Position numbers and translations under genes: made by a program
In this document: in pieces, positions 1 through 64,000 of the stretch
Numbering within the stretch: position 1 is the stretch's first letter
Layout: the number at the start of each line of letters is the position of its first letter
The notes under the pieces: model-generated
Databases searched by the model: none
Told to the model about the DNA's origin: nothing
What the model saw: the letters and a program-made list of their open reading frames with translations, nothing else
From: Neovahlkampfia damariscottae
Lineage: Eukaryota; Heterolobosea; Selenaionea; Neovahlkampfiida; Neovahlkampfiidae
Reading direction: 5' to 3'
DNA: 64,000 bases
Assembly: GCA_016618085.1 (NCBI GenBank)
Contig: JABLTG010000028.1
Span: forward strand, 78,344 to 142,343

Positions 1-508
1 ATTCTTTGAATTGAATTGAATTCTTTTCATGAAGTAAATCGATTAGTTTCAATGTATAAATTTCGTCTATTTCATTTGGAAATGATATTGAAAAAGTTTC
101 AAATAAACTTTTGTAAATATGACTTGTGTAAATAGTTCTTTCAAACCAAAGCGAATCACTTGTTTTGTAACTCAATTTATATAAAACAGAAGCATAAGAT
201 GTATAATTTTGTTTTTTTAAAATTTTCAAAATTTCTTTTCTGACTGATGGCAACTGTTTTCTGATTAAAATTTTTTTAACAAATTCTTTGTAATTGGAAG
301 GTTCTGCTTTTTTGATGAAAGTTTCAATGTTGAGAGTTTTTGTTAAAATTGGATCATTTGAGAATCTTGTTGTATAAATTTCTTTCCAGAGTAATTCTGA
401 CTTTGAGACTTCATTCAAATTTTTGGAAGTTGCAAAAAAATTTTCAAAATCATTTAGAGGTAAATATGTACATATTTGATACAGTATATCAACTGAGATG
501 TCATTCAT
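1..508 (-). CDS. F-box protein, partial (runs off window)
   Basis: An open frame on the minus strand runs from an ATG at 508 to the window edge (169 codons, C-terminus missing). The first about 50 residues form an F-box: they begin MNDISVDILYQICTYLPLND and continue with a TSKNLNEVS segment and LLWKEIY, the usual hydrophobic and tryptophan pattern. F-box proteins bind Skp1 and recruit substrates to SCF ubiquitin ligases. The remainder is helical and lysine-rich with no recognised substrate-binding repeat in the visible part. A TGATTGG element at 572-578 lies upstream and is probably shared with the divergent kinase gene. F-box call fairly sure; substrate unknown. Confidence 0.75.
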   Translation of the reverse strand, partial: MNDISVDILYQICTYLPLNDFENFFATSKNLNEVSKSELLWKEIYTTRFSNDPILTKTLNIETFIKKAEPSNYKEFVKKILIRKQLPSVRKEILKILKKQNYTSYASVLYKLSYKTSDSLWFERTIYTSHIYKSLFETFSISFPNEIDEIYTLKLIDLLHEKNSIQFKE

Positions 509-571
509 TGAGTTGTGTGCAAATTAATTTTTTTGTTTTTGTCCAACTCAACTTTTTTGTATAAACCGAAA

Positions 572-578
572 TGATTGG
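572..578. promoter_or_regulatory. CCAATCA-type element, bidirectional
   Basis: TGATTGG lies between the divergent F-box (start 508) and kinase (start 623 or 656) genes. It matches the element found before most host genes in this window, so it is inferred to serve both genes. Confidence 0.5.
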
Positions 579-622
579 TGAAAGAAAGTCTAAAAATAAA
601 AAGTTGACTTTTCCAAAATTGC

Positions 623-3600
623 ATGTACAGTGCAGGCATAGAAAGAGAAGAAATAATGTATAAAACAGGATTTACAGAACTTGATCTTGAACTTCCAACA
701 CCTCAAATTTATGAAGAAAAACCAAAATACGTTTTGAAAGGAGATTCTTTTAAAAATTTTTCAAAACTATTTTCCAAACCTTCTGATATTGATAAAACAA
801 GTACAATAAGAATTGAAACTAGAAAAAATGAAAAAAAAAAATACAACCAAATCATACTTGGCTATGACATTGACGCACCAGTAGAAAAACAAAATGAAAT
901 TGAACATAAAATGGTTGCACTTTGCTCTATAAAACATGAGAATATTTTACAACATGAAAAAGTCTATGTAAAAAAACCCATCAAAAACTCATCATATTCC
1001 TACCACATCTCAACAACAGATCAAAAATTAAAAAGAACTTTGGAAACTGATATTTTTGAAACAATACAAGGAAAGAATAATTCATTTCCACCAAACGTAT
1101 GATTTTAATCTTTTTTATTTTTTAGATGATTGAAAAATGGTTTTTTGAAATTATTTCAGGATTGGATGCTCTTCATGGACAAGGAATTACACATAACAAT
1201 CTTTTACCTTCAAGTATTTTTTTGGATACAGATAATCATGTCCAGTTGTCAAAAATAGGTTTTGGTTTTGAAGAAAATATTGAATCATTGACTCAAAATG
1301 AAGCTTATTTTGCACCTGAAATATTTGATGATGAAAAATTTACTACAAGTTCAGATGTTTATTCATTGGGTGTTTTAATGATGAAATTGATTTATTTAGA
1401 GGTATTCTTGATTGTTTTTTTCATTTTTTGGTAGAACGTTGATTTGGAAGATGTTGATGAACTGATTGGTTCAATTCCAAAGGAATATAAGAAAATGGAG
1501 ATAATTGATGTCATTACAAAATGTTTATCAGATAAACCAAATTCACGCCCAACTATTTCTGAAATGTTAAAATTAAAAAGAGATGATAATATTGAATTGG
1601 AAATTGAAAAAATATCCATTGATGAAGAAACACCATCTAAAGTTTTAAGACGTGAAAGAATGGCCAGTATATCATCTAGTTTTGATGATAGAGATTATGA
1701 AGATGAAGATGATGAACTTGAATATGTAAGTGATGATAAGAATTTAAGAAGAAGTGAGATCTTAATTGAAAAAGATGAAGAAGAAGATGAAGAAGAAAAT
1801 GATAAATCAAAAATATCTCAAAGAGCTGTAAGAATAGATTCAAACAAATTAGATTTAGGTCTGATGAAATCAAAGTCATCATCAAAACCACCACCTCCAA
1901 TGAAGAATAAAAAAGAAATACAAAAACCATTTGGAAGAAGAAGTAGTTCATCAGTGGAAGGAAGAAAAGGTGGTAAAAATATATTTTCTCCAAAATCAAT
2001 GAAAAAAAAATCAAAGGAATCATATCTTCGTACTGAAGAGGAAGAAGTTGAAAATGTCTCATCAGGTTCAGATTCATTTTTCGAATTGCAAAAACCACCT
2101 AATGTGCAAAGCTCAAGTGTAATTTCCGCACCACCACCACCACCTGGTGTACCTATACAATATGGAGGAGTTATTCCATCTGGAGGAGGACCGCCACCTC
2201 CAAATTATCCTTCCAGAACAATGGAAAAAAAGAAGGATGTCAAATTGGACGATATGATGACTGGAGATCTTCTGAAATCAGTCAACAAAGAAATAGAACA
2301 ACAAACTGAGCAATTAATGATGCTAGAAGATCAACTAGAATCTGTGGATAATGAAATAATGCTGGAAACAGAAACTATCATATTGGAGGCAAAATCTGAT
2401 GAACCACAAAAATTGGACACAGAATCAACAAAATTAAGACAATCAGAAATCAGTAGATTATTGGAAACGATTGAAAATGAAGGAGTTGCCAACAAAGATT
2501 TTGCAATCGCAGGTCTTTTAGATTATGTTGAAAAAGATGTTTTCTCTTCAATTAAATATGATAGTGATAAATCTGTAAGTTCTTCTGTTGAAATTTGGTC
2601 AAAAATTGTTTCTTCATTACAAGTACATTATGTTCATTCAATGAGTGATGCAACAAGAAATCAATATGATAATTTATGTTCAGTTCTCAAAAAAATGAGA
2701 GATGCAGAAAAAATAGCTGATATTGAATCACTTATGAGCTCATCTTCGTATTCATCTTATTCAACTGGTGAATATCCATTCTCAAGAGAAATGAATTTGG
2801 ATGAACTGAATATGGCGACTACTGAAATGTACTCAATGGCAAAAAAGAAGTCAGCAGGATTTTCCTTCAATTTTTCTTCTTGTTTTTCAATAAAACCAAA
2901 AGAAAAATCTGCAGCACAATTACTTGCTGAAGAATTGAGTAACCAATTATTTCCGAAAATTAACATTTAATAGAATCAGGATTGACAAAAAAGGATTCAT
3001 TCAAAACTGATAAAAATATTGGTTCTGGATGTAGTGCTAATGTTTATTTGGTGTCATCAAAAGACTTTCCTGATCAACAATACGTTTTGAAAATATTCAA
3101 AGATGGAAGTGAAGAAGATGCACGTCAAGAAATTTCTGTTTACGAAAAACTTCAAAATGAAAATATCGTCAAATATTTTGAATATTTTAAATATGATGAT
3201 GGTTATGGTGCAGTTCAAACAGCAATCAAACTTGAATATTGTAACAAAGGTGATTTATCAAAGTTATGTAAAAACAAAAAAAGAAAGAAAGTTGAAAGTC
3301 TAACCCAAAAGGAAATTTTGAATATATTGATTCAAATCATCACAGGTTTGATTTATTTACATGCACAAAAATTTGTTCATTGTGACTTAAAACCAGGAAA
3401 TGTTTTCTTGACTGATGATAAAGTGAAGATTGCAGATTTTGGTTTTGCTGTTTCATTTGGGAGTCGACTGATGGGAGGATCATTAGAATATATGTCACCT
3501 GAACAATTTGAAAATCATTTAGGATTTGTTGCTCATCCTTCAATAGACATTTGGAGTTTTGGATGTCTTGTTCTTGAGTTACTCACAAAAAAGAAACATG

Positions 3601-3791
3601 ATTTGAAAATTTCAATAAATAAGAATTCAAATTATGTTGATGAAGTTTGGCATAAAGAAGGATTGAATGATAATTTCTCAACAACTTTACGTGACCTTAT
3701 CATTCGTTGTACAAGAATGGATCCAATTGAAAGACCAACTTCAAAACAGATTTATCTTTCAATGTTGGCAATTAATGAACAAAAGTTGTGA
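623..3791 (+). CDS. Tandem pseudokinase-kinase (predicted fusion)
   Basis: Exons 623-1096, 1126-1401 and 1435-2938 encode a kinase-like N-terminal domain plus a long linker with acidic, proline-rich and coiled-coil stretches. The N-terminal domain looks inactive: the HRDLKxxN loop reads THNNLLPSS and DFG reads IGFG. Without further splicing this part stops at 2968-2970. Eleven nucleotides on begins an open frame for a complete Ser/Thr kinase (GSGCSANV glycine loop, VLKIF lysine, HCDLKPGN, DFGFA, MSPEQ) that has no ATG before its catalytic core. A GT-AG intron at 2939-2979 joins both in frame. I infer one gene, a GCN2- or JAK-like arrangement of dead and live kinase domains. That intron is less T-rich than its neighbours, so two genes remain possible. 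The start could also be the ATG at 656. Confidence 0.6.
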
Positions 3792-4472
3792 TAAAAAGAT
3801 TTTTAATAAATTTTTTTGTTGTATGTTTCTGCAACCGATGTTACATTCCTTCTGCTTTAGATTTAAAGCTCTCTTCTTATTCTTGAAATTCATCAAATAA
3901 AATTTTTGTAAATGAATTTGAGAAAGAACCAAAATCAAGACGAAAGGGAAGGAATTTGCTATGAAACAAGTCTATGTAGTGTCTCATTCAATTCTAGTAT
4001 CTAGGAAATGTTGACAATTCATGCTTGTTTCAATGTTAAAATTTTTCTCAAATTTTACAGGACAAAACTAATTCTTTTAAGGTTTGTTATCTTCTAATAA
4101 AATAATCAAGTCATATATTGCATCATAGAAATCACATTCTTCGAAAAATTAATTTTTTGATGATTTTTTTAATTTGAAAAGTTCGAACATGTAAACAATT
4201 GTTCGTGAAGAATTGAAGAAATTTTGGTGAAAGGATTTCCAGTTATATATTCCAAGGTATTTAAAGTGTCATTTTTTGAACTCTGTTTTTTAGTTCTGAT
4301 GCATCATTTTCGGAGATATTCAAGTCTTGAGAATAATAAAATATGTTGAACAAAATACCTTCAAATTTGTATTCTTTCGTTTTTGGATTGGATATTTTTG
4401 AAACCAGGTTGCATCATCTGCATACGAGAGTGAGGGAAAGAAAAATAATTTGATTGGTGAAAAATATCATGT
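3792..4472. other. Intergenic, no gene recognised
   Basis: AT-rich sequence between the kinase gene and the 3' end of the R-SNARE gene. No open frame with protein-like composition, no tRNA-like fold and no repeat was recognised. The 3' UTRs of both flanking genes must lie here. Confidence 0.4.
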
Positions 4473-5217
4473 TTATTTTGTGGTTGAACTTCCAGCTTGC
4501 ACTCCAGAGCATCTATGAAATGATGGAAATCCACAAGCAATAAACACAACAATGATTACAATCACTACTACAATGATAAAACAAAAGAGTAGTAAAAATA
4601 AAATGAGACAGATCAATCTTGTCGAAAGAAAATTAGATTTAAATTTTCTTACATTGCTAATGTTTTCCTCTTTAATCTTTTTGATTTTTTTTGAAATTGT
4701 TTTGAATCTTCTTCAAGTTGTTCACCCAATTTATCAATTTCTTGCAATTCTTCGCCTCTTTGAATGACTTTATCAATATTTTCAATCATAATATCTTTTA
4801 ATTCTTCTACTTTTTCATTTACTTGTGGAAGTAAATCAGATTTGGGATCATTCCAAAAACTTAATTCATGTTGTAAAATTCTGTTGATATTTGAACTTGT
4901 AAGAGTCACTCTTATAACTTGATCATGTATATTAGTCATAAAACTCCAGACTACCCTCATTTTTGAATCTTTTTCTACACAAAAAAGAGTCATATTCCCT
5001 TTTCTTTGATAATGAATATTAAATCTGTGGAACTGATTAAGAAAAATAAATTTGAGTACTTATCGGACTCTATAGTTCTTTTATGATCATTTTTTGGTAT
5101 TGTTGGATAGATTCGATCGACAATTAACTCTCTATAAGTTTTTTTATTTTTGAAGTTGGTAGCACAGCTTTCACCTTCCACTGTTTCGTTTATTAATAAC
5201 AGTGAATAATATATCAT
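4473..5217 (-). CDS. Longin R-SNARE (VAMP7/synaptobrevin-like)
   Basis: The start is taken as the ATG at 5217 (MIYYSLLLINE), 13 nt after a CCAATTG element. The N-terminal half is a longin-type domain. It is followed by an R-SNARE motif with the central arginine (DKVIQRGEELQEIDKLGEQL). After a 35-nt intron (4618-4652) a transmembrane helix follows (LICLILFLLLFCFIIVVVIV), then a short lumenal tail ending at 4473. This is the VAMP7 layout: longin, SNARE helix, C-terminal anchor, acting in vesicle fusion. The frame changes between the longin part and the next block at 4990-4995 and I find no GT-AG intron there. That may be a sequencing or real frameshift, so the gene may be damaged. Confidence 0.7.
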
Positions 5218-5229
5218 ATTCGAAGAAGG

Positions 5230-5236
5230 CAATTGG
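5230..5236 (-). promoter_or_regulatory. CCAAT-type element of the R-SNARE gene
   Basis: CCAATTG on the minus strand, 13 nt before the chosen ATG. The longer open frame would start inside it, which argues for the ATG at 5217. Confidence 0.45.
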
Positions 5237-5412
5237 TTGATCTGATGCTCAAATAAAATTCAACTTCAAGTAAAACTCATCCTCTTATCAAAAATTTCCA
5301 CGATGGATCATCCAATGAAAACCACTCTACAACAGAATTCCTTTTCAACTGTTCTTGTGTCAAATTATGTAAAATTCAACTGAATTGATTAGTTTTTTTT
5401 CCGAAGAATAAT

Positions 5413-5419
5413 CCAATCA
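5413..5419 (+). promoter_or_regulatory. CCAATCA element of the Sly1 gene
   Basis: CCAATCA, 12 nt before the ATG at 5432; a typical host element and spacing. Confidence 0.55.
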
Positions 5420-5431
5420 ATTTCATCTTCA

Positions 5432-7543
5432 ATGTCTTTACTTCAATCCCAAAAGAGTAAACTTTTATTTTCAAATTAAACATACAAAAAAGATTCAGTT
5501 CTGAAAATCCTTCAAACAGTAGTTGAAGGTAATGACCTTGAATTCACAGAAGAAATAAAAACTAAAAAAATTCAAAACATCAATACCGTTAAAAAAGTCG
5601 GAAGGAGTTTAATTGAACATAAAAGTCAATGGAAAGTATTAATTTTTGATGAATTTTCAAAAAATATTTTGGTACCACTTTTAAAAGTTGGTGACTTGAA
5701 AGGTTTAGGAGTTACTCTTCGAATGTAATTTAAAAAAAAAAATAAAAAAAAAAAATTCAAAAGGAACATAAAAGACAAAAGAGAACAGATTTCAGATGCT
5801 CCTGCGTTATATATTATTCAACCAACAAGAGAAAATATTGACTTAATCTGTCAAGTATTATTTTTATTTTTTAAAATTGATTTTAAGGATTGTGAAAAAA
5901 ATCTTTATGAAAGTTTCTATTTAAATTTTGTTCAACCTTCAACAAGAGATACTTTAGAATATTTAGCAACCAAATTAGTTGAAAATGGTTGCACAGATAA
6001 AATAGCAAAAGTTTATGATCAATTTTTGAATTTTCTTTGTGTAGAAACTAATTTCTTTACTTTAGACTTGAAAGAAATCTTCATTAACGTAATTTTTTAT
6101 TGTTCAATTTTTTTTTAACTTTTTCAAAAAGATTCATAAAAAGAAGAATCAAACAGAAGATGAATTACTAAAAATATTGGAACCTGTGATTAATGGATTG
6201 ATTTCAGTTGTTTTAACTATGGAAATGATACCTATTATTGCATGTGAAAAAGGTGGAAATGCAGAAATTGTTTCTAGAAAATTAGAAAAAAAATTAAAAA
6301 ATTTATTATCAGATCGAACTTATTTATATCAATATCAAGTTGATTCATATCACAAAAAGAGACCTGTTTTAATTATAACAGATAGAGATATTGATTATGC
6401 AGTTTGTATTCAACATAAATGGATTTATAAATCAATGGTACATGATTTATTCAATATGAAACAAAATACAGTTTTTGTTTCTGAATTAAAAAAAGAAGAA
6501 GCAATTGAAGATGATTTAATCAACTCAAAAAAAAAAAAATATGATATTGATTTTGATGATGAATTTTGGAATGAAAATTCCAATTCAAGATTTGAAGATT
6601 TTGCTGAAATTTTAACAAAAAAATTAAAAGAATATACAACATCTTTAGGTGATTTTAATAAAAAAACTGGATTGAATTTAGAAGAAGATGCTTTATTAGG
6701 TGAACAAGCAGTTGATAATATTAAAGGTGAACAAAAATTATCACAAAATATGGTTGATGATGTAATGAGTTTAATTGAAGGAAAAAAGAGAATTAATATG
6801 CATGTAAATATTTCATATGCTGTTTTACATGAAATTAAAACAAGAAAATTAGATGAATTTGTTGCAATTGAAGAATCTTTAATTGAAAATCGTCAATTGG
6901 ATAAAAATCTTTTATTAACTTTAGTAAGAGATGATAAAAAAGGTTCAATTGAAGATAAATTAAGATTATTGTTGATTGATTATTTAGCAAAACTTCAATG
7001 TCAAAATGCATCTTCATTGAACAAATCAGAAGTTGAAGAATTAGAAAGAATTATATTACAAGGAAGAGGTACTTATTCAATTCCAGAATATGAAACATTA
7101 AAATATTTAACATCACATTTAGAATTAAAAGAAGAAAAGAAACATAAAAGATATGAGTCTTCAAATATGATCTTTAATAGTGTTAGTTTCTTATTGAATA
7201 TTTAATTTTTTAGATTTTACAAATGGGTCAAAATATTGTCAAAGGAAATGAATTAGAAGTTGATTTACCAATAACTCAATTGGTTTCTCAAATTATGGAA
7301 AAGAAATTGGATTCAATTCTTTATTTGGATCCAAAATCTGTTAAGAATTCAACTATTTCAATTGATGGTTTTAATGATGCTATTGTTTTTGTAATTGGAG
7401 GAGGTAATTATTTAGAACATGATAATTTAACAAAATATGCTCAAAAAAATTCAAAATCAATTGTTTATGGATGTTCAAATATTGTTACAGGATCAGAATT
7501 TTTGGGTGAATTAAGTGAATTGTTCATGAGCAAAAAAAATTAA
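5432..7543 (+). CDS. SLY1: Sly1 (SCFD1), Sec1/Munc18 family
   Basis: Six exons joined by introns of 32-43 nt (5457-5492, 5725-5763, 5855-5887, 6089-6131, 7182-7213) give one long protein. Sly1 features include an N-terminal block ending in ISDAPALYIIQPTRENI, a middle region with RPVLIITDRDID, and the C-terminal AIVFVIGGGNYLEHDNL. Sly1 clasps assembled SNARE bundles in ER-Golgi traffic. The protein lies in the cytosol on ER/Golgi membranes. Its divergent neighbour is an R-SNARE, so the pair shares a functional theme. The first intron leaves only about 8 codons in exon 1, which looks unusual but keeps frame and follows a CCAATCA element. Confidence 0.88.
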
Positions 7544-7739
7544 AAAGTTTTATTTTTGAAGAATATCAGTTCCCATCAATCTTTTTATGTGGTTTTTCTG
7601 GAATGCAAATAACATTTCTTTAATTTTGCTACACCTCGAGTTTCAATGAACCTCCTCCCAAACCAGAAAATAATTCTCCGAAGTGAATCAATTTGTGATT
7701 AATGAATTGTAAACCAATCAAGTGTTAACTCTCGGAAGA

Positions 7740-7855
7740 ATGAGCAAGTTTATTCCAGAATCTGTAAACTACTTTTTCACAAGAAAGTGCAATTACAATT
7801 GTGGGTTTTGTTTTCACACAAGCAAAAATTCTTTTGTTCTTGATATTGATGATAA
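7740..7855 (+). pseudogene. Viperin-like N-terminal fragment
   Basis: An ATG at 7740 lies 19 nt after a CCAATCA (7714-7720) and opens a frame with the viperin-type signature NYFFTRKCNYNCGFCFHTSK, including the CX3CX2C iron-sulfur motif of radical-SAM enzymes. The frame then breaks near 7850. The next bases, in another frame, encode what resembles the C-terminal end of a viperin (VGVDGPLKDAGFD, then KRGGYYDW). The whole middle of a first copy therefore seems to be missing. No GT-AG intron rejoins the frames without destroying the cysteine motif. I read it as a remnant of a tandem copy. Confidence 0.55.
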
Positions 7856-8919
7856 GATGTTGGTGTTGATGGACCACTTAAAGATGCAGGATTTGATTTT
7901 CAATCATTTACAAAACGTGGAGGTTATTATGATTGGACAAGAGAATTGGATACATTCACAGAAGAAGAAAAGAAGGAAATTTTAAATAGAAGAAATTCCA
8001 AAAGAAATAATTTAATTTCATCTGTTTGTTTTATGTTATGGACAAAGTGTAATTATTCTTGTGAATTTTGCTGGCATCCAGATAAACAAGAAGACTCAAA
8101 ATTTGATCTTTCAGCAGCAAGACATGCAATCTCATTATTAATTCAAAATGGAGCAAAAAAAATTGTAAGCCAATCATTTACTATTGATAAAAATAGAATT
8201 TTTGTGGAGGTGAACCATTCTACAAGAAAAAAGGAGAACATTTAGGTGAATTATTAAAATATACAAAATTATTGGATCAAGATTGTTTTACGTCAGTAGT
8301 GTCCAATGGAAGTTTAATTGAAGAAAAATGGATGGAAAACTACTCAAAATATCTTGATTCATTAGCAATTAGTGTTGACTCATTTGAAAAAGAAACAAAT
8401 CAAAAAATTGGTAGAAAAGATTTAAAACAATCAACTCTTCCATTCTCCAAATTATTACAACTCAAACATTTTTGTGAAAAATATGAAATTAAATTTAAAT
8501 TAAATACAGTAGTAAATACATCAAATTATGAAGAAAATATGATAAACTTTGTGAAAGAATTAAATCCAATTCGTTGGAAAGTATTTCAAGTTGCTCCTCG
8601 ATACAATCAAAATTATGGTCCTGATGCTCCAAATAGAATGAATGTCGAAAAATACTTGATTTCAAAAAATCAATTTCAGTCATTTGTTGATTTTCACAAA
8701 AAAGAAATACCATATTTACAAGATGAATCAGTTGATGATTTAGATAATTCTTATCTTGTTTTAGATCCAAATTATTGTTTTTCTTTTGCATTGGATGATG
8801 GAACAGAAAAACCAACAAAATCTATCTTGGACATTGGTGTTGAAAATGCATTGAAAGAATCAAGTTTTTGTGAAGAAAAACGAAGAAACAGGAAAGGTTC
8901 AGGATTTGACATTGAATAA
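7856..8919 (+). CDS. Viperin-like radical-SAM enzyme
   Basis: Two exons (7856-8164, 8197-8919; 32-nt intron) hold a near-complete radical-SAM enzyme. It has CNYSCEFC (CX3CX2C cluster), then GGEPFYKK after the splice, a VVSNGS strand, and a C-terminal part with DSYLVLDPNY-like sequence and KSILDIGVENALKESSF. That order matches viperin (RSAD2), which makes the chain terminator ddhCTP from CTP and restricts viruses. The frame is open upstream but lacks an ATG until 8033, directly before the cluster, so it may depend on the broken upstream fragment. The last residues diverge from the family after SSF, which suggests a second frame change. Activity is doubtful; the family assignment is fairly good. 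Confidence 0.6.
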
Positions 8920-8925
8920 AATCTT

Positions 8926-10144
8926 TTACTCTTTGAGAGATGTTTGATGTAAAAGTTTCTGATAGGAAATGAAATTTAGGTATGAATAACTTAACACAAA
9001 TCTAGCCCAAGTATCACTCAAATTTGTCGAAATTTCATTTTCAATCTCAAAAAAGAAATTATCATCAATTGTGTCCATTTTTCTACGTGTTTCAAAAATC
9101 TTTTTGTTTTTGTTTGAAATATTCACCTAATCATATTAGTGATCTTTAACATACCTCTAATTCTGAATCTGAATTAAAATACAAATTTCCAATTTTTTCG
9201 ATTTGAATCAATCTTAGTTCTTCTGATTTCATTTCTTTATTTTTGAATATCTTCATAGCATTTCACATTTTCAACTGCAAATTCTAATTCTGAGAATTCG
9301 GTGAACAAATTCCACAACTTTTCATTTTTAAATGAATTTTTCAGGTGATCTGCATTTCTGAACAGATTTTCCCAATTTTCTCAGAACATTCAAAATGGAT
9401 ACAACTGTCAAAAATAAACAACAAAACAAGATGAAAACAAATTCAAGTACATTTCCTAAGCTCATAAAAATGATTCTGTTCACATTAAATTTCTGAAGCA
9501 AGTTAATTGAAATAAACAATGGGAGTAAAATCACAAGACCTAAAAGATAAAATTGAATTCTAAAATAGAGAACATCTTCAACAAAAGCAGTTCTGAGATA
9601 AAAAAAAGGAAAACAAATTTTTTCCCATGATTTTACCTTTTGATGTTTGATTTTTTTAAAAATACGAATAGTTAAAAGTGTTAAATCAATAATCATTAAA
9701 ATGCATGAAAACAGTGTGACCATTCCAATACATATATAATACCAAATCAATAAGAATAAAATGTTTCTTGAAAAAATTCTTCCAAAAAATAAAATTCCCA
9801 GATTGGTAAAAAAGCAAATGATTTGAAATGCAGGAAATACAAATGGATTGCTCAAAAACAACAGTAAACGTATATGAAGTTTCATCTTTGGTTTTTTAGG
9901 ATTTTGATAAATAGATTTTCTATAATTTAAATAAACAAGCAATAGTTCTTATTCCATTGTAAGAATAAAAACTTAAATCTCCAACTTTAGTTTGAAATCC
10001 GTTTTTCGTTTTGCTCGAAAAGAGGAACCCTGCTGCTGTCCTATTTCCGGATAATAATCTGTTTGGATTATAAGAAATTTGAAAGAACGTAATAGTTGTA
10101 CCATAAATGACTGAAAACAAAGCAAAAAGTATCTTCCACTTCAT
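8926..10144 (-). pseudogene. Degraded 7TM-RGS receptor
   Basis: Read on the minus strand, the ATG at 10144 starts a signal peptide (MKWKILFALFSVIYG). A short outside segment follows, then a frame change near 9930 leads into a multi-pass membrane block (9942-9340). Next come pieces of an RGS domain in shifting frames: NEKLWNLFTEFSELEFAVEN near 9310-9260 and, after more frame changes, a later segment near 9126-8930. At least three frame breaks and a missing ectodomain mark it as a pseudogene. The two intact relatives in this window are at 39964-41469 (7TM) and 42288-44022 (7TM-RGS). Confidence 0.6.
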
Positions 10145-10195
10145 CCTCTTTACGCGTCCAATCACCAGTCGCTTATTTTGGACAAATAAAATTCT

Positions 10196-10660
10196 TTATT
10201 TTTTCATACAACAATTTTTAAATTTCTTATTAGAACCACACTCACATTTTGAATGAGGATCTTTAAATTTTTCTTCTTTTGCCAAATCAAATAAATTTGG
10301 GTTAGTTGTGGCACTCGTTGGATTATCTATTTTTCTAATATTCATTTCATTTAACAAATCATCTGGTGTAAAAGTTCCTGCTATTTTTTCATAGTTTTTA
10401 TTGAAAACTGAATATGCAGAAATTCCTGTTTTCTTTCCAGAAAAATCCAAATTGAAAAATATTAATAACATGGTTGTTAATATTAAATAAATTATCATAA
10501 ATTCATTTTGATAACAAACTTTACAGAAATAGATCCAAAAAGTTATGAAAAATATAAATATCCATCTTCTTGAGAAAATATCTACCATTTTGTATTTATA
10601 GTAAGAAACATACCAAAGAATTGGATTTTCTATAGCATTACATTTAAAAAATTTGCTCAT
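10196..10660 (-). CDS. SAYSD1-like membrane protein with SEC-C motif
   Basis: The start is placed at the ATG at 10660 (MSKFFKCNAIENP), 37 nt after TGATTGG at 10697-10703. The longer open frame would begin upstream of that element's end. Two hydrophobic helices (RRWIFIFFITFWIYF and IIYLILTTMLLIFFNL) precede the family hallmark SAYSVFNKNYEKIAGTFT. The C-terminus carries a SEC-C zinc motif, CECGSNKKFKNCC. SAYSvFN proteins sit in the ER membrane; human SAYSD1 binds UFMylated ribosomes at the translocon. The SEC-C ending is a variation on that layout. Family call good, exact role inferred. Confidence 0.75.
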   Translation of the reverse strand: MSKFFKCNAIENPILWYVSYYKYKMVDIFSRRWIFIFFITFWIYFCKVCYQNEFMIIYLILTTMLLIFFNLDFSGKKTGISAYSVFNKNYEKIAGTFTPDDLLNEMNIRKIDNPTSATTNPNLFDLAKEEKFKDPHSKCECGSNKKFKNCCMKK

Positions 10661-10696
10661 CCTTGTTATTGAACTTGAAAAATTGAAAAACAATTT

Positions 10697-10703
10697 TGAT
10701 TGG
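10697..10703. promoter_or_regulatory. CCAATCA-type element, bidirectional
   Basis: TGATTGG on plus (CCAATCA on minus) sits 37 nt before the SAYSD1-like start and 22 nt before the small ORF at 10725. It is probably shared. Confidence 0.5.
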
Positions 10704-10724
10704 CCTCTTTGATACATTCAATCA

Positions 10725-10889
10725 ATGAATAATGCTTTAACTTCAGATGAATCGATCAAATATGCACTTTCATGTCCAATGCATTGGAATATAATAATAC
10801 ACAACATCAATCCAGAAACGACAAGTAAAATTCAGTACATGAAAGAAATTGAAAATCTTAAAATCGGAAATATGGAATCAAGTCCTTGA
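10725..10889 (+). CDS. Small ORF, unknown (possible truncated gene)
   Basis: Fifty-four codons and a stop (MNNALTSDESIKYALSCPMH at the start), 22 nt after the shared CCAAT-type element. I do not recognise it. Its proximity to a host-type promoter suggests the 5' end of a gene whose remainder may have been lost at the left edge of the viral insertion. It could equally be a chance frame. Confidence 0.3.
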   Translation: MNNALTSDESIKYALSCPMHWNIIIHNINPETTSKIQYMKEIENLKIGNMESSP

Positions 10890-11310
10890 AAATTCAAAAC
10901 AATAAGACTCCCAGGTAATTAGTCACGTTATCAGAATAAACATCAGTTTCCAAGTTGAAGTTTGTGGTTTCAACCGAACAAAGATGGTTTTTTGATTATA
11001 ACGTTACTTTTTTCCGAATAAATGTGGCTAATCTGAACAAGTAGTGTTATTCCGAATAAGTAGGTTTTCAACAAATAAGTAGTATTACTACGAACAAGAA
11101 CTATAAAAGCGCATTAAAATAACTAACAAATATTCACAACTTTCGAATATCCAAGAGTAGATAGTCTCCAGACAGTCCTCTTTATTTTTTTGTTCAGTCA
11201 GTCGTTTTATCAAATTTTAGTCGTACATTTGCGCTTTTCACAATACATTTCACTTATTCACTCATTTACAGTTACTCAAACTCATTTCAAACTCATTCAT
11301 TCATTCAAAT
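10890..11310 (+). other. Left flank of endogenous virus; repeats and long leader
   Basis: No gene. Around 11010-11100 there are degenerate short repeats built on GAATAAGTAG and GAACAAGTAG. A TATAAAAG box follows at 11102-11109, then about 200 nt of leader before the capsid-type ATG at 11311. I could not identify a terminal inverted repeat, so the insertion boundary lies somewhere in this stretch. Confidence 0.35.
11102..11109 (+). promoter_or_regulatory. TATA box before the capsid-type gene
   Basis: TATAAAAG, about 200 nt upstream of the ATG at 11311. Host genes in the window use CCAATCA-type elements instead; none is present here. Confidence 0.4.
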
Positions 11311-12647
11311 ATGCAATCAGAACCAAATCAAATTTATCAATCATTAATCTCAAGTGTCAAACAACACATTTCATTTGAAATTTATCAAGAAGCTATTTTT
11401 AAACCACTTCAAACCAACAAATTCGAAGGAGAAAAAATTTCTGAAATCACTACTACTTTCAAATTTTAACTTGTCAATCCAGAGAAATTTCTCAAGCATC
11501 ACTTGAATCTCAGAGAAATCTACGACCACCCAGCTGAAAGCCTTGTCAAACAACACAAAGTCTTAGATTTTAAAGACAGAGATATTGCTGTGATTCTTAC
11601 AATCAAACAAACACCGTAAAAGATATGCAATATTCAGCAACCTTTGCAAATTATGAAAGAATGTTTTGTTTCAAAAGAGCGATGAAAGCAAATTCAACTT
11701 TGGAAAATATTGATGCTACACTTGTCAGCTATGATTTATACTTCCAATATTATACACCTAAATTGCTCTCTAATATTCCAAAAACTGTTGTTTACCCACA
11801 TCAAGAAATTGAATTTTATCCATCCAACACAGTAGAAGGTACAGCAGGAACTGAATTCACATTGAATTTTAATTCTTTGAACCTTTCGGGTGTTCCAAGA
11901 AAAATGATACTGTGGATTTCAGAAAGACATTCAGATATCGTCGGAATTGGAGCAAGTAAATTAAATCTTGAAAATTTACGTAAAACTGATACAGCAAAGG
12001 CTAAAATTAACAGTGTGAGCATTACATATGGAAATAGACAATCCACCTTAGCAAATGCGAAACCTGAAGATTTGTACGAAATTGCAAAGAAAAGAGGATT
12101 AAATATGACTTACAAACAATTCGTCAAATATATTGGATCATATTGTGCATTTGAATTTGGTGAAGATATTCCATTATCTGAAAGTGAAGCACCTGGTCTT
12201 AATTCAAATCCTCAATTATCAATGACTGTCAAAGGTATTGATGTTGATGGAGTAGATAGACATTGGCAATTAAATACTGTTCTTTTCTTTGATGGGGTTG
12301 TTACAATTGTCAATGGTGGTTCATGTATCAAACAAAGAAACGTTTTGAATGCTAATGATATTATTGATACATTGCAAAGAGATTACGAAATGGTTTATCC
12401 ATCAGCTTATCATCAAAATCGATTTGGTGGTAGTCCACTTGCTGTTTTGTCATCAATTTTACCGATTGCCAAGGGAATTCGAGGAGCAATTCAAACAGGT
12501 GCACCTATTGCTAAAATGATTGCTGACGGAGCTGAAAAAATCGGTTTAGGTGTAGCAGTCAATGAAAAAGGCAAAAAGAAAAAAGCAGGTAGAATTTCAG
12601 GCGGTGAAGTAATCAGCAGGTCCCAGTTGTCAAGTAATGGTTATTAA
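11311..12647 (+). pseudogene. Capsid-type (jelly-roll) protein, broken
   Basis: The ATG at 11311 opens a frame interrupted by an in-frame TAA at 11467-11469 and ended by TAA at 11617-11619. The intact downstream frame (11625-12647) continues the protein in another phase, so there is one stop plus one frameshift. The long part has capsid-like beta-rich sequence (IEFYPSNTVEGTAGTEFTL, LSGVPRKMILWISERHSD, SITYGNRQSTLANAKPEDLY). It ends in a glycine/lysine-rich tail with SPLAVLSSILPIAKGIRG and GKKKKAGRISGG, typical of small DNA virus capsid proteins. The exact family and whether it is the major or penton protein are not certain. It is convergent with the next gene across an inverted repeat. Confidence 0.55.
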
Positions 12648-12703
12648 ATTAATTAAATAATTTGTTTTTTCATTATCTTCAATAAATAATGAAAATTATC
12701 TCC

Positions 12704-12806
12704 CATAAAATGTTGTCCTTAAAAAGTAAAATAAATTTTTTTTAAAATAGAAAAATATTAAAAATTAAAAAAATGTTTTTGTGAAAATCAAGGACAACAT
12801 TTTATG
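12704..12806. repeat. Inverted repeat 1 (TGTTGTCCT core)
   Basis: Perfect 17-nt arms at 12704-12720 (CATAAAATGTTGTCCTT) and 12790-12806, separated by 69 nt of AT-rich sequence. It lies between the convergent capsid-type genes. It shares its core with the repeats at 14550 and 14974. Confidence 0.85.
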
Positions 12807-12821
12807 TAAATGAAAATATGA

Positions 12822-13910
12822 TTAAAATTGATTATCAAACTTTTTAAAATATAATTTCATAGTTGATGTACTATTTGGTGAAACTAATAACGGTTCCAAA
12901 CGACCATGTTGATCCATATAGTAAGCTTGAATATCAATATATTTGATATCATCAGCAACCAACATATCAATCCATTCGAAATTAACAGCTGTGTATGTTT
13001 GTAATGATCTTGAGTGTAAAGCGGATTTATCTTCTAAATCAAATTCAAAGTTTTTCAAAATTCTATCATTTTCTGTGGTTGTAGTTGAAACAAAGTCTCT
13101 TGTACTGTTGAAAAATTCAGTTCTAATTGGTAGTTGACTTGTTGTAAAGACAATGCTTCTAATTTGATATAATTTGTAAATGGTACAATAAAATCCTTGA
13201 ACTAATATTGCATCTGCTCCTGTACTTGTATTTATTGCTAAATTTCTTGTTTGAATTACTTCATTTTTAATATTGTTGTTACCAGAATAATAAACATCAA
13301 TTCTAATATCTCTACCTTGGTCCAAATTTGCTTTTGTATGTGGAAAATTATTAAATAAATTCCATAGGTTGCTATTCATGTAAAGTTTATGAGTATCCAA
13401 TAAATTCATAAATTCAGTTGGAAATACAATATCAATGATAGCGGTGTTTCTATCAAAAACAAAATATGGAACTTTTGCGTCATTTACATTTGTATTTAAA
13501 CATGCTTCTAAAACTGCTTTGTTCAAAATTTGCAAGAATTGATCAATTGTCCAAATTTTTAGATCACTCGAATCTGCATCATTAAAACTTTCATGTTGTA
13601 AATAAGATTGATAAACATTGCCATCAATATCTTGAACTGTGACAGAATAATATTGGTTGTTTGGTGTTCTGTATGTTTGATTTAATTCATATGATGAGTA
13701 TTAAGTTGATGGGAAAAACATGATCGGGGTTTCACTTGTGTCAACTTCAAATCTCGCAACAGCAAGTTTGTAATCGCTGGCTTTTTTAATAATTGGAATA
13801 CCACGATTATCATTGTATCTAAATGGTTTTGGAACTCCATCTTTGTTAACTGCAATAATATCATAATAAACGTTGTCAGTGTCTGGTTCTGTATAATAAT
13901 TTAGCATCAC
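12822..13910 (-). pseudogene. Second capsid-type structural protein, one internal stop
   Basis: From the ATG at 13910 the frame is continuous to 12822 except for a single TAA at 13701-13703; both sides are in the same phase. Features include a strand-rich C-terminal region with RSIVFTTSQLPIRTEF, then YIDIQAYYMDQHGRLEPLL and a final KLYFKKF. This resembles virion structural proteins found in endogenous DNA viruses of invertebrates and protists. TATATAA lies just before the ATG (13912-13918), and no host CCAAT element is present. Whether this is the major or the minor capsid protein I cannot say. The lone stop could be decay, an assembly error or readthrough. Confidence 0.5.
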
Positions 13911-13931
13911 TTATATAATGTGGTTAGATTT

Positions 13932-14503
13932 TTATTTTTGAAATACATCATCATACAAATCTACAATAACAAAGTCGTCATAATTTGCTTTTTTCAATCC
14001 CATTTGTTTTAATTCTTTTACTCCTCTTTCCATCATGTTTTTGTATTCTTTTAATGATAAATGTTTGTTTGAATTCTTTTAATACAATGCCATCCACAAG
14101 TTTGCACTGGAGGAGTTTTCTTCTGAAATTTGTAATGATTGTAACTTAATTTATATGGTGAATTTAACATCAGCCAACTTAAATATGTGTGATCTTGTTT
14201 TAATTTTTTATTCATGTTAAAGTCTGTGAATTTTAATTGCTTATCTGGAAACAAACTGTATGGATCAAAAAATTCAACTTCTTTATCAGAAATCTTATTT
14301 AAACAACAGTAATGCCCATATTGGTCTGTTTGGAGGTACATAATAATTACAGAACCATTATTCATATGTAATAAATGCTCCAAAGTGTCATAATTTTGTA
14401 ATTCTGAATAAATTAATAACTTATGTCCTGATATCCTTTGAATTTCTGCATCTGATAGTGGATAGTGTTTTAACGGTTCTATTTTTTGTTTTAAATCTGC
14501 CAT
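13932..14503 (-). pseudogene. Adenain-like cysteine protease, frameshifted
   Basis: The ATG at 14503 opens 150 residues with the adenovirus-protease arrangement. A histidine lies in YGHYCCLNK, an acidic residue in VEFFDPYSLFPD, then a glutamine-containing strand and the nucleophile in TCGWHC. This frame ends at 14051. In the next phase a helical tail rich in lysine continues to a stop at 13932, so one frameshift lies just after the catalytic cysteine. Related proteases in Polintons, virophages and adenoviruses process capsid precursors. TATAATATAA directly precedes the ATG. It is co-oriented with the capsid-type gene downstream. Confidence 0.6.
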
Positions 14504-14549
14504 TTATATTATAGCCAAATAAAATATAAATTAAAAAATAAACATCCAC

Positions 14550-14647
14550 AAATTGTTGTCCTTAAAAGTTGAAAAAAAATAATTTTCTGATTGGATAATT
14601 TCTTGTTTTTAAAAAAATGTTTTCCCAACTTTTAAGGACAACAATTT
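14550..14647. repeat. Inverted repeat 2 (TGTTGTCCTT core)
   Basis: Perfect 22-nt arms at 14550-14571 and 14626-14647, flanked by further imperfect pairing (AAATAAACATC / GATGTGTTTATTT). It lies between the divergent protease gene and the ORF at 14694. The core TTGTTGTCCTTAA matches repeats 1 and 3. Confidence 0.85.
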
Positions 14648-14693
14648 GGAGATGTGTTTATTTTAAAATAATAATTTATAAATTTATCATATA

Positions 14694-14966
14694 ATGTCAG
14701 TAAAACTAGCTTACGTATTTTGGAGTTACGACGGCGCTCCAACAGATAATGAAATTGAAATTATTGAAGGTAAAGATTATGACGATTTATATAATAAATT
14801 CTATGAATTATTAGATGATACATTCGAGATTGATAATGAACTAGAAGATGCAGAGGTCGATTATCGTAAACTTAAAGGGATAAAAGGAATTTACAAATTA
14901 TTAGATGTCATTTATTATTATTTAATTGATAGTTTTAATGTAGCTGTAATTGTGAAATTTTTATAA
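14694..14966 (+). CDS. Small viral-region ORF, unknown
   Basis: Ninety residues starting MSVKLAYVFWSYDGAPTDNE, strongly acidic, with a short hydrophobic C-terminus (YYYLIDSFNVAVIVKFL). CATATA immediately precedes the ATG. It sits between two inverted repeats and stops 8 nt before the third. I do not recognise the family. An intact frame among decayed neighbours suggests a real small viral gene. Confidence 0.45.
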   Translation: MSVKLAYVFWSYDGAPTDNEIEIIEGKDYDDLYNKFYELLDDTFEIDNELEDAEVDYRKLKGIKGIYKLLDVIYYYLIDSFNVAVIVKFL

Positions 14967-14973
14967 ACTTAAA

Positions 14974-15079
14974 TTCCAAAATGTTGTCCTGAATTTTCAT
15001 AAAAACATTTTTTTAATTTTCAGATATTTTTAATATTTGAAAAAATTTATTTCTAACTTTTCAGGACAACAATTTGGAA
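14974..15079. repeat. Inverted repeat 3 (TGTTGTCCTGA core)
   Basis: Nineteen-nt arms at 14974-14992 and 15061-15079 with one mismatch, 68-nt spacer. It follows the stop of the 14694 ORF and precedes the 15124 ORF. It shares TGTTGTCCT/AGGACAACA with repeats 1 and 2. Confidence 0.82.
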
Positions 15080-15123
15080 AATTTTGATATAAAGAAATTA
15101 ATATAATATAATATATACAAGCG

Positions 15124-15348
15124 ATGAAGAAATTAAATCTATCTGAAGAAGAAAGAAAAGAATATTACAAAAGATATAATGCAGAATATTATCAAAGAAA
15201 CAAAGAAAGAATGCAAGCAATAATGTTAAGACCTGTATTTTGTCCTCATTGTCACATCGACGTGCCAAAATGTAGATACTTAAGACATTGCACATCAATG
15301 CGTCACCAAAGAAATGAACAAAATAATGAAAATATTGAATTGGTTTAA
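15124..15348 (+). CDS. Small C2H2-like zinc-binding protein
   Basis: Seventy-four residues. An N-terminal basic helix (SEEERKEYYKRYNAEYYQRN) leads to FCPHCHIDVPKCRYLRHCTS and MRHQRN. The CxxC and downstream His residues form a C2H2-like finger similar to small fingers found in large DNA viruses and homing-type nucleases. ATATAATATA repeats lie just upstream and no host CCAAT element is present. DNA binding is inferred. Confidence 0.5.
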   Translation: MKKLNLSEEERKEYYKRYNAEYYQRNKERMQAIMLRPVFCPHCHIDVPKCRYLRHCTSMRHQRNEQNNENIELV

Positions 15349-15389
15349 ATTGGTTTAAAGAAATATGTAGATTATATATTATAACAAAT

Positions 15390-15698
15390 ATGGGATACAT
15401 GAAAAACTTAGAAATTGAAAGAAAAAACTTAATTACTGATATGCAAAAAGTTATTAAATTGACAATTTTAGCTGCATCATTGTCAGACTTATCAAATAAT
15501 AAAACAAAGAAAGAAACTGAAGAAAAAACAACTGAAGTTATGTTGCTTCATTGTATGACACTGAAATCATTTGAAGATGGTGACAAATTTGTAAAGAATT
15601 GTGAAAAAGATCCAAATTATTTGAACAGCAGAAAGAAATTAGTTAGTGAGCTTTTAAATGCATGCAAAGAAGGTTTTGGAATTTGCACTTCAAATTAA
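15390..15698 (+). CDS. Small helical ORF, unknown
   Basis: An intact 102-residue frame starting MGYMKNLEIERKNLITDMQK. It is predicted mostly helical and lysine-rich, with three cysteines. TATATATTATAA lies a few bases before the ATG, like the other viral-region genes. Unrecognised. Confidence 0.4.
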   Translation: MGYMKNLEIERKNLITDMQKVIKLTILAASLSDLSNNKTKKETEEKTTEVMLLHCMTLKSFEDGDKFVKNCEKDPNYLNSRKKLVSELLNACKEGFGICTSN

Positions 15699-15743
15699 AA
15701 TCATTTAATTGATTATCATTTTAATTGAAATGATAATTACAAA

Positions 15744-15812
15744 CTTATCAGATGGAATTGAACCACGCTTACGGGTTATGAGCCCGTCGTCATCCCACTT
15801 GACCATGATAAG
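15744..15812 (-). tRNA. tRNA-Met (CAU)
   Basis: The minus strand folds into a cloverleaf. Acceptor CTTATCA/TGATAAG has seven perfect pairs, the D arm is GTC...GAC, and the anticodon stem ACGGG/CCCGT has loop CTCATAA (anticodon CAU). The T arm around GGTTCAATTCC has four good pairs. A-box TGGTCAAGTGGG and B-box GGTTCAATTCC are both present. No CCA is encoded. It lies inside the viral element, so it may be a viral tRNA gene, although a host gene cannot be excluded. CAU could also belong to an Ile tRNA with modified C. Confidence 0.75.
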
Positions 15813-15851
15813 AAAAATACAATTTGTATCTTTCTTGTATTTAAAATAGGA

Positions 15852-15974
15852 ATTAAAGGTAGGAGTTGAACCTACTATGGCGTCACAATGTAACCTTTAT
15901 TTGGAGTAAAGAATGTGAACTCATTACCGTCATGTTTCCTACATGATTACTAGCACCTTGCTAATTTCTTTAAT
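15852..15974 (-). tRNA. tRNA-like gene, unusual length, identity unclear
   Basis: The minus strand shows paired ends ATTAAAG/CTTTAAT, an A-box-like TAGCAAGGTGC and a perfect T arm GTAGG-TTCAACT-CCTAC with B-box. The span is 123 nt, too long for a plain tRNA. Two candidate anticodon arms exist: TCATG-TAGGAAA-CATGA (reads GGA) and CTTTA-CTCCAAA-TAAAG (reads CCA). The extra length could be an intron, a giant variable arm or decay. Confidence 0.35.
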
Positions 15975-15997
15975 TTCTATATACTTATTTGAGATAA

Positions 15998-16153
15998 TTA
16001 TTTTGTTTTCTTTCCATATAATCTCACTTGACCTTTTCTATAACATTCTAAATATGTTCCTTCCCTCTGTCCTTTCTTTGTGGGTTTTGCTCCACAATAT
16101 GGTTTTAATGGCTTTCCTCTTTTCTTCAGAGGTGTTTCTCCTGCTTTTCTCAT
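15998..16153 (-). CDS. Small basic viral-type protein
   Basis: A 51-residue frame from the ATG at 16153. It is very basic and contains KRGKPLKPYCGAKP followed by KKGQREGTYLECYRKGQVRL. Short basic proteins with a KKGQR...QVRLYG pattern occur in large and medium DNA viruses of protists, as far as I recall; function unknown. ATATATG overlaps the start. A longer hydrophobic frame on the other strand is its shadow. Confidence 0.5.
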   Translation of the reverse strand: MRKAGETPLKKRGKPLKPYCGAKPTKKGQREGTYLECYRKGQVRLYGKKTK

Positions 16154-16171
16154 ATATCATTAGTTTAGATT

Positions 16172-16342
16172 TTAATTCTGGTATTTGTTTAGGTGTGCTT
16201 GCAAAATTGATTGTTTGACAGTTTCATCAGGATCTTTATTTACCACATTTGTGAATGTGATGGTGATCTTATTTCTCATTTCTCTGAAACCATTTTGAAA
16301 AATTTTATTGATTTCTAAGTGTTTTATTTCAAATTTGATCAT
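16172..16342 (-). CDS. Small ORF, unknown, right edge of viral element
   Basis: A 56-residue frame (MIKFEIKHLEINKIFQNGFR at the start) ending 18 nt before the next viral-type ORF on the same strand. An AATATTTAA string lies upstream. It is not recognised; it is listed because its spacing and orientation match the neighbouring small viral ORF. Confidence 0.35.
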   Translation of the reverse strand: MIKFEIKHLEINKIFQNGFREMRNKITITFTNVVNKDPDETVKQSILQAHLNKYQN

Positions 16343-16403
16343 TTATTGCTTGACTTAAATATTTAATAATAATTTTTCTGTTGAATTTATTTATCCAATA
16401 AAA

Positions 16404-16783
16404 ATGCTTTCAAAAAAAGAAGTTTTGGAAGCAGTAAAACAAAATGGTTCTTCACTTAGATTTGCATCTAAGAAATTACAAAATGATAAAGAAGTGGTTT
16501 TGGAAGCAGTAAAACAGATAGTTCTTCACTTGAATATGCATCTAAGGAATTACAAAATGATAAAGAAGTAGTTTTGGAAGCATTAAAACGAAATGGTTAT
16601 TCTCTTAATTATGCATCTGAGGAATTAAAAGGGGACAAAGAAATTGAATGGATATCCAAAAAATATTTCAAATTCATCAGAGAAATTTCTGCATATAACG
16701 TTATGTTTCACTTTAAATATTCAAGTGAAAACAGAAAACAAATTAATTTTGATGAAAATAATCCGTCAAAGAAAATGAAATAA
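16404..16783 (+). pseudogene. DUF4116 repeat fragment, frameshifted
   Basis: The ATG at 16404 follows a CCAATAA element. Two and a half DUF4116 repeats are visible (LEAVKQNGSSLRFASKKLQN, then EYASKEL..., NYASEELKGDKEIEWISKK). A one-base deletion near 16515 shifts the frame; the remainder continues to 16783. It ends like the full-length DUF4116 gene at 37111 (KEIxWxxxKxF...REI). This looks like a truncated paralogue sitting at the right edge of the viral element. Confidence 0.6.
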
Positions 16784-16899
16784 ATTTATATAATATTAAA
16801 TATTTAAAGTTTTAAACACAAGTGGAAATAATTCGAGTGGATGCAACAGTCCAAATGGTAACCATGCGGATTTCAAAAATACAATTATTTTTTTGTTTC

Positions 16900-17027
16900 A
16901 TTCCTGAGCAGCAATGGTACTTGCAGAGGCCTCGCTAGAGGAAACTGGAATGAAATTTTAATTTCCGAGCGTGTTTATCTGCAAGTACCAACCTTGCTGC
17001 TTCTTTCATTCAATTTATTCAGGAATA
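16900..17027. ncRNA. Long structured inverted repeat, possible ncRNA
   Basis: Nested pairing: ATTCCTGA (16900-16907) with TCAGGAAT (17020-17027), GCAGCAA (16908-16914) with TTGCTGC (16994-17000), and TGGTACTTGCAG (16915-16926) with CTGCAAGTACCA (16979-16990). An internal CCTC-GCTA-GAGG hairpin lies within. The 3' arm overlaps the last codons and stop of the 2H gene on the minus strand. No known RNA family was recognised. It could be an ncRNA, a 3'-end hairpin or a remnant of an inverted duplication. Confidence 0.4.
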
Positions 17028-17664
17028 CATTCAAAATGCGGTTTGGAATCATTCTTTCCAACTGGAATGACATACCTATTTTGATAAATCAAATCGATGT
17101 CTTTCGTAAAAAAATATACCTCTTTAACTTCAAATTCAACAGGTTTCCATTGTTGTTCCATCAATTCAATTGTCTTTTTTGCAGTCAATTCATCACCAAC
17201 TTTTCCAATAGTGATATGATGTTGAAATCCTCCTTCTTGTTCATCAAATTTACCAATACAATCCGGAAATACATTCAAAATAGTTTGATGAAATTGTTGA
17301 AAAACTCCTTCTTCCTTTAAGTATTAAAATTAGTTTTGTTTTACTTTTGATTCTGCTTTTAGGAAGATGTTAACTTGTTTTTTAAAAATGAAATAATCAA
17401 ATTCTTTTAACACAACTATGAAAGGTTCAATTTTTGACAATGGGACAGTTAATGATTTTACAGCATTTTTCATTTTTTTATATGGATAAAATGGTTTGAC
17501 TAAAGTTATGTGTGGTTTTTCATTCACACTTTTTGAATTATAAATCTTTCTTAATTTATTTATTTGAGTGAAAGTGTTTTCTGGTGGGCAAATTCCAACC
17601 TAATAATTAATTAAACTCAATGAGTTACAAATGAAGTTCTTGATGTTTTTTGATAAGTTGACAT
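17015..17664 (-). CDS. 2H phosphoesterase (2'-5' RNA ligase-like), copy A
   Basis: Three exons with introns at 17600-17628 and 17315-17344. The ATG at 17664 (MSTYQKTSRTSF) lies 27 nt after a CCAATCA (17690-17696, minus). The product has the two H-h-T motifs of the 2H superfamily: PHITLVKPF in the N-terminal half and HHITIGKV in the C-terminal half. These enzymes (2'-5' RNA ligase/cyclic phosphodiesterase, ThpR, USB1 relatives) act on 2'-phosphate or cyclic phosphate ends of RNA or nucleotides. Length about 195 residues fits the family. It is nearly identical in two long blocks to copy B. Confidence 0.75.
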
Positions 17665-17782
17665 TTGGGTTGACAAATTCAGTTCACTTTGATTGGTTTT
17701 AAAAAATAACTTGGTTCAATTCTAAAATTGACGTTTTTTTTTCCAGTGTTTCAAAGAAATATTTATAAATTATTGATTCAAT

Positions 17783-18662
17783 TTACTCAGGAATGCAATC
17801 AAAATGAGGTTTAGAACTGTTCATTCCCAATTGAACAACAAATCTGTTTTGATAAGTTGAATCGAAATCTTTTGATCGAAAATATACCTCTTTAACTTCA
17901 AATTCAACAGGTTTCCATTGTTGTTCCATCAATTCAATTGTCTTTTTTGCAGTCAATTCATCACCAACTTTTCCAATAGTGATATGATGTTGAAATCCTC
18001 CTTCTTGTTCATCAAATTTACCAATACAATCCGGAAATACATTCAAAATAGTTTCATGAAAATTTTGAAAAACTCCTTCCTCCTACAAATAAAGATGAGT
18101 AAATTTTTGTTTTACTTTTGATTCTGCTTTCAGGAATATCGAAACTTGTTTTTTAAAAATGAAATAATCAAATTCTTTTAACACAACTATGAAAGGTTCA
18201 ATTTTTGACAATGGGACAGTTAATGATTTTACAGCATTTTTCATTTTTTTATATGGATAAAATGGTTTGACTAAAGTTATGTGTGGTTTNNNNNNNNNNN
18301 NNNNNNNNNNNNNNNNNNNNNNNNNNNNNNNNNNNNNNNNNNNNNNNNNNNNNNNNNNNNNNNNNNNNNNNNNNNNNNNNNNNNNNNNNAATAATCAAAT
18401 TCTTTTAACACAACTATGAAAGGTTCAATTTTTGACAATGGGACAGTTAATGATTTTACAGCATTTTTCATTTTTTTATATGGATAAAATGGTTTGACTA
18501 AAGTTATGTGTGGTTTCTGATTTCCACTTTTCGGTTTGTAAATTATTTTCAATTTATTAATTTGAGAAGTAGCTTTCTCTGGTGGGCAAATTCCAATCTA
18601 AAAAGTAAAATGATAAGAAAAATTACCAATGATGACCTAGATGTTTTTTGATAATTCGACAT
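17783..18662 (-). CDS. 2H phosphoesterase, copy B (contains assembly gap)
   Basis: Same layout as copy A: the ATG at 18662 (MSNYQKTSRSSL) lies 18 nt from TGATTGG (18680-18686). Exon 2 carries IGICPPEKATSQ and the first motif PHITLVKPF; exon 3 carries HHITIGKV and ends at 17783. A 100-N gap (18290-18389) falls inside exon 2, but sequence left and right of it is the same 127 nt. The extra half-copy is thus probably an artefact and only two genes exist here. Function as for copy A. Confidence 0.65.
18290..18389. other. Assembly gap (100 N) with duplicated flanks
   Basis: Exactly 100 N. The 127 nt left of it (18163-18289) are identical to the 127 nt right of it (18390-18516), which is the signature of two contig ends overlapping by one assembly k-mer that were not merged. 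Confidence 0.9.
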
Positions 18663-18731
18663 TTGATAGTTTCGATAATTGATTGGTTATCTAAAAATAT
18701 CTTTTATTCAATTTTCAAATTGATCTGTTTC

Positions 18732-19466
18732 TTATGCTTTGAAAACAGAAGGACATTTATCTTTTGCGACACAAAACCTACAATTATTCATTGATGGCTT
18801 TGCAGGATATTTCTCTTCCCTTATTAAATTTGAAATTTTTAAAATCAATTTATGAATTGAGTTCATATCTTTCTCATTTGGTTTATATTCAATAACTTCA
18901 CCTGATTCAATTGATGATAAATAAGCTCTTTTTGGTAATTTTTGATATAAACGAACATAAGAATAACAATAAATTTGTAATTGTAATAAACTAAATGCTC
19001 TGTTTAAATGAGTTTTAAATTCCATTATAATGACTTCATTATTCTGAACTTCTTTATCTACTCTGTCAAATATACCGGTGAATCTTGTATTTTCTTCAAT
19101 ATTAAATGAAAACTTCTTTTCAATCAGTAACGGATTCGTATTTGATTTAAGACCTTCTCGTCTAAAAAAACCACTCAAATAATTCTTTCCTTTTAAAATC
19201 CAATCTTCTTCATTTTCAAGTTTTGGTTCAATTAAATTTACTTCTTTTTTCCATTCTTCCATGAATTTTGAATTTAAATCTTCAATAGAAATTTGGTTTT
19301 TATTTTTTTTTGCTTCTCCAAAAACAGCCACTGCTTCGTGAAGACTTTTCCCAAATACAGTATGAACAGTTGGAATAAAAGGCATTTTCTCTACAAATTG
19401 ATATTTAAATTTAAGTGGACATGATTGAAAAGCCTCCAAACGTGAGAAAGAGAGAAACACTTTCAT
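18732..19466 (-). CDS. Cas4/RecB-type PD-(D/E)XK nuclease with Fe-S cysteines
   Basis: An intronless 244-residue protein. The start LSFSRLEAFQSCPLKFKY is the classic opening of AddB/RecB/Cas4-like nucleases. Candidate active-site residues are H43 (KSLHEAV), D134 (GIFDRVD) and E149/K151 (MEFKT), followed by QLQIYCY. Cys16 plus Cys229, Cys232 and Cys238 (CRFCVAKDKC) match the 4Fe-4S cluster layout of this family. It is free-standing, unlike the DNA2 fusion at 32.6 kb. The family is mostly prokaryotic and viral; transfer is plausible but unproven. A role in DNA end processing is inferred. Confidence 0.75.
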   Translation of the reverse strand: MKVFLSFSRLEAFQSCPLKFKYQFVEKMPFIPTVHTVFGKSLHEAVAVFGEAKKNKNQISIEDLNSKFMEEWKKEVNLIEPKLENEEDWILKGKNYLSGFFRREGLKSNTNPLLIEKKFSFNIEENTRFTGIFDRVDKEVQNNEVIIMEFKTHLNRAFSLLQLQIYCYSYVRLYQKLPKRAYLSSIESGEVIEYKPNEKDMNSIHKLILKISNLIREEKYPAKPSMNNCRFCVAKDKCPSVFKA

Positions 19467-19493
19467 TGGGTGAAAATAAATTTTATTTTAAAT

Positions 19494-20164
19494 TTAAGTA
19501 GGTTTAATATTTTTTGAAAATTTCAATGGAAATGATAATGGTATTACAAGATATTTCACAGAAATTGTGCCATCAAAATCCAAAGCAATTTGACCATTGT
19601 TATTTATATCATTAGCCATTTGTTGAATAACTGTATTTGGAACTTCACTTGTTGTAAGTCTGTAATTAAAAACAAGGGTAAATGTACTTGTTGCTTGAGG
19701 GTTAATTGTTCCAACGTTTTTTTCGTTCATTTTTCCAACAATTTGTGTTTTATATTTTACGTCCATAATGACACTTTCAATCGGTATTGGTACCATTCCT
19801 GTATAATTTGCACTGAATGTAGCAGTTCCTTGAACAATTATCGGTGGATTTGCGTTAGGATCAACTAGGTAACAAAAATAAAAAAATAAAAATTTGAAAA
19901 TACCTGAGAACTGAATAAGATTGAATCCATCTTGTTTCACAGTTGGAATACGAGGATAAACATAATATATTCCATATCCAGCTGCTCCAGCAACTCCAGC
20001 AGTCGCAATAAGACATAAACAACAACAAATTCCTAAAATGCATGATAAGAATAGGCTAACGGTTTAAAAAGTATTCTTAGATACCATCCTACACTACATG
20101 TTGCAAATAAACCTCCTCCAGAAGAAGCTTTTCCAATGGAAGTGTACTCTATTTCTGCAGGCAT
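19494..20164 (-). CDS. LEA14-like single-pass membrane protein
   Basis: Three exons; introns at 20056-20084 (29 nt) and 19865-19903 (39 nt). The ATG at 20164 lies 17 nt from TTGGTCA (plus TGACCAA, 20181-20187). A cytosolic stretch is followed by a cysteine-rich transmembrane helix (ILGICCCLCLIATAGVAG). Then comes a beta-sandwich domain of about 140 residues with GTATFSANYTGMVPIPIESV and TSTFTLVFNYRLTTSEVPNT, resembling LEA14/NDR1 (LEA_2) domains. Function unknown. The helix placement supports the chosen splice sites. Confidence 0.6.
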
Positions 20165-20388
20165 GATTTTAAAATGAGTTTGACCAATAAAACAATTTTA
20201 AATATTGCTGTTTCTTGTTCACTGGTATTTATTGTTTCTTCACTGTAAAAAAACTGCCAAATTAAGTTTTGGAATGGATTCGAAAATAAATTTTCCGCCA
20301 ATGAAATTAATTCTCTTAATCGCCAATCATCTATTAATTTAGTTTGGACCAATAAAAATTCCAGCTCATTTCCAAGTGGACAACAAAG

Positions 20389-22670
20389 ATGAAGTACTTA
20401 TTTGTAACTCTCGCTGTTATTTTATGTGTTGTTCAATCACAATTCATTCAACCAAAACAACCAGTTGTAAGAATTTACTCATTTTCACACTTATGTAGGC
20501 TCCTCCACGTACACCAAACTTTCAACCTGCTGAAGGTGGACGTGAATTAAATATCAATTTTACTACTACTGCTTCAACAACTAATGCTGGAACTATTAAA
20601 TTTGTCATTAATAATTATGGAATTCCTCAAATTCAATTAGTTTTCACAACAAAAAACAACGAAACAGGAACAGACCCTATTGGTTTTTCTATGGACAGAC
20701 TTATATCTTATAAAGATACCAATGGGCAAACAGGATTTCAAGAAGGTCAAGACCAAGTTTTACAAGTTTTCAATTTTAATGATATTCTTTTGAATACAAA
20801 TTGGTCAGAAATTGATTCACAAACTTATACTTCTGGTTCTGCAACTATCTATAACATCCTTTTCAACCTTACAAAACCAGATAACACATTTTCATGTGGT
20901 GTTTATTTTCACATTCAATGTGCTCCACAAGAAGTTTTGAATAATGCTACAAATCAATACCTCACACCAAACGTTGTAAAAATTTCACTTTCATTAAAAA
21001 ACATTGCTGGAATTGCTCCTGCAGCAACAGGACTTGCTCTTGGTGGAATTTTAATGGTTAAAGGTGGAATTCCAAAACCAAAAGTTCCTCAAAAATCACC
21101 AACACCAACACCTTCAGCTGCTCCAAAATCATCACCTTTACCAAAGATGTCAGGTGGTACAATGCCAAAAATGTCAGGACAACCAATGACTTCAACAATG
21201 CCAAAAATGTCAGGTCAACCTGCTCCTAAACAATCATCAGGTCCACAACCGAAACCTTCACAAGGAACTTCACCTAAACAATCATCAGGACCTCAACCAC
21301 AACCTTCATCAGGACCTGGACCAAAACAATCATCAGGACCTCAACCACAACCATCATCAGGACCTGGACCTAAACAATCATCAGGACCTCAACCACAACC
21401 TTCATCAGGTCCACAACCACAACCATCATCAGGACCTGGACCTAAACAATCATCAGGACCTCAACCACAGCCTTCACAAGGTGTTCAACCACAACCTTCA
21501 CAAGGACCTGGACCAAAACAATCAACAGGACCACAACCACAACCTTCAGGAGGTGTACAACCACAGCCATCAGGGGGTGTACAACCACAACCATCTGGGG
21601 GTGTTCAACCACAACCTTCACAAGGAACTTCACCAAAACAATCATCAGGACCTCAACCACAACCTTCAGGAGGAGTACAACCGCAACCATCTTCAATGCC
21701 AATGATATCTCAAGGAAGTTCTCCAAAACAATCACAAGGTGCACCTCAAACATCAACAATGCCAATGAACTCAGGAGGTGTTCAACCACAACCATCAGGG
21801 GCTCCTCAAACATCAGTAATGCCAAAAAATTCAGGAGCATTTGATATGTTTGAAACTTTTTCAGTTCAAAACACAAAACCTGCGCCACCACGTCCTGCTC
21901 AACCTAGAAGACCAAATGAAAACAGAGATGGACAATCAAAAGTTGGATTAGCTTTCAATTCTCAATCAACTACTGATGATGCATTTCTTTCTTGGGAAGA
22001 ATACGTTGTTGTTTTGGAAAATAGTGTTTATTCACTCAAAAATGTTACTGTATCAAACTTTACTGAATTTCAATATGAAAGACCAGCTCAAGTCAAACCA
22101 AATCCTGTGACATCACAAATGCCAAAACAATCTGCAATGCCGAAACAATCTGGAGGTCCACAACAATCTGCAATGCCTAAACAATCTGGATCACCAAAAC
22201 AATCGGCAATGCCAAAGAAATCTGGAGGTGCTTTTGATTTAAGTCCAGATATGATGAACATTGCTGCCAATTCACCAGCTCCAAAACAATCTGGATCACC
22301 AAAACAATCCGCAATGCCTAAACAATCAGGAGGTCCACAACAATCTTCAATGCCTAAACAATCAGGTGGAATGCCAAAACAATCTGCAATGCCAAAACAA
22401 TCAGGAATGCCAAAAGTTTCACCAAGTCCAAATCCAGTAAATCCATCTCGCCCACCACCATTGAACAATGGAGGTTTACCATTGAAACCAGGTTTCACTT
22501 ATTTAAGAGTGTGGTATAGCGTTGAAGGAAAACCAACAGAAATGGAATGGGATCCTTATATTGGAGTTTCAGAAATTTTAGATTCAAACACAACATCAGA
22601 TGCTGGCAAAACTTTACCATATTTATTGTCAATTCTTGTTTCAATTGTTTTTGTTGCAATTTTCAATTAA
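20389..22670 (+). CDS. Mucin-like P/S/Q-rich surface protein, likely GPI-anchored
   Basis: The ATG at 20389 begins a signal peptide (MKYLFVTLAVILCVVQSQF). A 32-nt intron (20467-20498) follows, then a beta-rich domain of about 180 residues. Next are two low-complexity repeat blocks: SSGPQPQP/SGPGPKQ units at about 21220-21850 and MPKQSGGPQQS units at about 22110-22420. A spacer domain sits between them. The C-terminus has a short hydrophobic tail (LPYLLSILVSIVFVAIFN) after a small-residue stretch, as in GPI-anchored proteins. About 749 residues. It is probably a cell-coat or adhesion protein; Ser/Thr-rich repeats could be glycosylated or phosphoglycosylated. Confidence 0.7.
21217..21850 (+). 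repeat. Coding minisatellite, SSGPQPQP-type units
   Basis: Degenerate in-frame repeats encoding units such as SSGPQPQP, SSGPGPKQ and SGGVQPQP. Period changes between 8 and 16 residues; nearly identical neighbouring units suggest recent expansion. Confidence 0.8.
22110..22420 (+). repeat. Coding repeat, MPKQSGG-type units
   Basis: In-frame repeats of MPKQSGG, SPKQSA and PQQSAMPKQ, separated from the first repeat block by a non-repetitive domain. Confidence 0.75.
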
Positions 22671-22714
22671 AATTTCCAATTTTCAAATAAGCTAATTTTT
22701 TTATTTCAAAACTT

Positions 22715-23971
22715 TTATTTCACGTAGTTTCTGTGAACTGCATAGACCGCTCTTTCAACAATTCCAATCAACAAATCAAAAGTCTTTCCAAGTTTTTCAA
22801 GTTGAACTTTGTCTTTAATACTGTACATATAACTCCCTAAATATGTACACATGATTAATTCATGAATTAAACATGATTTGAACATTTCTTCAACTGACTC
22901 CAAAGAAATTTTTTTTCCAGTTTTTGTTGACATTTTGGTTTGATAAACTTTAAGAATTTCATCTTGTTTTTCAGCCAAAACATCACTAGTCAATGAATGT
23001 ACTGAATTTCTAACAACATCCAATAATCCACATCCAACTGTAATACAATTCCAATCGATTAAACAAATGTTGTCATCTTTATCAAAAATCATATTATCAG
23101 TTCTAAAATCTCCATGAACAATAGTCTTTGGATATTTTTCGGATTGATCTACAATGTATTGATGAAGCAATTTCGAAAAGTCCATGTCTTTCAAATCAGT
23201 AATGAATTGTTTGATGTTTGATTTTTCAAATTTTGTACCTTCAAAATTTAATCCAAGAACAACATCAATCAATTGATTCCATGCTATCATTTGTGCATTT
23301 ATGAATTCTTTCACATTTTCTTCGTTGTATTTTGCCCAATTTTTCTTTTTTTCTTCTGTATCACAAACAGTCTTGAAATTTCTTTTTCCAAAAGCAGAAT
23401 GATAGTTAAATGCAAAAACACTTGGAATCCATTCAAGATTTACTGATTTCATAAAATCATCATTATTTCCAATCCTCACTCCAAGTCCCTCTTTTTCGGA
23501 AAACTCGTGCCAATAAGTCCCATGTAAGTCAATAATTTCATCAAGAGCAAGGTAGAATTGTTTCATTGAAATTGACCCTTTTGATTGATCAATTACTCTT
23601 CCCTCATTTCTTAAGAATCCATTTTCCATTATCATGACAAAATCACCTTCCAAAAAATCTGAATAAAAAAGTTGTGGAATTGAGTTGCTTTGATAAAACT
23701 TGTACCAATCTATTTCCCTTTTGTAGTGACCTCCATATGTCATATCAAACATAGATTGTAATTCACCAAGAAATTTAATAATTATTGATTCTGGATGTAG
23801 TTTCTTTTCATCCAAAGGTTGTTTATATGTCATGTTCACAACATAAACTGAGGACATACCTCCTTGTGTATTTGGTGGTGTAATTTTGACTTCTTTGATT
23901 TCATTAAATTGTGGAAGAGCTAATTTAATCCATTCTAAAGTTAAATCTTTTTCGTTTCTTGGAATAATCAT
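22715..23971 (-). CDS. APH-fold kinase (EcKinase/CHK-like)
   Basis: Intronless, 418 residues, start MIIPRNEKDLTLEWIKLALP, with CCAATCA (minus) about 41 nt upstream. An N-lobe with GGMSSVYVV (glycine loop-like) and IIIKFLGE (ATP-binding lysine) leads to the catalytic motif VHGDFRTDNMIF and metal-binding LIDW. This is the aminoglycoside phosphotransferase fold shared by choline and ecdysteroid kinase-like enzymes. The substrate is a small molecule of unknown identity. Length and motif order fit the EcKinase-like branch. Confidence 0.75.
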   Translation of the reverse strand: MIIPRNEKDLTLEWIKLALPQFNEIKEVKITPPNTQGGMSSVYVVNMTYKQPLDEKKLHPESIIIKFLGELQSMFDMTYGGHYKREIDWYKFYQSNSIPQLFYSDFLEGDFVMIMENGFLRNEGRVIDQSKGSISMKQFYLALDEIIDLHGTYWHEFSEKEGLGVRIGNNDDFMKSVNLEWIPSVFAFNYHSAFGKRNFKTVCDTEEKKKNWAKYNEENVKEFINAQMIAWNQLIDVVLGLNFEGTKFEKSNIKQFITDLKDMDFSKLLHQYIVDQSEKYPKTIVHGDFRTDNMIFDKDDNICLIDWNCITVGCGLLDVVRNSVHSLTSDVLAEKQDEILKVYQTKMSTKTGKKISLESVEEMFKSCLIHELIMCTYLGSYMYSIKDKVQLEKLGKTFDLLIGIVERAVYAVHRNYVK

Positions 23972-24387
23972 GTGAGTTGTTGTGTGTAGTGGAGCAGGTG
24001 AAAAAAGAAAATGATTGGTTGATTTTATAGATTGGAAATCAATTTGGAAATTGATTTTTCAACATCATTAATTAAAATATATCCAAAATATAAGAATTTT
24101 TCATTTTTCATTTGTTGAAAGAAAGTGTAAAGCATAATTTTTTTTTCTTTTGAGTTTATCTGAGATATATCATCAATAATATCTCTGTGACTATCCTCTG
24201 ATTTTAGGCTTTGATATCAAAGCATGATTTCAAAGTAACGGCTTCAACAAGAGGAAGATAAAAATTAAAGAAATTTTAAAAGTTCAAGTGAAGAAAAAGG
24301 GCTCGGTTACTTGAGTAAAAAAGAGCAGTATTCCTTCATAAATTTTTGAAAAGCACAAACAATATTTCATTGGTCAAAACAAAAAGA
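23972..24387. other. Intergenic, promoters only
   Basis: Divergent spacer between the APH-like and copine genes. It contains TGATTGG (24012-24018) for the minus-strand gene and TTGGTCA (24370-24376) for copine. No ORF or RNA was recognised. Confidence 0.45.
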
Positions 24388-26592
24388 ATGTCTGAGGAAA
24401 AAATTTTGCAATCGTTCAGAGATGTTCTAAAGAATCCAACCAACGCTTCAAGCTTTGTGGATATGATGGCAGGAATTAAAGAAGAGCAAGATTTTGACGA
24501 GGAAGAAGCAACAATAGAAACAAAAATAGAGACACCTATACCTTTTGAAGATAGTTTTTTTGAAACTCCAATGACCATAAAATTAGGAGGTATATGGATT
24601 CAGTTTTTATTTAAATTTTTTTCAAAGAAATTCCTAAACAAAACAAATTTTTAACGAGTGGTTCTAATATAATAAAACAAAGTGGATTACTTCCAACACT
24701 TGAAGAAACTGAAAATTTATTAAATGATCCAAATGTAATTTTGGATCCATCAGAAGAAAAACGACCTTCTCTAACACCTGGTTATTTTGAAAAAAGACCT
24801 TCACTTTTTGATCCTTTGGATATTCAAACAATAAAAAGATCAATGAGTAAAAAAAAATAGATTTCTAAATGTTTTATAAATAGGCACACTTGTTTGTGTT
24901 TCACCACAATTTCAATTATCCTTTAAAATAAAAGACATCAAAGAAAAAGAGAATTTAATGATTTCAGTTTATAGAAAAGAATTAAATGAAAAAATATTTA
25001 TCGGAAATACTGAATTTAGTTCTGATTTTACTTTTACAACTAAAATAACCATTTCCTATCAATTTGAAAATTTAAAAAAATATAACTTTGAATTAAAGAA
25101 TGAAAAAGGAGATGTTATTGGAAAATCAAATTGTTTTATACAAGAATTATGTACTAAAGAATTAAGAAAAGAATTGTTTTTAAAAAACAAAAAAAATGAA
25201 CCAATAGGATCATTAGAAATTTTAGCCAACAAAAAAAATCCTTATATCTCAAATGAAGATAAACATAAAAATACACAGAAAGAAATATATCTTGATATTA
25301 AAATTGAAATGGAAGGATTAAAAAAAATGGAAAATTATTTCAAACTTTCACTTGATTCATCAGATATGAATTTTATTAAAATTTATGAAAGTGAAATTGT
25401 TAAAAAGACAAAAAATCCAAAATTTAAAAAGTTTTCAATTCCATTGACAAAAAAATTAAAAAATGATCAAAAATTAATGAAAATTGATTTTTATTCTGGA
25501 AAAAGTTTTACTGGTCGAATTATTGGAAAATATAATAGATTATTAGAAATTGAAAGAGTTACAATGTATGATAAAGAAAGTAGAGAATGTGGAAGTATAA
25601 AATTAAATTTAAATGAAAGAACCGAAACTGTTTTAGAATTAAATTATCAATTTTCATTTTTAGATTTCATAAAATCAGGTTTAAAATTTAATGTTATTTT
25701 TGGTATTGATTTTTCAAATTATAATCAAAAACCATTACAATATTATAATTTACATCAAAAAAAATCAAAAAATGATTTTAATGAATATGAAAAAGTTATG
25801 AATTCTTTTATTGAAATACTAAAAGTCTATGATTCAAATTTTAAAGTTTTAGCATTTGGAAATGATGATAACGAAAAATATGTTGACCTATCAAATTCAT
25901 ATGACTCCAATGATCCAATCAATGTTTATCAACAATTTTTGAAAAAAGTAAAATTTGGATCAATGAGAAATAAGAATTTAGAAAATCCCAATTCACCTGA
26001 ATATAATGGTACAAATGAATTTTATCATATTATTGATGATTTAATGAAAGAAAAAACATCAAATTTAGATACTTATACAATACTGATTTTATTAATTCCA
26101 AATGATTTTATAAATGTACGTCAAACTATTGAGAAATTTATTGAAGCATCAAATAATTCACCAATTTCTATTTTGATTGTTGGTATTGGTGATTCATCAT
26201 TTAAAACATTGAGATCAATCAATCCAGATCCAAAAATTAATTTTGAACGTCAAATTCAATTTATTTTACAAGATAATATCCCTTATATAAATAATTTAAG
26301 ATTAGGAAATGTTAAAGCATGTAGAGAAGTATTTAGATTTTCGACATTGAATTCATTTGAAGGAAATGAAATGGATTTATCAACAAATTTATTATCATTT
26401 ATACCAAAACATATTGTTAAATTTATGACTTGTAAAGGTATTTCACCAGATGATATTTCACATTATGATGAATTTGGACCAACAACAAGTGGTGGTTTTA
26501 CAATGATGACTCAAATGAAAAATATTGGTTCAAATATTGTTACTCAATCAAAAAGTAGATCTGGAAGTAAAATTAATTCAAAAAATAAATAA
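24388..26592 (+). CDS. Copine family protein
   Basis: The ATG at 24388 lies 11 nt after TTGGTCA. Introns are at 24590-24627 and 24847-24883. An N-terminal acidic/Ser-Pro extension of about 130 residues is followed by two C2 domains: one with LSFKIKDIKEKENLMISVYR, one with IYLDIKIEMEGLKKME and FKKFSIPL. The C-terminal copine/von Willebrand A-like domain includes FNVIFGIDFSNYN and PISILIVGIGDSSFK. Copines bind membranes in response to calcium. Here the acidic calcium-binding loops look sparse and the metal site reads DFSNYN, so calcium dependence is uncertain. Confidence 0.82.
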
Positions 26593-26650
26593 TTTAAAAA
26601 TTTTTTAAATGTTTTAATTTTTTGTCTTCAATCATTGGTCAACTCTGAAA

Positions 26651-27298
26651 ATGATTGAAAAGTTGAAGTTGTCACTGTTGCTCATTTTGATTTTTATTAT
26701 TTTTGTTTATTCAGTCAAGAATGAAAAAGAAGCAAAGCAACTTGAAGCAAGAATTATGAAATTAAAAAATGAAATTAATCAACACCAAAAGAAGTTGGAC
26801 AAAGCTCATTCTAGAAAATTAATGACCAAAAGAGTTCCTTATTCAGTTAGAAGAAAATTAATTCAAAAACCTAAAAAAACAAAAAAAAAAAAACTGACTT
26901 CAAGAGAAAGAGAAATGAGACATTTAATATCAAGAAAAATGAGAAAGAGATCAAAGAGAAAAGGTAAAAGAAATGATGATTATATAAAAAAGATACCAAA
27001 ATATGTTAAAGCTCCAAAAGCTCCAAAAAGTCAAAAAATGCCGAGAATTCCAAAATTAAAGGAAGGAAAACAATTTAAATTACCAAAGATGCCAAAGATG
27101 CCAAAATTTAAAATGCCAAAACGTAGAAATCCAAAATTCAAAGCTCCTTCTTATTATGGAAGAGTAAATCATGAAGACCATGATGATTATTATGGACATG
27201 ACGAAGAGCACGATGATAGAGATCACCATGATGATGATTATCACCGTTCTTCTTATTCAAGAAGATCAAAGTACAAAAGAAGAAGAGACGAATTGTAA
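26651..27298 (+). CDS. Secreted/ER basic protein with His/Asp tail and RDEL end
   Basis: The signal peptide (MIEKLKLSLLLILIFIIFVYS) is followed by a short coiled coil, a very lysine-rich region with KMPKMPKFKMPK repeats, and a tail rich in His and Asp (HEDHDDYYGHDEEHDDRDHH). The protein ends RRRDEL. The RDEL terminus resembles the KDEL/HDEL retrieval signal, suggesting ER residence. The His/Asp tail could bind divalent metal or calcium. A CATTGGTCA element ends about 13 nt before the ATG. No family recognised. Confidence 0.6.
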   Translation: MIEKLKLSLLLILIFIIFVYSVKNEKEAKQLEARIMKLKNEINQHQKKLDKAHSRKLMTKRVPYSVRRKLIQKPKKTKKKKLTSREREMRHLISRKMRKRSKRKGKRNDDYIKKIPKYVKAPKAPKSQKMPRIPKLKEGKQFKLPKMPKMPKFKMPKRRNPKFKAPSYYGRVNHEDHDDYYGHDEEHDDRDHHDDDYHRSSYSRRSKYKRRRDEL

Positions 27299-27332
27299 AA
27301 AAAAAAATAAAATTTTATTTTATAATTTACAT

Positions 27333-28262
27333 TCAATAGAAGTATTTTGATTCATACTGACCATACTCTTCATCATATTCGTCTTCATAATTATCTTCTT
27401 CAAAGAATTCTTCATGAGAATCTTCAAGGATACTTGTTGGAAGAGGAGCAGATAGAACTATGTTTTGTAATTCATGAAGTCTTTTTAAAGTAAGATATGG
27501 ATCAAAAGCACGAGTTCCATATTGAAACTCTTGTTTTAAACATATCAATTCATTCTTGACTTCGCTTGTACATCTCCAACGTTTTTCAATTACATTTTTT
27601 GAAACGTTGATATATTTGAAATTACTTTGTATTTTTGATCTTTCTGAGTGTAAATTCTTCAAAATTTGCTCTGTATTTTGTAAAACTGTTTCAGTTTCTT
27701 CTAAAAAAAATTGTCGATCCAAACAATCCAATGAAACCTCTTCTTCAAGTTCATTTTTAGGTATAAAAATTAAGAGTTCTGTTGATGTTTCATCATTTGA
27801 TTCATATTTATTAGTTTTGACGTTAAAGTTATAATTCAAATTTAAAATGTTCATTTTGCAAAGTGGACAATTTGGTTTTATTTTTCTCCATTGTGAAATA
27901 CAGTCAAAACTAAACAAATAAGTGAATTAATTTTTTTTTGTCTGATACCAAAACTCATGAGAACATTCTTGTATTTTGGCTTTTTCTTTTGGTGCGTCTT
28001 GACAAATTGCACAAATTAAATCCAAATTTATTTTTTCAATTTCTTTAGTTTCAACTGTATAGTCTTTCTTTTTCTTTTTTTTTTCTTTTGGTTCCATTTT
28101 TTGTGGATAGTTAAAATTTTGAGTTTGTTGATTTGATGTGTGTTGATGTGGTTTTGGTGATGAATTTATTGATTTTTTTGGTGCTTTTGGTGTTTTAGGT
28201 GAGTTTTTATTGACTTGTCTCCTGTTTTTTGATTTGACTATGAGTGTGTGGTTATTTTGCAT
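27333..28262 (-). CDS. RING-HC E3 ubiquitin ligase-like protein
   Basis: Two exons split by a 39-nt intron (27910-27948) that falls inside the RING. Joined, the domain reads CAICQD...ECSHEFC, CFDCISQW and CPLC, a C3HC4 RING. The N-terminal 90 residues are basic and disordered (KSPKTPKAPKK-type). The C-terminus ends in an acidic, tyrosine-rich tail. The spacing and position of the RING near the middle resemble TOPORS/PHRF1-type ligases, but similarity beyond the RING is not evident. Confidence 0.72.
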
Positions 28263-28477
28263 TGAAAGTACGTTACATCACTTAAACAACAAATCAAATC
28301 AATTCAAGTTTATAAATAGAAACCAATTAGAAACAGGAAAAATTATTAACACAAAATAAAAACTCCTAATTTTTTGAAATTAAAATATTTTTCTTAAAAA
28401 AGCCAATTTGAACAACCAATCATTTGTTTTTTTGTCAACGTTAAATTTTTGACAGCTCAAGTCCATCGTCATCTCAT

Positions 28478-29329
28478 ATGACAAATTCTGAACTTCAAAT
28501 TTACTTACAAAAGTTGTATAAAACCTATGGAGAAACTGGTGGTGGTGGAAGAGATGAAAATTTAAAAAACAAAACTAAATTTGAAGCACAGTTTCTTCTT
28601 CTTGCAGAAAAGATTCAAGCATGTAGAAAAGAAATTTTAAAAAGAGAAGATGAAAAAATTACACAAGCAGCAAGAGCAAATATTAACCATAGAGTCAGAC
28701 AAATGTAAGAAAAAAAAAATCTCAACGTTATTGCAGGTTTTTAATCATCCAAAATGATCGTAAAAGAATTGGGAAAATTGGAAAGAATGTAAATTCAAAA
28801 AATTATTTAAAACTTTTTTTTTGGAAAGAAACAACAAGAATTGAGAGATTTGGATGTTCATTTAAAAGAATTAGAATCATTGGATAAAAAGAGATTTAGA
28901 AGAAAATATGATTCATCAAATTCATCATCTTCATCACCTGGTATGATTTTAGAAGTTCAAGGAGAGGATGATATGACACTTTTACCTCCAATTGATATTT
29001 CAGTTTCAAAAAAAAAAATTCTAGAGTATAGAGAACAATTAGACGCAGGAATTGAACAATTTTCTGAAAAACTTGGTGCATTAAAAGATATTGCATTGGA
29101 GACTAGAGACGAAGTTGATGCTCAAAATAAACAATTACAAAATATTTCAAATGGCGTTGAAACACAAAAGGGTAAACTTTTAAAATTCAATGAAGAATTG
29201 AAATCAATCACAAATCAAGTTAATTTATCAACCAAATTACTCTTTCTTTTTATTTTAGCTGTTATTTTAATGATATTAGCACTTATTTTGCTTGTTTATC
29301 TTATTGTTACTATTGGTTTTGGATTTTAA
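28478..29329 (+). CDS. Q-SNARE-like tail-anchored protein
   Basis: Three exons (28478-28704, 28737-28788, 28829-29329) give about 258 residues. The N-terminal half is helical. The C-terminal half contains heptads typical of a SNARE helix (ALKDIALETRDEVDAQNKQL, then GVETQKGKLLKFNEELK), then a C-terminal transmembrane helix (LLFLFILAVILMILALILLV). This layout fits Qb/Qc SNAREs such as Vti1 or syntaxin-6/8 relatives. The subclass is not certain. CCAATCA at 28414-28420 precedes the start. Confidence 0.6.
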
Positions 29330-29400
29330 ATTTTTGTAATTTTTAAAATAAAAAAATGAAAAAAATTTTTTTTTGAGCAAATTTTTTATCCAATCATGAA

Positions 29401-30206
29401 ATGGGAAACAAATTTATTGGAGAACGAATCTCTGATGAAAAAATAAAAGACTATGACGTGAATCGAGATAGTTTAAATTATATAAAATTACAACATACAA
29501 AAGAGCATACAATTGATTTTAATCCAGAAAATTTTAATAAAAGCAAAAAAAATTGCAAAATTTTATTAGTCGGTCAAAATAGAACAGGTCGAACCACTTT
29601 GGTTGATCATTTATCAGTAACCTATATATCATATCATAATTAATTAATTAGAGTTCAAAATTCAAAGAACAACCAGAATTTGATTCGGAAAACCCTTTTA
29701 TAAATACAACATACGAATACCAAGAAAAGGTGATTTTAATTGACGATATAACGATAAATTTAAAGTTTATTATACCAAAGAGGTAATAAAATTAATTTTT
29801 AATTTTTTTCAACAGAAAAGAACTTCTTCTTTCATTCATTCAATCAGTGAATGGAATTATGTTTTGTTATGAAGTCGGAAATAAATTAAATTTTGAAATG
29901 ATGAAATCATACCATCAATTAATTATAAATGATTCAAAACTACATCCTGAAACCAAAATGATTGTGGTAGCGACAAAAAAAGACGAAAAATCAAACGAAG
30001 AAATTATTGACGAAGATGTACAGAAATTTATTGCATTTTATGAATATCCATACATAGAAACAAGTTCAAAAACTTCATATAATATCAAAAAAACATTCGA
30101 ATTAATGCTCCAAGAGATTTATTTTCCAACTCCTAAAAACGACTTGAAGTTATCAAAATTTTTGAAACAAAATAAGATATTTGATGTTTCATTTCGATTT
30201 AGGTGA
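29401..30206 (+). CDS. Divergent Ras-like small GTPase
   Basis: Three exons (introns 29617-29651 and 29783-29815). The P-loop reads GQNRTGRTT, so the invariant lysine of GxxxxGK(S/T) is Arg64. The DxxG motif is not recognisable. ATKKD resembles the guanine-specificity N/TKxD motif, and ETSSK matches the SAK loop. A 50-residue N-terminal extension begins MGNKFIG. The substitutions suggest weak or absent nucleotide hydrolysis. CCAATCA lies 3 nt before the ATG, unusually close. Confidence 0.6.
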
Positions 30207-30298
30207 TATTTGAAAACTTGAAAAATTTTTATTTTGCATTTATTTTGTTTCGTCCAGATTTTTATATTTCATCCAATCACAGTATTCTGAAAAACCTC

Positions 30299-31337
30299 AT
30301 GTCAGATACACAACATTTCACTTCAGAACTTTATGGATTTGATTTACAATTTCCTTCTGATTTTATTCTAACACCAAATCAACAAGGAATGAATTTACAA
30401 ATTCAGTGCCTTGTGCCAAATTCAAATCCTCAAAATGGCGAACCTTTAGGTTTAGTTATTTGCGAAGTTGTTGATCCAACACTTAATTTAGATTACCAAG
30501 GGTATGTAGATTTGAGTAAAACCCTTCTTTGTATTTTTTAAAAAATTAGGCATCAAAAATTTACAAAACATGCATGAATTCGCATCACATTTGACATCAC
30601 AAAATATTACAAATACATCAAAAAAGAATTCCAATGGTCACAATTATGAAGAAATTTATTATGAATTGGTTTCAAAAAACGTTCCAGATGTCATAACAAA
30701 ACTCAAAACTTGTGTTTTCTTTGAAAATGGAAATGGAATATGTCTTCAAACATCCTCAGAGGCTTCAAAATTTCAATCTGATTTACTTGATAGTTCTGTT
30801 GATACTGCTCATTTTTTTCCACCAGAAAAGATTGATGATGATGATCGATTTGCAAATTATATTAATGATATGAATGGAATTGAATTTACTTATCCAAAAG
30901 GCTGGAAGATACAAGATGGACTTGCTCAAGGAATGTCCCAAGTGACATTTCATAAACCTGGAAGTCAAACATTTGGACTTGTTATTGTAGAACCTATTAA
31001 TCCAAGTTTAAAGTTTGATTTTCAAAAATATGTTGGTGTTAGTTTGGCCAATGTTAAGAATATGAAAACAATGACACAAGGAAAATGTGATATTCATAAT
31101 TTACAAAACAATAGTTCTTCAACATCATCAGGTTATAATTATGAAGAAATATCTTATGAATTAGTTGATCCAAATGATTCAACAAAGATATTGTCTTTAA
31201 TGAAACAACAAATATTTTTTGAAAATGATTTTGGTTATGTTGTTCAAACAACTGGACCAGCAAATACTTTTGATTCTGGTTTCATGGATACTATTTCAGA
31301 TCAAATTCAATTCAAAACACCAAAGAATTTCCAATAA
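30299..31337 (+). CDS. Tandem PsbP/Mog1-like domain protein
   Basis: The ATG at 30299 follows CCAATCA. One intron (30516-30549) is placed so that LDYQGYVDL continues into KNLQNMHEF, mirroring the second half. Two repeats of about 140 residues each show LQFPSDF or FTYPKGW, then GLVICEVVDP or GLVIVEPINP, then YEEIYYEL or YEEISYEL, then a strand with GNGICLQT or FGYVVQT. This is the pattern of the PsbP/Mog1/DUF1795 fold. No signal peptide or organelle signal is evident. Function unknown. Confidence 0.55.
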
Positions 31338-31700
31338 ATTATTTTTTTGATATTTTGGATTCATCAGCTGGTTTCTTTCAAATGAATGATTTCTGTTTTT
31401 TTCAAATAGACAATGCATGTGATAAAAAGGCACAAAGTAATGTTTTTTTTGTGATTTTGGAAGATTTTAGATTTCGACTATGTTCATGTTCTTTTCATTT
31501 TTTTCCGACGGTAGAATAAAATCATTGGTTGTTTTTTTTGGGAATTTCTAAATTGAGAAATTTTTGTTATTGAATCCGAAGTTGAATTCTGTTTCTAAAT
31601 ACGAAATAAAACATAATAATTCTCCACCATATGCAATAAACAATTTTTCTTATAAAAATCTTAAGTTTATCATCCAATCAAAAATTTATCCACTTCCAAA
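31338..31700. other. Intergenic, no gene recognised
   Basis: AT-rich spacer between the PsbP-like gene and the Myb gene. It contains CCAATCA at 31674-31680 for the downstream gene. No ORF or structured RNA was recognised. Confidence 0.45.
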
Positions 31701-32227
31701 ATGCTTCAACAACAAAACAAAAAGTTCATGTGCTTAGAACCTGAAATCACGTTACAACCACCAGTTTTTCCAGCCTTCAACATGTTTCCAAAGATAAATG
31801 AGACCATGGAAACAACTACCTGCCCTAAACTCGAGAATATGATGTATCAACAACAAAGAAAAGAAGAAGATCTGACAAACAGCTATTTCCAACAATACTC
31901 AGCTATGAAACCAATAGAAAAGAGACCTATGGTTTACAGAAAACCTTTGGAAATTCCAAACTTCATCAAACCTCTTTCAAAACCTGAAAGAAAAATGAAA
32001 CCACAAAGTAAGTTGTTTTTTTTGAATCTGACCAACTCCTAAGCTGGCCACTGGACTAGTGAAGAACATAAAGCATTTTTACTTGGATACCAAGAGTGTG
32101 GTAGACAGTGGACCAAAATTGCCAAAGACTATGTGAAAACTAGGTATGAGCTATTTTATTTTAACAAAACTCTTTTAGGACAGCAATTCAAGTTACAAGT
32201 CACGCACAACAATATATTCGAGAATAG
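31701..32227 (+). CDS. SHAQKYF-class Myb-like transcription factor
   Basis: Three exons (introns 32008-32043 and 32144-32178). About 100 disordered N-terminal residues lead to a single Myb/SANT repeat: GHWTSEEHKAFLLGYQECGR, then WTKIAKDYVKTR and, across the second splice, TAIQVTSHAQQYIRE. The SHAQ(K/Q)Y signature defines the 1R Myb class of plants, amoebae and other protists, which bind GATAA-type sites. The protein ends directly after the domain. CCAATCA lies 20 nt before the ATG. Confidence 0.8.
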
Positions 32228-32571
32228 AGTATAGAATAAATTTATATTGTAGAACAAAACTTCTTGTTTTTTTTCTGTTCAATTTGTTTTCTGGAAATTT
32301 ATGTTGCTAATTTCGGATAAGTTAACCAATTTTGGCAATTCAAGTCAGAATTTCCAAAAAAGTCAATTTACTAATTGGAATTTACTTTTATTTTTTTTCC
32401 TCATTTCTATTTCATTCAATCCTTCTATTATTTCTGGTGGATCAAATTTTGTTGAAAAAAAAATAAACAAAACCTGCAATAGATTCATTCACTCGGATTT
32501 GTGATAAAAATTTCAACTAAATTGCATCATGCTAACAAACTATTTAAAAAATCTCTCTTTATTTTTTTGAA
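32228..32571. other. Intergenic, 3' ends of two convergent genes
   Basis: AT-rich; contains TTAACCAATTTTGGC and short self-complementary stretches but no convincing ORF or RNA. It probably holds the terminators of the Myb and DNA2 genes. Confidence 0.4.
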
Positions 32572-35500
32572 TCAAAAAAAGTCATCTTCTGAATTGAATT
32601 GATTGTAAATATAATAGTTCATGATAGATTGAACTTTTGGAGAAAAATCAGATAATTGAGAGTTCACTTCAACATCTTCATTTGGTGCGAATTTTGGATC
32701 ATCTTTCATTGAATCTTCATCAAGTTGAAAAACACATTTTCTTTTTTTCAGTAACTTTGTAAATTCACTCAAACCCTTTTCATATGTTTTTAAAGAACCA
32801 ACAAAGATCAATTTTTTTTTTGCTCTTGTAATTGCCACATTAATTCTTCTTACATCTTTCATAAGTTCACCAATTGAATCATCTTCATCATTTGATTTGA
32901 CAAGAGAAACTATAATCACATCTCTATCAATTCCTTGAAATTTATCAATTGTATTGATCAAAATATTTGAATTTTGAATTTCATCTTTCAAGTTTTTACA
33001 TTGCGAATTAAAAGGTGAAATAATACCAATTTGTTTTTCATTTATTGATGCTTCTAAAAGAGAAGAAATCAAAATTTTGATTATTTCAATCTCTCTCAAG
33101 TTAACAATCCCATTAAACATTTTGACTTCTTTAGAGTCTTTTAAACTATCAATGGAATAAAATAAAACACCATAATCATTTGAAATTTGATTCAACCATT
33201 CAGGTTCAAATTTACCATTCAACTTTAATTTCTTTTGTTTTATTTCATTTGAATAACATTTTAATTTGTTTTTATAAACCAAATTATTACTTAAATATAA
33301 AATATCTTCATTCATACGATATTGAAAAAGTAAAGGTTGAACAGCTTGTTTGAATTTTCTTCCAAGAAATTGAAATAAACTTGTATTCATACCTAATTCT
33401 TTTGCTTCTTTATTCTTCACAACAGGTGGAAGTTGTTTATGATCCCCAACTAAAATAAAAACTTCTGCCAATGAAATGGTTCCTAAAATTGCTGGAATTG
33501 AAATTTGACCTGCTTCGTCAATAATACAATAATCAAATTTCAATTTTGAAAGAATACTTAATTTAGGAGCACTATAACATGTACAAGTAAATATTTTTGA
33601 TTTTGAAATAAACTCTTCATAATCTTTTGACGATTTAAAATTTGAAAAATTATTATCTTTTAATTTAACAAAAGGTAAATTCATTCTTTCTAAAAATGAT
33701 AAAATATTATCAATTGCTGGATTTGTATGACTTGAAATCAAAATTCTCTTTCCTGAATCAAATAAATGTTTGATCAAATTTGCTATGGTATAACTTTTTC
33801 CAGTTCCAGGAAATCCTAAAATAATGGAATAGTCTTTAGCAGATAAAGATAATTTGATAGCTTCTATTTGCTCTTTGTTTAAATTTTTATCAAAATCATC
33901 ATCTTTGAAATCAATAGATTTAAATTTTGGTTCATTTAGATCAACAATTAATTTTCGTCTTTTTTCGTCTCCTATATCTTTCAAGAATAAATTGATAATA
34001 TTGAATTTTGAATTTTGAAATAAATCACGTTTATCAATTCTCCAAAATAAATCATCATCTAATTTTTTATAAGGTACTTTTAAAGGATGATCTAAAATCA
34101 ATTCAATTAAATTTTCAAAAATGTTCAAAATAGTTCCAGAAGCAATTCCAAAATCAAAATTCTCAGAACTAACAACAATAAAATCACCATTTTGAAATAT
34201 TGATTTTTTTAAATTCATTTTCTTTTCAAATGTATAAATATAACTTGAATTTGATACTTCAAATGATTTAATTTTCATTTCACTCAAACAATCGCCAAAA
34301 TCTGTTTCTTTTTCTTTTGAAGTTAATGTATGGAATTTTTCATTCATTTTATTGTTGGATTCCAAATGAATTGCTGATAACCATTTCTTTAAAAATTGTA
34401 AATCTTTTTGGGATAAGTGATTTGTCTCTTGTTCAAAAATATCTTTTGCTCCACTTGTTTCATTGGTCCCATTTTCAACTGACCTATGATGAATCATACA
34501 AACACTTTTTTGAAAACAATGTTTACAAACTGATAATTTATGAGACATTGAATTCAAACTTTGAACAAAATTCGTTTCCATTTCAAAAACAATTTTGTTT
34601 CTAATTTGAATCAATGAATTAATTTGCAAATCATTTCTTGAAATCCCAAAAAATTTTGAATTCTTAAAGTAATATAAAATACCTCTATCAATATTTTGAT
34701 TATATCTTTCACTCATTAACAGTATATAAAGTAGAACTTGTGCTTTATGGTCAAGTTTTTCATTTCCTGATTTATCTAAATTTCCAGTTTTCAATTCAAA
34801 TGGAATGATCATATTTGAATTTTTTTCAATTGAAATCAAAATTGAATGATCTATTTTTGCTTTTAATCCATATTGGAATGACCAAATTGATTCTTCTGAA
34901 TCTAATATTTTTTTAATTTCAATACTCTTTATTCCTTCTTCGTTTGTAAAATTGATTAAATTTGGTTGTTTAAAGAATTCAAGTGAATTGAATTGATGTT
35001 TAAAATCTTTTTTTATATTTTCAATTATTTCTTCATCTGTTTGATCACATTCGAAAATTGTTCTCAAATTCTTTTTTGAAATTTTTTCGAATTTTTCATC
35101 AAAATTTGTTTCTTTTTTTTCTTCTTTTTCTTCTAATGTTTGTTGAAATATTTCATGTATCATTGTTCCTTGAAGTCCATGTTTATTTGATTTATACATC
35201 ATTGAACTAAAAATACCTTTTCTGATACAATTATATGATTGACTGACCTGTGAGGTATTTAATAATATATCTGGATTAACAATAATCATATTATTTTTGT
35301 TATTTATCAAAATATCATTTTTTGGTTCAATCTTTGTTGTGTAGATGATATTGATAATATCACCTTCTTTTAATGGTGTATTTTTGAACCAGTCTTCTTC
35401 TAAATGAATTTTAATTTGTTTTTCTGTTGTCAAAATCTTTTTATTTGGAAATTCTTCGATTTTAGCAATTTTGTGTCTGTTGAGTTTGTCTTTCAATTTC

Positions 35501-35619
35501 TTTTGAGGATGTATGTCTACTTGAGTTTCATATTTCGTTTCTTGTTGAAATTTTAGTTTCTTTTTTCCTCTGATCTCAACTGAAAGTCTCCTTTTGGAGG
35601 TGGAGCTTTTCATGTTCAT
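32572..35619 (-). CDS. DNA2: DNA2-like helicase-nuclease
   Basis: Intronless, about 1015 residues. The start is set at the ATG at 35619 because the upstream part of the open frame overlaps the CCAATCA element (35654-35660). The N-terminal nuclease is of RecB/Cas4 type: a lone cysteine (SYNCIRKGIF), GTMIHEIFQ, KIDHSILI, FELKTG, and the cysteine trio CKHCFQKSVC completing a 4Fe-4S site. The SF1 helicase follows with Walker A GFPGTGKS (about residue 600), DEAG (about 700), GDHKQLPP, QYRMNEDI and NVAITRAKKKLIF. DNA2 trims Okazaki flaps and resects double-strand breaks. Confidence 0.9.
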   Translation of the reverse strand: MNMKSSTSKRRLSVEIRGKKKLKFQQETKYETQVDIHPQKKLKDKLNRHKIAKIEEFPNKKILTTEKQIKIHLEEDWFKNTPLKEGDIINIIYTTKIEPKNDILINNKNNMIIVNPDILLNTSQVSQSYNCIRKGIFSSMMYKSNKHGLQGTMIHEIFQQTLEEKEEKKETNFDEKFEKISKKNLRTIFECDQTDEEIIENIKKDFKHQFNSLEFFKQPNLINFTNEEGIKSIEIKKILDSEESIWSFQYGLKAKIDHSILISIEKNSNMIIPFELKTGNLDKSGNEKLDHKAQVLLYILLMSERYNQNIDRGILYYFKNSKFFGISRNDLQINSLIQIRNKIVFEMETNFVQSLNSMSHKLSVCKHCFQKSVCMIHHRSVENGTNETSGAKDIFEQETNHLSQKDLQFLKKWLSAIHLESNNKMNEKFHTLTSKEKETDFGDCLSEMKIKSFEVSNSSYIYTFEKKMNLKKSIFQNGDFIVVSSENFDFGIASGTILNIFENLIELILDHPLKVPYKKLDDDLFWRIDKRDLFQNSKFNIINLFLKDIGDEKRRKLIVDLNEPKFKSIDFKDDDFDKNLNKEQIEAIKLSLSAKDYSIILGFPGTGKSYTIANLIKHLFDSGKRILISSHTNPAIDNILSFLERMNLPFVKLKDNNFSNFKSSKDYEEFISKSKIFTCTCYSAPKLSILSKLKFDYCIIDEAGQISIPAILGTISLAEVFILVGDHKQLPPVVKNKEAKELGMNTSLFQFLGRKFKQAVQPLLFQYRMNEDILYLSNNLVYKNKLKCYSNEIKQKKLKLNGKFEPEWLNQISNDYGVLFYSIDSLKDSKEVKMFNGIVNLREIEIIKILISSLLEASINEKQIGIISPFNSQCKNLKDEIQNSNILINTIDKFQGIDRDVIIVSLVKSNDEDDSIGELMKDVRRINVAITRAKKKLIFVGSLKTYEKGLSEFTKLLKKRKCVFQLDEDSMKDDPKFAPNEDVEVNSQLSDFSPKVQSIMNYYIYNQFNSEDDFF

Positions 35620-35653
35620 CAACAAACACGAACAAATTGAGTGGTAAAATTTG

Positions 35654-35660
35654 ACCAATC
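35654..35660. promoter_or_regulatory. CCAATCA element deciding the DNA2 start
   Basis: It overlaps the first codons of the longest open frame, so translation is inferred to begin at the later ATG (35619). Confidence 0.45.
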
Positions 35661-35778
35661 AATAAAGACTATTGTTGCAGAAAATGAAAGACCTCATTTT
35701 ATTGTGTTTAATAAAGTATTATATTTTATTTGTAAATGACTTTAAGTCGTTATAATTTTTATCCAATCATCATTAACA

Positions 35779-36643
35779 ATGTTTAAATTGTCAAAGAAAC
35801 TGTTCAACGCTGGTACTTTCAATAAATACCATCAAAAAACGAATTTCTTTCTCATTAGAAAAGCTTTAGAAAGATATGAACGTTTTTCAATTCCAAAAGT
35901 AGAATTCTTTGATGTTTGTCAACAACACGGAGTTTCAGAAGAAGAAGCAACGAAACTCAGTGATTTATTCAATGCTTCAGGTATTTTTATTCAAGAAAAA
36001 GATAATATCATTATAAAACCTCATATTATTTATAAAAAACTCGTTCAAACAATAGAAGCTGAAAACCCTCAAATCGTTGAATTGAAAAATGAAATTAAAG
36101 AAATTGAAGAAAAACTTGAAGTTTTAGATGTTACTAAAGAAGTATTAGATACAAAAGCAAGAAGAACAGTAACTGGTATTGCATGGACAGGAACTCTCTA
36201 TCTCACAACTGTAAAACCCCACTTTTATTTTTTTTTAATTTTTAAAAGCAAATGGGTGTTCTCATGCATATGACTTGGACTGATGTAAGAATTCAGATAA
36301 TATATTAATAATAATTATAGTATGGTTGGGATGTAGTTGGTATCTTTAATTTATTTTTAAACAAACTTTAGAACCTATTAGTTTTTTTGGTTCAGTTTTT
36401 TTTTTTTAAAACTTTTTTTCAGTTGGTTTCAGTGTTGTATACATTGGTGTTATTTATTCATGTTTAGTTGGAAGTGATTATGAATATGTTGATGCTTATC
36501 AAAGATTTTTAAAAAAACGTCAATTAGCGACTTATAAAAAAAATGATTTTGATTTTGAAACATATTCTCAATTACAAAAGAGATTGTGTGAAATAAAACA
36601 AGAAAAAGAAGATATTGAAAAACATTACTGGGGTGAGAATTAA
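35779..36643 (+). CDS. MCU: Mitochondrial calcium uniporter (MCU)
   Basis: Exons include 35779-36210, 36249-36284 and 36321-36339, then short exons to 36643. A basic N-terminal segment precedes a helical region and a coiled coil (LKNEIKEIEEKLEVL). Two membrane helices flank the selectivity filter: GIAWTGTLYLTTQMGVLMHM, then, across splices, WDVVEP, the family WDxxEP motif. The second helix is GFSVVYIGVIYSCL, followed by a matrix helix YVDAYQRFLKKRQ. MCU is the inner-membrane calcium channel, so the organism keeps a mitochondrion or related organelle with calcium uptake. The last intron's donor (GTTCAG) is atypical. Confidence 0.8.
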
Positions 36644-36654
36644 AATATTTATTT

Positions 36655-37065
36655 TTAAAATCCTTCTCTTCCTGTTTTTTTTGTTTCATATTTTAATTTT
36701 GATTTTTTGAGTAATGTCATAATATGATCTTCATTTTTATTTCCATCACCATAAGTTTGGTGGTTTGCAAATGCTTTTCTCCAACTAACACAACAAGCCC
36801 AAGGTGCACAACAACAAACAGAAGTAGATTGTGAACGGACTTCAAATTTACATTGTTTTTCATCTTCTTCTAATATTTTAAAAGTAACTACGTCAAGCCA
36901 TTTACAAGCTGGAGTTAAGAAATTTGCCTGGACTTCTCCTGTTTTATTATCTGTTTCTAAATCGAAATGTGGTGTTGCTATAATTGTATTTTCGATTGTT
37001 TTGATGACATCATCTTTTGTATTCTCTGGAAAAGTGACTTCAAACGTTATAGAAGGATGAACCAT
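36655..37065 (-). CDS. Conserved-looking hypothetical, cysteine-rich
   Basis: An intronless 136-residue frame starting MVHPSITFEVTFPENTKDDV. It reads as a small alpha/beta protein with strands (FEVRSQSTS) and a striking CCCAPWACC cluster followed by a helix and basic tail. I do not recognise the family. Its start shares a CCAAT element with the divergent DUF4116 gene. The cluster could bind a metal or be palmitoylated. Confidence 0.5.
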   Translation of the reverse strand: MVHPSITFEVTFPENTKDDVIKTIENTIIATPHFDLETDNKTGEVQANFLTPACKWLDVVTFKILEEDEKQCKFEVRSQSTSVCCCAPWACCVSWRKAFANHQTYGDGNKNEDHIMTLLKKSKLKYETKKTGREGF

Positions 37066-37102
37066 TTCGGAGCGCTTGTCGGAAAATAAAACGGAATTTA
37101 AT

Positions 37103-37109
37103 TTGATTG
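37103..37109. promoter_or_regulatory. CCAATCA-type element, bidirectional
   Basis: TGATTGG sits 1 nt before the first ATG of the DUF4116 gene (37111) and 38 nt from the divergent gene's start. Its closeness suggests the DUF4116 protein may start at the later ATG (37144). Confidence 0.45.
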
Positions 37110-37110
37110 G

Positions 37111-39234
37111 ATGTACAAGAATAGGTCAAAGAAAAGGTCTTTTATGGAAAAATTAAGGTCCAATTTCTTAAAAAAATTCAAAACATCTGTAAAAGCTCCA
37201 AGTTTTGAAGATATACCTTCAGAGTTGTATGATGATAGAGAAACGATGACATTTATTGCTTCAACATCAGAAAATTTACTTTGTTCTAGAAATCTTGAAA
37301 AATGGTTGAACGATTCGGACATAATTAAAGTGGCCTTGAAAAGAAGTTCATTTATTTATCCATTTATTCATCCAAACTTACAAAAAGATAAATCAATAGG
37401 CTTGATTTATGCTCAACATGGTTTTTTTATTTATAATGAACTTCCAAAAGAACTTCAAAGAGATAAAGACGTAATCTACGCATTAGCATCTTCAGAACAT
37501 ATTTGTATTGGACATTCTTTTCCTTCAAAATTTTATATACCAGAAGAACTTCAGGAAGATTTAGAATTCGCATTGAAAGTTGTTGAAAAACTGCCAGATT
37601 TATACAAATATTTTTCAAAAAAACTACAAGGAAATGAAAAATTAACTTATTTAGCGATTTCAAAAGACGGAGAATTATTTCAATATTCATCAGATGATTT
37701 ACGAGGAAATTATGAATTTGTTCTGGAGGCTTTATTTGCATCTCCAGTATGTTTTGAATTTATATCAAAGAAACTTCAAAATAATATTGATATATTGTTA
37801 AATGTAGTTGGTCATTGCCCTAAATATTTGAACTACTCTGTCAATTCATCAATTTTTAAAAAAGAAAATATATTCAAATTATTGAAAAGAAATGCGTATT
37901 GTTATAAATATTTACCAGAAATATATCAAAATGACATAGATATCGCTTTATTTGCTTTGGAATCAAATCATGAAATTTATCCAATTTTGAATTCTCAACT
38001 TAGAGGAAACAAAGAAATAACAATAAAAGCAATTGAAAAAAATCCGTTGAACATTTTCAAAACCACAAAAGAAATGAAAAATGAAGAAGATGTTGTCTTT
38101 GTTGCTGTGAAAAATAGTCTGACAACGTTTCAATTTGCTTCAGATGAATTGAAAAATTCAAAGAAATTTGTTACGAAATTATTGAACGAAACTAAATTTG
38201 CAGATGCAAATATGATAAGTAAAGATCTAAGAAATGATTTAGAGTTGATGCTATTATTTTGTAAAAAAAATGGAAATAATCTTGAATTCGCTTCAAACAA
38301 TCTGAAAAACAATTCTGAACTTGTTTTAGAAGCAATAAGAACAACTCCAATTTCATTTGAATTTGCATCTTTAGAAATGAAGAAAAATAAACAAATAGTT
38401 GAATATGCATTGAAGAGTGATGGATTCAATATTATTTATTTGAATGAACAAACTTTAACTGACAAAGATATAAACAAAATTGCATTAGAATCAAATCCAA
38501 AATGTTATCCATTTTGTTTAGAAAAGTGGAGATTTGACAGAGAACTAAGTGAGCCATACATTATCAAATATCCACTCAATATTGAATTTTCTTCAAAAGA
38601 AATGCAAAATGACGAAGAATTGTTGAAAATTTTACTGAAGAACAATGGAATATGTTTAAATTTTGCTTCAGAAAAGATCAAACAATCTTTGGAATTAGTC
38701 ACCATAGCAGTTGAAAATATTGGAATTTCTTTGGCATTTGCTTCAGAACATCTTCAAAAAAATGAAAAATTAATATTTTTAGCTTTGAGAACATCACCGG
38801 AAATTGTTCAATATTTGCCATCTGTTTATTTAGATAACTTTGAAGTCATTTTACAATCAGTAAAGAAGAATGGATTGATGTTAAAGTATGCATCAAAAAG
38901 ATTGAAGAATGATAAGAATATAGTTTTACAAGCAGTCATTAACAATGGAACTTCACTTCAATATGCATCATCTCAATTAAAAGATAATAAAGAAATCGTA
39001 TTGACAGCTTTGAAGGATCATTTGAATGCTTTACAGATGGCATCTAAAAGATTAAGATATGACAGAGATATTGTTATTCAAACTGTAAAACATGGAATGA
39101 AATTAAATTATGATCAATGGAATGATTTGAAAAAAGACAAAGAAATCAGTTGGTTACTTTCAAAACGCTTCTTGTTGATTAGAGAAATTCCTTTTCAAAA
39201 TATTGGATTTCGATTTGACAGATTCAATGAATAG
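37111..39234 (+). CDS. DUF4116 repeat protein
   Basis: Intronless, about 700 residues made of roughly 13 or more repeats of about 45 residues. Each has the DUF4116 pattern: two helices with (L/F)xxAS(x)xL(K/Q)xNxEivlxAl (for example YASKRLKNDKNIVLQAVINN). Such repeats are common in amoebae, algae and giant viruses. Function is unknown and probably protein binding. A frameshifted fragment of a relative lies at 16404-16783. The true start may be the ATG at 37144. Confidence 0.8.
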   Translation: MYKNRSKKRSFMEKLRSNFLKKFKTSVKAPSFEDIPSELYDDRETMTFIASTSENLLCSRNLEKWLNDSDIIKVALKRSSFIYPFIHPNLQKDKSIGLIYAQHGFFIYNELPKELQRDKDVIYALASSEHICIGHSFPSKFYIPEELQEDLEFALKVVEKLPDLYKYFSKKLQGNEKLTYLAISKDGELFQYSSDDLRGNYEFVLEALFASPVCFEFISKKLQNNIDILLNVVGHCPKYLNYSVNSSIFKKENIFKLLKRNAYCYKYLPEIYQNDIDIALFALESNHEIYPILNSQLRGNKEITIKAIEKNPLNIFKTTKEMKNEEDVVFVAVKNSLTTFQFASDELKNSKKFVTKLLNETKFADANMISKDLRNDLELMLLFCKKNGNNLEFASNNLKNNSELVLEAIRTTPISFEFASLEMKKNKQIVEYALKSDGFNIIYLNEQTLTDKDINKIALESNPKCYPFCLEKWRFDRELSEPYIIKYPLNIEFSSKEMQNDEELLKILLKNNGICLNFASEKIKQSLELVTIAVENIGISLAFASEHLQKNEKLIFLALRTSPEIVQYLPSVYLDNFEVILQSVKKNGLMLKYASKRLKNDKNIVLQAVINNGTSLQYASSQLKDNKEIVLTALKDHLNALQMASKRLRYDRDIVIQTVKHGMKLNYDQWNDLKKDKEISWLLSKRFLLIREIPFQNIGFRFDRFNE

Positions 39235-39412
39235 AACTGGAACATTCTCTGAACAGCTCTAGAAGCAAGAATTAGAGAAAATTTGTACAGAAAAAACCAA
39301 CTCAATCGGGTAAACTTTACCACCAATGAAATGAGCCAACGTTTTTTATTTGCGCGCGTAAATTTATTTGTCGGTTTGTCCAATCATTGATCTAACACAA
39401 ACACCAACAACA

Positions 39413-39814
39413 ATGCAAAACAACAGAGCAATATTGATACCAAAGTCCAGTGGTCAAAAAATACCAAAGTCATCATCATTACCACGTTCACCACAGTTTC
39501 AAATGATAAAAAGAATAAATGAAAAAGATGCTTGTATCATTGAGGTTCCTTTTGAAATGTCATGTGTAGGAAATATAGAAGGAAAGCTTGATGGTCAACA
39601 AGGAACTGTACTACGAGTTTTTGAAGAAGATGCAACAGTTTTATTGTCAGAAGAGAAAGAAATTGTAACTGTACCTTTGTTTTGTATCAAAAAAAGAAAT
39701 TTTATCATTAAAAAACGTGAAGAAGTGGAAAACAATTCACCATCAAAGTCTACCTCAAAAAAATTAAAACAAATCAAAAATATGAATAGCAAAGCTCATT
39801 GTTTTTCAATTTAA
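39413..39814 (+). CDS. Hypothetical with small beta-barrel-like core
   Basis: The start at 39413 (MQNNRAILIPKSSGQKIPKS) is 26 nt after CCAATCA (39380-39386). A disordered basic N-terminus is followed by a core of about 45 residues (GQQGTVLRVFEEDATVLLSE, then VTVPLFCIKKR) that looks like a KOW- or Tudor/SH3-like barrel. A lysine-rich tail ends CFSI. The C-terminal Cys-Phe-Ser-Ile could be a CaaX box. No firm family. Confidence 0.45.
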   Translation: MQNNRAILIPKSSGQKIPKSSSLPRSPQFQMIKRINEKDACIIEVPFEMSCVGNIEGKLDGQQGTVLRVFEEDATVLLSEEKEIVTVPLFCIKKRNFIIKKREEVENNSPSKSTSKKLKQIKNMNSKAHCFSI

Positions 39815-39963
39815 TTCTGGAAAAGTTCATCACCAATTTTGTACTATAACGCCATTCATTCCATAAAATTTTTGTCAATAAACTTTTTTCAATTGTTTAC
39901 TCATGGGTTTCTCGTTTTTTTTTGAGAATCAAACAAAAAGAATGAAAATATGAATTTTTTATT

Positions 39964-41469
39964 CTACTTCTTTTTAGAACAAACAGAAACACAACTCGTG
40001 ATCATGAATTTGAAATCTTTCCAATTCAGCATCCCAAATAGAATGATGAAACTTGTTGAAATTACTCCAACTGAATAAACAGGAAAAGTTAACATATACC
40101 AAGCATTTGAAATGTAATCTTTCGCAATAAGAAATTGAAAAACCAAATTTAAAGTTAAAATTCCCCAAAACATCATGTTAAGATTTGCAATCAACATGAA
40201 TCGTGTAAATTTTAATTTGATAAATAAATTGAAAATATTTCCGTAGTCTTCCTTTAAAACAGGATTTGTATAAATTTTGATAGCTATTACAATTCCAGAG
40301 ATTGATATCAAAAGTGATGATAAAAAAAATAAAAATGGAAACCAAATTCCCCAAGACCCCACAAAGAAAATGAAAATTTTTCTTTTCCAATCATCAACAA
40401 AACCATATAGAGCATAAAATATAACCTCCAACATAAAAATTATTGGAATACAAATGACGGAAATTCCATAAATGATTTTACTTCTAATTGATAATTTTCT
40501 GTGTTGATAAGATTTCATTTCTTCGATAAAGTGAAACCAAAGAATTGATATCAATATAAAACATATAAATATAACTCCAAAACAAATTGGGATTATAAAT
40601 GATTTCAAAAATAATTCAAGTAAAGCTAAATCAGCAATTGACATTAGAATACAAATGACTGAGATTAAAAAATTGAAAAATCTAATTTGATTTGAAAGAC
40701 TAAATACAATACTCAACTTTTGACAAAATGTTCGATGTGAGTCTTTTTTCTGTTTCAACTTTAATTTAATGGTGAAAACTTCTGGTAAAAAAATGAAGAC
40801 AAAATTGAATAAAAACAAAATTACAGAAAATACCAATAAAATTATTGAGCTATAAAGATTATAAACCCAAAATAATACTTTGTGAACAAAATTATCTTTG
40901 TGATAAAAATGGCCTGTTGAATAATCAAAACATAAATTTAAATTCCATTCATAATAAATACATTCTGAACTACTTGTACATTTGCAATAATTAGTAGATA
41001 CCCAAGGACAAGTTTTGTTTCTAAAATTTTGAGTTTTTGTATGTTCACATTGAAAACACAATCGGTGTGCCATTATGTGTAAATTATTTGAGTATTTTTG
41101 AAATGATGATGGTAATGTATTATTTTTACCATTCTTTGAAAATAGTGGTTCGTTAGCTCCACAAAAATATTCTGAACAAAAATTTGTTGTTGTGTTAAAA
41201 ATACTATCTGCATCTGTTAGTTGATTCTTAGCATCTTGACATAACTCTATGGAGGTAGAAAGTGTAAATATTGGTAATATTGGAGCCACCCAAATATGTT
41301 CATCTGTGATTTCAGGAATAAATTCAGTGTAATGTTTTTTGGGAAGAAAAATTTTTGTGAATCTTCCAGCTTCACCTGTGAGATTTTTTTGCAAAAAGTT
41401 TGTTATTCCTTGAGCATTTAAAACATTAAAAATGATAAAACACAACAGAAACAGAGGGTTTTTCCGCAT
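39964..41469 (-). CDS. 7TM receptor with cysteine-rich ectodomain
   Basis: The start is the ATG at 41469 (MRKNPLFLLCFIIFNVLNAQ), a signal peptide, just after ACCAATCA. The ectodomain of about 200 residues has many cysteines (FCSEYFCG, LCFQCEH, CPWVSTNYCKCTSSSEC). Seven hydrophobic helices then follow with charged loops. The protein ends SVCSKKK without an RGS domain. It is related in layout to the 7TM-RGS genes at 42288 and the pseudogene at 8926. Probably a G-protein-coupled receptor; ligand unknown. Confidence 0.65.
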   Translation of the reverse strand: MRKNPLFLLCFIIFNVLNAQGITNFLQKNLTGEAGRFTKIFLPKKHYTEFIPEITDEHIWVAPILPIFTLSTSIELCQDAKNQLTDADSIFNTTTNFCSEYFCGANEPLFSKNGKNNTLPSSFQKYSNNLHIMAHRLCFQCEHTKTQNFRNKTCPWVSTNYCKCTSSSECIYYEWNLNLCFDYSTGHFYHKDNFVHKVLFWVYNLYSSIILLVFSVILFLFNFVFIFLPEVFTIKLKLKQKKDSHRTFCQKLSIVFSLSNQIRFFNFLISVICILMSIADLALLELFLKSFIIPICFGVIFICFILISILWFHFIEEMKSYQHRKLSIRSKIIYGISVICIPIIFMLEVIFYALYGFVDDWKRKIFIFFVGSWGIWFPFLFFLSSLLISISGIVIAIKIYTNPVLKEDYGNIFNLFIKLKFTRFMLIANLNMMFWGILTLNLVFQFLIAKDYISNAWYMLTFPVYSVGVISTSFIILFGMLNWKDFKFMITSCVSVCSKKK

Positions 41470-41530
41470 GTATTTGATTGGTGTTTTGTGATTCAACCAA
41501 TCAGAATTTTGATTTTCCTTCAAAGAACAA

Positions 41531-42182
41531 ATGAGCAAAATAGAGCATGTTGATAATTTTGATACCCTCAAAATTAAAATAAACACAACTTGTATAAAAT
41601 ATAAACAAGTAAGATATTTAAATATTTTTCAAATTAAAGAAACTAAAAACAACACCTCACGACGAAATTGAAGAACTTTTAAAATTATTTCAAGAAGAAA
41701 GTGAAAAAAGTTTGAATAAAATGTCAGAACTACAAGTACATGCTTTAAATAAAACCGGAAAATGGGAAAAATCCAAATTTATTCCAAACCAAGAGTATTT
41801 AGAATTAAGAAAAAATCAACTGTTAAATTGTATTCAACAAATTGAAGAAGTTATGAAAATGTATAAAGAAAAAATAAAAAAAATAGAAAGAAATGATTTA
41901 GATGAATTAGAAGATTTATCAAAAGAGACAAAAGAACCATACTTGAAACTTGATCCTTATCTTGAAGAAATACAAGATTTAAACAAAGACACAGAAGGAA
42001 AAATATCAGGAATGATGATTGAAAGTGAAATAGCCAAGGATCATTTGAATACTATTAATGATGAAATGCAGAAACAAAATATCATTTTTGAAAATCAAAA
42101 ATCAAAAATGGAGGATGTAAATAATAAAATGATGTCAAAAGAAAGTGATTTGGATAGTGTTTCAAGTTGTAATATTCAATAG
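41531..42182 (+). CDS. SNARE-like coiled-coil protein with CaaX end
   Basis: Exon 1 (41531-41608, MSKIEHVDNFDTLKIKINTT) joins exon 2 (41640-42182) in frame across a 31-nt intron. CCAATCA lies at 41497-41503 in the divergent promoter. About 206 residues, almost all helical. The C-terminal third resembles a Qc-SNARE helix (MIESEIAKDHLNTINDEMQK). There is no transmembrane helix; instead the protein ends SSCNIQ, a candidate farnesylation box. The combination recalls Ykt6-style lipid anchoring on a Q-type helix. Confidence 0.55.
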
Positions 42183-42287
42183 AAATATAAAAACTTTTTC
42201 GCATGAATTCGTTAATAAATAATTTTTCCGTTAAATACATCACGTCAATGAGCAGTATTCCTATTGGTCAATTTGCTGAAAAAAACG

Positions 42288-44022
42288 ATGAACGTTTTGT
42301 TACAACTTCCTCCAAACCTTGCGGAACATTTTATCAGTAAATGTTATTATAGCTTTCCTACATGGGCTATTAATAGAGTTCATCCAAAAAACACATGGAG
42401 ATTGATTGCTTTAGGAATTGCTCTTGGTTTTGGTTTACTTTTTTATCTACTTTCATTTTTAGCTTTTGTTTTTAACATTAGAACACCTCAAATTAAAGAC
42501 AGGTACAGTGAATACTTTTTTTTTTTAACAATACTTTTTTTTTTTTCAGAGGTCCTTACTTGTTACTTATTTCCGCTTTTGCTGGTTTATCTGCTTTACT
42601 TTATATGTTTTTACGTAATTTCTTTGATATCATATTGGTCTGTCCAATTACTTATTACATTTTGCTTGTTTCAATTGTTTTATTTTTCCTTCCATATTTG
42701 CTTAGAAGTGTCAGAACTATTGTTGCTTGGGATTTCAATAAAAACAATGCTTCAAGAGTTGAAAATAGACGTGGTAACAAAAAACAGGAAGAAAAAGGAG
42801 CTACAACTACAACAACAACAACAACAACTACAACAAAAACTGTTGAAGGTTCAACACCTGTTCCTGTTCCTGAAGGAGAAGAACCAAATGAAGAAGGTGG
42901 TGATAAAGAACTTCAAGAAATAAAAGAAGAAACAAAAGAAACAACAGAAGTTAAAGAAGAAGTACAAGTTGAAATCAAAGAAGAAAGAACAGCAGAAGAA
43001 ATAAAAAAAGAAAAAGATGCTAGAGCAAAATTTCTTCAAACTCAAAAAAAAATCAAATTTTTGTTGAAAGAATGGGTTCTTGTTTTATCTTTAGGTATTA
43101 TTATGGTTATATGGCTTGTACTTGGTGCTATAGCTCATGGTATTTTAATTGGTGTTGGTTATATTGCATTTCAAAGATACGGTCTTTTAGATCCAACTTG
43201 TCAAAAACAATGTAATTTACATGAAGGATGGGCTTTAAGAATTTTCGTTTTTATTTTAGCTTTTATGATTATTATTTATATTGGTTTAGTTATTAGAATG
43301 TACAACATTAATGACTCTTTTTCAATCAGAAATGAATTAGCTGTACTTTGTATCTTTAGTATCTTTTGCGTTATTGGTATGTTCATTTTAATGTCATCTG
43401 GTTATGAATTTTGGTGGCCAAGAAATCCATACATTGGTTATATTTTAGCTGTACAAATTGTTGGTGCCTACGTTATTTCATTACTTTATCCATTGTTCCT
43501 TGCTGTTTATGCTAAGATTTCAAAATTTGTTGAACAAAAAGGTTTACTTGATAAACTTTTAAAAAAAGGAGAATCATCATCAACAGGTGGAAAACAACGT
43601 AAGAAAAAACAAAACAAAAAATTAACTTTATAGAAATTACATTTGAATTCATTTTAGAAAATGCAAATGCAAGAGAAAAATTCAAACAATTTCTTGTTAG
43701 AGAATTTTCAGTTGAAAATTTAATGTTTTATACTGAAGTTGTTTATTTAGCAACATTAGATGATAAAGATGATATTGAAGATACAGCTGATTCAATTAAT
43801 GATACATATGTTCAAGAAGGAGCTCCATTTCAAATTAGTATTCCAAGTGATTTAAGAAAGAAATGTAATGATGCTCTTGAAAGTGATGATATTACTGCTC
43901 CATTCAATGAAGCCAAAGTTGCTGTGGAAACAATCATGAAAGAACAATCATATCCACGTTTCATTAAAAGCAAACTCTTCAAAGAATTATCTGCAGAAAT
44001 TAATCCAAAAAAAAAACAATAA
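42288..44022 (+). CDS. 7TM protein with C-terminal RGS domain
   Basis: The ATG at 42288 lies 16 nt after ATTGGTCA (42265-42272). Introns are at 42503-42549 and 43599-43657. Seven hydrophobic helices are visible. A loop between helices 3 and 4 carries a threonine run and a charged Glu/Lys stretch. Splicing the last intron joins the membrane part to an RGS domain (REKFKQFLVREFSVENLMFY, then YVQEGAPFQISIPSDLRKK, ending SYPRFIKSKLFKEL). RGS domains speed GTP hydrolysis by G-alpha. Such receptors combine sensing and signal shut-off, as AtRGS1 does. Confidence 0.75.
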
Positions 44023-44073
44023 TTATTTCATTTTACCAATCAAAACATTTTTCTTTTTCATTGGTCAAAAAAA

Positions 44074-45913
44074 ATGAAGATGCAAGTACAAAATTCTTCG
44101 TCTGTATTTCAAACAGGAATACAGAGATCTGCAGTAGTTAACTTAGAAGATATTATAATGGTAAATTCTAATTCTTTTTTTTCTTAAAAATACAAAAAAG
44201 GAAAGAAAAACGGAAATCAAAAATTTAGCGAAATTAATAAAAGACCAAAATAAATATAAAGGAAGAAGAACATTTCAAAAATTACCAAGATATGCACGTA
44301 GAAGAACAATGTCTTGGAATCTTCATCGTATTCCAAAATATTTACGAAAAGCTGCAATGCATGAAACATTGCCTGCTCGTATAAGACACAGAAAAAGAAG
44401 AAAATTTGTTAGAAAAAAAAACATGGGAAATAAACCAAAAAGACTTAAAACTCATGTATTTCATGCTAAACGATTCCAAATGCAAACCATGTTCAACTAT
44501 AAAATCGTATATAAATTAATCATATAACTTTTTTCTAAGGCACTTCATTCATGTTTCAAAGTATTTAAAACAACATATAGATTTCAAAGACAACATTGTA
44601 CTATTTTTGATTCAAGTTTTCATGTTTGTTTTCAACTTTTTTCAGAAACACAAAATTTAATTTTGAATTTTTTAAAAAAACTAAATTTTGACTTTAATTT
44701 TACAAATAGTTCATATACATCTGGAAAAAGAGAAGGAAAGGTTTTAATTTTTGAAGATTATCCAATGAAATGTATTGGACCAATCTCATTCATTTGGAAA
44801 CAAAAAGAAAAAGAAAAGAATTTTGAATTATTTTTATGGATACATCCATTAATGAAAGAAGATGTCTTGAAATTATTCAAAAATGAAAAATTTAAATTTA
44901 TTCAAAGAGAAGATTTAAATAGATTTGAGTTAAGAGGTCCAAATTCAATATTTGCTTTAAATTCAGCTTTAAAAGTTAATCAAGATTTAAATAAAGAAGA
45001 GAATTTAAAAACATGGAAAATTATGAAAGACCACGTCAAAATTCCAAGTGCTTTACCAAGAAATATAATACTTTCATTAGGAATTGATCATCCATTATCA
45101 ACTAAAGAAGATGATGAATTAAAAGATGAAATGATGGAGGAGGTGACTGAAACTTTATCAGAAGAAGAAATGTTAATGTTGAATATACCAAATGATATTA
45201 GTTCATCAGATCTTTGGGATGATAAAGAATCTTATTCAGATGTTATGTTAATTCAACAAGAAGGTGATTCAAATGGATTTGGTTCTGGTATTGATTTAAT
45301 TTGTTCTTCTTCACATGCTTCTCATTTATATGCTCAAATTGCAAAATTAAGTAATATATCAACAACAAAAGTTTAATTTCTTTTTTAATCTTAGGTAGAG
45401 TTTTACCAATTGGTCTTTATGATAGGAATCGTATGTTGACAGAAATTGAAGTGTCAAATTATCCACAAGACTTTCCAGATGCTTTATTCAATAAACAAAA
45501 AAAGAATGTTTTTGTTGATAGAAATATAAATAAAATTCAAATAGAAAAAGAAAAAGATTGTTTAATTAGAGTTTGTTTAGAAATGAATAATGGAGGTCTT
45601 CCTCATGAAAATGGAATTATTTATAAAATGCCAAAAAAAAAAACAAAAAATGCTATAAAGGTATAAAGAAAGAAAATAATTTTATTGTTTTAAATAGTAT
45701 GATGATAAATTAGAAGTACTAGGTTTTATATCAAGTCCAATTCTTTCTTTAAGAAGAGGTCATGGGTTTGCTGTTGGTTTTTGTGAAAAAGAGAAAATTT
45801 TAAAAATAGTGCCAAAAAAAACAATTTTGAAAACAAAAGAAGCTAATGTTTTAATTTGGAATCCAAAACAACAACATATGTATCCTGTTCATCTTTATAT
45901 TTCAAACGAATAA
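44074..45913 (+). CDS. POP1: POP1, RNase P/MRP subunit
   Basis: Five exons (introns 44161-44200, 44507-44539, 45351-45394, 45661-45697). The ATG follows CATTGGTCA by 7 nt. POP1 hallmarks: RRTFQKLPRYARRRTMSWNL, FHAKRFQM (the HAKRF motif), GPISFIWKQKEK, a POPLD-type region after RVLPIGLYDRNR, and the C-terminal LRRGHGFAVGFC. POP1 is the largest protein of nuclear RNase P and MRP, processing tRNA and rRNA precursors. The protein is short for the family but complete in motif order. Its stop is 4 nt from the stop of the convergent BLOC1S2 gene. Confidence 0.88.
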
Positions 45914-45917
45914 AAAT

Positions 45918-46429
45918 TTAAAGAAAAGGTTTTAATTGTTGTTCTAAATTTTTTGAATACAAGTCTAAATTTTTGACAAGTGAAGCCAAGTCATTTACTG
46001 ATTTTTCAATTTCATCAATTTGTTGAAAAAAAGGTTCAATTTTTTCATCTTTTAAAAATTAAATTTTGTTAAATTTTTTTTACATTCTTCTTTCAAATTT
46101 GTTAAATTCTTCTTCACTTGTGATGTTCTTTCTGCCATGTTTTCATATTTTGAACCAACAGCAAAGTTCATTTTTTCTAGTAATTCCAATTCATTTAAAC
46201 CAACTTGCATTTCTCCTTTTACTAATTCAGAAACATTTTCAAAAAGGTTCTCAATTTTTTTATGATTATGTTCACGTAAATTACTCTTGACTGTTGATTT
46301 ATTTTGTTCTGTTGGTTGTTGAATATTTTCAGGTTGTTTTATTTTTTCTGTTGAATTTTCTTGAGTTTTTGTTTCTTCTTGGTTGTTTTCTTGATTTTGT
46401 TCAATTGGCACTTCTTCTTGTTCACTCAT
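45918..46429 (-). CDS. BLOC1S2: BLOC-1 subunit 2
   Basis: Two exons with a 35-nt intron (46049-46083). The first about 55 residues are Gln/Glu-rich. Then comes the family domain: LVKGEMQVGLNELELLEKMN, SKYENMAER and, across the splice, EKIEPFFQQIDEIEKSVNDL and LDLYSKNLEQQLK. BLOC1S2 is a small coiled-coil subunit shared by BLOC-1 and BORC, acting in endosome/lysosome positioning. The intron position is supported because the unspliced frame stops early while the spliced frame matches the family to its end. Confidence 0.8.
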
Positions 46430-46630
46430 TGCAACTTGAATTTCTCAAAATAATTTTCTATTGGTGGAAAAATGGTTATTGTCAACTAAGTAAAGTTTAT
46501 GTGGAAAAAGTAACAATTGTGAACTGTTGTATGAGATTTGAACAAAAAACATCAATGAAAAGGAAAACACAAATTAGAAGGGTTGCATGTTAATACATGT
46601 AATATTTTTGAAGAATAAAATTTTTATTTT

Positions 46631-48550
46631 TCACAGATATTTTTTTCTCAATTCTTTAAATTTTTCAGAATTTTTGAAACGTAAAAATGGTTCTTGTAAT
46701 GAGCGTCCCACTACATGATTTAATAAACCATCAAATAAATCATCTTGGAATTTATTTTCGTTTATTTGACGATTCATATCTTTTGCAAATAATTTTTTCA
46801 ATTTATGAGTTACATTAATTTCGAATTTTGCAGTAGATGAATTTATATAATCATCATAAATTTGTAAAACAAGATCATTTCTATTTTCTTTTTGTAATTT
46901 ATATTTTTCAACTACAATTACGAATAACAAAGGTTCTTGAGCAAATTCAGAAACCAAAAAAGTTTGAAAATAAGGTCTTAGATCGGGATCTGATAAAAAT
47001 CCAATTAAACTGAAAGATGATTCCGTCTTTTTAATTTTTGAAGTTGAATCAATATCTGTTATTTTCATTTCATTTTTTGATTCAATTTTTTCTGTAGGTT
47101 TTGGGGATAAATTATTGTTTAATAGATAATTTGAAATGATTCCATCAACATCTTGTTTTTCAAGAACTCCTTTCAAGGTTTTTAATTTGATAAGTGTGTC
47201 TTTCAATTTTGGTCTTTTTTCATTGGATCTTACCATATCGAAAACAATTTTTTTAATTTCATCATGGGCTGAACATTTCTCTATTTCTGTGAATAATTTT
47301 GTTTCTATATCATTAAACGATTGAATATTATAAGAAGATGAAAAATCACCAAATTTATCTTTTTTCTTTTTCTGGAAAAGAATCTTTGATTTAGACGATT
47401 TTGGGGAATTCATTTCATCATTTTGAAATATATTTGAAATACTTTCAATTGATAAAAATGTTATTAACCTTAAAAAAATAATTCCCAATGAAAATGTGTC
47501 AGATAATTTTGATGATTTTTTTTCAAATTTTTCTGATTTAAATTCAGGTGGAATAATTTTGAATTTTGGATTTAATTCAATTTTGATGAATCCTGTATCC
47601 AAGTATAATTCAGAACACATAAGATTCAAATAAATTCTTTCTTCAGTTAATTCACCAATCGGAAAATAAAAATTAGTTTCATGTAATGACATTAAAGATT
47701 CAATTAATTGAACCATAAAAGTTAATAAAACCTAAAAAGTAAAATCATGATATAAAATTACATAATTTGATAAACAAGATCTTTCTGTTGATTCTTCTTC
47801 AATAAACTTATTCAAATTCATACTAAATTCTTTGACCACTAAAAACAGTTCAAATAAATCACCTTTTTCTTCTTCTTCAGCAAATATATCAACACATTGA
47901 ACTAAATTATCACATTTTGTAGCTATTTCTTTTAAATTTTGAAATTTTTTTGTTTCTTCATTCAACTCTTCTTTTGTTAATTTTTCAAATTTTTGAACTA
48001 AAAATGAATCCAACTTTTTTTTATCTTTAACTCTTTGCAAATTTAATGATTTTCCTTTCACAGATTTGTATAATTCTTGAAACAAAGGTTGGTCATTATA
48101 ATTTGCTTGAGCATATTTCATCCAAGTATCTGTTTGACGAAAGCGAATAAAAAGGTATCTTAAGACACTTGTTACACCATACTCTAATGATTTAAAACAA
48201 TTTGGATCTTCCTTTTCAAATAATTCCATCGTTTCTTGTAACTCTTCTTCTGAAAGAAAAAAATCTTTTTCATAGAGTTCACTATGAAGATAAGTCTTCA
48301 TAATTCTGTCTCCAATTGTTTTCTTTTTTGATTTTTCTAAATTTGGTTTTTTATATGAATGTGTTAAATGAAGTAAGTCCAGAAAAGCAATGGCATCATA
48401 AGAAACAACAAATTCAGCAAAGCAATCAGATATTTTTTCCAGTTGTAATATAATTTCAAAATCTTTTGGACTTTTACGTTGTAGTTTACGATTTGGAGAA
48501 TCATTTTTGTTTTGAACGCCCACAGTCAAAGTATCCTTAAAAAAGTTCAT
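46631..48550 (-). CDS. RGS - pseudokinase - RGS protein
   Basis: Two exons joined in frame by a 30-nt intron (47732-47761). The start at 48550 (MNFFKDTLTVGVQNKND) follows ACCAATCA at 48561-48568. The N-terminal part looks like an RGS-type bundle (DCFAEFVVSYDAIAFLDLLH, then VTSVLRYLFIRFRQTDTW). The middle resembles a kinase C-lobe (LSDTFSLGIIFLRLI, RPKLKDTLIKL) but the catalytic loop and DFG are absent. The C-terminus is a second RGS-like domain (DPDLRPYFQTFLVSEFAQEP to FLRFKNSEKF). It is GRK-like but inactive by sequence, so probably a G-protein scaffold. Confidence 0.6.
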
Positions 48551-48677
48551 GGAACGAGATGATTGGTCAATTTGAACATGACGGAATGTAAAGAATACCA
48601 AACTTGCTATCTAAAAATACAACACAAAGAATGTAAGAAAGGATGATTTTTTTGGACCAATGAATTCATCAGAGAAA

Positions 48678-51600
48678 TTAAAGAGAACTTTTTATTTGAA
48701 ATACAGGTTTTCTTTCATTTTTAAACATTCTTATTATAAATTGACCTGATTTTGAATCCCTTAATTCATATATCAATGAACGATAATCTTTATCAACTTG
48801 TTCAATACAAGGTAATTTTGCAGAATATCCTTCTTCATTTGAAATTAAAATAGCAATTGAACCTAAAGATGCAAATGTCAAATCTGCTGCAGTGAATTGA
48901 TCACCTGTTAAATATTTTCTCCCATCACTCAATAAATGATCAACAAATTTAAATTCATTTTTAACAATTTGAATTGATTTTTGAACTGATACATTTGTTA
49001 TACTCAATGCATTCAATAACCATTGTTTAAAATAATTAAAAAATGGTTTCATTAATTTTGATTGTAAATCACTTGAATTTTCAGAAATTAATTGAAAAAA
49101 TAATTCTTGATTTTTCATTAAATAAAAGTATGCTATTTTTCTTGTGTGAGATCCTAATCTCTTTGAAAATCTATTCATTAATTCATGTGAAAGTGGATTT
49201 GGAAATAATTTTGGTGTTTTTGTTGACAAATTTTCATATTTACCAGAAATATAATGAAGAATAGATGATGAATCATGTAACAAATCATTATTTGATAATA
49301 ATAAAGGTGTTGAATATTTAGATGAAACTGAGTCAAGTGAACCTATAAACCTTGATTTTGCTAAAACAAAAGGAATATGAAATCCAGGTAAATATGATTT
49401 TTCTTCATATTCAACATTGAATAAATCTAATGCCCATCTTGCTTTTTCATTGTAATGTGAAAATGGAATAGTAATTAATGTATATTTTTCATTTTTATAC
49501 AAATTTAATGGTTTTGATGGAACTATATCATATTTCAATTTTTCTTGATTTTTCAATTCATCAATAGTCTTTTTCATATTTTTATTTTCAAATTTCATTG
49601 ATTCTAATTCTCTTTCAAATTCCATTCTTATATTTTCTCTTTCATTTGATAATTTCAATTGTAAATGTTGAACTTTTTCACTTAAATTTTCATCTGTTGC
49701 AAGAGATGATTGGTTGTTTTCTCTTTGAATTTCTTCCAATCTATTCTTTAAATTTTCATTTTCTTGTTGAGTCATCTTCATTTTTGAGTTGTAAAATTCT
49801 TCTTCATTTAATAATTTTAATTTAAATGAATTAATTTCTTGTTGGTATTTTTCATTCAATTCTTGATATTCTCTTTTTAAATCAAATTCTTTTTTTTCAT
49901 TCAATTTTTTGAAATCATTAAATTCATCATTTTTTTTGATTAACTCTTCATTTTCTTCACTTAGTTCTTTGATTCTTTTATTGAACTGTGTTTTCATTTC
50001 TTCATTCTTTTGATTGAAATCTTTTTTGATTTGAATAATTTCTTCATTTAATCTTTCAATATTTAGTTGATATTCATGTACTGTTGTCTTGAATATTGTC
50101 GAATAGTCATTAAATTTGATTTTTTCTTCATTAAATTTTTTCACATTATTTTCCACTAATTCTTCTTTTTGGTTAATCACTTTTTTGTAATCTTCAATTT
50201 TTGAGGAAAGAAAATTAATTTCTTCATGATTTGATTTTGATTTCTCAGTTATTGTTTGATTCAAATCTTCAATTTCATTTCTCAGTTCTTGATTTTTTGA
50301 TAAGACTGTTGCATTTTCTTGTTGGATTATATCCAACTGTTTTGAATGAATTTTATTTTTTTCTTTAAAGTCTGTTTTCATTTCTGATATTTTTGATGAT
50401 AAATCCTCATTATTTTTATTTAATTCATCAATTTTATTGAACTGTTGGTTTAATTCATCTCTTGTTGAGTTTAATTGGTTTATTTTTTCTTTTTCTTTTT
50501 CTTTCAGATTATGTTCTAATTCATTGATTTTAGACATAGATATGGATTTTTCATTCAATAATTCATTGTTTTTTATGTTTAATTCATCAATTTTTCCTTC
50601 TAAATTTTTTTTAATTTCAACAAGTCTTAAAATTTTCATTTCCATTTTTTCATTGGTATTTTTCAATTCTTGACTTATCACATTTAATTTCCCATTCAAT
50701 TCTTCAATTTTCATTTTTGAATCAGTTTTTTCATCATCTATTTCTTTTCTTAAAGTTTCATTCATTAAACTAAATTCATCAATTTTTCTATTTTTTTCTT
50801 TTAACATCACTTCATTTTCTTCAAATTTTAAATCAAATTTTCTTGATTTTTCTTCAATTTCATTTATTAAATTTTCTATAAATTCTTTCAGTCCTCTATT
50901 CTTTTCAATTTCTTGGTTTATTTCTTTATTTTTTTCATTTAACTCTTTTTCTTGTTGTGTCAATTGCAATTCTTTTTCATTAAATTTTTCATTTAAATCT
51001 TCAATTTCTTTTATTTTTGAATTTAATTTTTCAATAAAATCATTTTCTTTTTCTTTCAATTGATGTTGTAACATCACTTTTTCTCTTGTCATATTTTGAA
51101 TGGTGATATTGAATTCTTCAGTTTTTTGAATCAATTTTTCAACTTCATTTTCTTTTTCTTCCTTAATTGAATTCAAATCACCCAACATATTTTCAGTATC
51201 TTTTAATTTTTCTTTCTCCCAATTTTTTTCTTTTTGCAAGGTAGAAATTTCTTGTTTTAAATTTTCAAAATTTTCGAATAAATTTTCATTTTTATGCTTC
51301 ATTTCTAATAAATATTCATTCAAATTTACATTTTCTTCCTTTTCAAATTTCAATTTTTCTTTCAATTCTTCATTTATTGATTTTTCATCTTTCAAGTTTT
51401 TTTCAATTTCTCTCATCATCTTTTTTAATTCTTCATCTTTTGTATTAATTTCATTCAATTTTTCTTCATAATTCATTGTATTTTGATTCAACATATTTTC
51501 TAAAACTTCAATTTTTTCAGTTAAATTTTGTATCATTTTTTTTGTTTCTTTTTTTGTTTCCTTTGTTTCCTCCAATTCACTTTGTAAATTTAAAATCATA

Positions 51601-51821
51601 CCTTCCTTTAAAACTAATTCATTTTTAAAAAATTCCACTGATTGTTGATATTCTTCTTCTTTTTTTTTCAATAAATTTTCTTTTTCTTTCACTGCGTTTT
51701 GTTTTTCTTCCTTGAATTTAAAAATCAAAGCATCACTTTTATTTTCAAAATCTTCTTTCATTTCATCAATTTTTTGAATTAATTCATCTCTTGGCAATTC
51801 ATTAGTCTTTTCATCCATCAT
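48678..51821 (-). CDS. Long coiled coil fused to a GST-like domain
   Basis: Intronless, 1047 residues. Residues about 1-780 are one long charged coiled coil. The last about 260 residues form a glutathione S-transferase fold: YTLITIPFSHYNEKARWALD (thioredoxin-like N-domain, with the SHYxEKARWAL pattern), then a helix-rich C-domain with YLTGDQFTAADLTFASLGSI. That last motif is highly typical of GSTs. The fusion is unusual; possibilities are a membrane tether or cytoskeletal protein using the GST fold for dimerisation. CCAATCA lies about 37 nt upstream. Confidence 0.75.
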   Translation of the reverse strand: MMDEKTNELPRDELIQKIDEMKEDFENKSDALIFKFKEEKQNAVKEKENLLKKKEEEYQQSVEFFKNELVLKEGMILNLQSELEETKETKKETKKMIQNLTEKIEVLENMLNQNTMNYEEKLNEINTKDEELKKMMREIEKNLKDEKSINEELKEKLKFEKEENVNLNEYLLEMKHKNENLFENFENLKQEISTLQKEKNWEKEKLKDTENMLGDLNSIKEEKENEVEKLIQKTEEFNITIQNMTREKVMLQHQLKEKENDFIEKLNSKIKEIEDLNEKFNEKELQLTQQEKELNEKNKEINQEIEKNRGLKEFIENLINEIEEKSRKFDLKFEENEVMLKEKNRKIDEFSLMNETLRKEIDDEKTDSKMKIEELNGKLNVISQELKNTNEKMEMKILRLVEIKKNLEGKIDELNIKNNELLNEKSISMSKINELEHNLKEKEKEKINQLNSTRDELNQQFNKIDELNKNNEDLSSKISEMKTDFKEKNKIHSKQLDIIQQENATVLSKNQELRNEIEDLNQTITEKSKSNHEEINFLSSKIEDYKKVINQKEELVENNVKKFNEEKIKFNDYSTIFKTTVHEYQLNIERLNEEIIQIKKDFNQKNEEMKTQFNKRIKELSEENEELIKKNDEFNDFKKLNEKKEFDLKREYQELNEKYQQEINSFKLKLLNEEEFYNSKMKMTQQENENLKNRLEEIQRENNQSSLATDENLSEKVQHLQLKLSNERENIRMEFERELESMKFENKNMKKTIDELKNQEKLKYDIVPSKPLNLYKNEKYTLITIPFSHYNEKARWALDLFNVEYEEKSYLPGFHIPFVLAKSRFIGSLDSVSSKYSTPLLLSNNDLLHDSSSILHYISGKYENLSTKTPKLFPNPLSHELMNRFSKRLGSHTRKIAYFYLMKNQELFFQLISENSSDLQSKLMKPFFNYFKQWLLNALSITNVSVQKSIQIVKNEFKFVDHLLSDGRKYLTGDQFTAADLTFASLGSIAILISNEEGYSAKLPCIEQVDKDYRSLIYELRDSKSGQFIIRMFKNERKPVFQIKSSL

Positions 51822-51877
51822 GCACTGGAAAAATTATAGGAGGTTCTAAAACACAATGATTGGTTGAATTAAATTTT

Positions 51878-53511
51878 TTATTTCCCAAACTTTTCAAGTC
51901 TTGCTAATCTCATTCTTTCTTGTTGACTCATAACCGGATCATCATTTTTATCATCACCACTATCCATTGAAGTTGGGATATTTTTGTTCACTCTTGATTC
52001 AAGTTTTTCAAAATCAATCAAAGGTTTATAATTACCATCACCAAATACCATAGTTTCTTGCATTCCATCAAATTCTCTTTCAAAAATATCAAGTGTTTCA
52101 GAATCAAAATTTGTAAATCGAATTTCATTTACTGAACAATCTTTTGAATATTTTCCATAAAAATAATTCGCAACATCAAGTAAGACTTTTGCACATCTAA
52201 TTTTTGGATATCCAAATTTTCCACTTGAAATTGCAGGAATAGAAATTGATTTTAATTTCAAATGATTTGCAGCTAATAAAGTATGATAAACAGATAATGC
52301 AAGTAAATAATCTTCTTCACATACTTGTTTATTGTATTTCCCTCCTGACCATAATGGACCAATAGTATGAATGATATATTTTGCTTTTAATTTTCCACCT
52401 GAAGAAACAAAGATATCACCATCATTCATTTTACCATTTTTAATCATATATTTGTCACATTCTTTTTGAATGATTTCTCCTCCTTTGTTAACTATTGCAC
52501 CTGCCACTCCTGCAGAATGATCAAGTCTTGAATTTGCTGCATTAACAATACAATCCACAATTTCTTCTGTTAAATCACCAATTCTAATTTGAATTGATCT
52601 ATCATTGTCTTTATATTCTCTTGTTTTAACAGATTCCCAACTTGTTTCAGTTTTTGAATTGTCTGAATCTTGCATTGATTGTTCCATTGCTAATTTCATT
52701 TGTTCATCTTCTGTTAATTTAGAATAATCAATAGTTTCTAATTGAACTGGTTTTTTTGTTGTTTCTTCAATTTGTTTTGATTCAATAAAATAATCAGAAA
52801 AACGATTTTTAAATTCTTGTTCAAAAACTTCAACAGTATTATCATCAAAATTGACAAAACGAATTTCTTTTAATGTACTCTTTGGATTGTTTTCAAAGAA
52901 ATTTAAAGCTGTTTCAAACATTATTTCAGCGCAGTAATCTTTTGGAAAACCAAAAATACCACTTGAAATAGCAGGTATACTTATATTTGATAAATTTCTA
53001 TTTGAAGCTTCAACAAAAGAATTTAAAACAGCTTTTTCGAGATTTTCTTTTTCATTATTTTGTCCTTTTCTCCAAATTGGACCAACAGCATGAATTACAT
53101 ATTTACAAGTCAGAGAACCAGCACTTGTAACAAAAATTTCTCCTTCTTTTAATTTTCCATATGTTTTAAAATATTCATCAGATTCTTTTTGAATTATTCT
53201 TCCTCCTGCTTTTACAATCGCTCCTGTATGTGATTAGACGAATTAAATAATATACCTGCTAATCCATCACAGTGGTCTAATCTATCATTTGAAGCATTTA
53301 CAATTGCTCCAACTTCTTCTTGAGTCAAATCACCTTTGCGTACTTGAATTGTTTGACCACCGTCTGTTTTAATTTCTTGTTTCAAAACACTCTTCATTCC
53401 AGAACTTCCTTGAGATTTTGGATCTATCTTTATATTTTGGTCTTCTTGCATAGAAAGCTGAAGTGCCATCATAAGAGCATCTTCTTCACTCATTCCACCA
53501 TTGTTATTCAT
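51878..53511 (-). CDS. UIM-macro-UIM-macro domain protein
   Basis: The start at 53511 (MNNNGGMSEEDALMMALQLS) lies 9 nt after CCAATCA. The first UIM-like helix (EEDALMMALQLSMQED) precedes macro domain 1, which is split by a 32-nt intron (53224-53255): VRKGDLTQEEVGAIVNASND, then AIVKAGGRIIQKE and ISIPAISSGIFGFP. A second UIM-like helix (DEQMKLAMEQSMQD) precedes macro domain 2 (IVDCIVNAANSRLDH, GPLWSGGKYNK, ISSGKFGYP). Macro domains bind or cleave ADP-ribose; UIMs bind ubiquitin. The pairing suggests a reader or eraser of mixed ubiquitin/ADP-ribose marks. Confidence 0.8.
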
Positions 53512-53671
53512 TTTTTGTCGTATTTTGATTGGATGAACAAGAATTATATTTAGCATCAATTTCCCAACAATAGATAACCATTGAAATTTCTTTATTTTCA
53601 GATTTTCTTGATTTTACAGTGTCTGAAAATAAAATAAAAATCATTGGTCAAATCTAATCAACCAATTGTTG

Positions 53672-56431
53672 ATGCCACAAAAACTTACCAAACAGAAGAA
53701 AAAAGAGCTCAAAACAAAATATGCTTCTGAGTTAGAAATTCTTCAAGGGATGGGATTTACTAATACTTCCTATTGCATTCAACTTCTTCAAAAAAAACAA
53801 GGAGATATTAACGTTGTTGCGAATGAGTTATTAATGAATCCAGGTCCAGACGAAGAATCTTCAGATGACGAAATTGAAGAATCAAAAATTATTGAAAAAG
53901 AAGGTGAATTTAAACTTGATTTTGATCAAATTGTCAAAATATCTGATACAAAAAATGGTAAGCATACTTTTCCATATTTTTGAATAAAAAATAGGAGCTC
54001 ATAAACCAGCTGATAGATTTATGCATACATCAACAATATCTGGTGAAAACCTTTATTGTTATGGAGGAGGTTTTTTTTTTTTTTTTTAAATTTCCTTAGC
54101 ATTGGACAATAACGACTTTGATGTTTTAGATATTGAAAAAAGAACATGGAGTTGTGTAAAACCAAAAGGAGATGTACCTGATGGACTTTCATCACATACA
54201 GCAGTTGAATTTAATGGAAATGTATATATCTTTGGTGGTTCAATGAAAAATGTTGAATTTTCGAATCAATTATACGTTTTTGATCCAAATCAAAACACAA
54301 TGAAAAAATTAGAATCAGCACCTTATGGAGTACTTGGTCATTGTGCATGCATTGATGAAGATAAAATGTTCGTTTTTGGAGGTCTAGTCTCATCAAAAGG
54401 TTTCATATTTTTTTTAATTCTAAACTTAATTTCAGATCCGAAAACAACAAATAAACTTCTTCAATATGACCTTTCAACTGGAGAATGGACAGAAATTGAT
54501 GTATTTGGTGATCAATTAGAATCAGTTTCATTTTCCACAATGTGTGTTGTTGGAAAACATCTTTTTATTCATGGAGGTAAAAATGAATAATTATTAATAC
54601 CAAAAAAGGTTTATCTTCAAAAAATGTTCAAACATCTTCCTTATTCAAAGTTAGTTTATTCAATTTGAATTGTGAAAAAATTAAACAAGAAAATCCAATT
54701 GAAAGATCACATGCAACATTAACTAAATTAGATGAAAATACATTATTACTTATTGGTGGATCAAGTTTATCATTAAAATTCAATACAATTCATCGTTATT
54801 TAATTGAAGAAAAATCATGGGAAATTGATGCTCCTGATGGAGATTTTCCTGAAAGATCATCACATACAGTTAGTTATTATCAACCTAATAATTTATTATT
54901 AATTCATGGTGGAGATGGAAAAAACAAAATATTCAATACATTATATTACTTAAAAGTAGAAATGAAAGGAACACCATTATTGATTAATAATCCTTCTTTT
55001 TCTGATATCATTCTTAAAATTAATGGAAAAAAGATTTATGGACATAAAGCAATGTTTTCACAAACAAATTTAAAATTAGATGAAAATGAAATTAAAATTG
55101 AAAATGTAGATGGTAATTTATTCATGAGATTAGTTAAATATTTATATGGAAAACAATTAATTGTTGAAGGAAAAGAATTATTACCTTTAATTGAATTATC
55201 AAGAAAATTTGAATTTAAAGAATTAGAAATACATGTTGTAAATCAATTACGTGAATTAACACCAATTGAAATTTTAAAAATATTACTTACAACTGAAGAA
55301 AAAGTGAGAAAAGAAACTGGAATGAGATTTTATTCAGAAGATTTAATCAAAGCACTTTGTTTTGAATATTATCAAGAGAATTATGAAGAATTTAATACTT
55401 TAGAATGTTATAAAACTATTCAAAAAGAAATGGATGAAGATTTAAGATTAGAATTAATTGTATCACCTGAAATTGAAGATGAACAACAAAGTCAAGTTCC
55501 TATTGATATTGAAAGAGTTCAAAGTCTTTGTAATCATTTATCAAAATTATCAAAAAAAAAAGAATTTTCAGATTTAAAATTAATTTCAAAAGAAGGAAAA
55601 TCATTTGATTTTCATAAATTATTATTTTTTGGTGCTCCTTTTTTAAAGAATAAATCATCCAATGAAATCAAATTTGATGATGTTGATTCAAATGTTTTAG
55701 ATATTGTTTGGAAAGTTATTTATGATTCAACTTTTGAATTAGATTCAAAATCAGAAAAGAAATTTAATAAATTTCAAAAAGATTATAATTTTGGTTTTGA
55801 ATCAAATTTAATGTTCCCTGGATCAAAATTATTAAAATCAAAATATCATAAAATATTTAGAAAATGGACTGGTTCAAAAAAAAAATGGAAATTAGTTTAT
55901 CGTGCAACAAAAGATGGTTGGGATGCAAATGATTTTAGAGAAAAAACACATGAACAAGGTCCTTCAATTGTAATGATAATTTTATCTTTTTTTATTCATT
56001 TTTTAGGTTATTATGCAATCCGAAATGGGTAATATCTTTGGTGGATATAATTGTAATTCATGGTCAAAAACAAAATCTGGATATGAATTTGATCAAAGAA
56101 TGTTTCTTTTTTCAATTAAAAGAACAAATGAAGAATCACCTGTTATTGCTAAATTAGAAGGTCCTCATCATTCAAATACATATGGTTGTTATAATTCAAC
56201 TGGATATGGTCCAACTTGGGGTGGTGGTCATGATCTTTATATTTGGTAAGTTTTTTTTATTTTCTTTTTAATTCAAGTTCAAATCCAAATACTACAAATT
56301 CTAATTATTCAAATTTTGGATATGCTTTTACATGTAATAATTTAGTATATGGATCAACTGAAGCTAATAACTTTTTGGCTGGTTCTTATAATTTTAAATT
56401 GACAGAAATGGAAGTATTTTGTGAAAAATAA
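53672..56431 (+). CDS. UBA - kelch - BTB - BTB - TLDc protein
   Basis: A multi-exon gene with introns of 28-44 nt. The ATG at 53672 follows TTGGTCA. An N-terminal UBA (LEILQGMGFTNTSYCIQLL) leads to about five kelch repeats (LYCYGGG, VYIFGGS, MFVFGGL, LFIHGG, LLLIGGS). BTB 1 (FSDIILKINGKKIYGHKAMF) and a shorter BTB 2 (FSDLKLISKEGKSFDFHKLL) follow. The C-terminus is a TLDc domain (KLVYRATKDGWDANDF, then IFGGYNCNSWS and TCNNLVYGSTEANNF). BTB-kelch proteins usually feed Cul3 ligases; UBA binds ubiquitin; TLDc binds V-ATPase in other proteins. The combination is unusual. Confidence 0.75.
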
Positions 56432-56482
56432 ATTCTTTTTATTCTTTGATTTGGTTGGTGTTGATTGGTTGAATAATTTGAG

Positions 56483-57421
56483 ATGAGTTTAAACGATGAA
56501 GGTAAAAAAGATTTATGTTTTTTTTTTTGAGTGTATTTTTATTAGAAGACGATGAACTTTTACAAGATCTCTATGGAGATGATGCAAAAGAAGTACAAAA
56601 TATACAAACAAAACAATTAGAATTAAAAGAACAAATTGAAAAAGCAAAAGAAGAAAAAAAAACAACTTCCATGTTTGTTTTATTTTTTTTTTAATATTTT
56701 TTTCAACAGAAAACAAGAAATGAATAATGTTTTTGAAGAAGTAAAAAAAGAAGAAAAAATAGATGAAGTGAAAGAAACTGAAGATGAAGATGAAGATGAG
56801 CTTTCAGATGAAGATGACGAAGAATTTGTTTTAAGACCAAAAGAAGAAGAAAAAGTATCCACAAATTCACTTGGTAATGTTGGAAATATAAAAATAAACA
56901 AAGAAGACGGTAATATATTAGAATCAGAAGAACAAAATGAATTTTCGGGTGAAAATTTTGTACCTGTTTCACAATTTGGTCCAAAACTAGATATTTCTGT
57001 ATTTCAAACTGATATTGATTTGTTAGAAGATAAACCTTGGAAACATCCAGAAGCAAATTTATCAGATTATTTTAATTATGGCTTTAATGAAGAATCATGG
57101 AAAATTTATTGTGCTAAAGTACTTTCTTTAAAAGATGAATATGGTGTTTACATTCAAGAAAAAGATGAAAAACAATCATCAAATATAAATTCAAGACATC
57201 GTAATTCTAAATCACCATCACCAAGAAGAAGTTATTCAAAAGAAGACAGATATTCAAAAGAAGACAGATATCCTTCTTCAAGTCATCATAGAAGAAGAGA
57301 TTCAAGAGAAAGATCAAAATCACCAAATAGTAGACACAGAAGAGGTGATTCAAGAGAAAGATATAAAAGAAGAAGAGATGACAGAGATGACAGATATCAT
57401 GATTCAAAAAGAAGGTATTAA
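56483..57421 (+). CDS. FIP1: FIP1, mRNA 3'-end processing factor
   Basis: Three exons (introns 56502-56545 and 56673-56709). An acidic N-terminus is followed by the FIP1 motif KPWKHPEANLSDYFNYGFNE plus SWKIYCAKV. The C-terminus is Arg/Ser/Asp-rich. FIP1 bridges poly(A) polymerase and CPSF and binds U-rich RNA near poly(A) sites. The gene begins with a short exon (MSLNDE) and follows a TGATTGG element. Its stop lies 4 nt from the stop of the convergent gene. Confidence 0.85.
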
Positions 57422-57425
57422 ATGT

Positions 57426-59640
57426 TTATTCTACCAAATCAAATTCCAATGATTTTCTTTTTTTATTTTTCTTTTTCTTTTTTTTTGTCAATTTTTTCAT
57501 CAATTTCCAAAATCTTTTTCGACATGCAAAAAATAAAATTACAAAGAAACAGACTGTTGCTATGGTGATTATGAAAATTGTTGAAAATGAAATTAAAAGA
57601 AAAATTTGCTTTGATTCAAATTGATTTAGAGTAATTTTTGATTACAAATTCCTTTGAAAAAATAAAATTTGTTGTAGTGGTGTTGTATTGAATGTTGGTT
57701 GGTTGATAAACAGTACAAAATTTAAAATTTTGATAATCATTTTGATCATAATCTGTTGTCCAACCATCATCACATATGCAAGTAGTTTTATCTTCTGAAA
57801 TGATACCATGATTCCCACAAATAATTTTGATTGGAATTAATAAATTTATGCATTTATTTTGAATTGAATCATAACTTTGACTATTAAGATCACAAATTTG
57901 AATGGATTCACAATATCCTGTATTAGAATTTGAATAATTTCTGTATCCTTTATATTTGATTTCACAATTAACAAAGTAACATTTTGAAGAAATATATTCT
58001 TGATCATAAGTACAAGGATTATCATCAATACAGTCATATGAACAATCTAAATAGTTTAAAATGATCGTATTAAAAACTATTTTGATTTGTTGTTGTTGTT
58101 GTTGTTGTTGCTTTGTTGTTTAATATAACTCTATGTGATATTTCAATTTTACCATCTTGTACAATATCAAAATCACAATAACCTTCTTTATTCAATATTT
58201 TCTAAAATATTAATATCAAAATCACAAACCTCACTTGAGACATAAAATGATATCCTCTCAGTAGTAATTGAATCAATAAATTTGAACTTTGAACGAGATA
58301 ATTTCAAAATCTAATGAAATTTAAATATTCGAATTTACATCACAATTTGATTTAATACAACAAATTTTTGGTTGTATTTCAAAATTACCACCATTGTCTC
58401 CAATATTCATGATATCAATAAATATTATCACATATATTTCATTATATAAATATGGTAAAATTCCAGAATCCTAAAAAAATGAAAATATTTTAACCAAACT
58501 AGAATTTTAGGAATTCCAATCATTTTTATCAATTTAAAATTATCATTGTCAACAGTTAATTCAACAATCAATGTCAGTAACCCAACATCATCACATTTAA
58601 AAACCAAATTAGGATATTCTGAAATGGATGATCTTGTTTCATTCAATGGGCATTGTAAATAATATTTCATTTTTTTTTTAAAAGAGCTTAATTGATTATA
58701 AGGTGATCCATTTGATATTTCAACTAAATATCCAATAGGTAAATTACAATTCTTTTCATTCAAAAAATCTTCATTCTTCATATTAAAGATATTCGTTTTT
58801 GAGACTGTAGGAGAAAAAAATATCTTTGGAATCAATAAATCTGTTGTCATTTTGTCTTTTTCAAATACTAAATATTCATAAGAACTAAATTGAACCAAAT
58901 TATCGATAGTGAATTGAATTTCAGACTTTTGAATTACTTTTAGTAATTGTTAATCAAACTTTCATTCCAGAGATGGTGTCTTGTTTTTTTGTGGGATTTA
59001 AAATCATATATTTTTCAACATCACCTTGTGTAGCCTTGATATTCATTTTAAACTTTGTTTTTTTTTTTTTAGATTGTATTTCCTTTTACATCTATATAAG
59101 GTTGTTTTATTTGAAAATATTCATATTCTGTTGTATTATAATCTATAAAGTGAATGGTGGATTCAAATGTATTTTTTGGGCAACATTTCTTATTTACATC
59201 ATTGAATTGAATACAATTAATTCGAAAAGTCTCTGAGTTTTCAAAAATGTTTCGAAAAGAATTGACTTTTTCCAATGGATAATCTACTGATATTAATCTT
59301 CAATCAGTTACGAGTATAAATATCTTCTCTTTTGAAATTTAAAGTGATAGGTATTTGAGGTAACCATTTATGATTATTTTGGTCTTTTATAATGTCATCT
59401 TCTTTATTTTAAATTTTAATTTTAAAACTTGAGTTCAAAGAGTATTGAAATGAAAACTCTGATGCTTCTTGAATGATGACTAAAATCTGAATTTTGTTCG
59501 TACAACTGAAATTGTTTAGTTTATGGATTCTACTTGGAAAATCCATCACAAGTACTGATGGAATAACTAGGAAATATTCCTGTCATAAATATCTGGAAAA
59601 ATAAACCGAAAAATAACGACAACAAAAACTTCAACTTCAT
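57426..59640 (-). CDS. Type I surface protein with EGF-like module
   Basis: The ATG at 59640 starts a signal peptide (MKLKFLLSLFFGLFFQIFMT). Several very short introns (25-30 nt near 59300-59550) join small exons, for example LNFKREDIYT to LDYPLEKVNSF. A large ectodomain with scattered cysteines (CCPKNTFE, CPLNETR) includes an EGF-like stretch CGNHGIISEDKTTCICDDGW near 57730-57820. A transmembrane helix (LLISFSTIFIIITIATVCFF) and a lysine-rich cytoplasmic tail follow. The exact exon set in the middle is uncertain. No homologue recognised; probably a receptor or adhesion protein. Confidence 0.55.
58086..58110. repeat. (TTG)n microsatellite
   Basis: About eight TTG/CAA units inside the surface protein gene, next to an exon border. 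Confidence 0.85.
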
Positions 59641-59652
59641 TAAAAGAACAGT

Positions 59653-59660
59653 CCACCAAT
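59653..59660. promoter_or_regulatory. CCAATCA element shared by divergent genes
   Basis: ACCAATCA lies 18 nt before the Ulp1-like ATG (59678) and 13 nt before the divergent surface-protein ATG (59640). The total intergenic distance is only 37 nt. Confidence 0.55.
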
Positions 59661-59677
59661 CACAACCAACTGAAGAG

Positions 59678-60427
59678 ATGTTTATAAATTTGATTGATGA
59701 TGAAGAATCACCAAAAACTGAGAATTTAATTGAAGAAAAAAAACAAGAAACTACAAAAAAGAGGAAAATTGAAGAAGAAAAAAAAAAAAATAAAAAAAAA
59801 AAATTTATTGAAAAAGTAAAGCATCACATAGAACCACAAGAAATAAATTTAATGCAAAATGATAATTTATTAAGTGGTACTTTAGTTGAATATGTTATAT
59901 TTAAACTCACTGAAAAATATAACGAACACCAAACCATTTCAGTTGCACTATCACCATACATTAAACAATTTCAAAATGAACAAAGTGATATTGGATATTT
60001 AATGAAAAGGATATTTGAATTATCTTCCATAGATTGGAATAAAAAAGGATTGGTAATTATACCTTGGAATCTTGAAAGATCTCAACATTGGACGTTGGTT
60101 GTGATTGATTTGTCAAAAGAATTAATTTATTTTTTTGATTCTTTATCAATGAATCATTTTTATGAAGAAGTTTCAAAAAAAATTAGACTTTGGTTAAATT
60201 TATCATTCCTTGATATTCCTGAAAAAGTGACAAAATTTGAAATTTTAAATTGTACAAAAAATAAAATACATCAAAAATTTGGACAAAGTTGTGGTGCATT
60301 TATTTGCTTTTATGTTGAATTATTAACAAGAAATTTAACAATAAATCAAATTGTAAATCATAAAAAATTAAATAGTGATGATATAATGTCATACAGATAT
60401 CAAATGTATTTAAGAATAAGTGAGTAA
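59678..60427 (+). CDS. Ulp1/SENP-type cysteine protease
   Basis: Intronless, 249 residues. A basic low-complexity N-terminus (about 60 residues, NLS-like KKNKKKKFIEK) precedes the C48 protease domain. Catalytic residues are His in RSQHWTLVVID, Asp in YFFDSLS and Cys in FGQSCGAFICFY, with the oxyanion Gln just before the Cys. Ulp1/SENP enzymes remove SUMO or NEDD8. A WNKKGLVIIPWNL segment fits the substrate-binding strand. Distinguishing SUMO from NEDD8 specificity is not possible here. Confidence 0.82.
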   Translation: MFINLIDDEESPKTENLIEEKKQETTKKRKIEEEKKKNKKKKFIEKVKHHIEPQEINLMQNDNLLSGTLVEYVIFKLTEKYNEHQTISVALSPYIKQFQNEQSDIGYLMKRIFELSSIDWNKKGLVIIPWNLERSQHWTLVVIDLSKELIYFFDSLSMNHFYEEVSKKIRLWLNLSFLDIPEKVTKFEILNCTKNKIHQKFGQSCGAFICFYVELLTRNLTINQIVNHKKLNSDDIMSYRYQMYLRISE

Positions 60428-60440
60428 ATATAAAAAATTT

Positions 60441-62129
60441 TATTCTTCTAAATTTTGGAAATATCCATGACCATCATCTTGAATTGATGAAGAAGAGACT
60501 TCAAATTTTTTTAATGTCATAAATGAAACACCAAAAACACATAATGAAGATAGAAAAATTACAAAAGTTAACATAATAATGAGTAATATCCATAACTCAT
60601 TTGTCATTCTAAATGGTTCTTTTGGAATACCAGGATTAATACCTTTCCATAAATCACCTAAATTTCCTTCATTTTCTGCATCAAACCCATATCCTCCAAA
60701 AATCCAAAAATTATTTTCATGATCAAGGAAATGATTTCCAGATTCACGTGAACTTGGTATTCCTCCTGCTTGTCTTCTTGTGCCAAATGATCCAATATCA
60801 TTTTCTTTATCTGTACCACCAGTCTTTTAAATTTATTAAATTATAAGAAGATGTGAATTACCCAAGTCCATTGATCAATTGTCATATCATATAACCAAAA
60901 ATCATTTAATTTTCCAGATAATTCTTTTGATTTTCCATTTCCTCCAAATGTCCAAATTCTATTATTTGAATCACAATAACAAAATGCATTTTCACGAGAT
61001 CCTATAGGAATTAATATTTCATTTTCTAAATACCTGGTTTATTTTTTTCACCTGGTACATTTTTATCTCCATAAACACCTGGTTCATCTGCAGTTGAATC
61101 TCCAGATACCCAAATCCAAGAACCATTTGAAAATTTCCATAAATCATTTAAGAGTTCAAAACTATTTTGTGGTTGTCTTTTTCCTGAAAATAACCAAAGA
61201 TTATCTTCAGTATCAACGAAACCACAACTTCTTTTTCGTGAACCTGGAAAATTCATTGGATTTGGAGTATTTCTTTCACCATAAACAGCTGGAAAATATT
61301 CTGAAAAAGGTGATCCACCAACTAACCTCCACATATTGTTAATAGAATCATATTGCCAAACATCTCCTAATATTTTTTCCATTGGAGCTGGATCTACTGC
61401 GTATCCTGAACCACCAAAAATAAAAACTTCGTCTTTTGAATTTATCCAACCAGTTGCCAAAGCTCTACTTCCAGGTCTTTTTTAAAAATTAAAACTTATT
61501 ATAAAATCCCAACTTGTGAAGTGGATTATATACTCTTGGTTCAATAACCATACTGTTGGTGTTGACACCTTTGTCACCAGAAACCCAAGTCCAAAGTTTT
61601 CCGTCAAACTTCCATAAATCATTTAAATATCCCAGAGTATCATTAACTCCATAACCACGTCCTCCAAATAGCCAAAGTAATCCTTTTGAATCTGTCCAAG
61701 TTACTGATGATTCTCTAGCTCCAGGCCAATTATCAGCACTTGGGACACCTTTTTCACCATAAATACCTAATTTATTTTCTCCTTTTCCAACTAATTCGAA
61801 TTTTCCTTCACTAGAATCGTATTTCCAAAAACTAAATTTTAAAAAAAAAAAATAAATTACTCGTTCATGTGTTCATAAAATTTGAAACCACCAAAAATAT
61901 AAAAATTTGAATTTTCTGATGATTTGAGAGTCCACCCTAAAGATCTTTGTCTTTGTTCAGGCATAGGTTCGTCAATCTTAGTTTTTAATTTTAAAGGAGG
62001 TGTTTGCGCCTCATTGCTACCATCATACCAAATAAAATCTAAACATGAGATCTACAGAAATTAATAATTTTTTTTTAAACAGATTGAATCAGAACAATGA
62101 AAATTAGAAGAAAAACAACACTCCTCATT
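60441..62129 (-). CDS. Kelch-ectodomain single-pass membrane protein
   Basis: The ATG at 62129 begins a signal peptide (MRSVVFLLIFIVLIQS) 12 nt after TTGGTCA. Several exons encode about seven kelch-like blades of the W-x-W-V-S-G / YG-x-x-x-x-PG type (FYIFGGFKFYEH, VFIFGGSGYAVD, LWKFSNGSWIWVSG). Near the C-terminus a transmembrane helix (WILLIIMLTFVIFLSSLCVF) leads to a short tail ending at 60441. It is a beta-propeller displayed outside the cell or in the lumen; ligand unknown. Kelch repeats of this exact pattern are widespread in protists and bacteria. Confidence 0.7.
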
Positions 62130-62202
62130 CAAGTAAAAGTGACCAATGATATTGAGAGGTGATTTTGTCCAATCATTTATCATCAATTTTCAATTCAATC
62201 AA

Positions 62203-63844
62203 AATGGAAGAAGTGAAAATCAAAACACCAGAAGCAAATCCATTCAAACCAGTACATAAATGGAGCACATATGAAGCTATAAAAACCTATATTCTTGGTC
62301 CTATATTAGTTCCTATCCGACTTGTTATAATGGGTGTGTTGATGTTCATTTTGAATATGCTTTGTAGACTCTCAATCATGTTTTGGAATCCGTATTAAGA
62401 ATTTTATCACTAATATCTCAGTGAAAAGATAGATGGAAAATTACCACCTTTACCTTGGTATAGAAGAGCAATTGTCTTTGTTGCATTGCCACTTTTTCGT
62501 TCAATACTTGCAATCATGGGAATTTGGTGGATTGACGTCAAAGGAGAATTAGTTTCACGTGAAGAAACACCGATCGTGATTGCTAACCATGGAACTCCAT
62601 TTGATGGATTTGTAATGAATTGGTATGCAAAAAAAAATTGTATTCAAAATATTTCTCCACAGGTTATTATTTTCATCTCCAATAATGAGAGCGGAATCAG
62701 CAGATAATCCTATTTTAGGACCATTGTATAAAGCAGTTCAAGCAATTTTTGTTAAAAGAACAACAAAAGAAAGTAGAAAACAAGTTGTTGAAGAAATTTG
62801 TCATCGTGCTACAACACCTGGATATCCTTATTTGTTAATTTTTCCAGAAGGAACCACTTGTAATGGAACAGCTATTATTACTTTAAAAAATGGTGCATTT
62901 TATGCAGGTAAATAATTTAACAATAATTTAATCAAAAAGGAAAACCTATTCAACCTGTTTTAATGAGATTTCCTAATCAACATTGGGATCCGCATTGGAC
63001 TCCTGATGTTGTTGAATGGAAACTCTTGTTGAGAGCATTATGTCAATTTAGAACTTATTGTGAAGTTGAATATTTACCACCATATAAACCAAATGAAGAA
63101 GAAAAAAAAAATCCAACTTTATTTGCATCAAATGTTCAAAAATATATGGCTAAACATTTTGGTGTTCCTGCTACAACTCATTCTTTTCAAGATGCATTAT
63201 TATTAACTTTTTCAACAAAATATTATGAAGAATTGGAATTAAATTTCACAATTCACGATATGATTCAACAATATGGATTAAAATTTGAAAAAGATGAAAA
63301 TGATTTTGAAGAATTATTGAAAGTATTTGCATCTATTGATAAAAATAGAGATGGAAAAATTGATTTTGATGAATTTAAAAATGCAGTTATCAAATTATCA
63401 AAATATACAGAAACATCACAGAAAAAACTACAGAATGATGATTATATAAAAAAATTGTTCAAATTAATGGACATTGGTGAAAATAATTCTATTGATTTTA
63501 AAGAATTTATTATGGGTGTAAAAATGCTTGATCGTAAAGGAGTGATATCAAAAAAAGATGATTTGAGTCATGTTAAATTTGCTTTTACAGTTTTTGATTT
63601 AAATGCTGATGAAGAAATTAACTTTGAAGAATTTCAGATTGTTTTACAATTAGCAAATCCAGAAAAAGATTTTAAAACTATTTCACAAGAGTCAGATAAA
63701 TATTTTGAAGGAATTGATAAAAAAGGAATGTCATTTAAAGAGTTTCAAACTTTGTGTGAAAAAAATCCACAATTAGTAAAATCTGCATCGAATGTTGTTT
63801 TTGATCTATTGAAAAAATCAAACAATATTGTCAAAAAAAAATAA
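62203..63844 (+). CDS. LPCAT-like acyltransferase with EF-hands
   Basis: Four exons (introns 62392-62421, 62623-62662, 62908-62939). N-terminal membrane helix (PILVPIRLVIMGVLMFILNM). The acyltransferase (PlsC) domain has motif I NHGTPFDG (HxxxxD) and FPEGTTCNG (EGT motif). At least three EF-hand loops follow: DKNRDGKIDFDEF is canonical, DIGENNSIDFKEF and DLNADEEINFEEF are partial. This is the LPCAT1/2 layout, remodelling lysophospholipids in the ER with possible calcium control. CCAATCA lies about 27 nt upstream. The splice at 62623 rescues the frame between motifs I and II. Confidence 0.85.
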
Positions 63845-64000
63845 AATTATTTTTGTTGAAAATTACCACCCTACACCCACTTGTAAACTGGCAAAAGTGA
63901 CCAAAATGATCATTTTCATCAGTCTTGCAATCTACTCAGATTGAGTAGAAAGGAGTTGGGTCTCAACGCCTGAATCATATAGACCCAGACTCATATTTAG
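63845..64000. other. 3' flank with two small hairpins
   Basis: No ORF. Two perfect stems are visible: CTACTC-AGATT-GAGTAG (63932-63948) and TGGGTCT/AGACCCA (63957-63963 with 63981-63987). On the minus strand the region reads like a folded RNA, but no family was recognised and the window ends here. Confidence 0.3.

Follow-up and report, generated by a model that had tools for sequence, protein, structure and literature searches.

The window analysed here is a 64,000-nucleotide stretch of Neovahlkampfia damariscottae DNA, and between positions 11616 and 17001 it carries a cluster of virus-like genes. The first of these (11616..12647, plus strand) encodes a virophage major capsid protein of the Sputnik V20 type, reduced to its C-terminal part and identified through Pfam, the PDB, relatives in the same genome and a fold search. 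Its open reading frame (11625-12647) runs uninterrupted for 340 codons and represents only the C-terminal ~59% of a protein of ~580 amino acids, with homology beginning at 11616. The predicted protein matches the Pfam family MCP_V20_C (PF22031; E = 3.6e-12, 46.5 bits against a cut-off of 27) and the Sputnik V20 chain in the PDB (3j26; E = 1.8e-13), so that the capsid, which the original prediction could not place in any nameable family, is of Sputnik type. The structure check proposed for this frame also returned capsid folds: the model's five best PDB matches were major capsid chains of Sputnik and mavirus (E = 5.4e-11 to 7.1e-9, probability 1.00), with query TM-scores of only 0.45-0.48 from a low-confidence model (mean pLDDT only 54.6). 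In the capsid tree, the window sequence grouped with contigs 214, 188 and 206 and with P0001 (99/100).

Facing the capsid gene lies the penton, or minor capsid, gene (12825-13907, minus strand), with 361 codons and one in-frame stop; P0007 is 80.6% identical to it over positions 1-361. All 6 of its database homologues carry a precomputed Sputnik V18/19 minor capsid domain (PF21507), and the alignment with one of them covers the window gene from end to end. Scored on their own, the pieces of the gene in the window stay below the Pfam cut-off (E = 0.023 for the N-terminal piece alone), and the structure model is too poor (pLDDT 46) to show a single jelly-roll. The 2 capsid-type proteins announced originally are therefore a major capsid and a penton, but the former survives only in its C-terminal part and the latter is one 361-codon gene with exactly one stop. 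Next to it, at 13935..14503 on the minus strand, database homologues (22), an alignment and frame analysis identify an Ulp1/adenain-like maturation cysteine protease; a single frameshift near codon 146 leaves its last 45 residues in another frame. The His and Asp columns are invariant across 17 aligned rows and the Cys column is kept in more than 90% of them, in line with the recognisable protease residues noted before; by analogy with adenain, we take these columns to be catalytic. Against Pfam, the protease gave a sub-threshold C39 match only.

The right part of the locus holds smaller genes. A 90-codon ORF (14694..14966, plus strand) has a broken copy on contig 269; it is followed by a small C2H2-like gene (15124..15348, plus strand; 25 genome matches, self included) and by a 102-codon ORF (15390..15698, plus strand) whose counterparts on contigs 7, 292 and 282 are 49, 38 and 30% identical, respectively. 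On the minus strand we found a tRNA-Met (CAT; 15743..15812, 51.3 bits), with a related stretch on contig 269 whose anticodon ARAGORN could not assign, and a small basic KKGQR-type frame (16001..16156), open from stop to stop with no ATG at its start and likewise open on contigs 7 and 292. The C2H2-like gene, the tRNA-type gene and the KKGQR protein are genuine parts of the element. Further right, a DUF4116-like repeat gene fragment (16413..16783, plus strand; the domain was scored on related ORFs, not on the fragment) is contiguous with element sequence on contig 163, and a terminal palindrome (AGCAGC ... GCTGCT; 16907..17001) forms the right terminus. Palindromes of this design also close off the contig 7 element on either side, and contig 282 has one at a single end. 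An element is thus present within the span first proposed (11100..16345), but its right end is 17001, not 16345.

On the left, sequences of other origin stand in place of the element's end. The stretch 10896..11099 is a repeat of another, non-virophage family that abuts the locus and occurs elsewhere in the genome in both orientations. At least 41 genome matches to 10700-11640 were found, counting the window itself and with 40 of 71 candidates scored, and many of them fall in this repeat; the window contains no second copy of it. We considered it as the left terminus and dropped it, since neither its sequence, unlike the AGCAGC termini, nor its orientation on contigs 188 and 206 agrees with that role. 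Next comes a portion of a second repeat family (11087..11615, plus strand; copies 90-92% identical on contigs 189, 117 and 142); it stops where capsid homology starts, at the junction 11614/11616, and occupies the place where the capsid N-terminus and the left end belong. Host-like genes flank the element on both sides, on a single contig of 142 kb. Of the host proteins compared, S-adenosylhomocysteinase scored highest against Acanthamoeba castellanii (6uk3, 812 bits) and next against Naegleria fowleri (5v96, 778 bits; organisms as given in PMC7765604), so by this marker a heterolobosean host is no better supported than an amoebozoan one, and beta-tubulin was uninformative.

Three intergenic hairpins separate genes of the locus: hairpin 1 (12698..12812; z = -5.94 against 200 shuffles), which shows covariation and lies between the convergent capsid and penton genes, hairpin 2 (14528..14669; z = -9.34, 200 shuffles) and hairpin 3 (14970..15083; z = -7.41, 200 shuffles). 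They are the sole stems of such strength in the window, and together with the capsid E-value this makes the locus more than a chance resemblance. Their role as plain terminators is weakened by their presence in convergent, divergent and same-direction gene spaces. That they form a universal signal is doubtful, since in the closest capsid relatives (contigs 214, 188 and 206) the aligned gene ends lie only about 20 bases apart, leaving no room for hairpin 1, and since the exact GTTGTCC form of the core was found in 1 of 22 fetched loci; copies with altered cores lie on contigs 7, 282 and 292. The hairpins may instead be mobile, and the apparent covariation could be mimicked by template-guided correction of imperfect palindromes.

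We infer an internal deletion junction in or just beside hairpin 2, between 14572 and 14647. On the protease side, similarity to contig 7 extends up to 14617 and to contig 26 up to 14647, and on the other side similarity to contig 269 runs from 14572 onward; the boundary is thus drawn from different relatives, none of which combines protease, hairpin and ORF 14694 in adjacent positions, and the resemblance among the hairpins prevents an exact placement of the join. Such a join could also be an assembly artefact, in which reads of similar copies were merged and a complete provirus residing here was shortened to a false join with frameshifts. Bellas et al. 2023 (PMC10120064) describe false consensus and assembly errors of this kind in similar protist elements, and the join does sit at a palindrome common to the copies. 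However, the nearest copies found for the capsid stretch differ from the window by 11-23% in DNA, which makes collapse less easy, both host-like flanks lie on one contig, and contig 269 is arranged similarly between ORF 14694 and the tRNA; we regard an artefact as unlikely. The similar right part on contig 269, the one exact terminus, the hairpins and the retained capsid cluster would also suit a natural mini-element, a deletion derivative still spreading with integrase, replication proteins and capsids borrowed from full-length relatives. This we hold to be very unlikely, as the window copy has no second terminus and the same join, protease hairpin together with ORF 14694, recurs in no other of the 31 genome matches to 14520-16400.

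In the same genome, capsid-gene matches number 29 on 21 contigs, window contig included; several of these contigs (226, 227 and 181) have only matches shorter than 100 amino acids, which a published filter might drop. The gene order capsid, penton, protease, ATPase-like recurs across relatives. The element on contig 7, with which the window copy is collinear except for the missing middle, capsid N-terminus and left end, spans about 24.8 kb and has inverted termini 74.5% identical, with AATATC outside both AGCAGC...GCTGCT ends, read by eye as a 6-bp target duplication. It encodes a retroviral-type integrase (PF00665, E = 6.3e-8 on a partial ORF) and a helicase (PF13604, E = 1.3e-7), both over the cut-off. 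Contigs 7 and 274, and by similarity contig 133, carry a 1227-1329-amino-acid fusion of polymerase, SF1 helicase and HNH resembling that of Tlr1, supported by Pfam helicase domains and motifs, with the vOTU and palm parts assigned by motif only. A P-loop protein of 336-373 amino acids adjoins the relatives' protease (Pfam AAA, E = 0.05 and 0.0014, both below cut-off), and tyrosine integrase (PF00589) had no match in the genome. The suggested check for intact relatives in the host thus yielded open integrase, polymerase-helicase and ATPase-like genes, the last weak in Pfam. Outside this genome, PHROGs returned weak, unnamed matches only, and IMG/VR scans with the capsid alone and with protease, capsid and penton alignments gave no confirmed relative, using few short peptide patterns that say little on rarity.

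The relatives' retroviral-type integrase, the 6-bp duplication on contig 7 and a DNA_pol_B_2 match on contig 188 would also be expected of a Polinton/Maverick transposon, an element defined by a Polinton-type capsid, a full pPolB and a retroviral-type integrase. Here, capsid and penton match Sputnik families and the integrase is seen in relatives, not in the window, so that a Polinton is highly improbable. The locus does not fit a Tlr1-like PLV either: the helicase fusion is absent from the window and the capsid is not of PLV type.

Nei-Gojobori dN/dS values of 0.04-0.23 for capsid, penton and protease, calculated between the window and two relatives, indicate that these genes evolved as working viral genes. 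The corresponding dS of 0.78-2.06 (the high values being rough) suggests that the compared copies probably entered separately; dS across compared pairs was 0.55-2.06, and the genome appears to have been repeatedly colonised by divergent virophages, with copies ranging from near-complete to fossil. Low dN/dS and a capsid frame open over 340 codons could alternatively mean that the host domesticated the capsid genes for antiviral defence, and in Cafeteria endogenous virophages reportedly mitigate infection by giant viruses (PMC10945749). Yet the penton stop, the protease frameshift and the missing capsid N-terminus speak against a maintained function, and the low dN/dS was measured between different insertions and so reflects viral history; domestication is very improbable.

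Taken as a whole, the 11616-17001 locus is very probably what remains of an integrated virophage, now dead and internally deleted, which upholds the earlier reading of a decayed endogenous virus of a virophage/Polinton-like lineage through the Sputnik-type capsid, the capsid-fold matches and the same-genome relatives. Judged by sequence, the capsid module is of Sputnik type and its genes follow the order of the family found in this genome; one element terminus is kept, and the window copy lacks the middle, the left end and the N-terminal part of the capsid. The claim that all structural genes are damaged was right, with a distinction: stop and frameshift are small lesions, possibly sequence errors, and the truncated capsid and missing middle are structural. 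For the class Maveriviricetes, section 2.1 of Roux 2023 (PMC9952930) names hexon, protease and ATPase, with a penton and a genome of 15-45 kb expected but neither required, and treats giant-virus dependence as an older virophage criterion. With PF22031 and 3j26 as yardstick, the window capsid is a virophage-like hexon, and the penton is recognised through its homologues; no FtsK-HerA packaging ATPase matched in the window copy, whose size of about 5.4 kb falls outside the range that the contig 7 element occupies. We therefore file the window copy as a remnant derived from Maveriviricetes, not as a member genome.

The following history would account for these features. An intact ancestor with the layout of the contig 7 element (about 24.8 kb) would have entered the nucleus, probably during giant virus infection of the host, and its retroviral-type integrase would have inserted it, duplicating 6 bp of the target, after which it would have persisted as a provirus in waiting; the Tlr1-like polymerase-helicase would copy it, and the intergenic hairpins may act as transcription signals, by analogy with Mimivirus and its satellites. 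Recombination between two hairpins would then have removed the middle (about 15 kb under the contig 7 layout), another mobile repeat would have replaced the left end, and the stop and frameshift would have arisen afterwards. The window copy should neither move nor make particles alone because it has no integrase, ATPase, polymerase-helicase or second terminus; in itself it represents ordinary decay.

Endogenous virophages in protists are already known. Bellas 2023 (PMC10120064) counted 21 virophage capsid genes in N. damariscottae, against the 21 contigs with a capsid match obtained here. Among known systems, Sputnik (Sputniviroviridae) shares the major capsid (PF22031, 3j26), the minor capsid (PF21507, in homologues) and a cysteine protease, but capsid identity is 21% over the fold alignment and the relatives described here have a retroviral-type integrase and a Tlr1-like helicase, from which Sputnik's own replication genes presumably differ. 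Mavirus and the endogenous virophages of Cafeteria are likewise integrated in a protist genome, the mavirus capsid is the second-best fold match, and mavirus has a retroviral-type integrase as the relatives do (PMC6905037); in contrast, the window capsid is nearer to Sputnik in sequence and fold search, and the relatives have the Tlr1-like fusion as polymerase where mavirus has pPolB. Rumen hybrid virophages (Yutin 2015, PMC4409740) also combine a virophage capsid with the replication module of another lineage and have terminal inverted repeats, but the module described for them is a Polinton-type pPolB and not a polymerase-SF1 helicase-HNH fusion. In Tlr1-type PLVs and transpovirons, as described in PMC11071308, a vOTU-type Cys, palm motifs, SF1 helicase and C-terminal HNH occur in one protein, the first Asp of DTD is missing as in the relatives' fusion, and Tlr1 also has a retroviral-type integrase; unlike these, the capsid proteins here are of virophage type. 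The least described feature is that a virophage capsid module and a Tlr1-like helicase occur together in the relatives. We tentatively suggest, as a possibility rather than the expected outcome, that the window copy is a fossil of an unnamed hybrid virophage lineage uniting a Sputnik-type capsid module, Tlr1-like polymerase-helicase and retroviral-type integrase, in part of which similar, covarying intergenic palindromes of ~100 bp would double as transcription signals of giant-virus type and as points of recombination that yield deletion derivatives. Through the hairpins, a connection to a mimivirus-like helper becomes testable, and they provide an easy way for such derivatives to arise; the joint presence of capsid, helicase and integrase in the relatives would connect virophages with Polinton-like viruses and transpovirons.

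The stretch lies on contig 209 (142 kb) of a 20.4-Mb genome of 307 contigs, and is AT-rich in base composition, with genes of a eukaryotic kind. Within it, the element remnant (11616-17001) sits between two host-type genes, a SAYSvFN-domain gene on the left (10196-10717) and a PD-(D/E)XK nuclease on the right (18732-19466). Its capsid gene, ORF 11625-12647, matches Pfam MCP_V20_C at 46.5 bits (cut-off 27) and the Sputnik V20 structure 3j26 in the PDB (E 1.8e-13). An AlphaFold model built from a 7-row alignment was of only fair quality (mean pLDDT 54.6, at least 70 in 125 of 340 residues), yet the five top-ranking PDB structures for it were capsid chains of Sputnik (E 5.4e-11) and mavirus, at query TM-scores between 0.45 and 0.48. 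Four of six database relatives are full length, at 545-579 aa, which indicates that the window capsid retains the approximately 340 C-terminal residues.

The penton gene (12825-13907, minus strand) is 80.6% identical to its database homologue P0007 across all 361 residues, with one stop. All six database homologues carry PF21507; in the window itself, the 69-aa piece falls under the Pfam cut-off (E 0.023) and the 237-aa piece had no match in Pfam. The protease (13935-14503), whose final 45 residues are separated by a frameshift, has 22 database homologues, and in a 17-row alignment His and Asp are fully conserved at their positions while Cys occupies its column in more than 90% of rows, the window among them. 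The original prediction of a decayed endogenous virus of virophage/Polinton-like lineage was correct in kind.

On the right, the element terminates in a palindrome (16907-17001) with ends AGCAGC/GCTGCT, and similarity to contig 269 halts at 17001; the same terminal design is found on contig 282. Immediately beyond lie duplicated pieces of a 2'-5' RNA ligase-like gene (17005-18289; 26.7 bits, cut-off 27) and a run of 100 N (18290-18389). The left side consists of repeat families with many further genome copies (10896-11099 and 11087-11615), and a 941-bp query from it gave 41 genome matches, self included. The first of these repeats, of about 200 bp, is probably a small terminal-inverted-repeat transposon, since contigs 238 and 44 carry it in inverted pairs separated by 1.6-2.6 kb. 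Further left, a Radical-SAM gene in two frames (7946-8919) reached only a sub-threshold Pfam Radical_SAM match; on visual inspection its CxxxCxxC motif resembles that of viperin.

Comparison with contig 7 of the same genome placed the left part of the remnant, from capsid to protease, at 37-40 kb, and the right part (14974-16312) at 21591-20279 (74%), close to one terminus of that element. The window is thus collinear with reversed contig 7, less approximately 15 kb. Protease-side similarity extends into hairpin 2 (14528-14669), to 14617 for contig 7 and to 14647 for contig 26, where the same hairpin is located between the protease and ATPase-like genes, and similarity to contig 269, which bears a broken copy of the small ORF 14694, begins at 14572. 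Since both similarities overlap in this hairpin, recombination between hairpins would be the simplest account of the deletion, with an exact join that cannot be placed because the hairpins resemble each other.

The capsid protein has 29 matches on 21 contigs of its own genome (30-100% identity, self included), five other contigs (252, 133, 274, 104 and 7) holding uninterrupted stop-to-stop frames of 584-637 aa; the ATG-started proteins of contigs 133 and 104 have 581 aa. A recurrent gene order, whole or partial, runs fibre-like, capsid, penton, protease, ATPase-like, p528/p587 and p378, with equal relative directions on contigs 274, 252, 104, 214, 188 and 245 and a reversed ATPase-like gene on contigs 7 and 26. 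The contig 303 element (L029, 2071-4913) is another internally deleted copy, in which the genes for penton, protease and the ATPase-like protein have dropped out, so that p587 directly follows the capsid gene; a DUF4116 repeat protein adjoins it (L029:6419-6892), and proteins of this type are also encoded in the window at 37111-39234, distant from the remnant.

In a 15-row capsid tree, the window joins contigs 214, 188 and 206 and the database homologue P0001 (99/100), separate from contigs 274/133/104, 303, 252 and 7. For the capsid, dN/dS was 0.14 against contig 214 and 0.23 against contig 188; the corresponding values were 0.10 and 0.08 for the C-part of the penton and 0.11 and 0.09 for the protease, with dS of 0.78-1.76, while the short penton N-part gave 0.04 (dS 2.06). 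In the comparison with contig 7, dN/dS was 0.08 for the C2H2-like gene and 0.41 for the less constrained ORF 15390. The C2H2-like gene (15124-15348) has 25 genome matches, self included, at 32-100% identity; many of these fall on contigs that lack capsid matches, so the gene may mark further elements. The remnant is thus the fossil of a lineage of endogenous virophages well represented in its own genome; a reading as mini-element or as domesticated gene would share this virophage origin, and the odds of these readings do not exclude the main one. Endogenous virophages as a kind are already documented in protists, and the family of elements holds more interest than the window copy itself.

Scanning the whole window for stems (18 of 20 bases complementary between the arms, span 70-129) returned, besides the run of N, only three places: hairpins 1 (12698-12812), 2 and 3 (14970-15083), in convergent, divergent and same-direction spaces, respectively. 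Their folding is much stronger than that of shuffled sequences (z -5.94, -9.34 and -7.41); five contig 7 hairpins gave z -4.63, -3.31, -7.71, -1.63 and -3.19, one of them non-significant. In an alignment of 10 copies (two of the three window hairpins, five from contig 7 and single copies from contigs 26, 282 and 292), 92.1% of cells pair and 8 of 14 pairs show both-sided changes, a covariation level reached by 0 of 500 shuffles and by no slid register. This result carries biases: the copies had been selected for their match, their orientation was set manually, and the alignment that was tested also supplied the structure. In Mimivirus, genes terminate at hairpins, a signal described as common to its satellites (PMC7031253), which makes a signal role for the window hairpins plausible but unproven; the capsid-penton gaps of only about 20 bases on contigs 214, 188 and 206 count against a general one. 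The remnant also carries a tRNA-Met (CAT) with a complete cloverleaf; a tRNA-Met (CAT) is also present in the Lake Baikal virophages LBV4 and LBV13 (PMC10741620), so virophage tRNAs were already known.

The contig 7 element is bounded by an inverted repeat (19039-19416 paired with 43851-43510, 74.5%); by eye, both ends begin with AGCAGC and are flanked outside by AATATC, a 6-bp target duplication. It encodes the first part of a retroviral-type integrase (PF00665, E 6.3e-8), as well as a helicase-domain protein of 1227 aa, which shares with a 1329-aa protein of contig 274 the (D/E)(A/S)CVY Cys, DxxKAYSSxLY, NKxIGLTGKK, TDC, GAGKT and DEIY motifs and an HNH-like C-terminal region; a further relative, at 90%, is encoded on contig 133. 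Such Tlr1-like fusions of a putative polymerase palm, SF1 helicase and HNH-like region (L055:5186-8869 on contig 7, L022:5231-9220 on contig 274, and L025 on contig 133) lie in elements with virophage-type capsid genes. Contig 188 has instead a DNA_pol_B_2 match (L031:1752-2546, E 3.3e-10), which indicates two replication modules among these virophage-type elements. In the literature compared, pPolB is carried by virophage hybrids, and the Tlr1-like helicase, with which the motifs of the contig 7 and 274 proteins agree, is placed in PLVs and transpovirons in the account given by PMC11071308.
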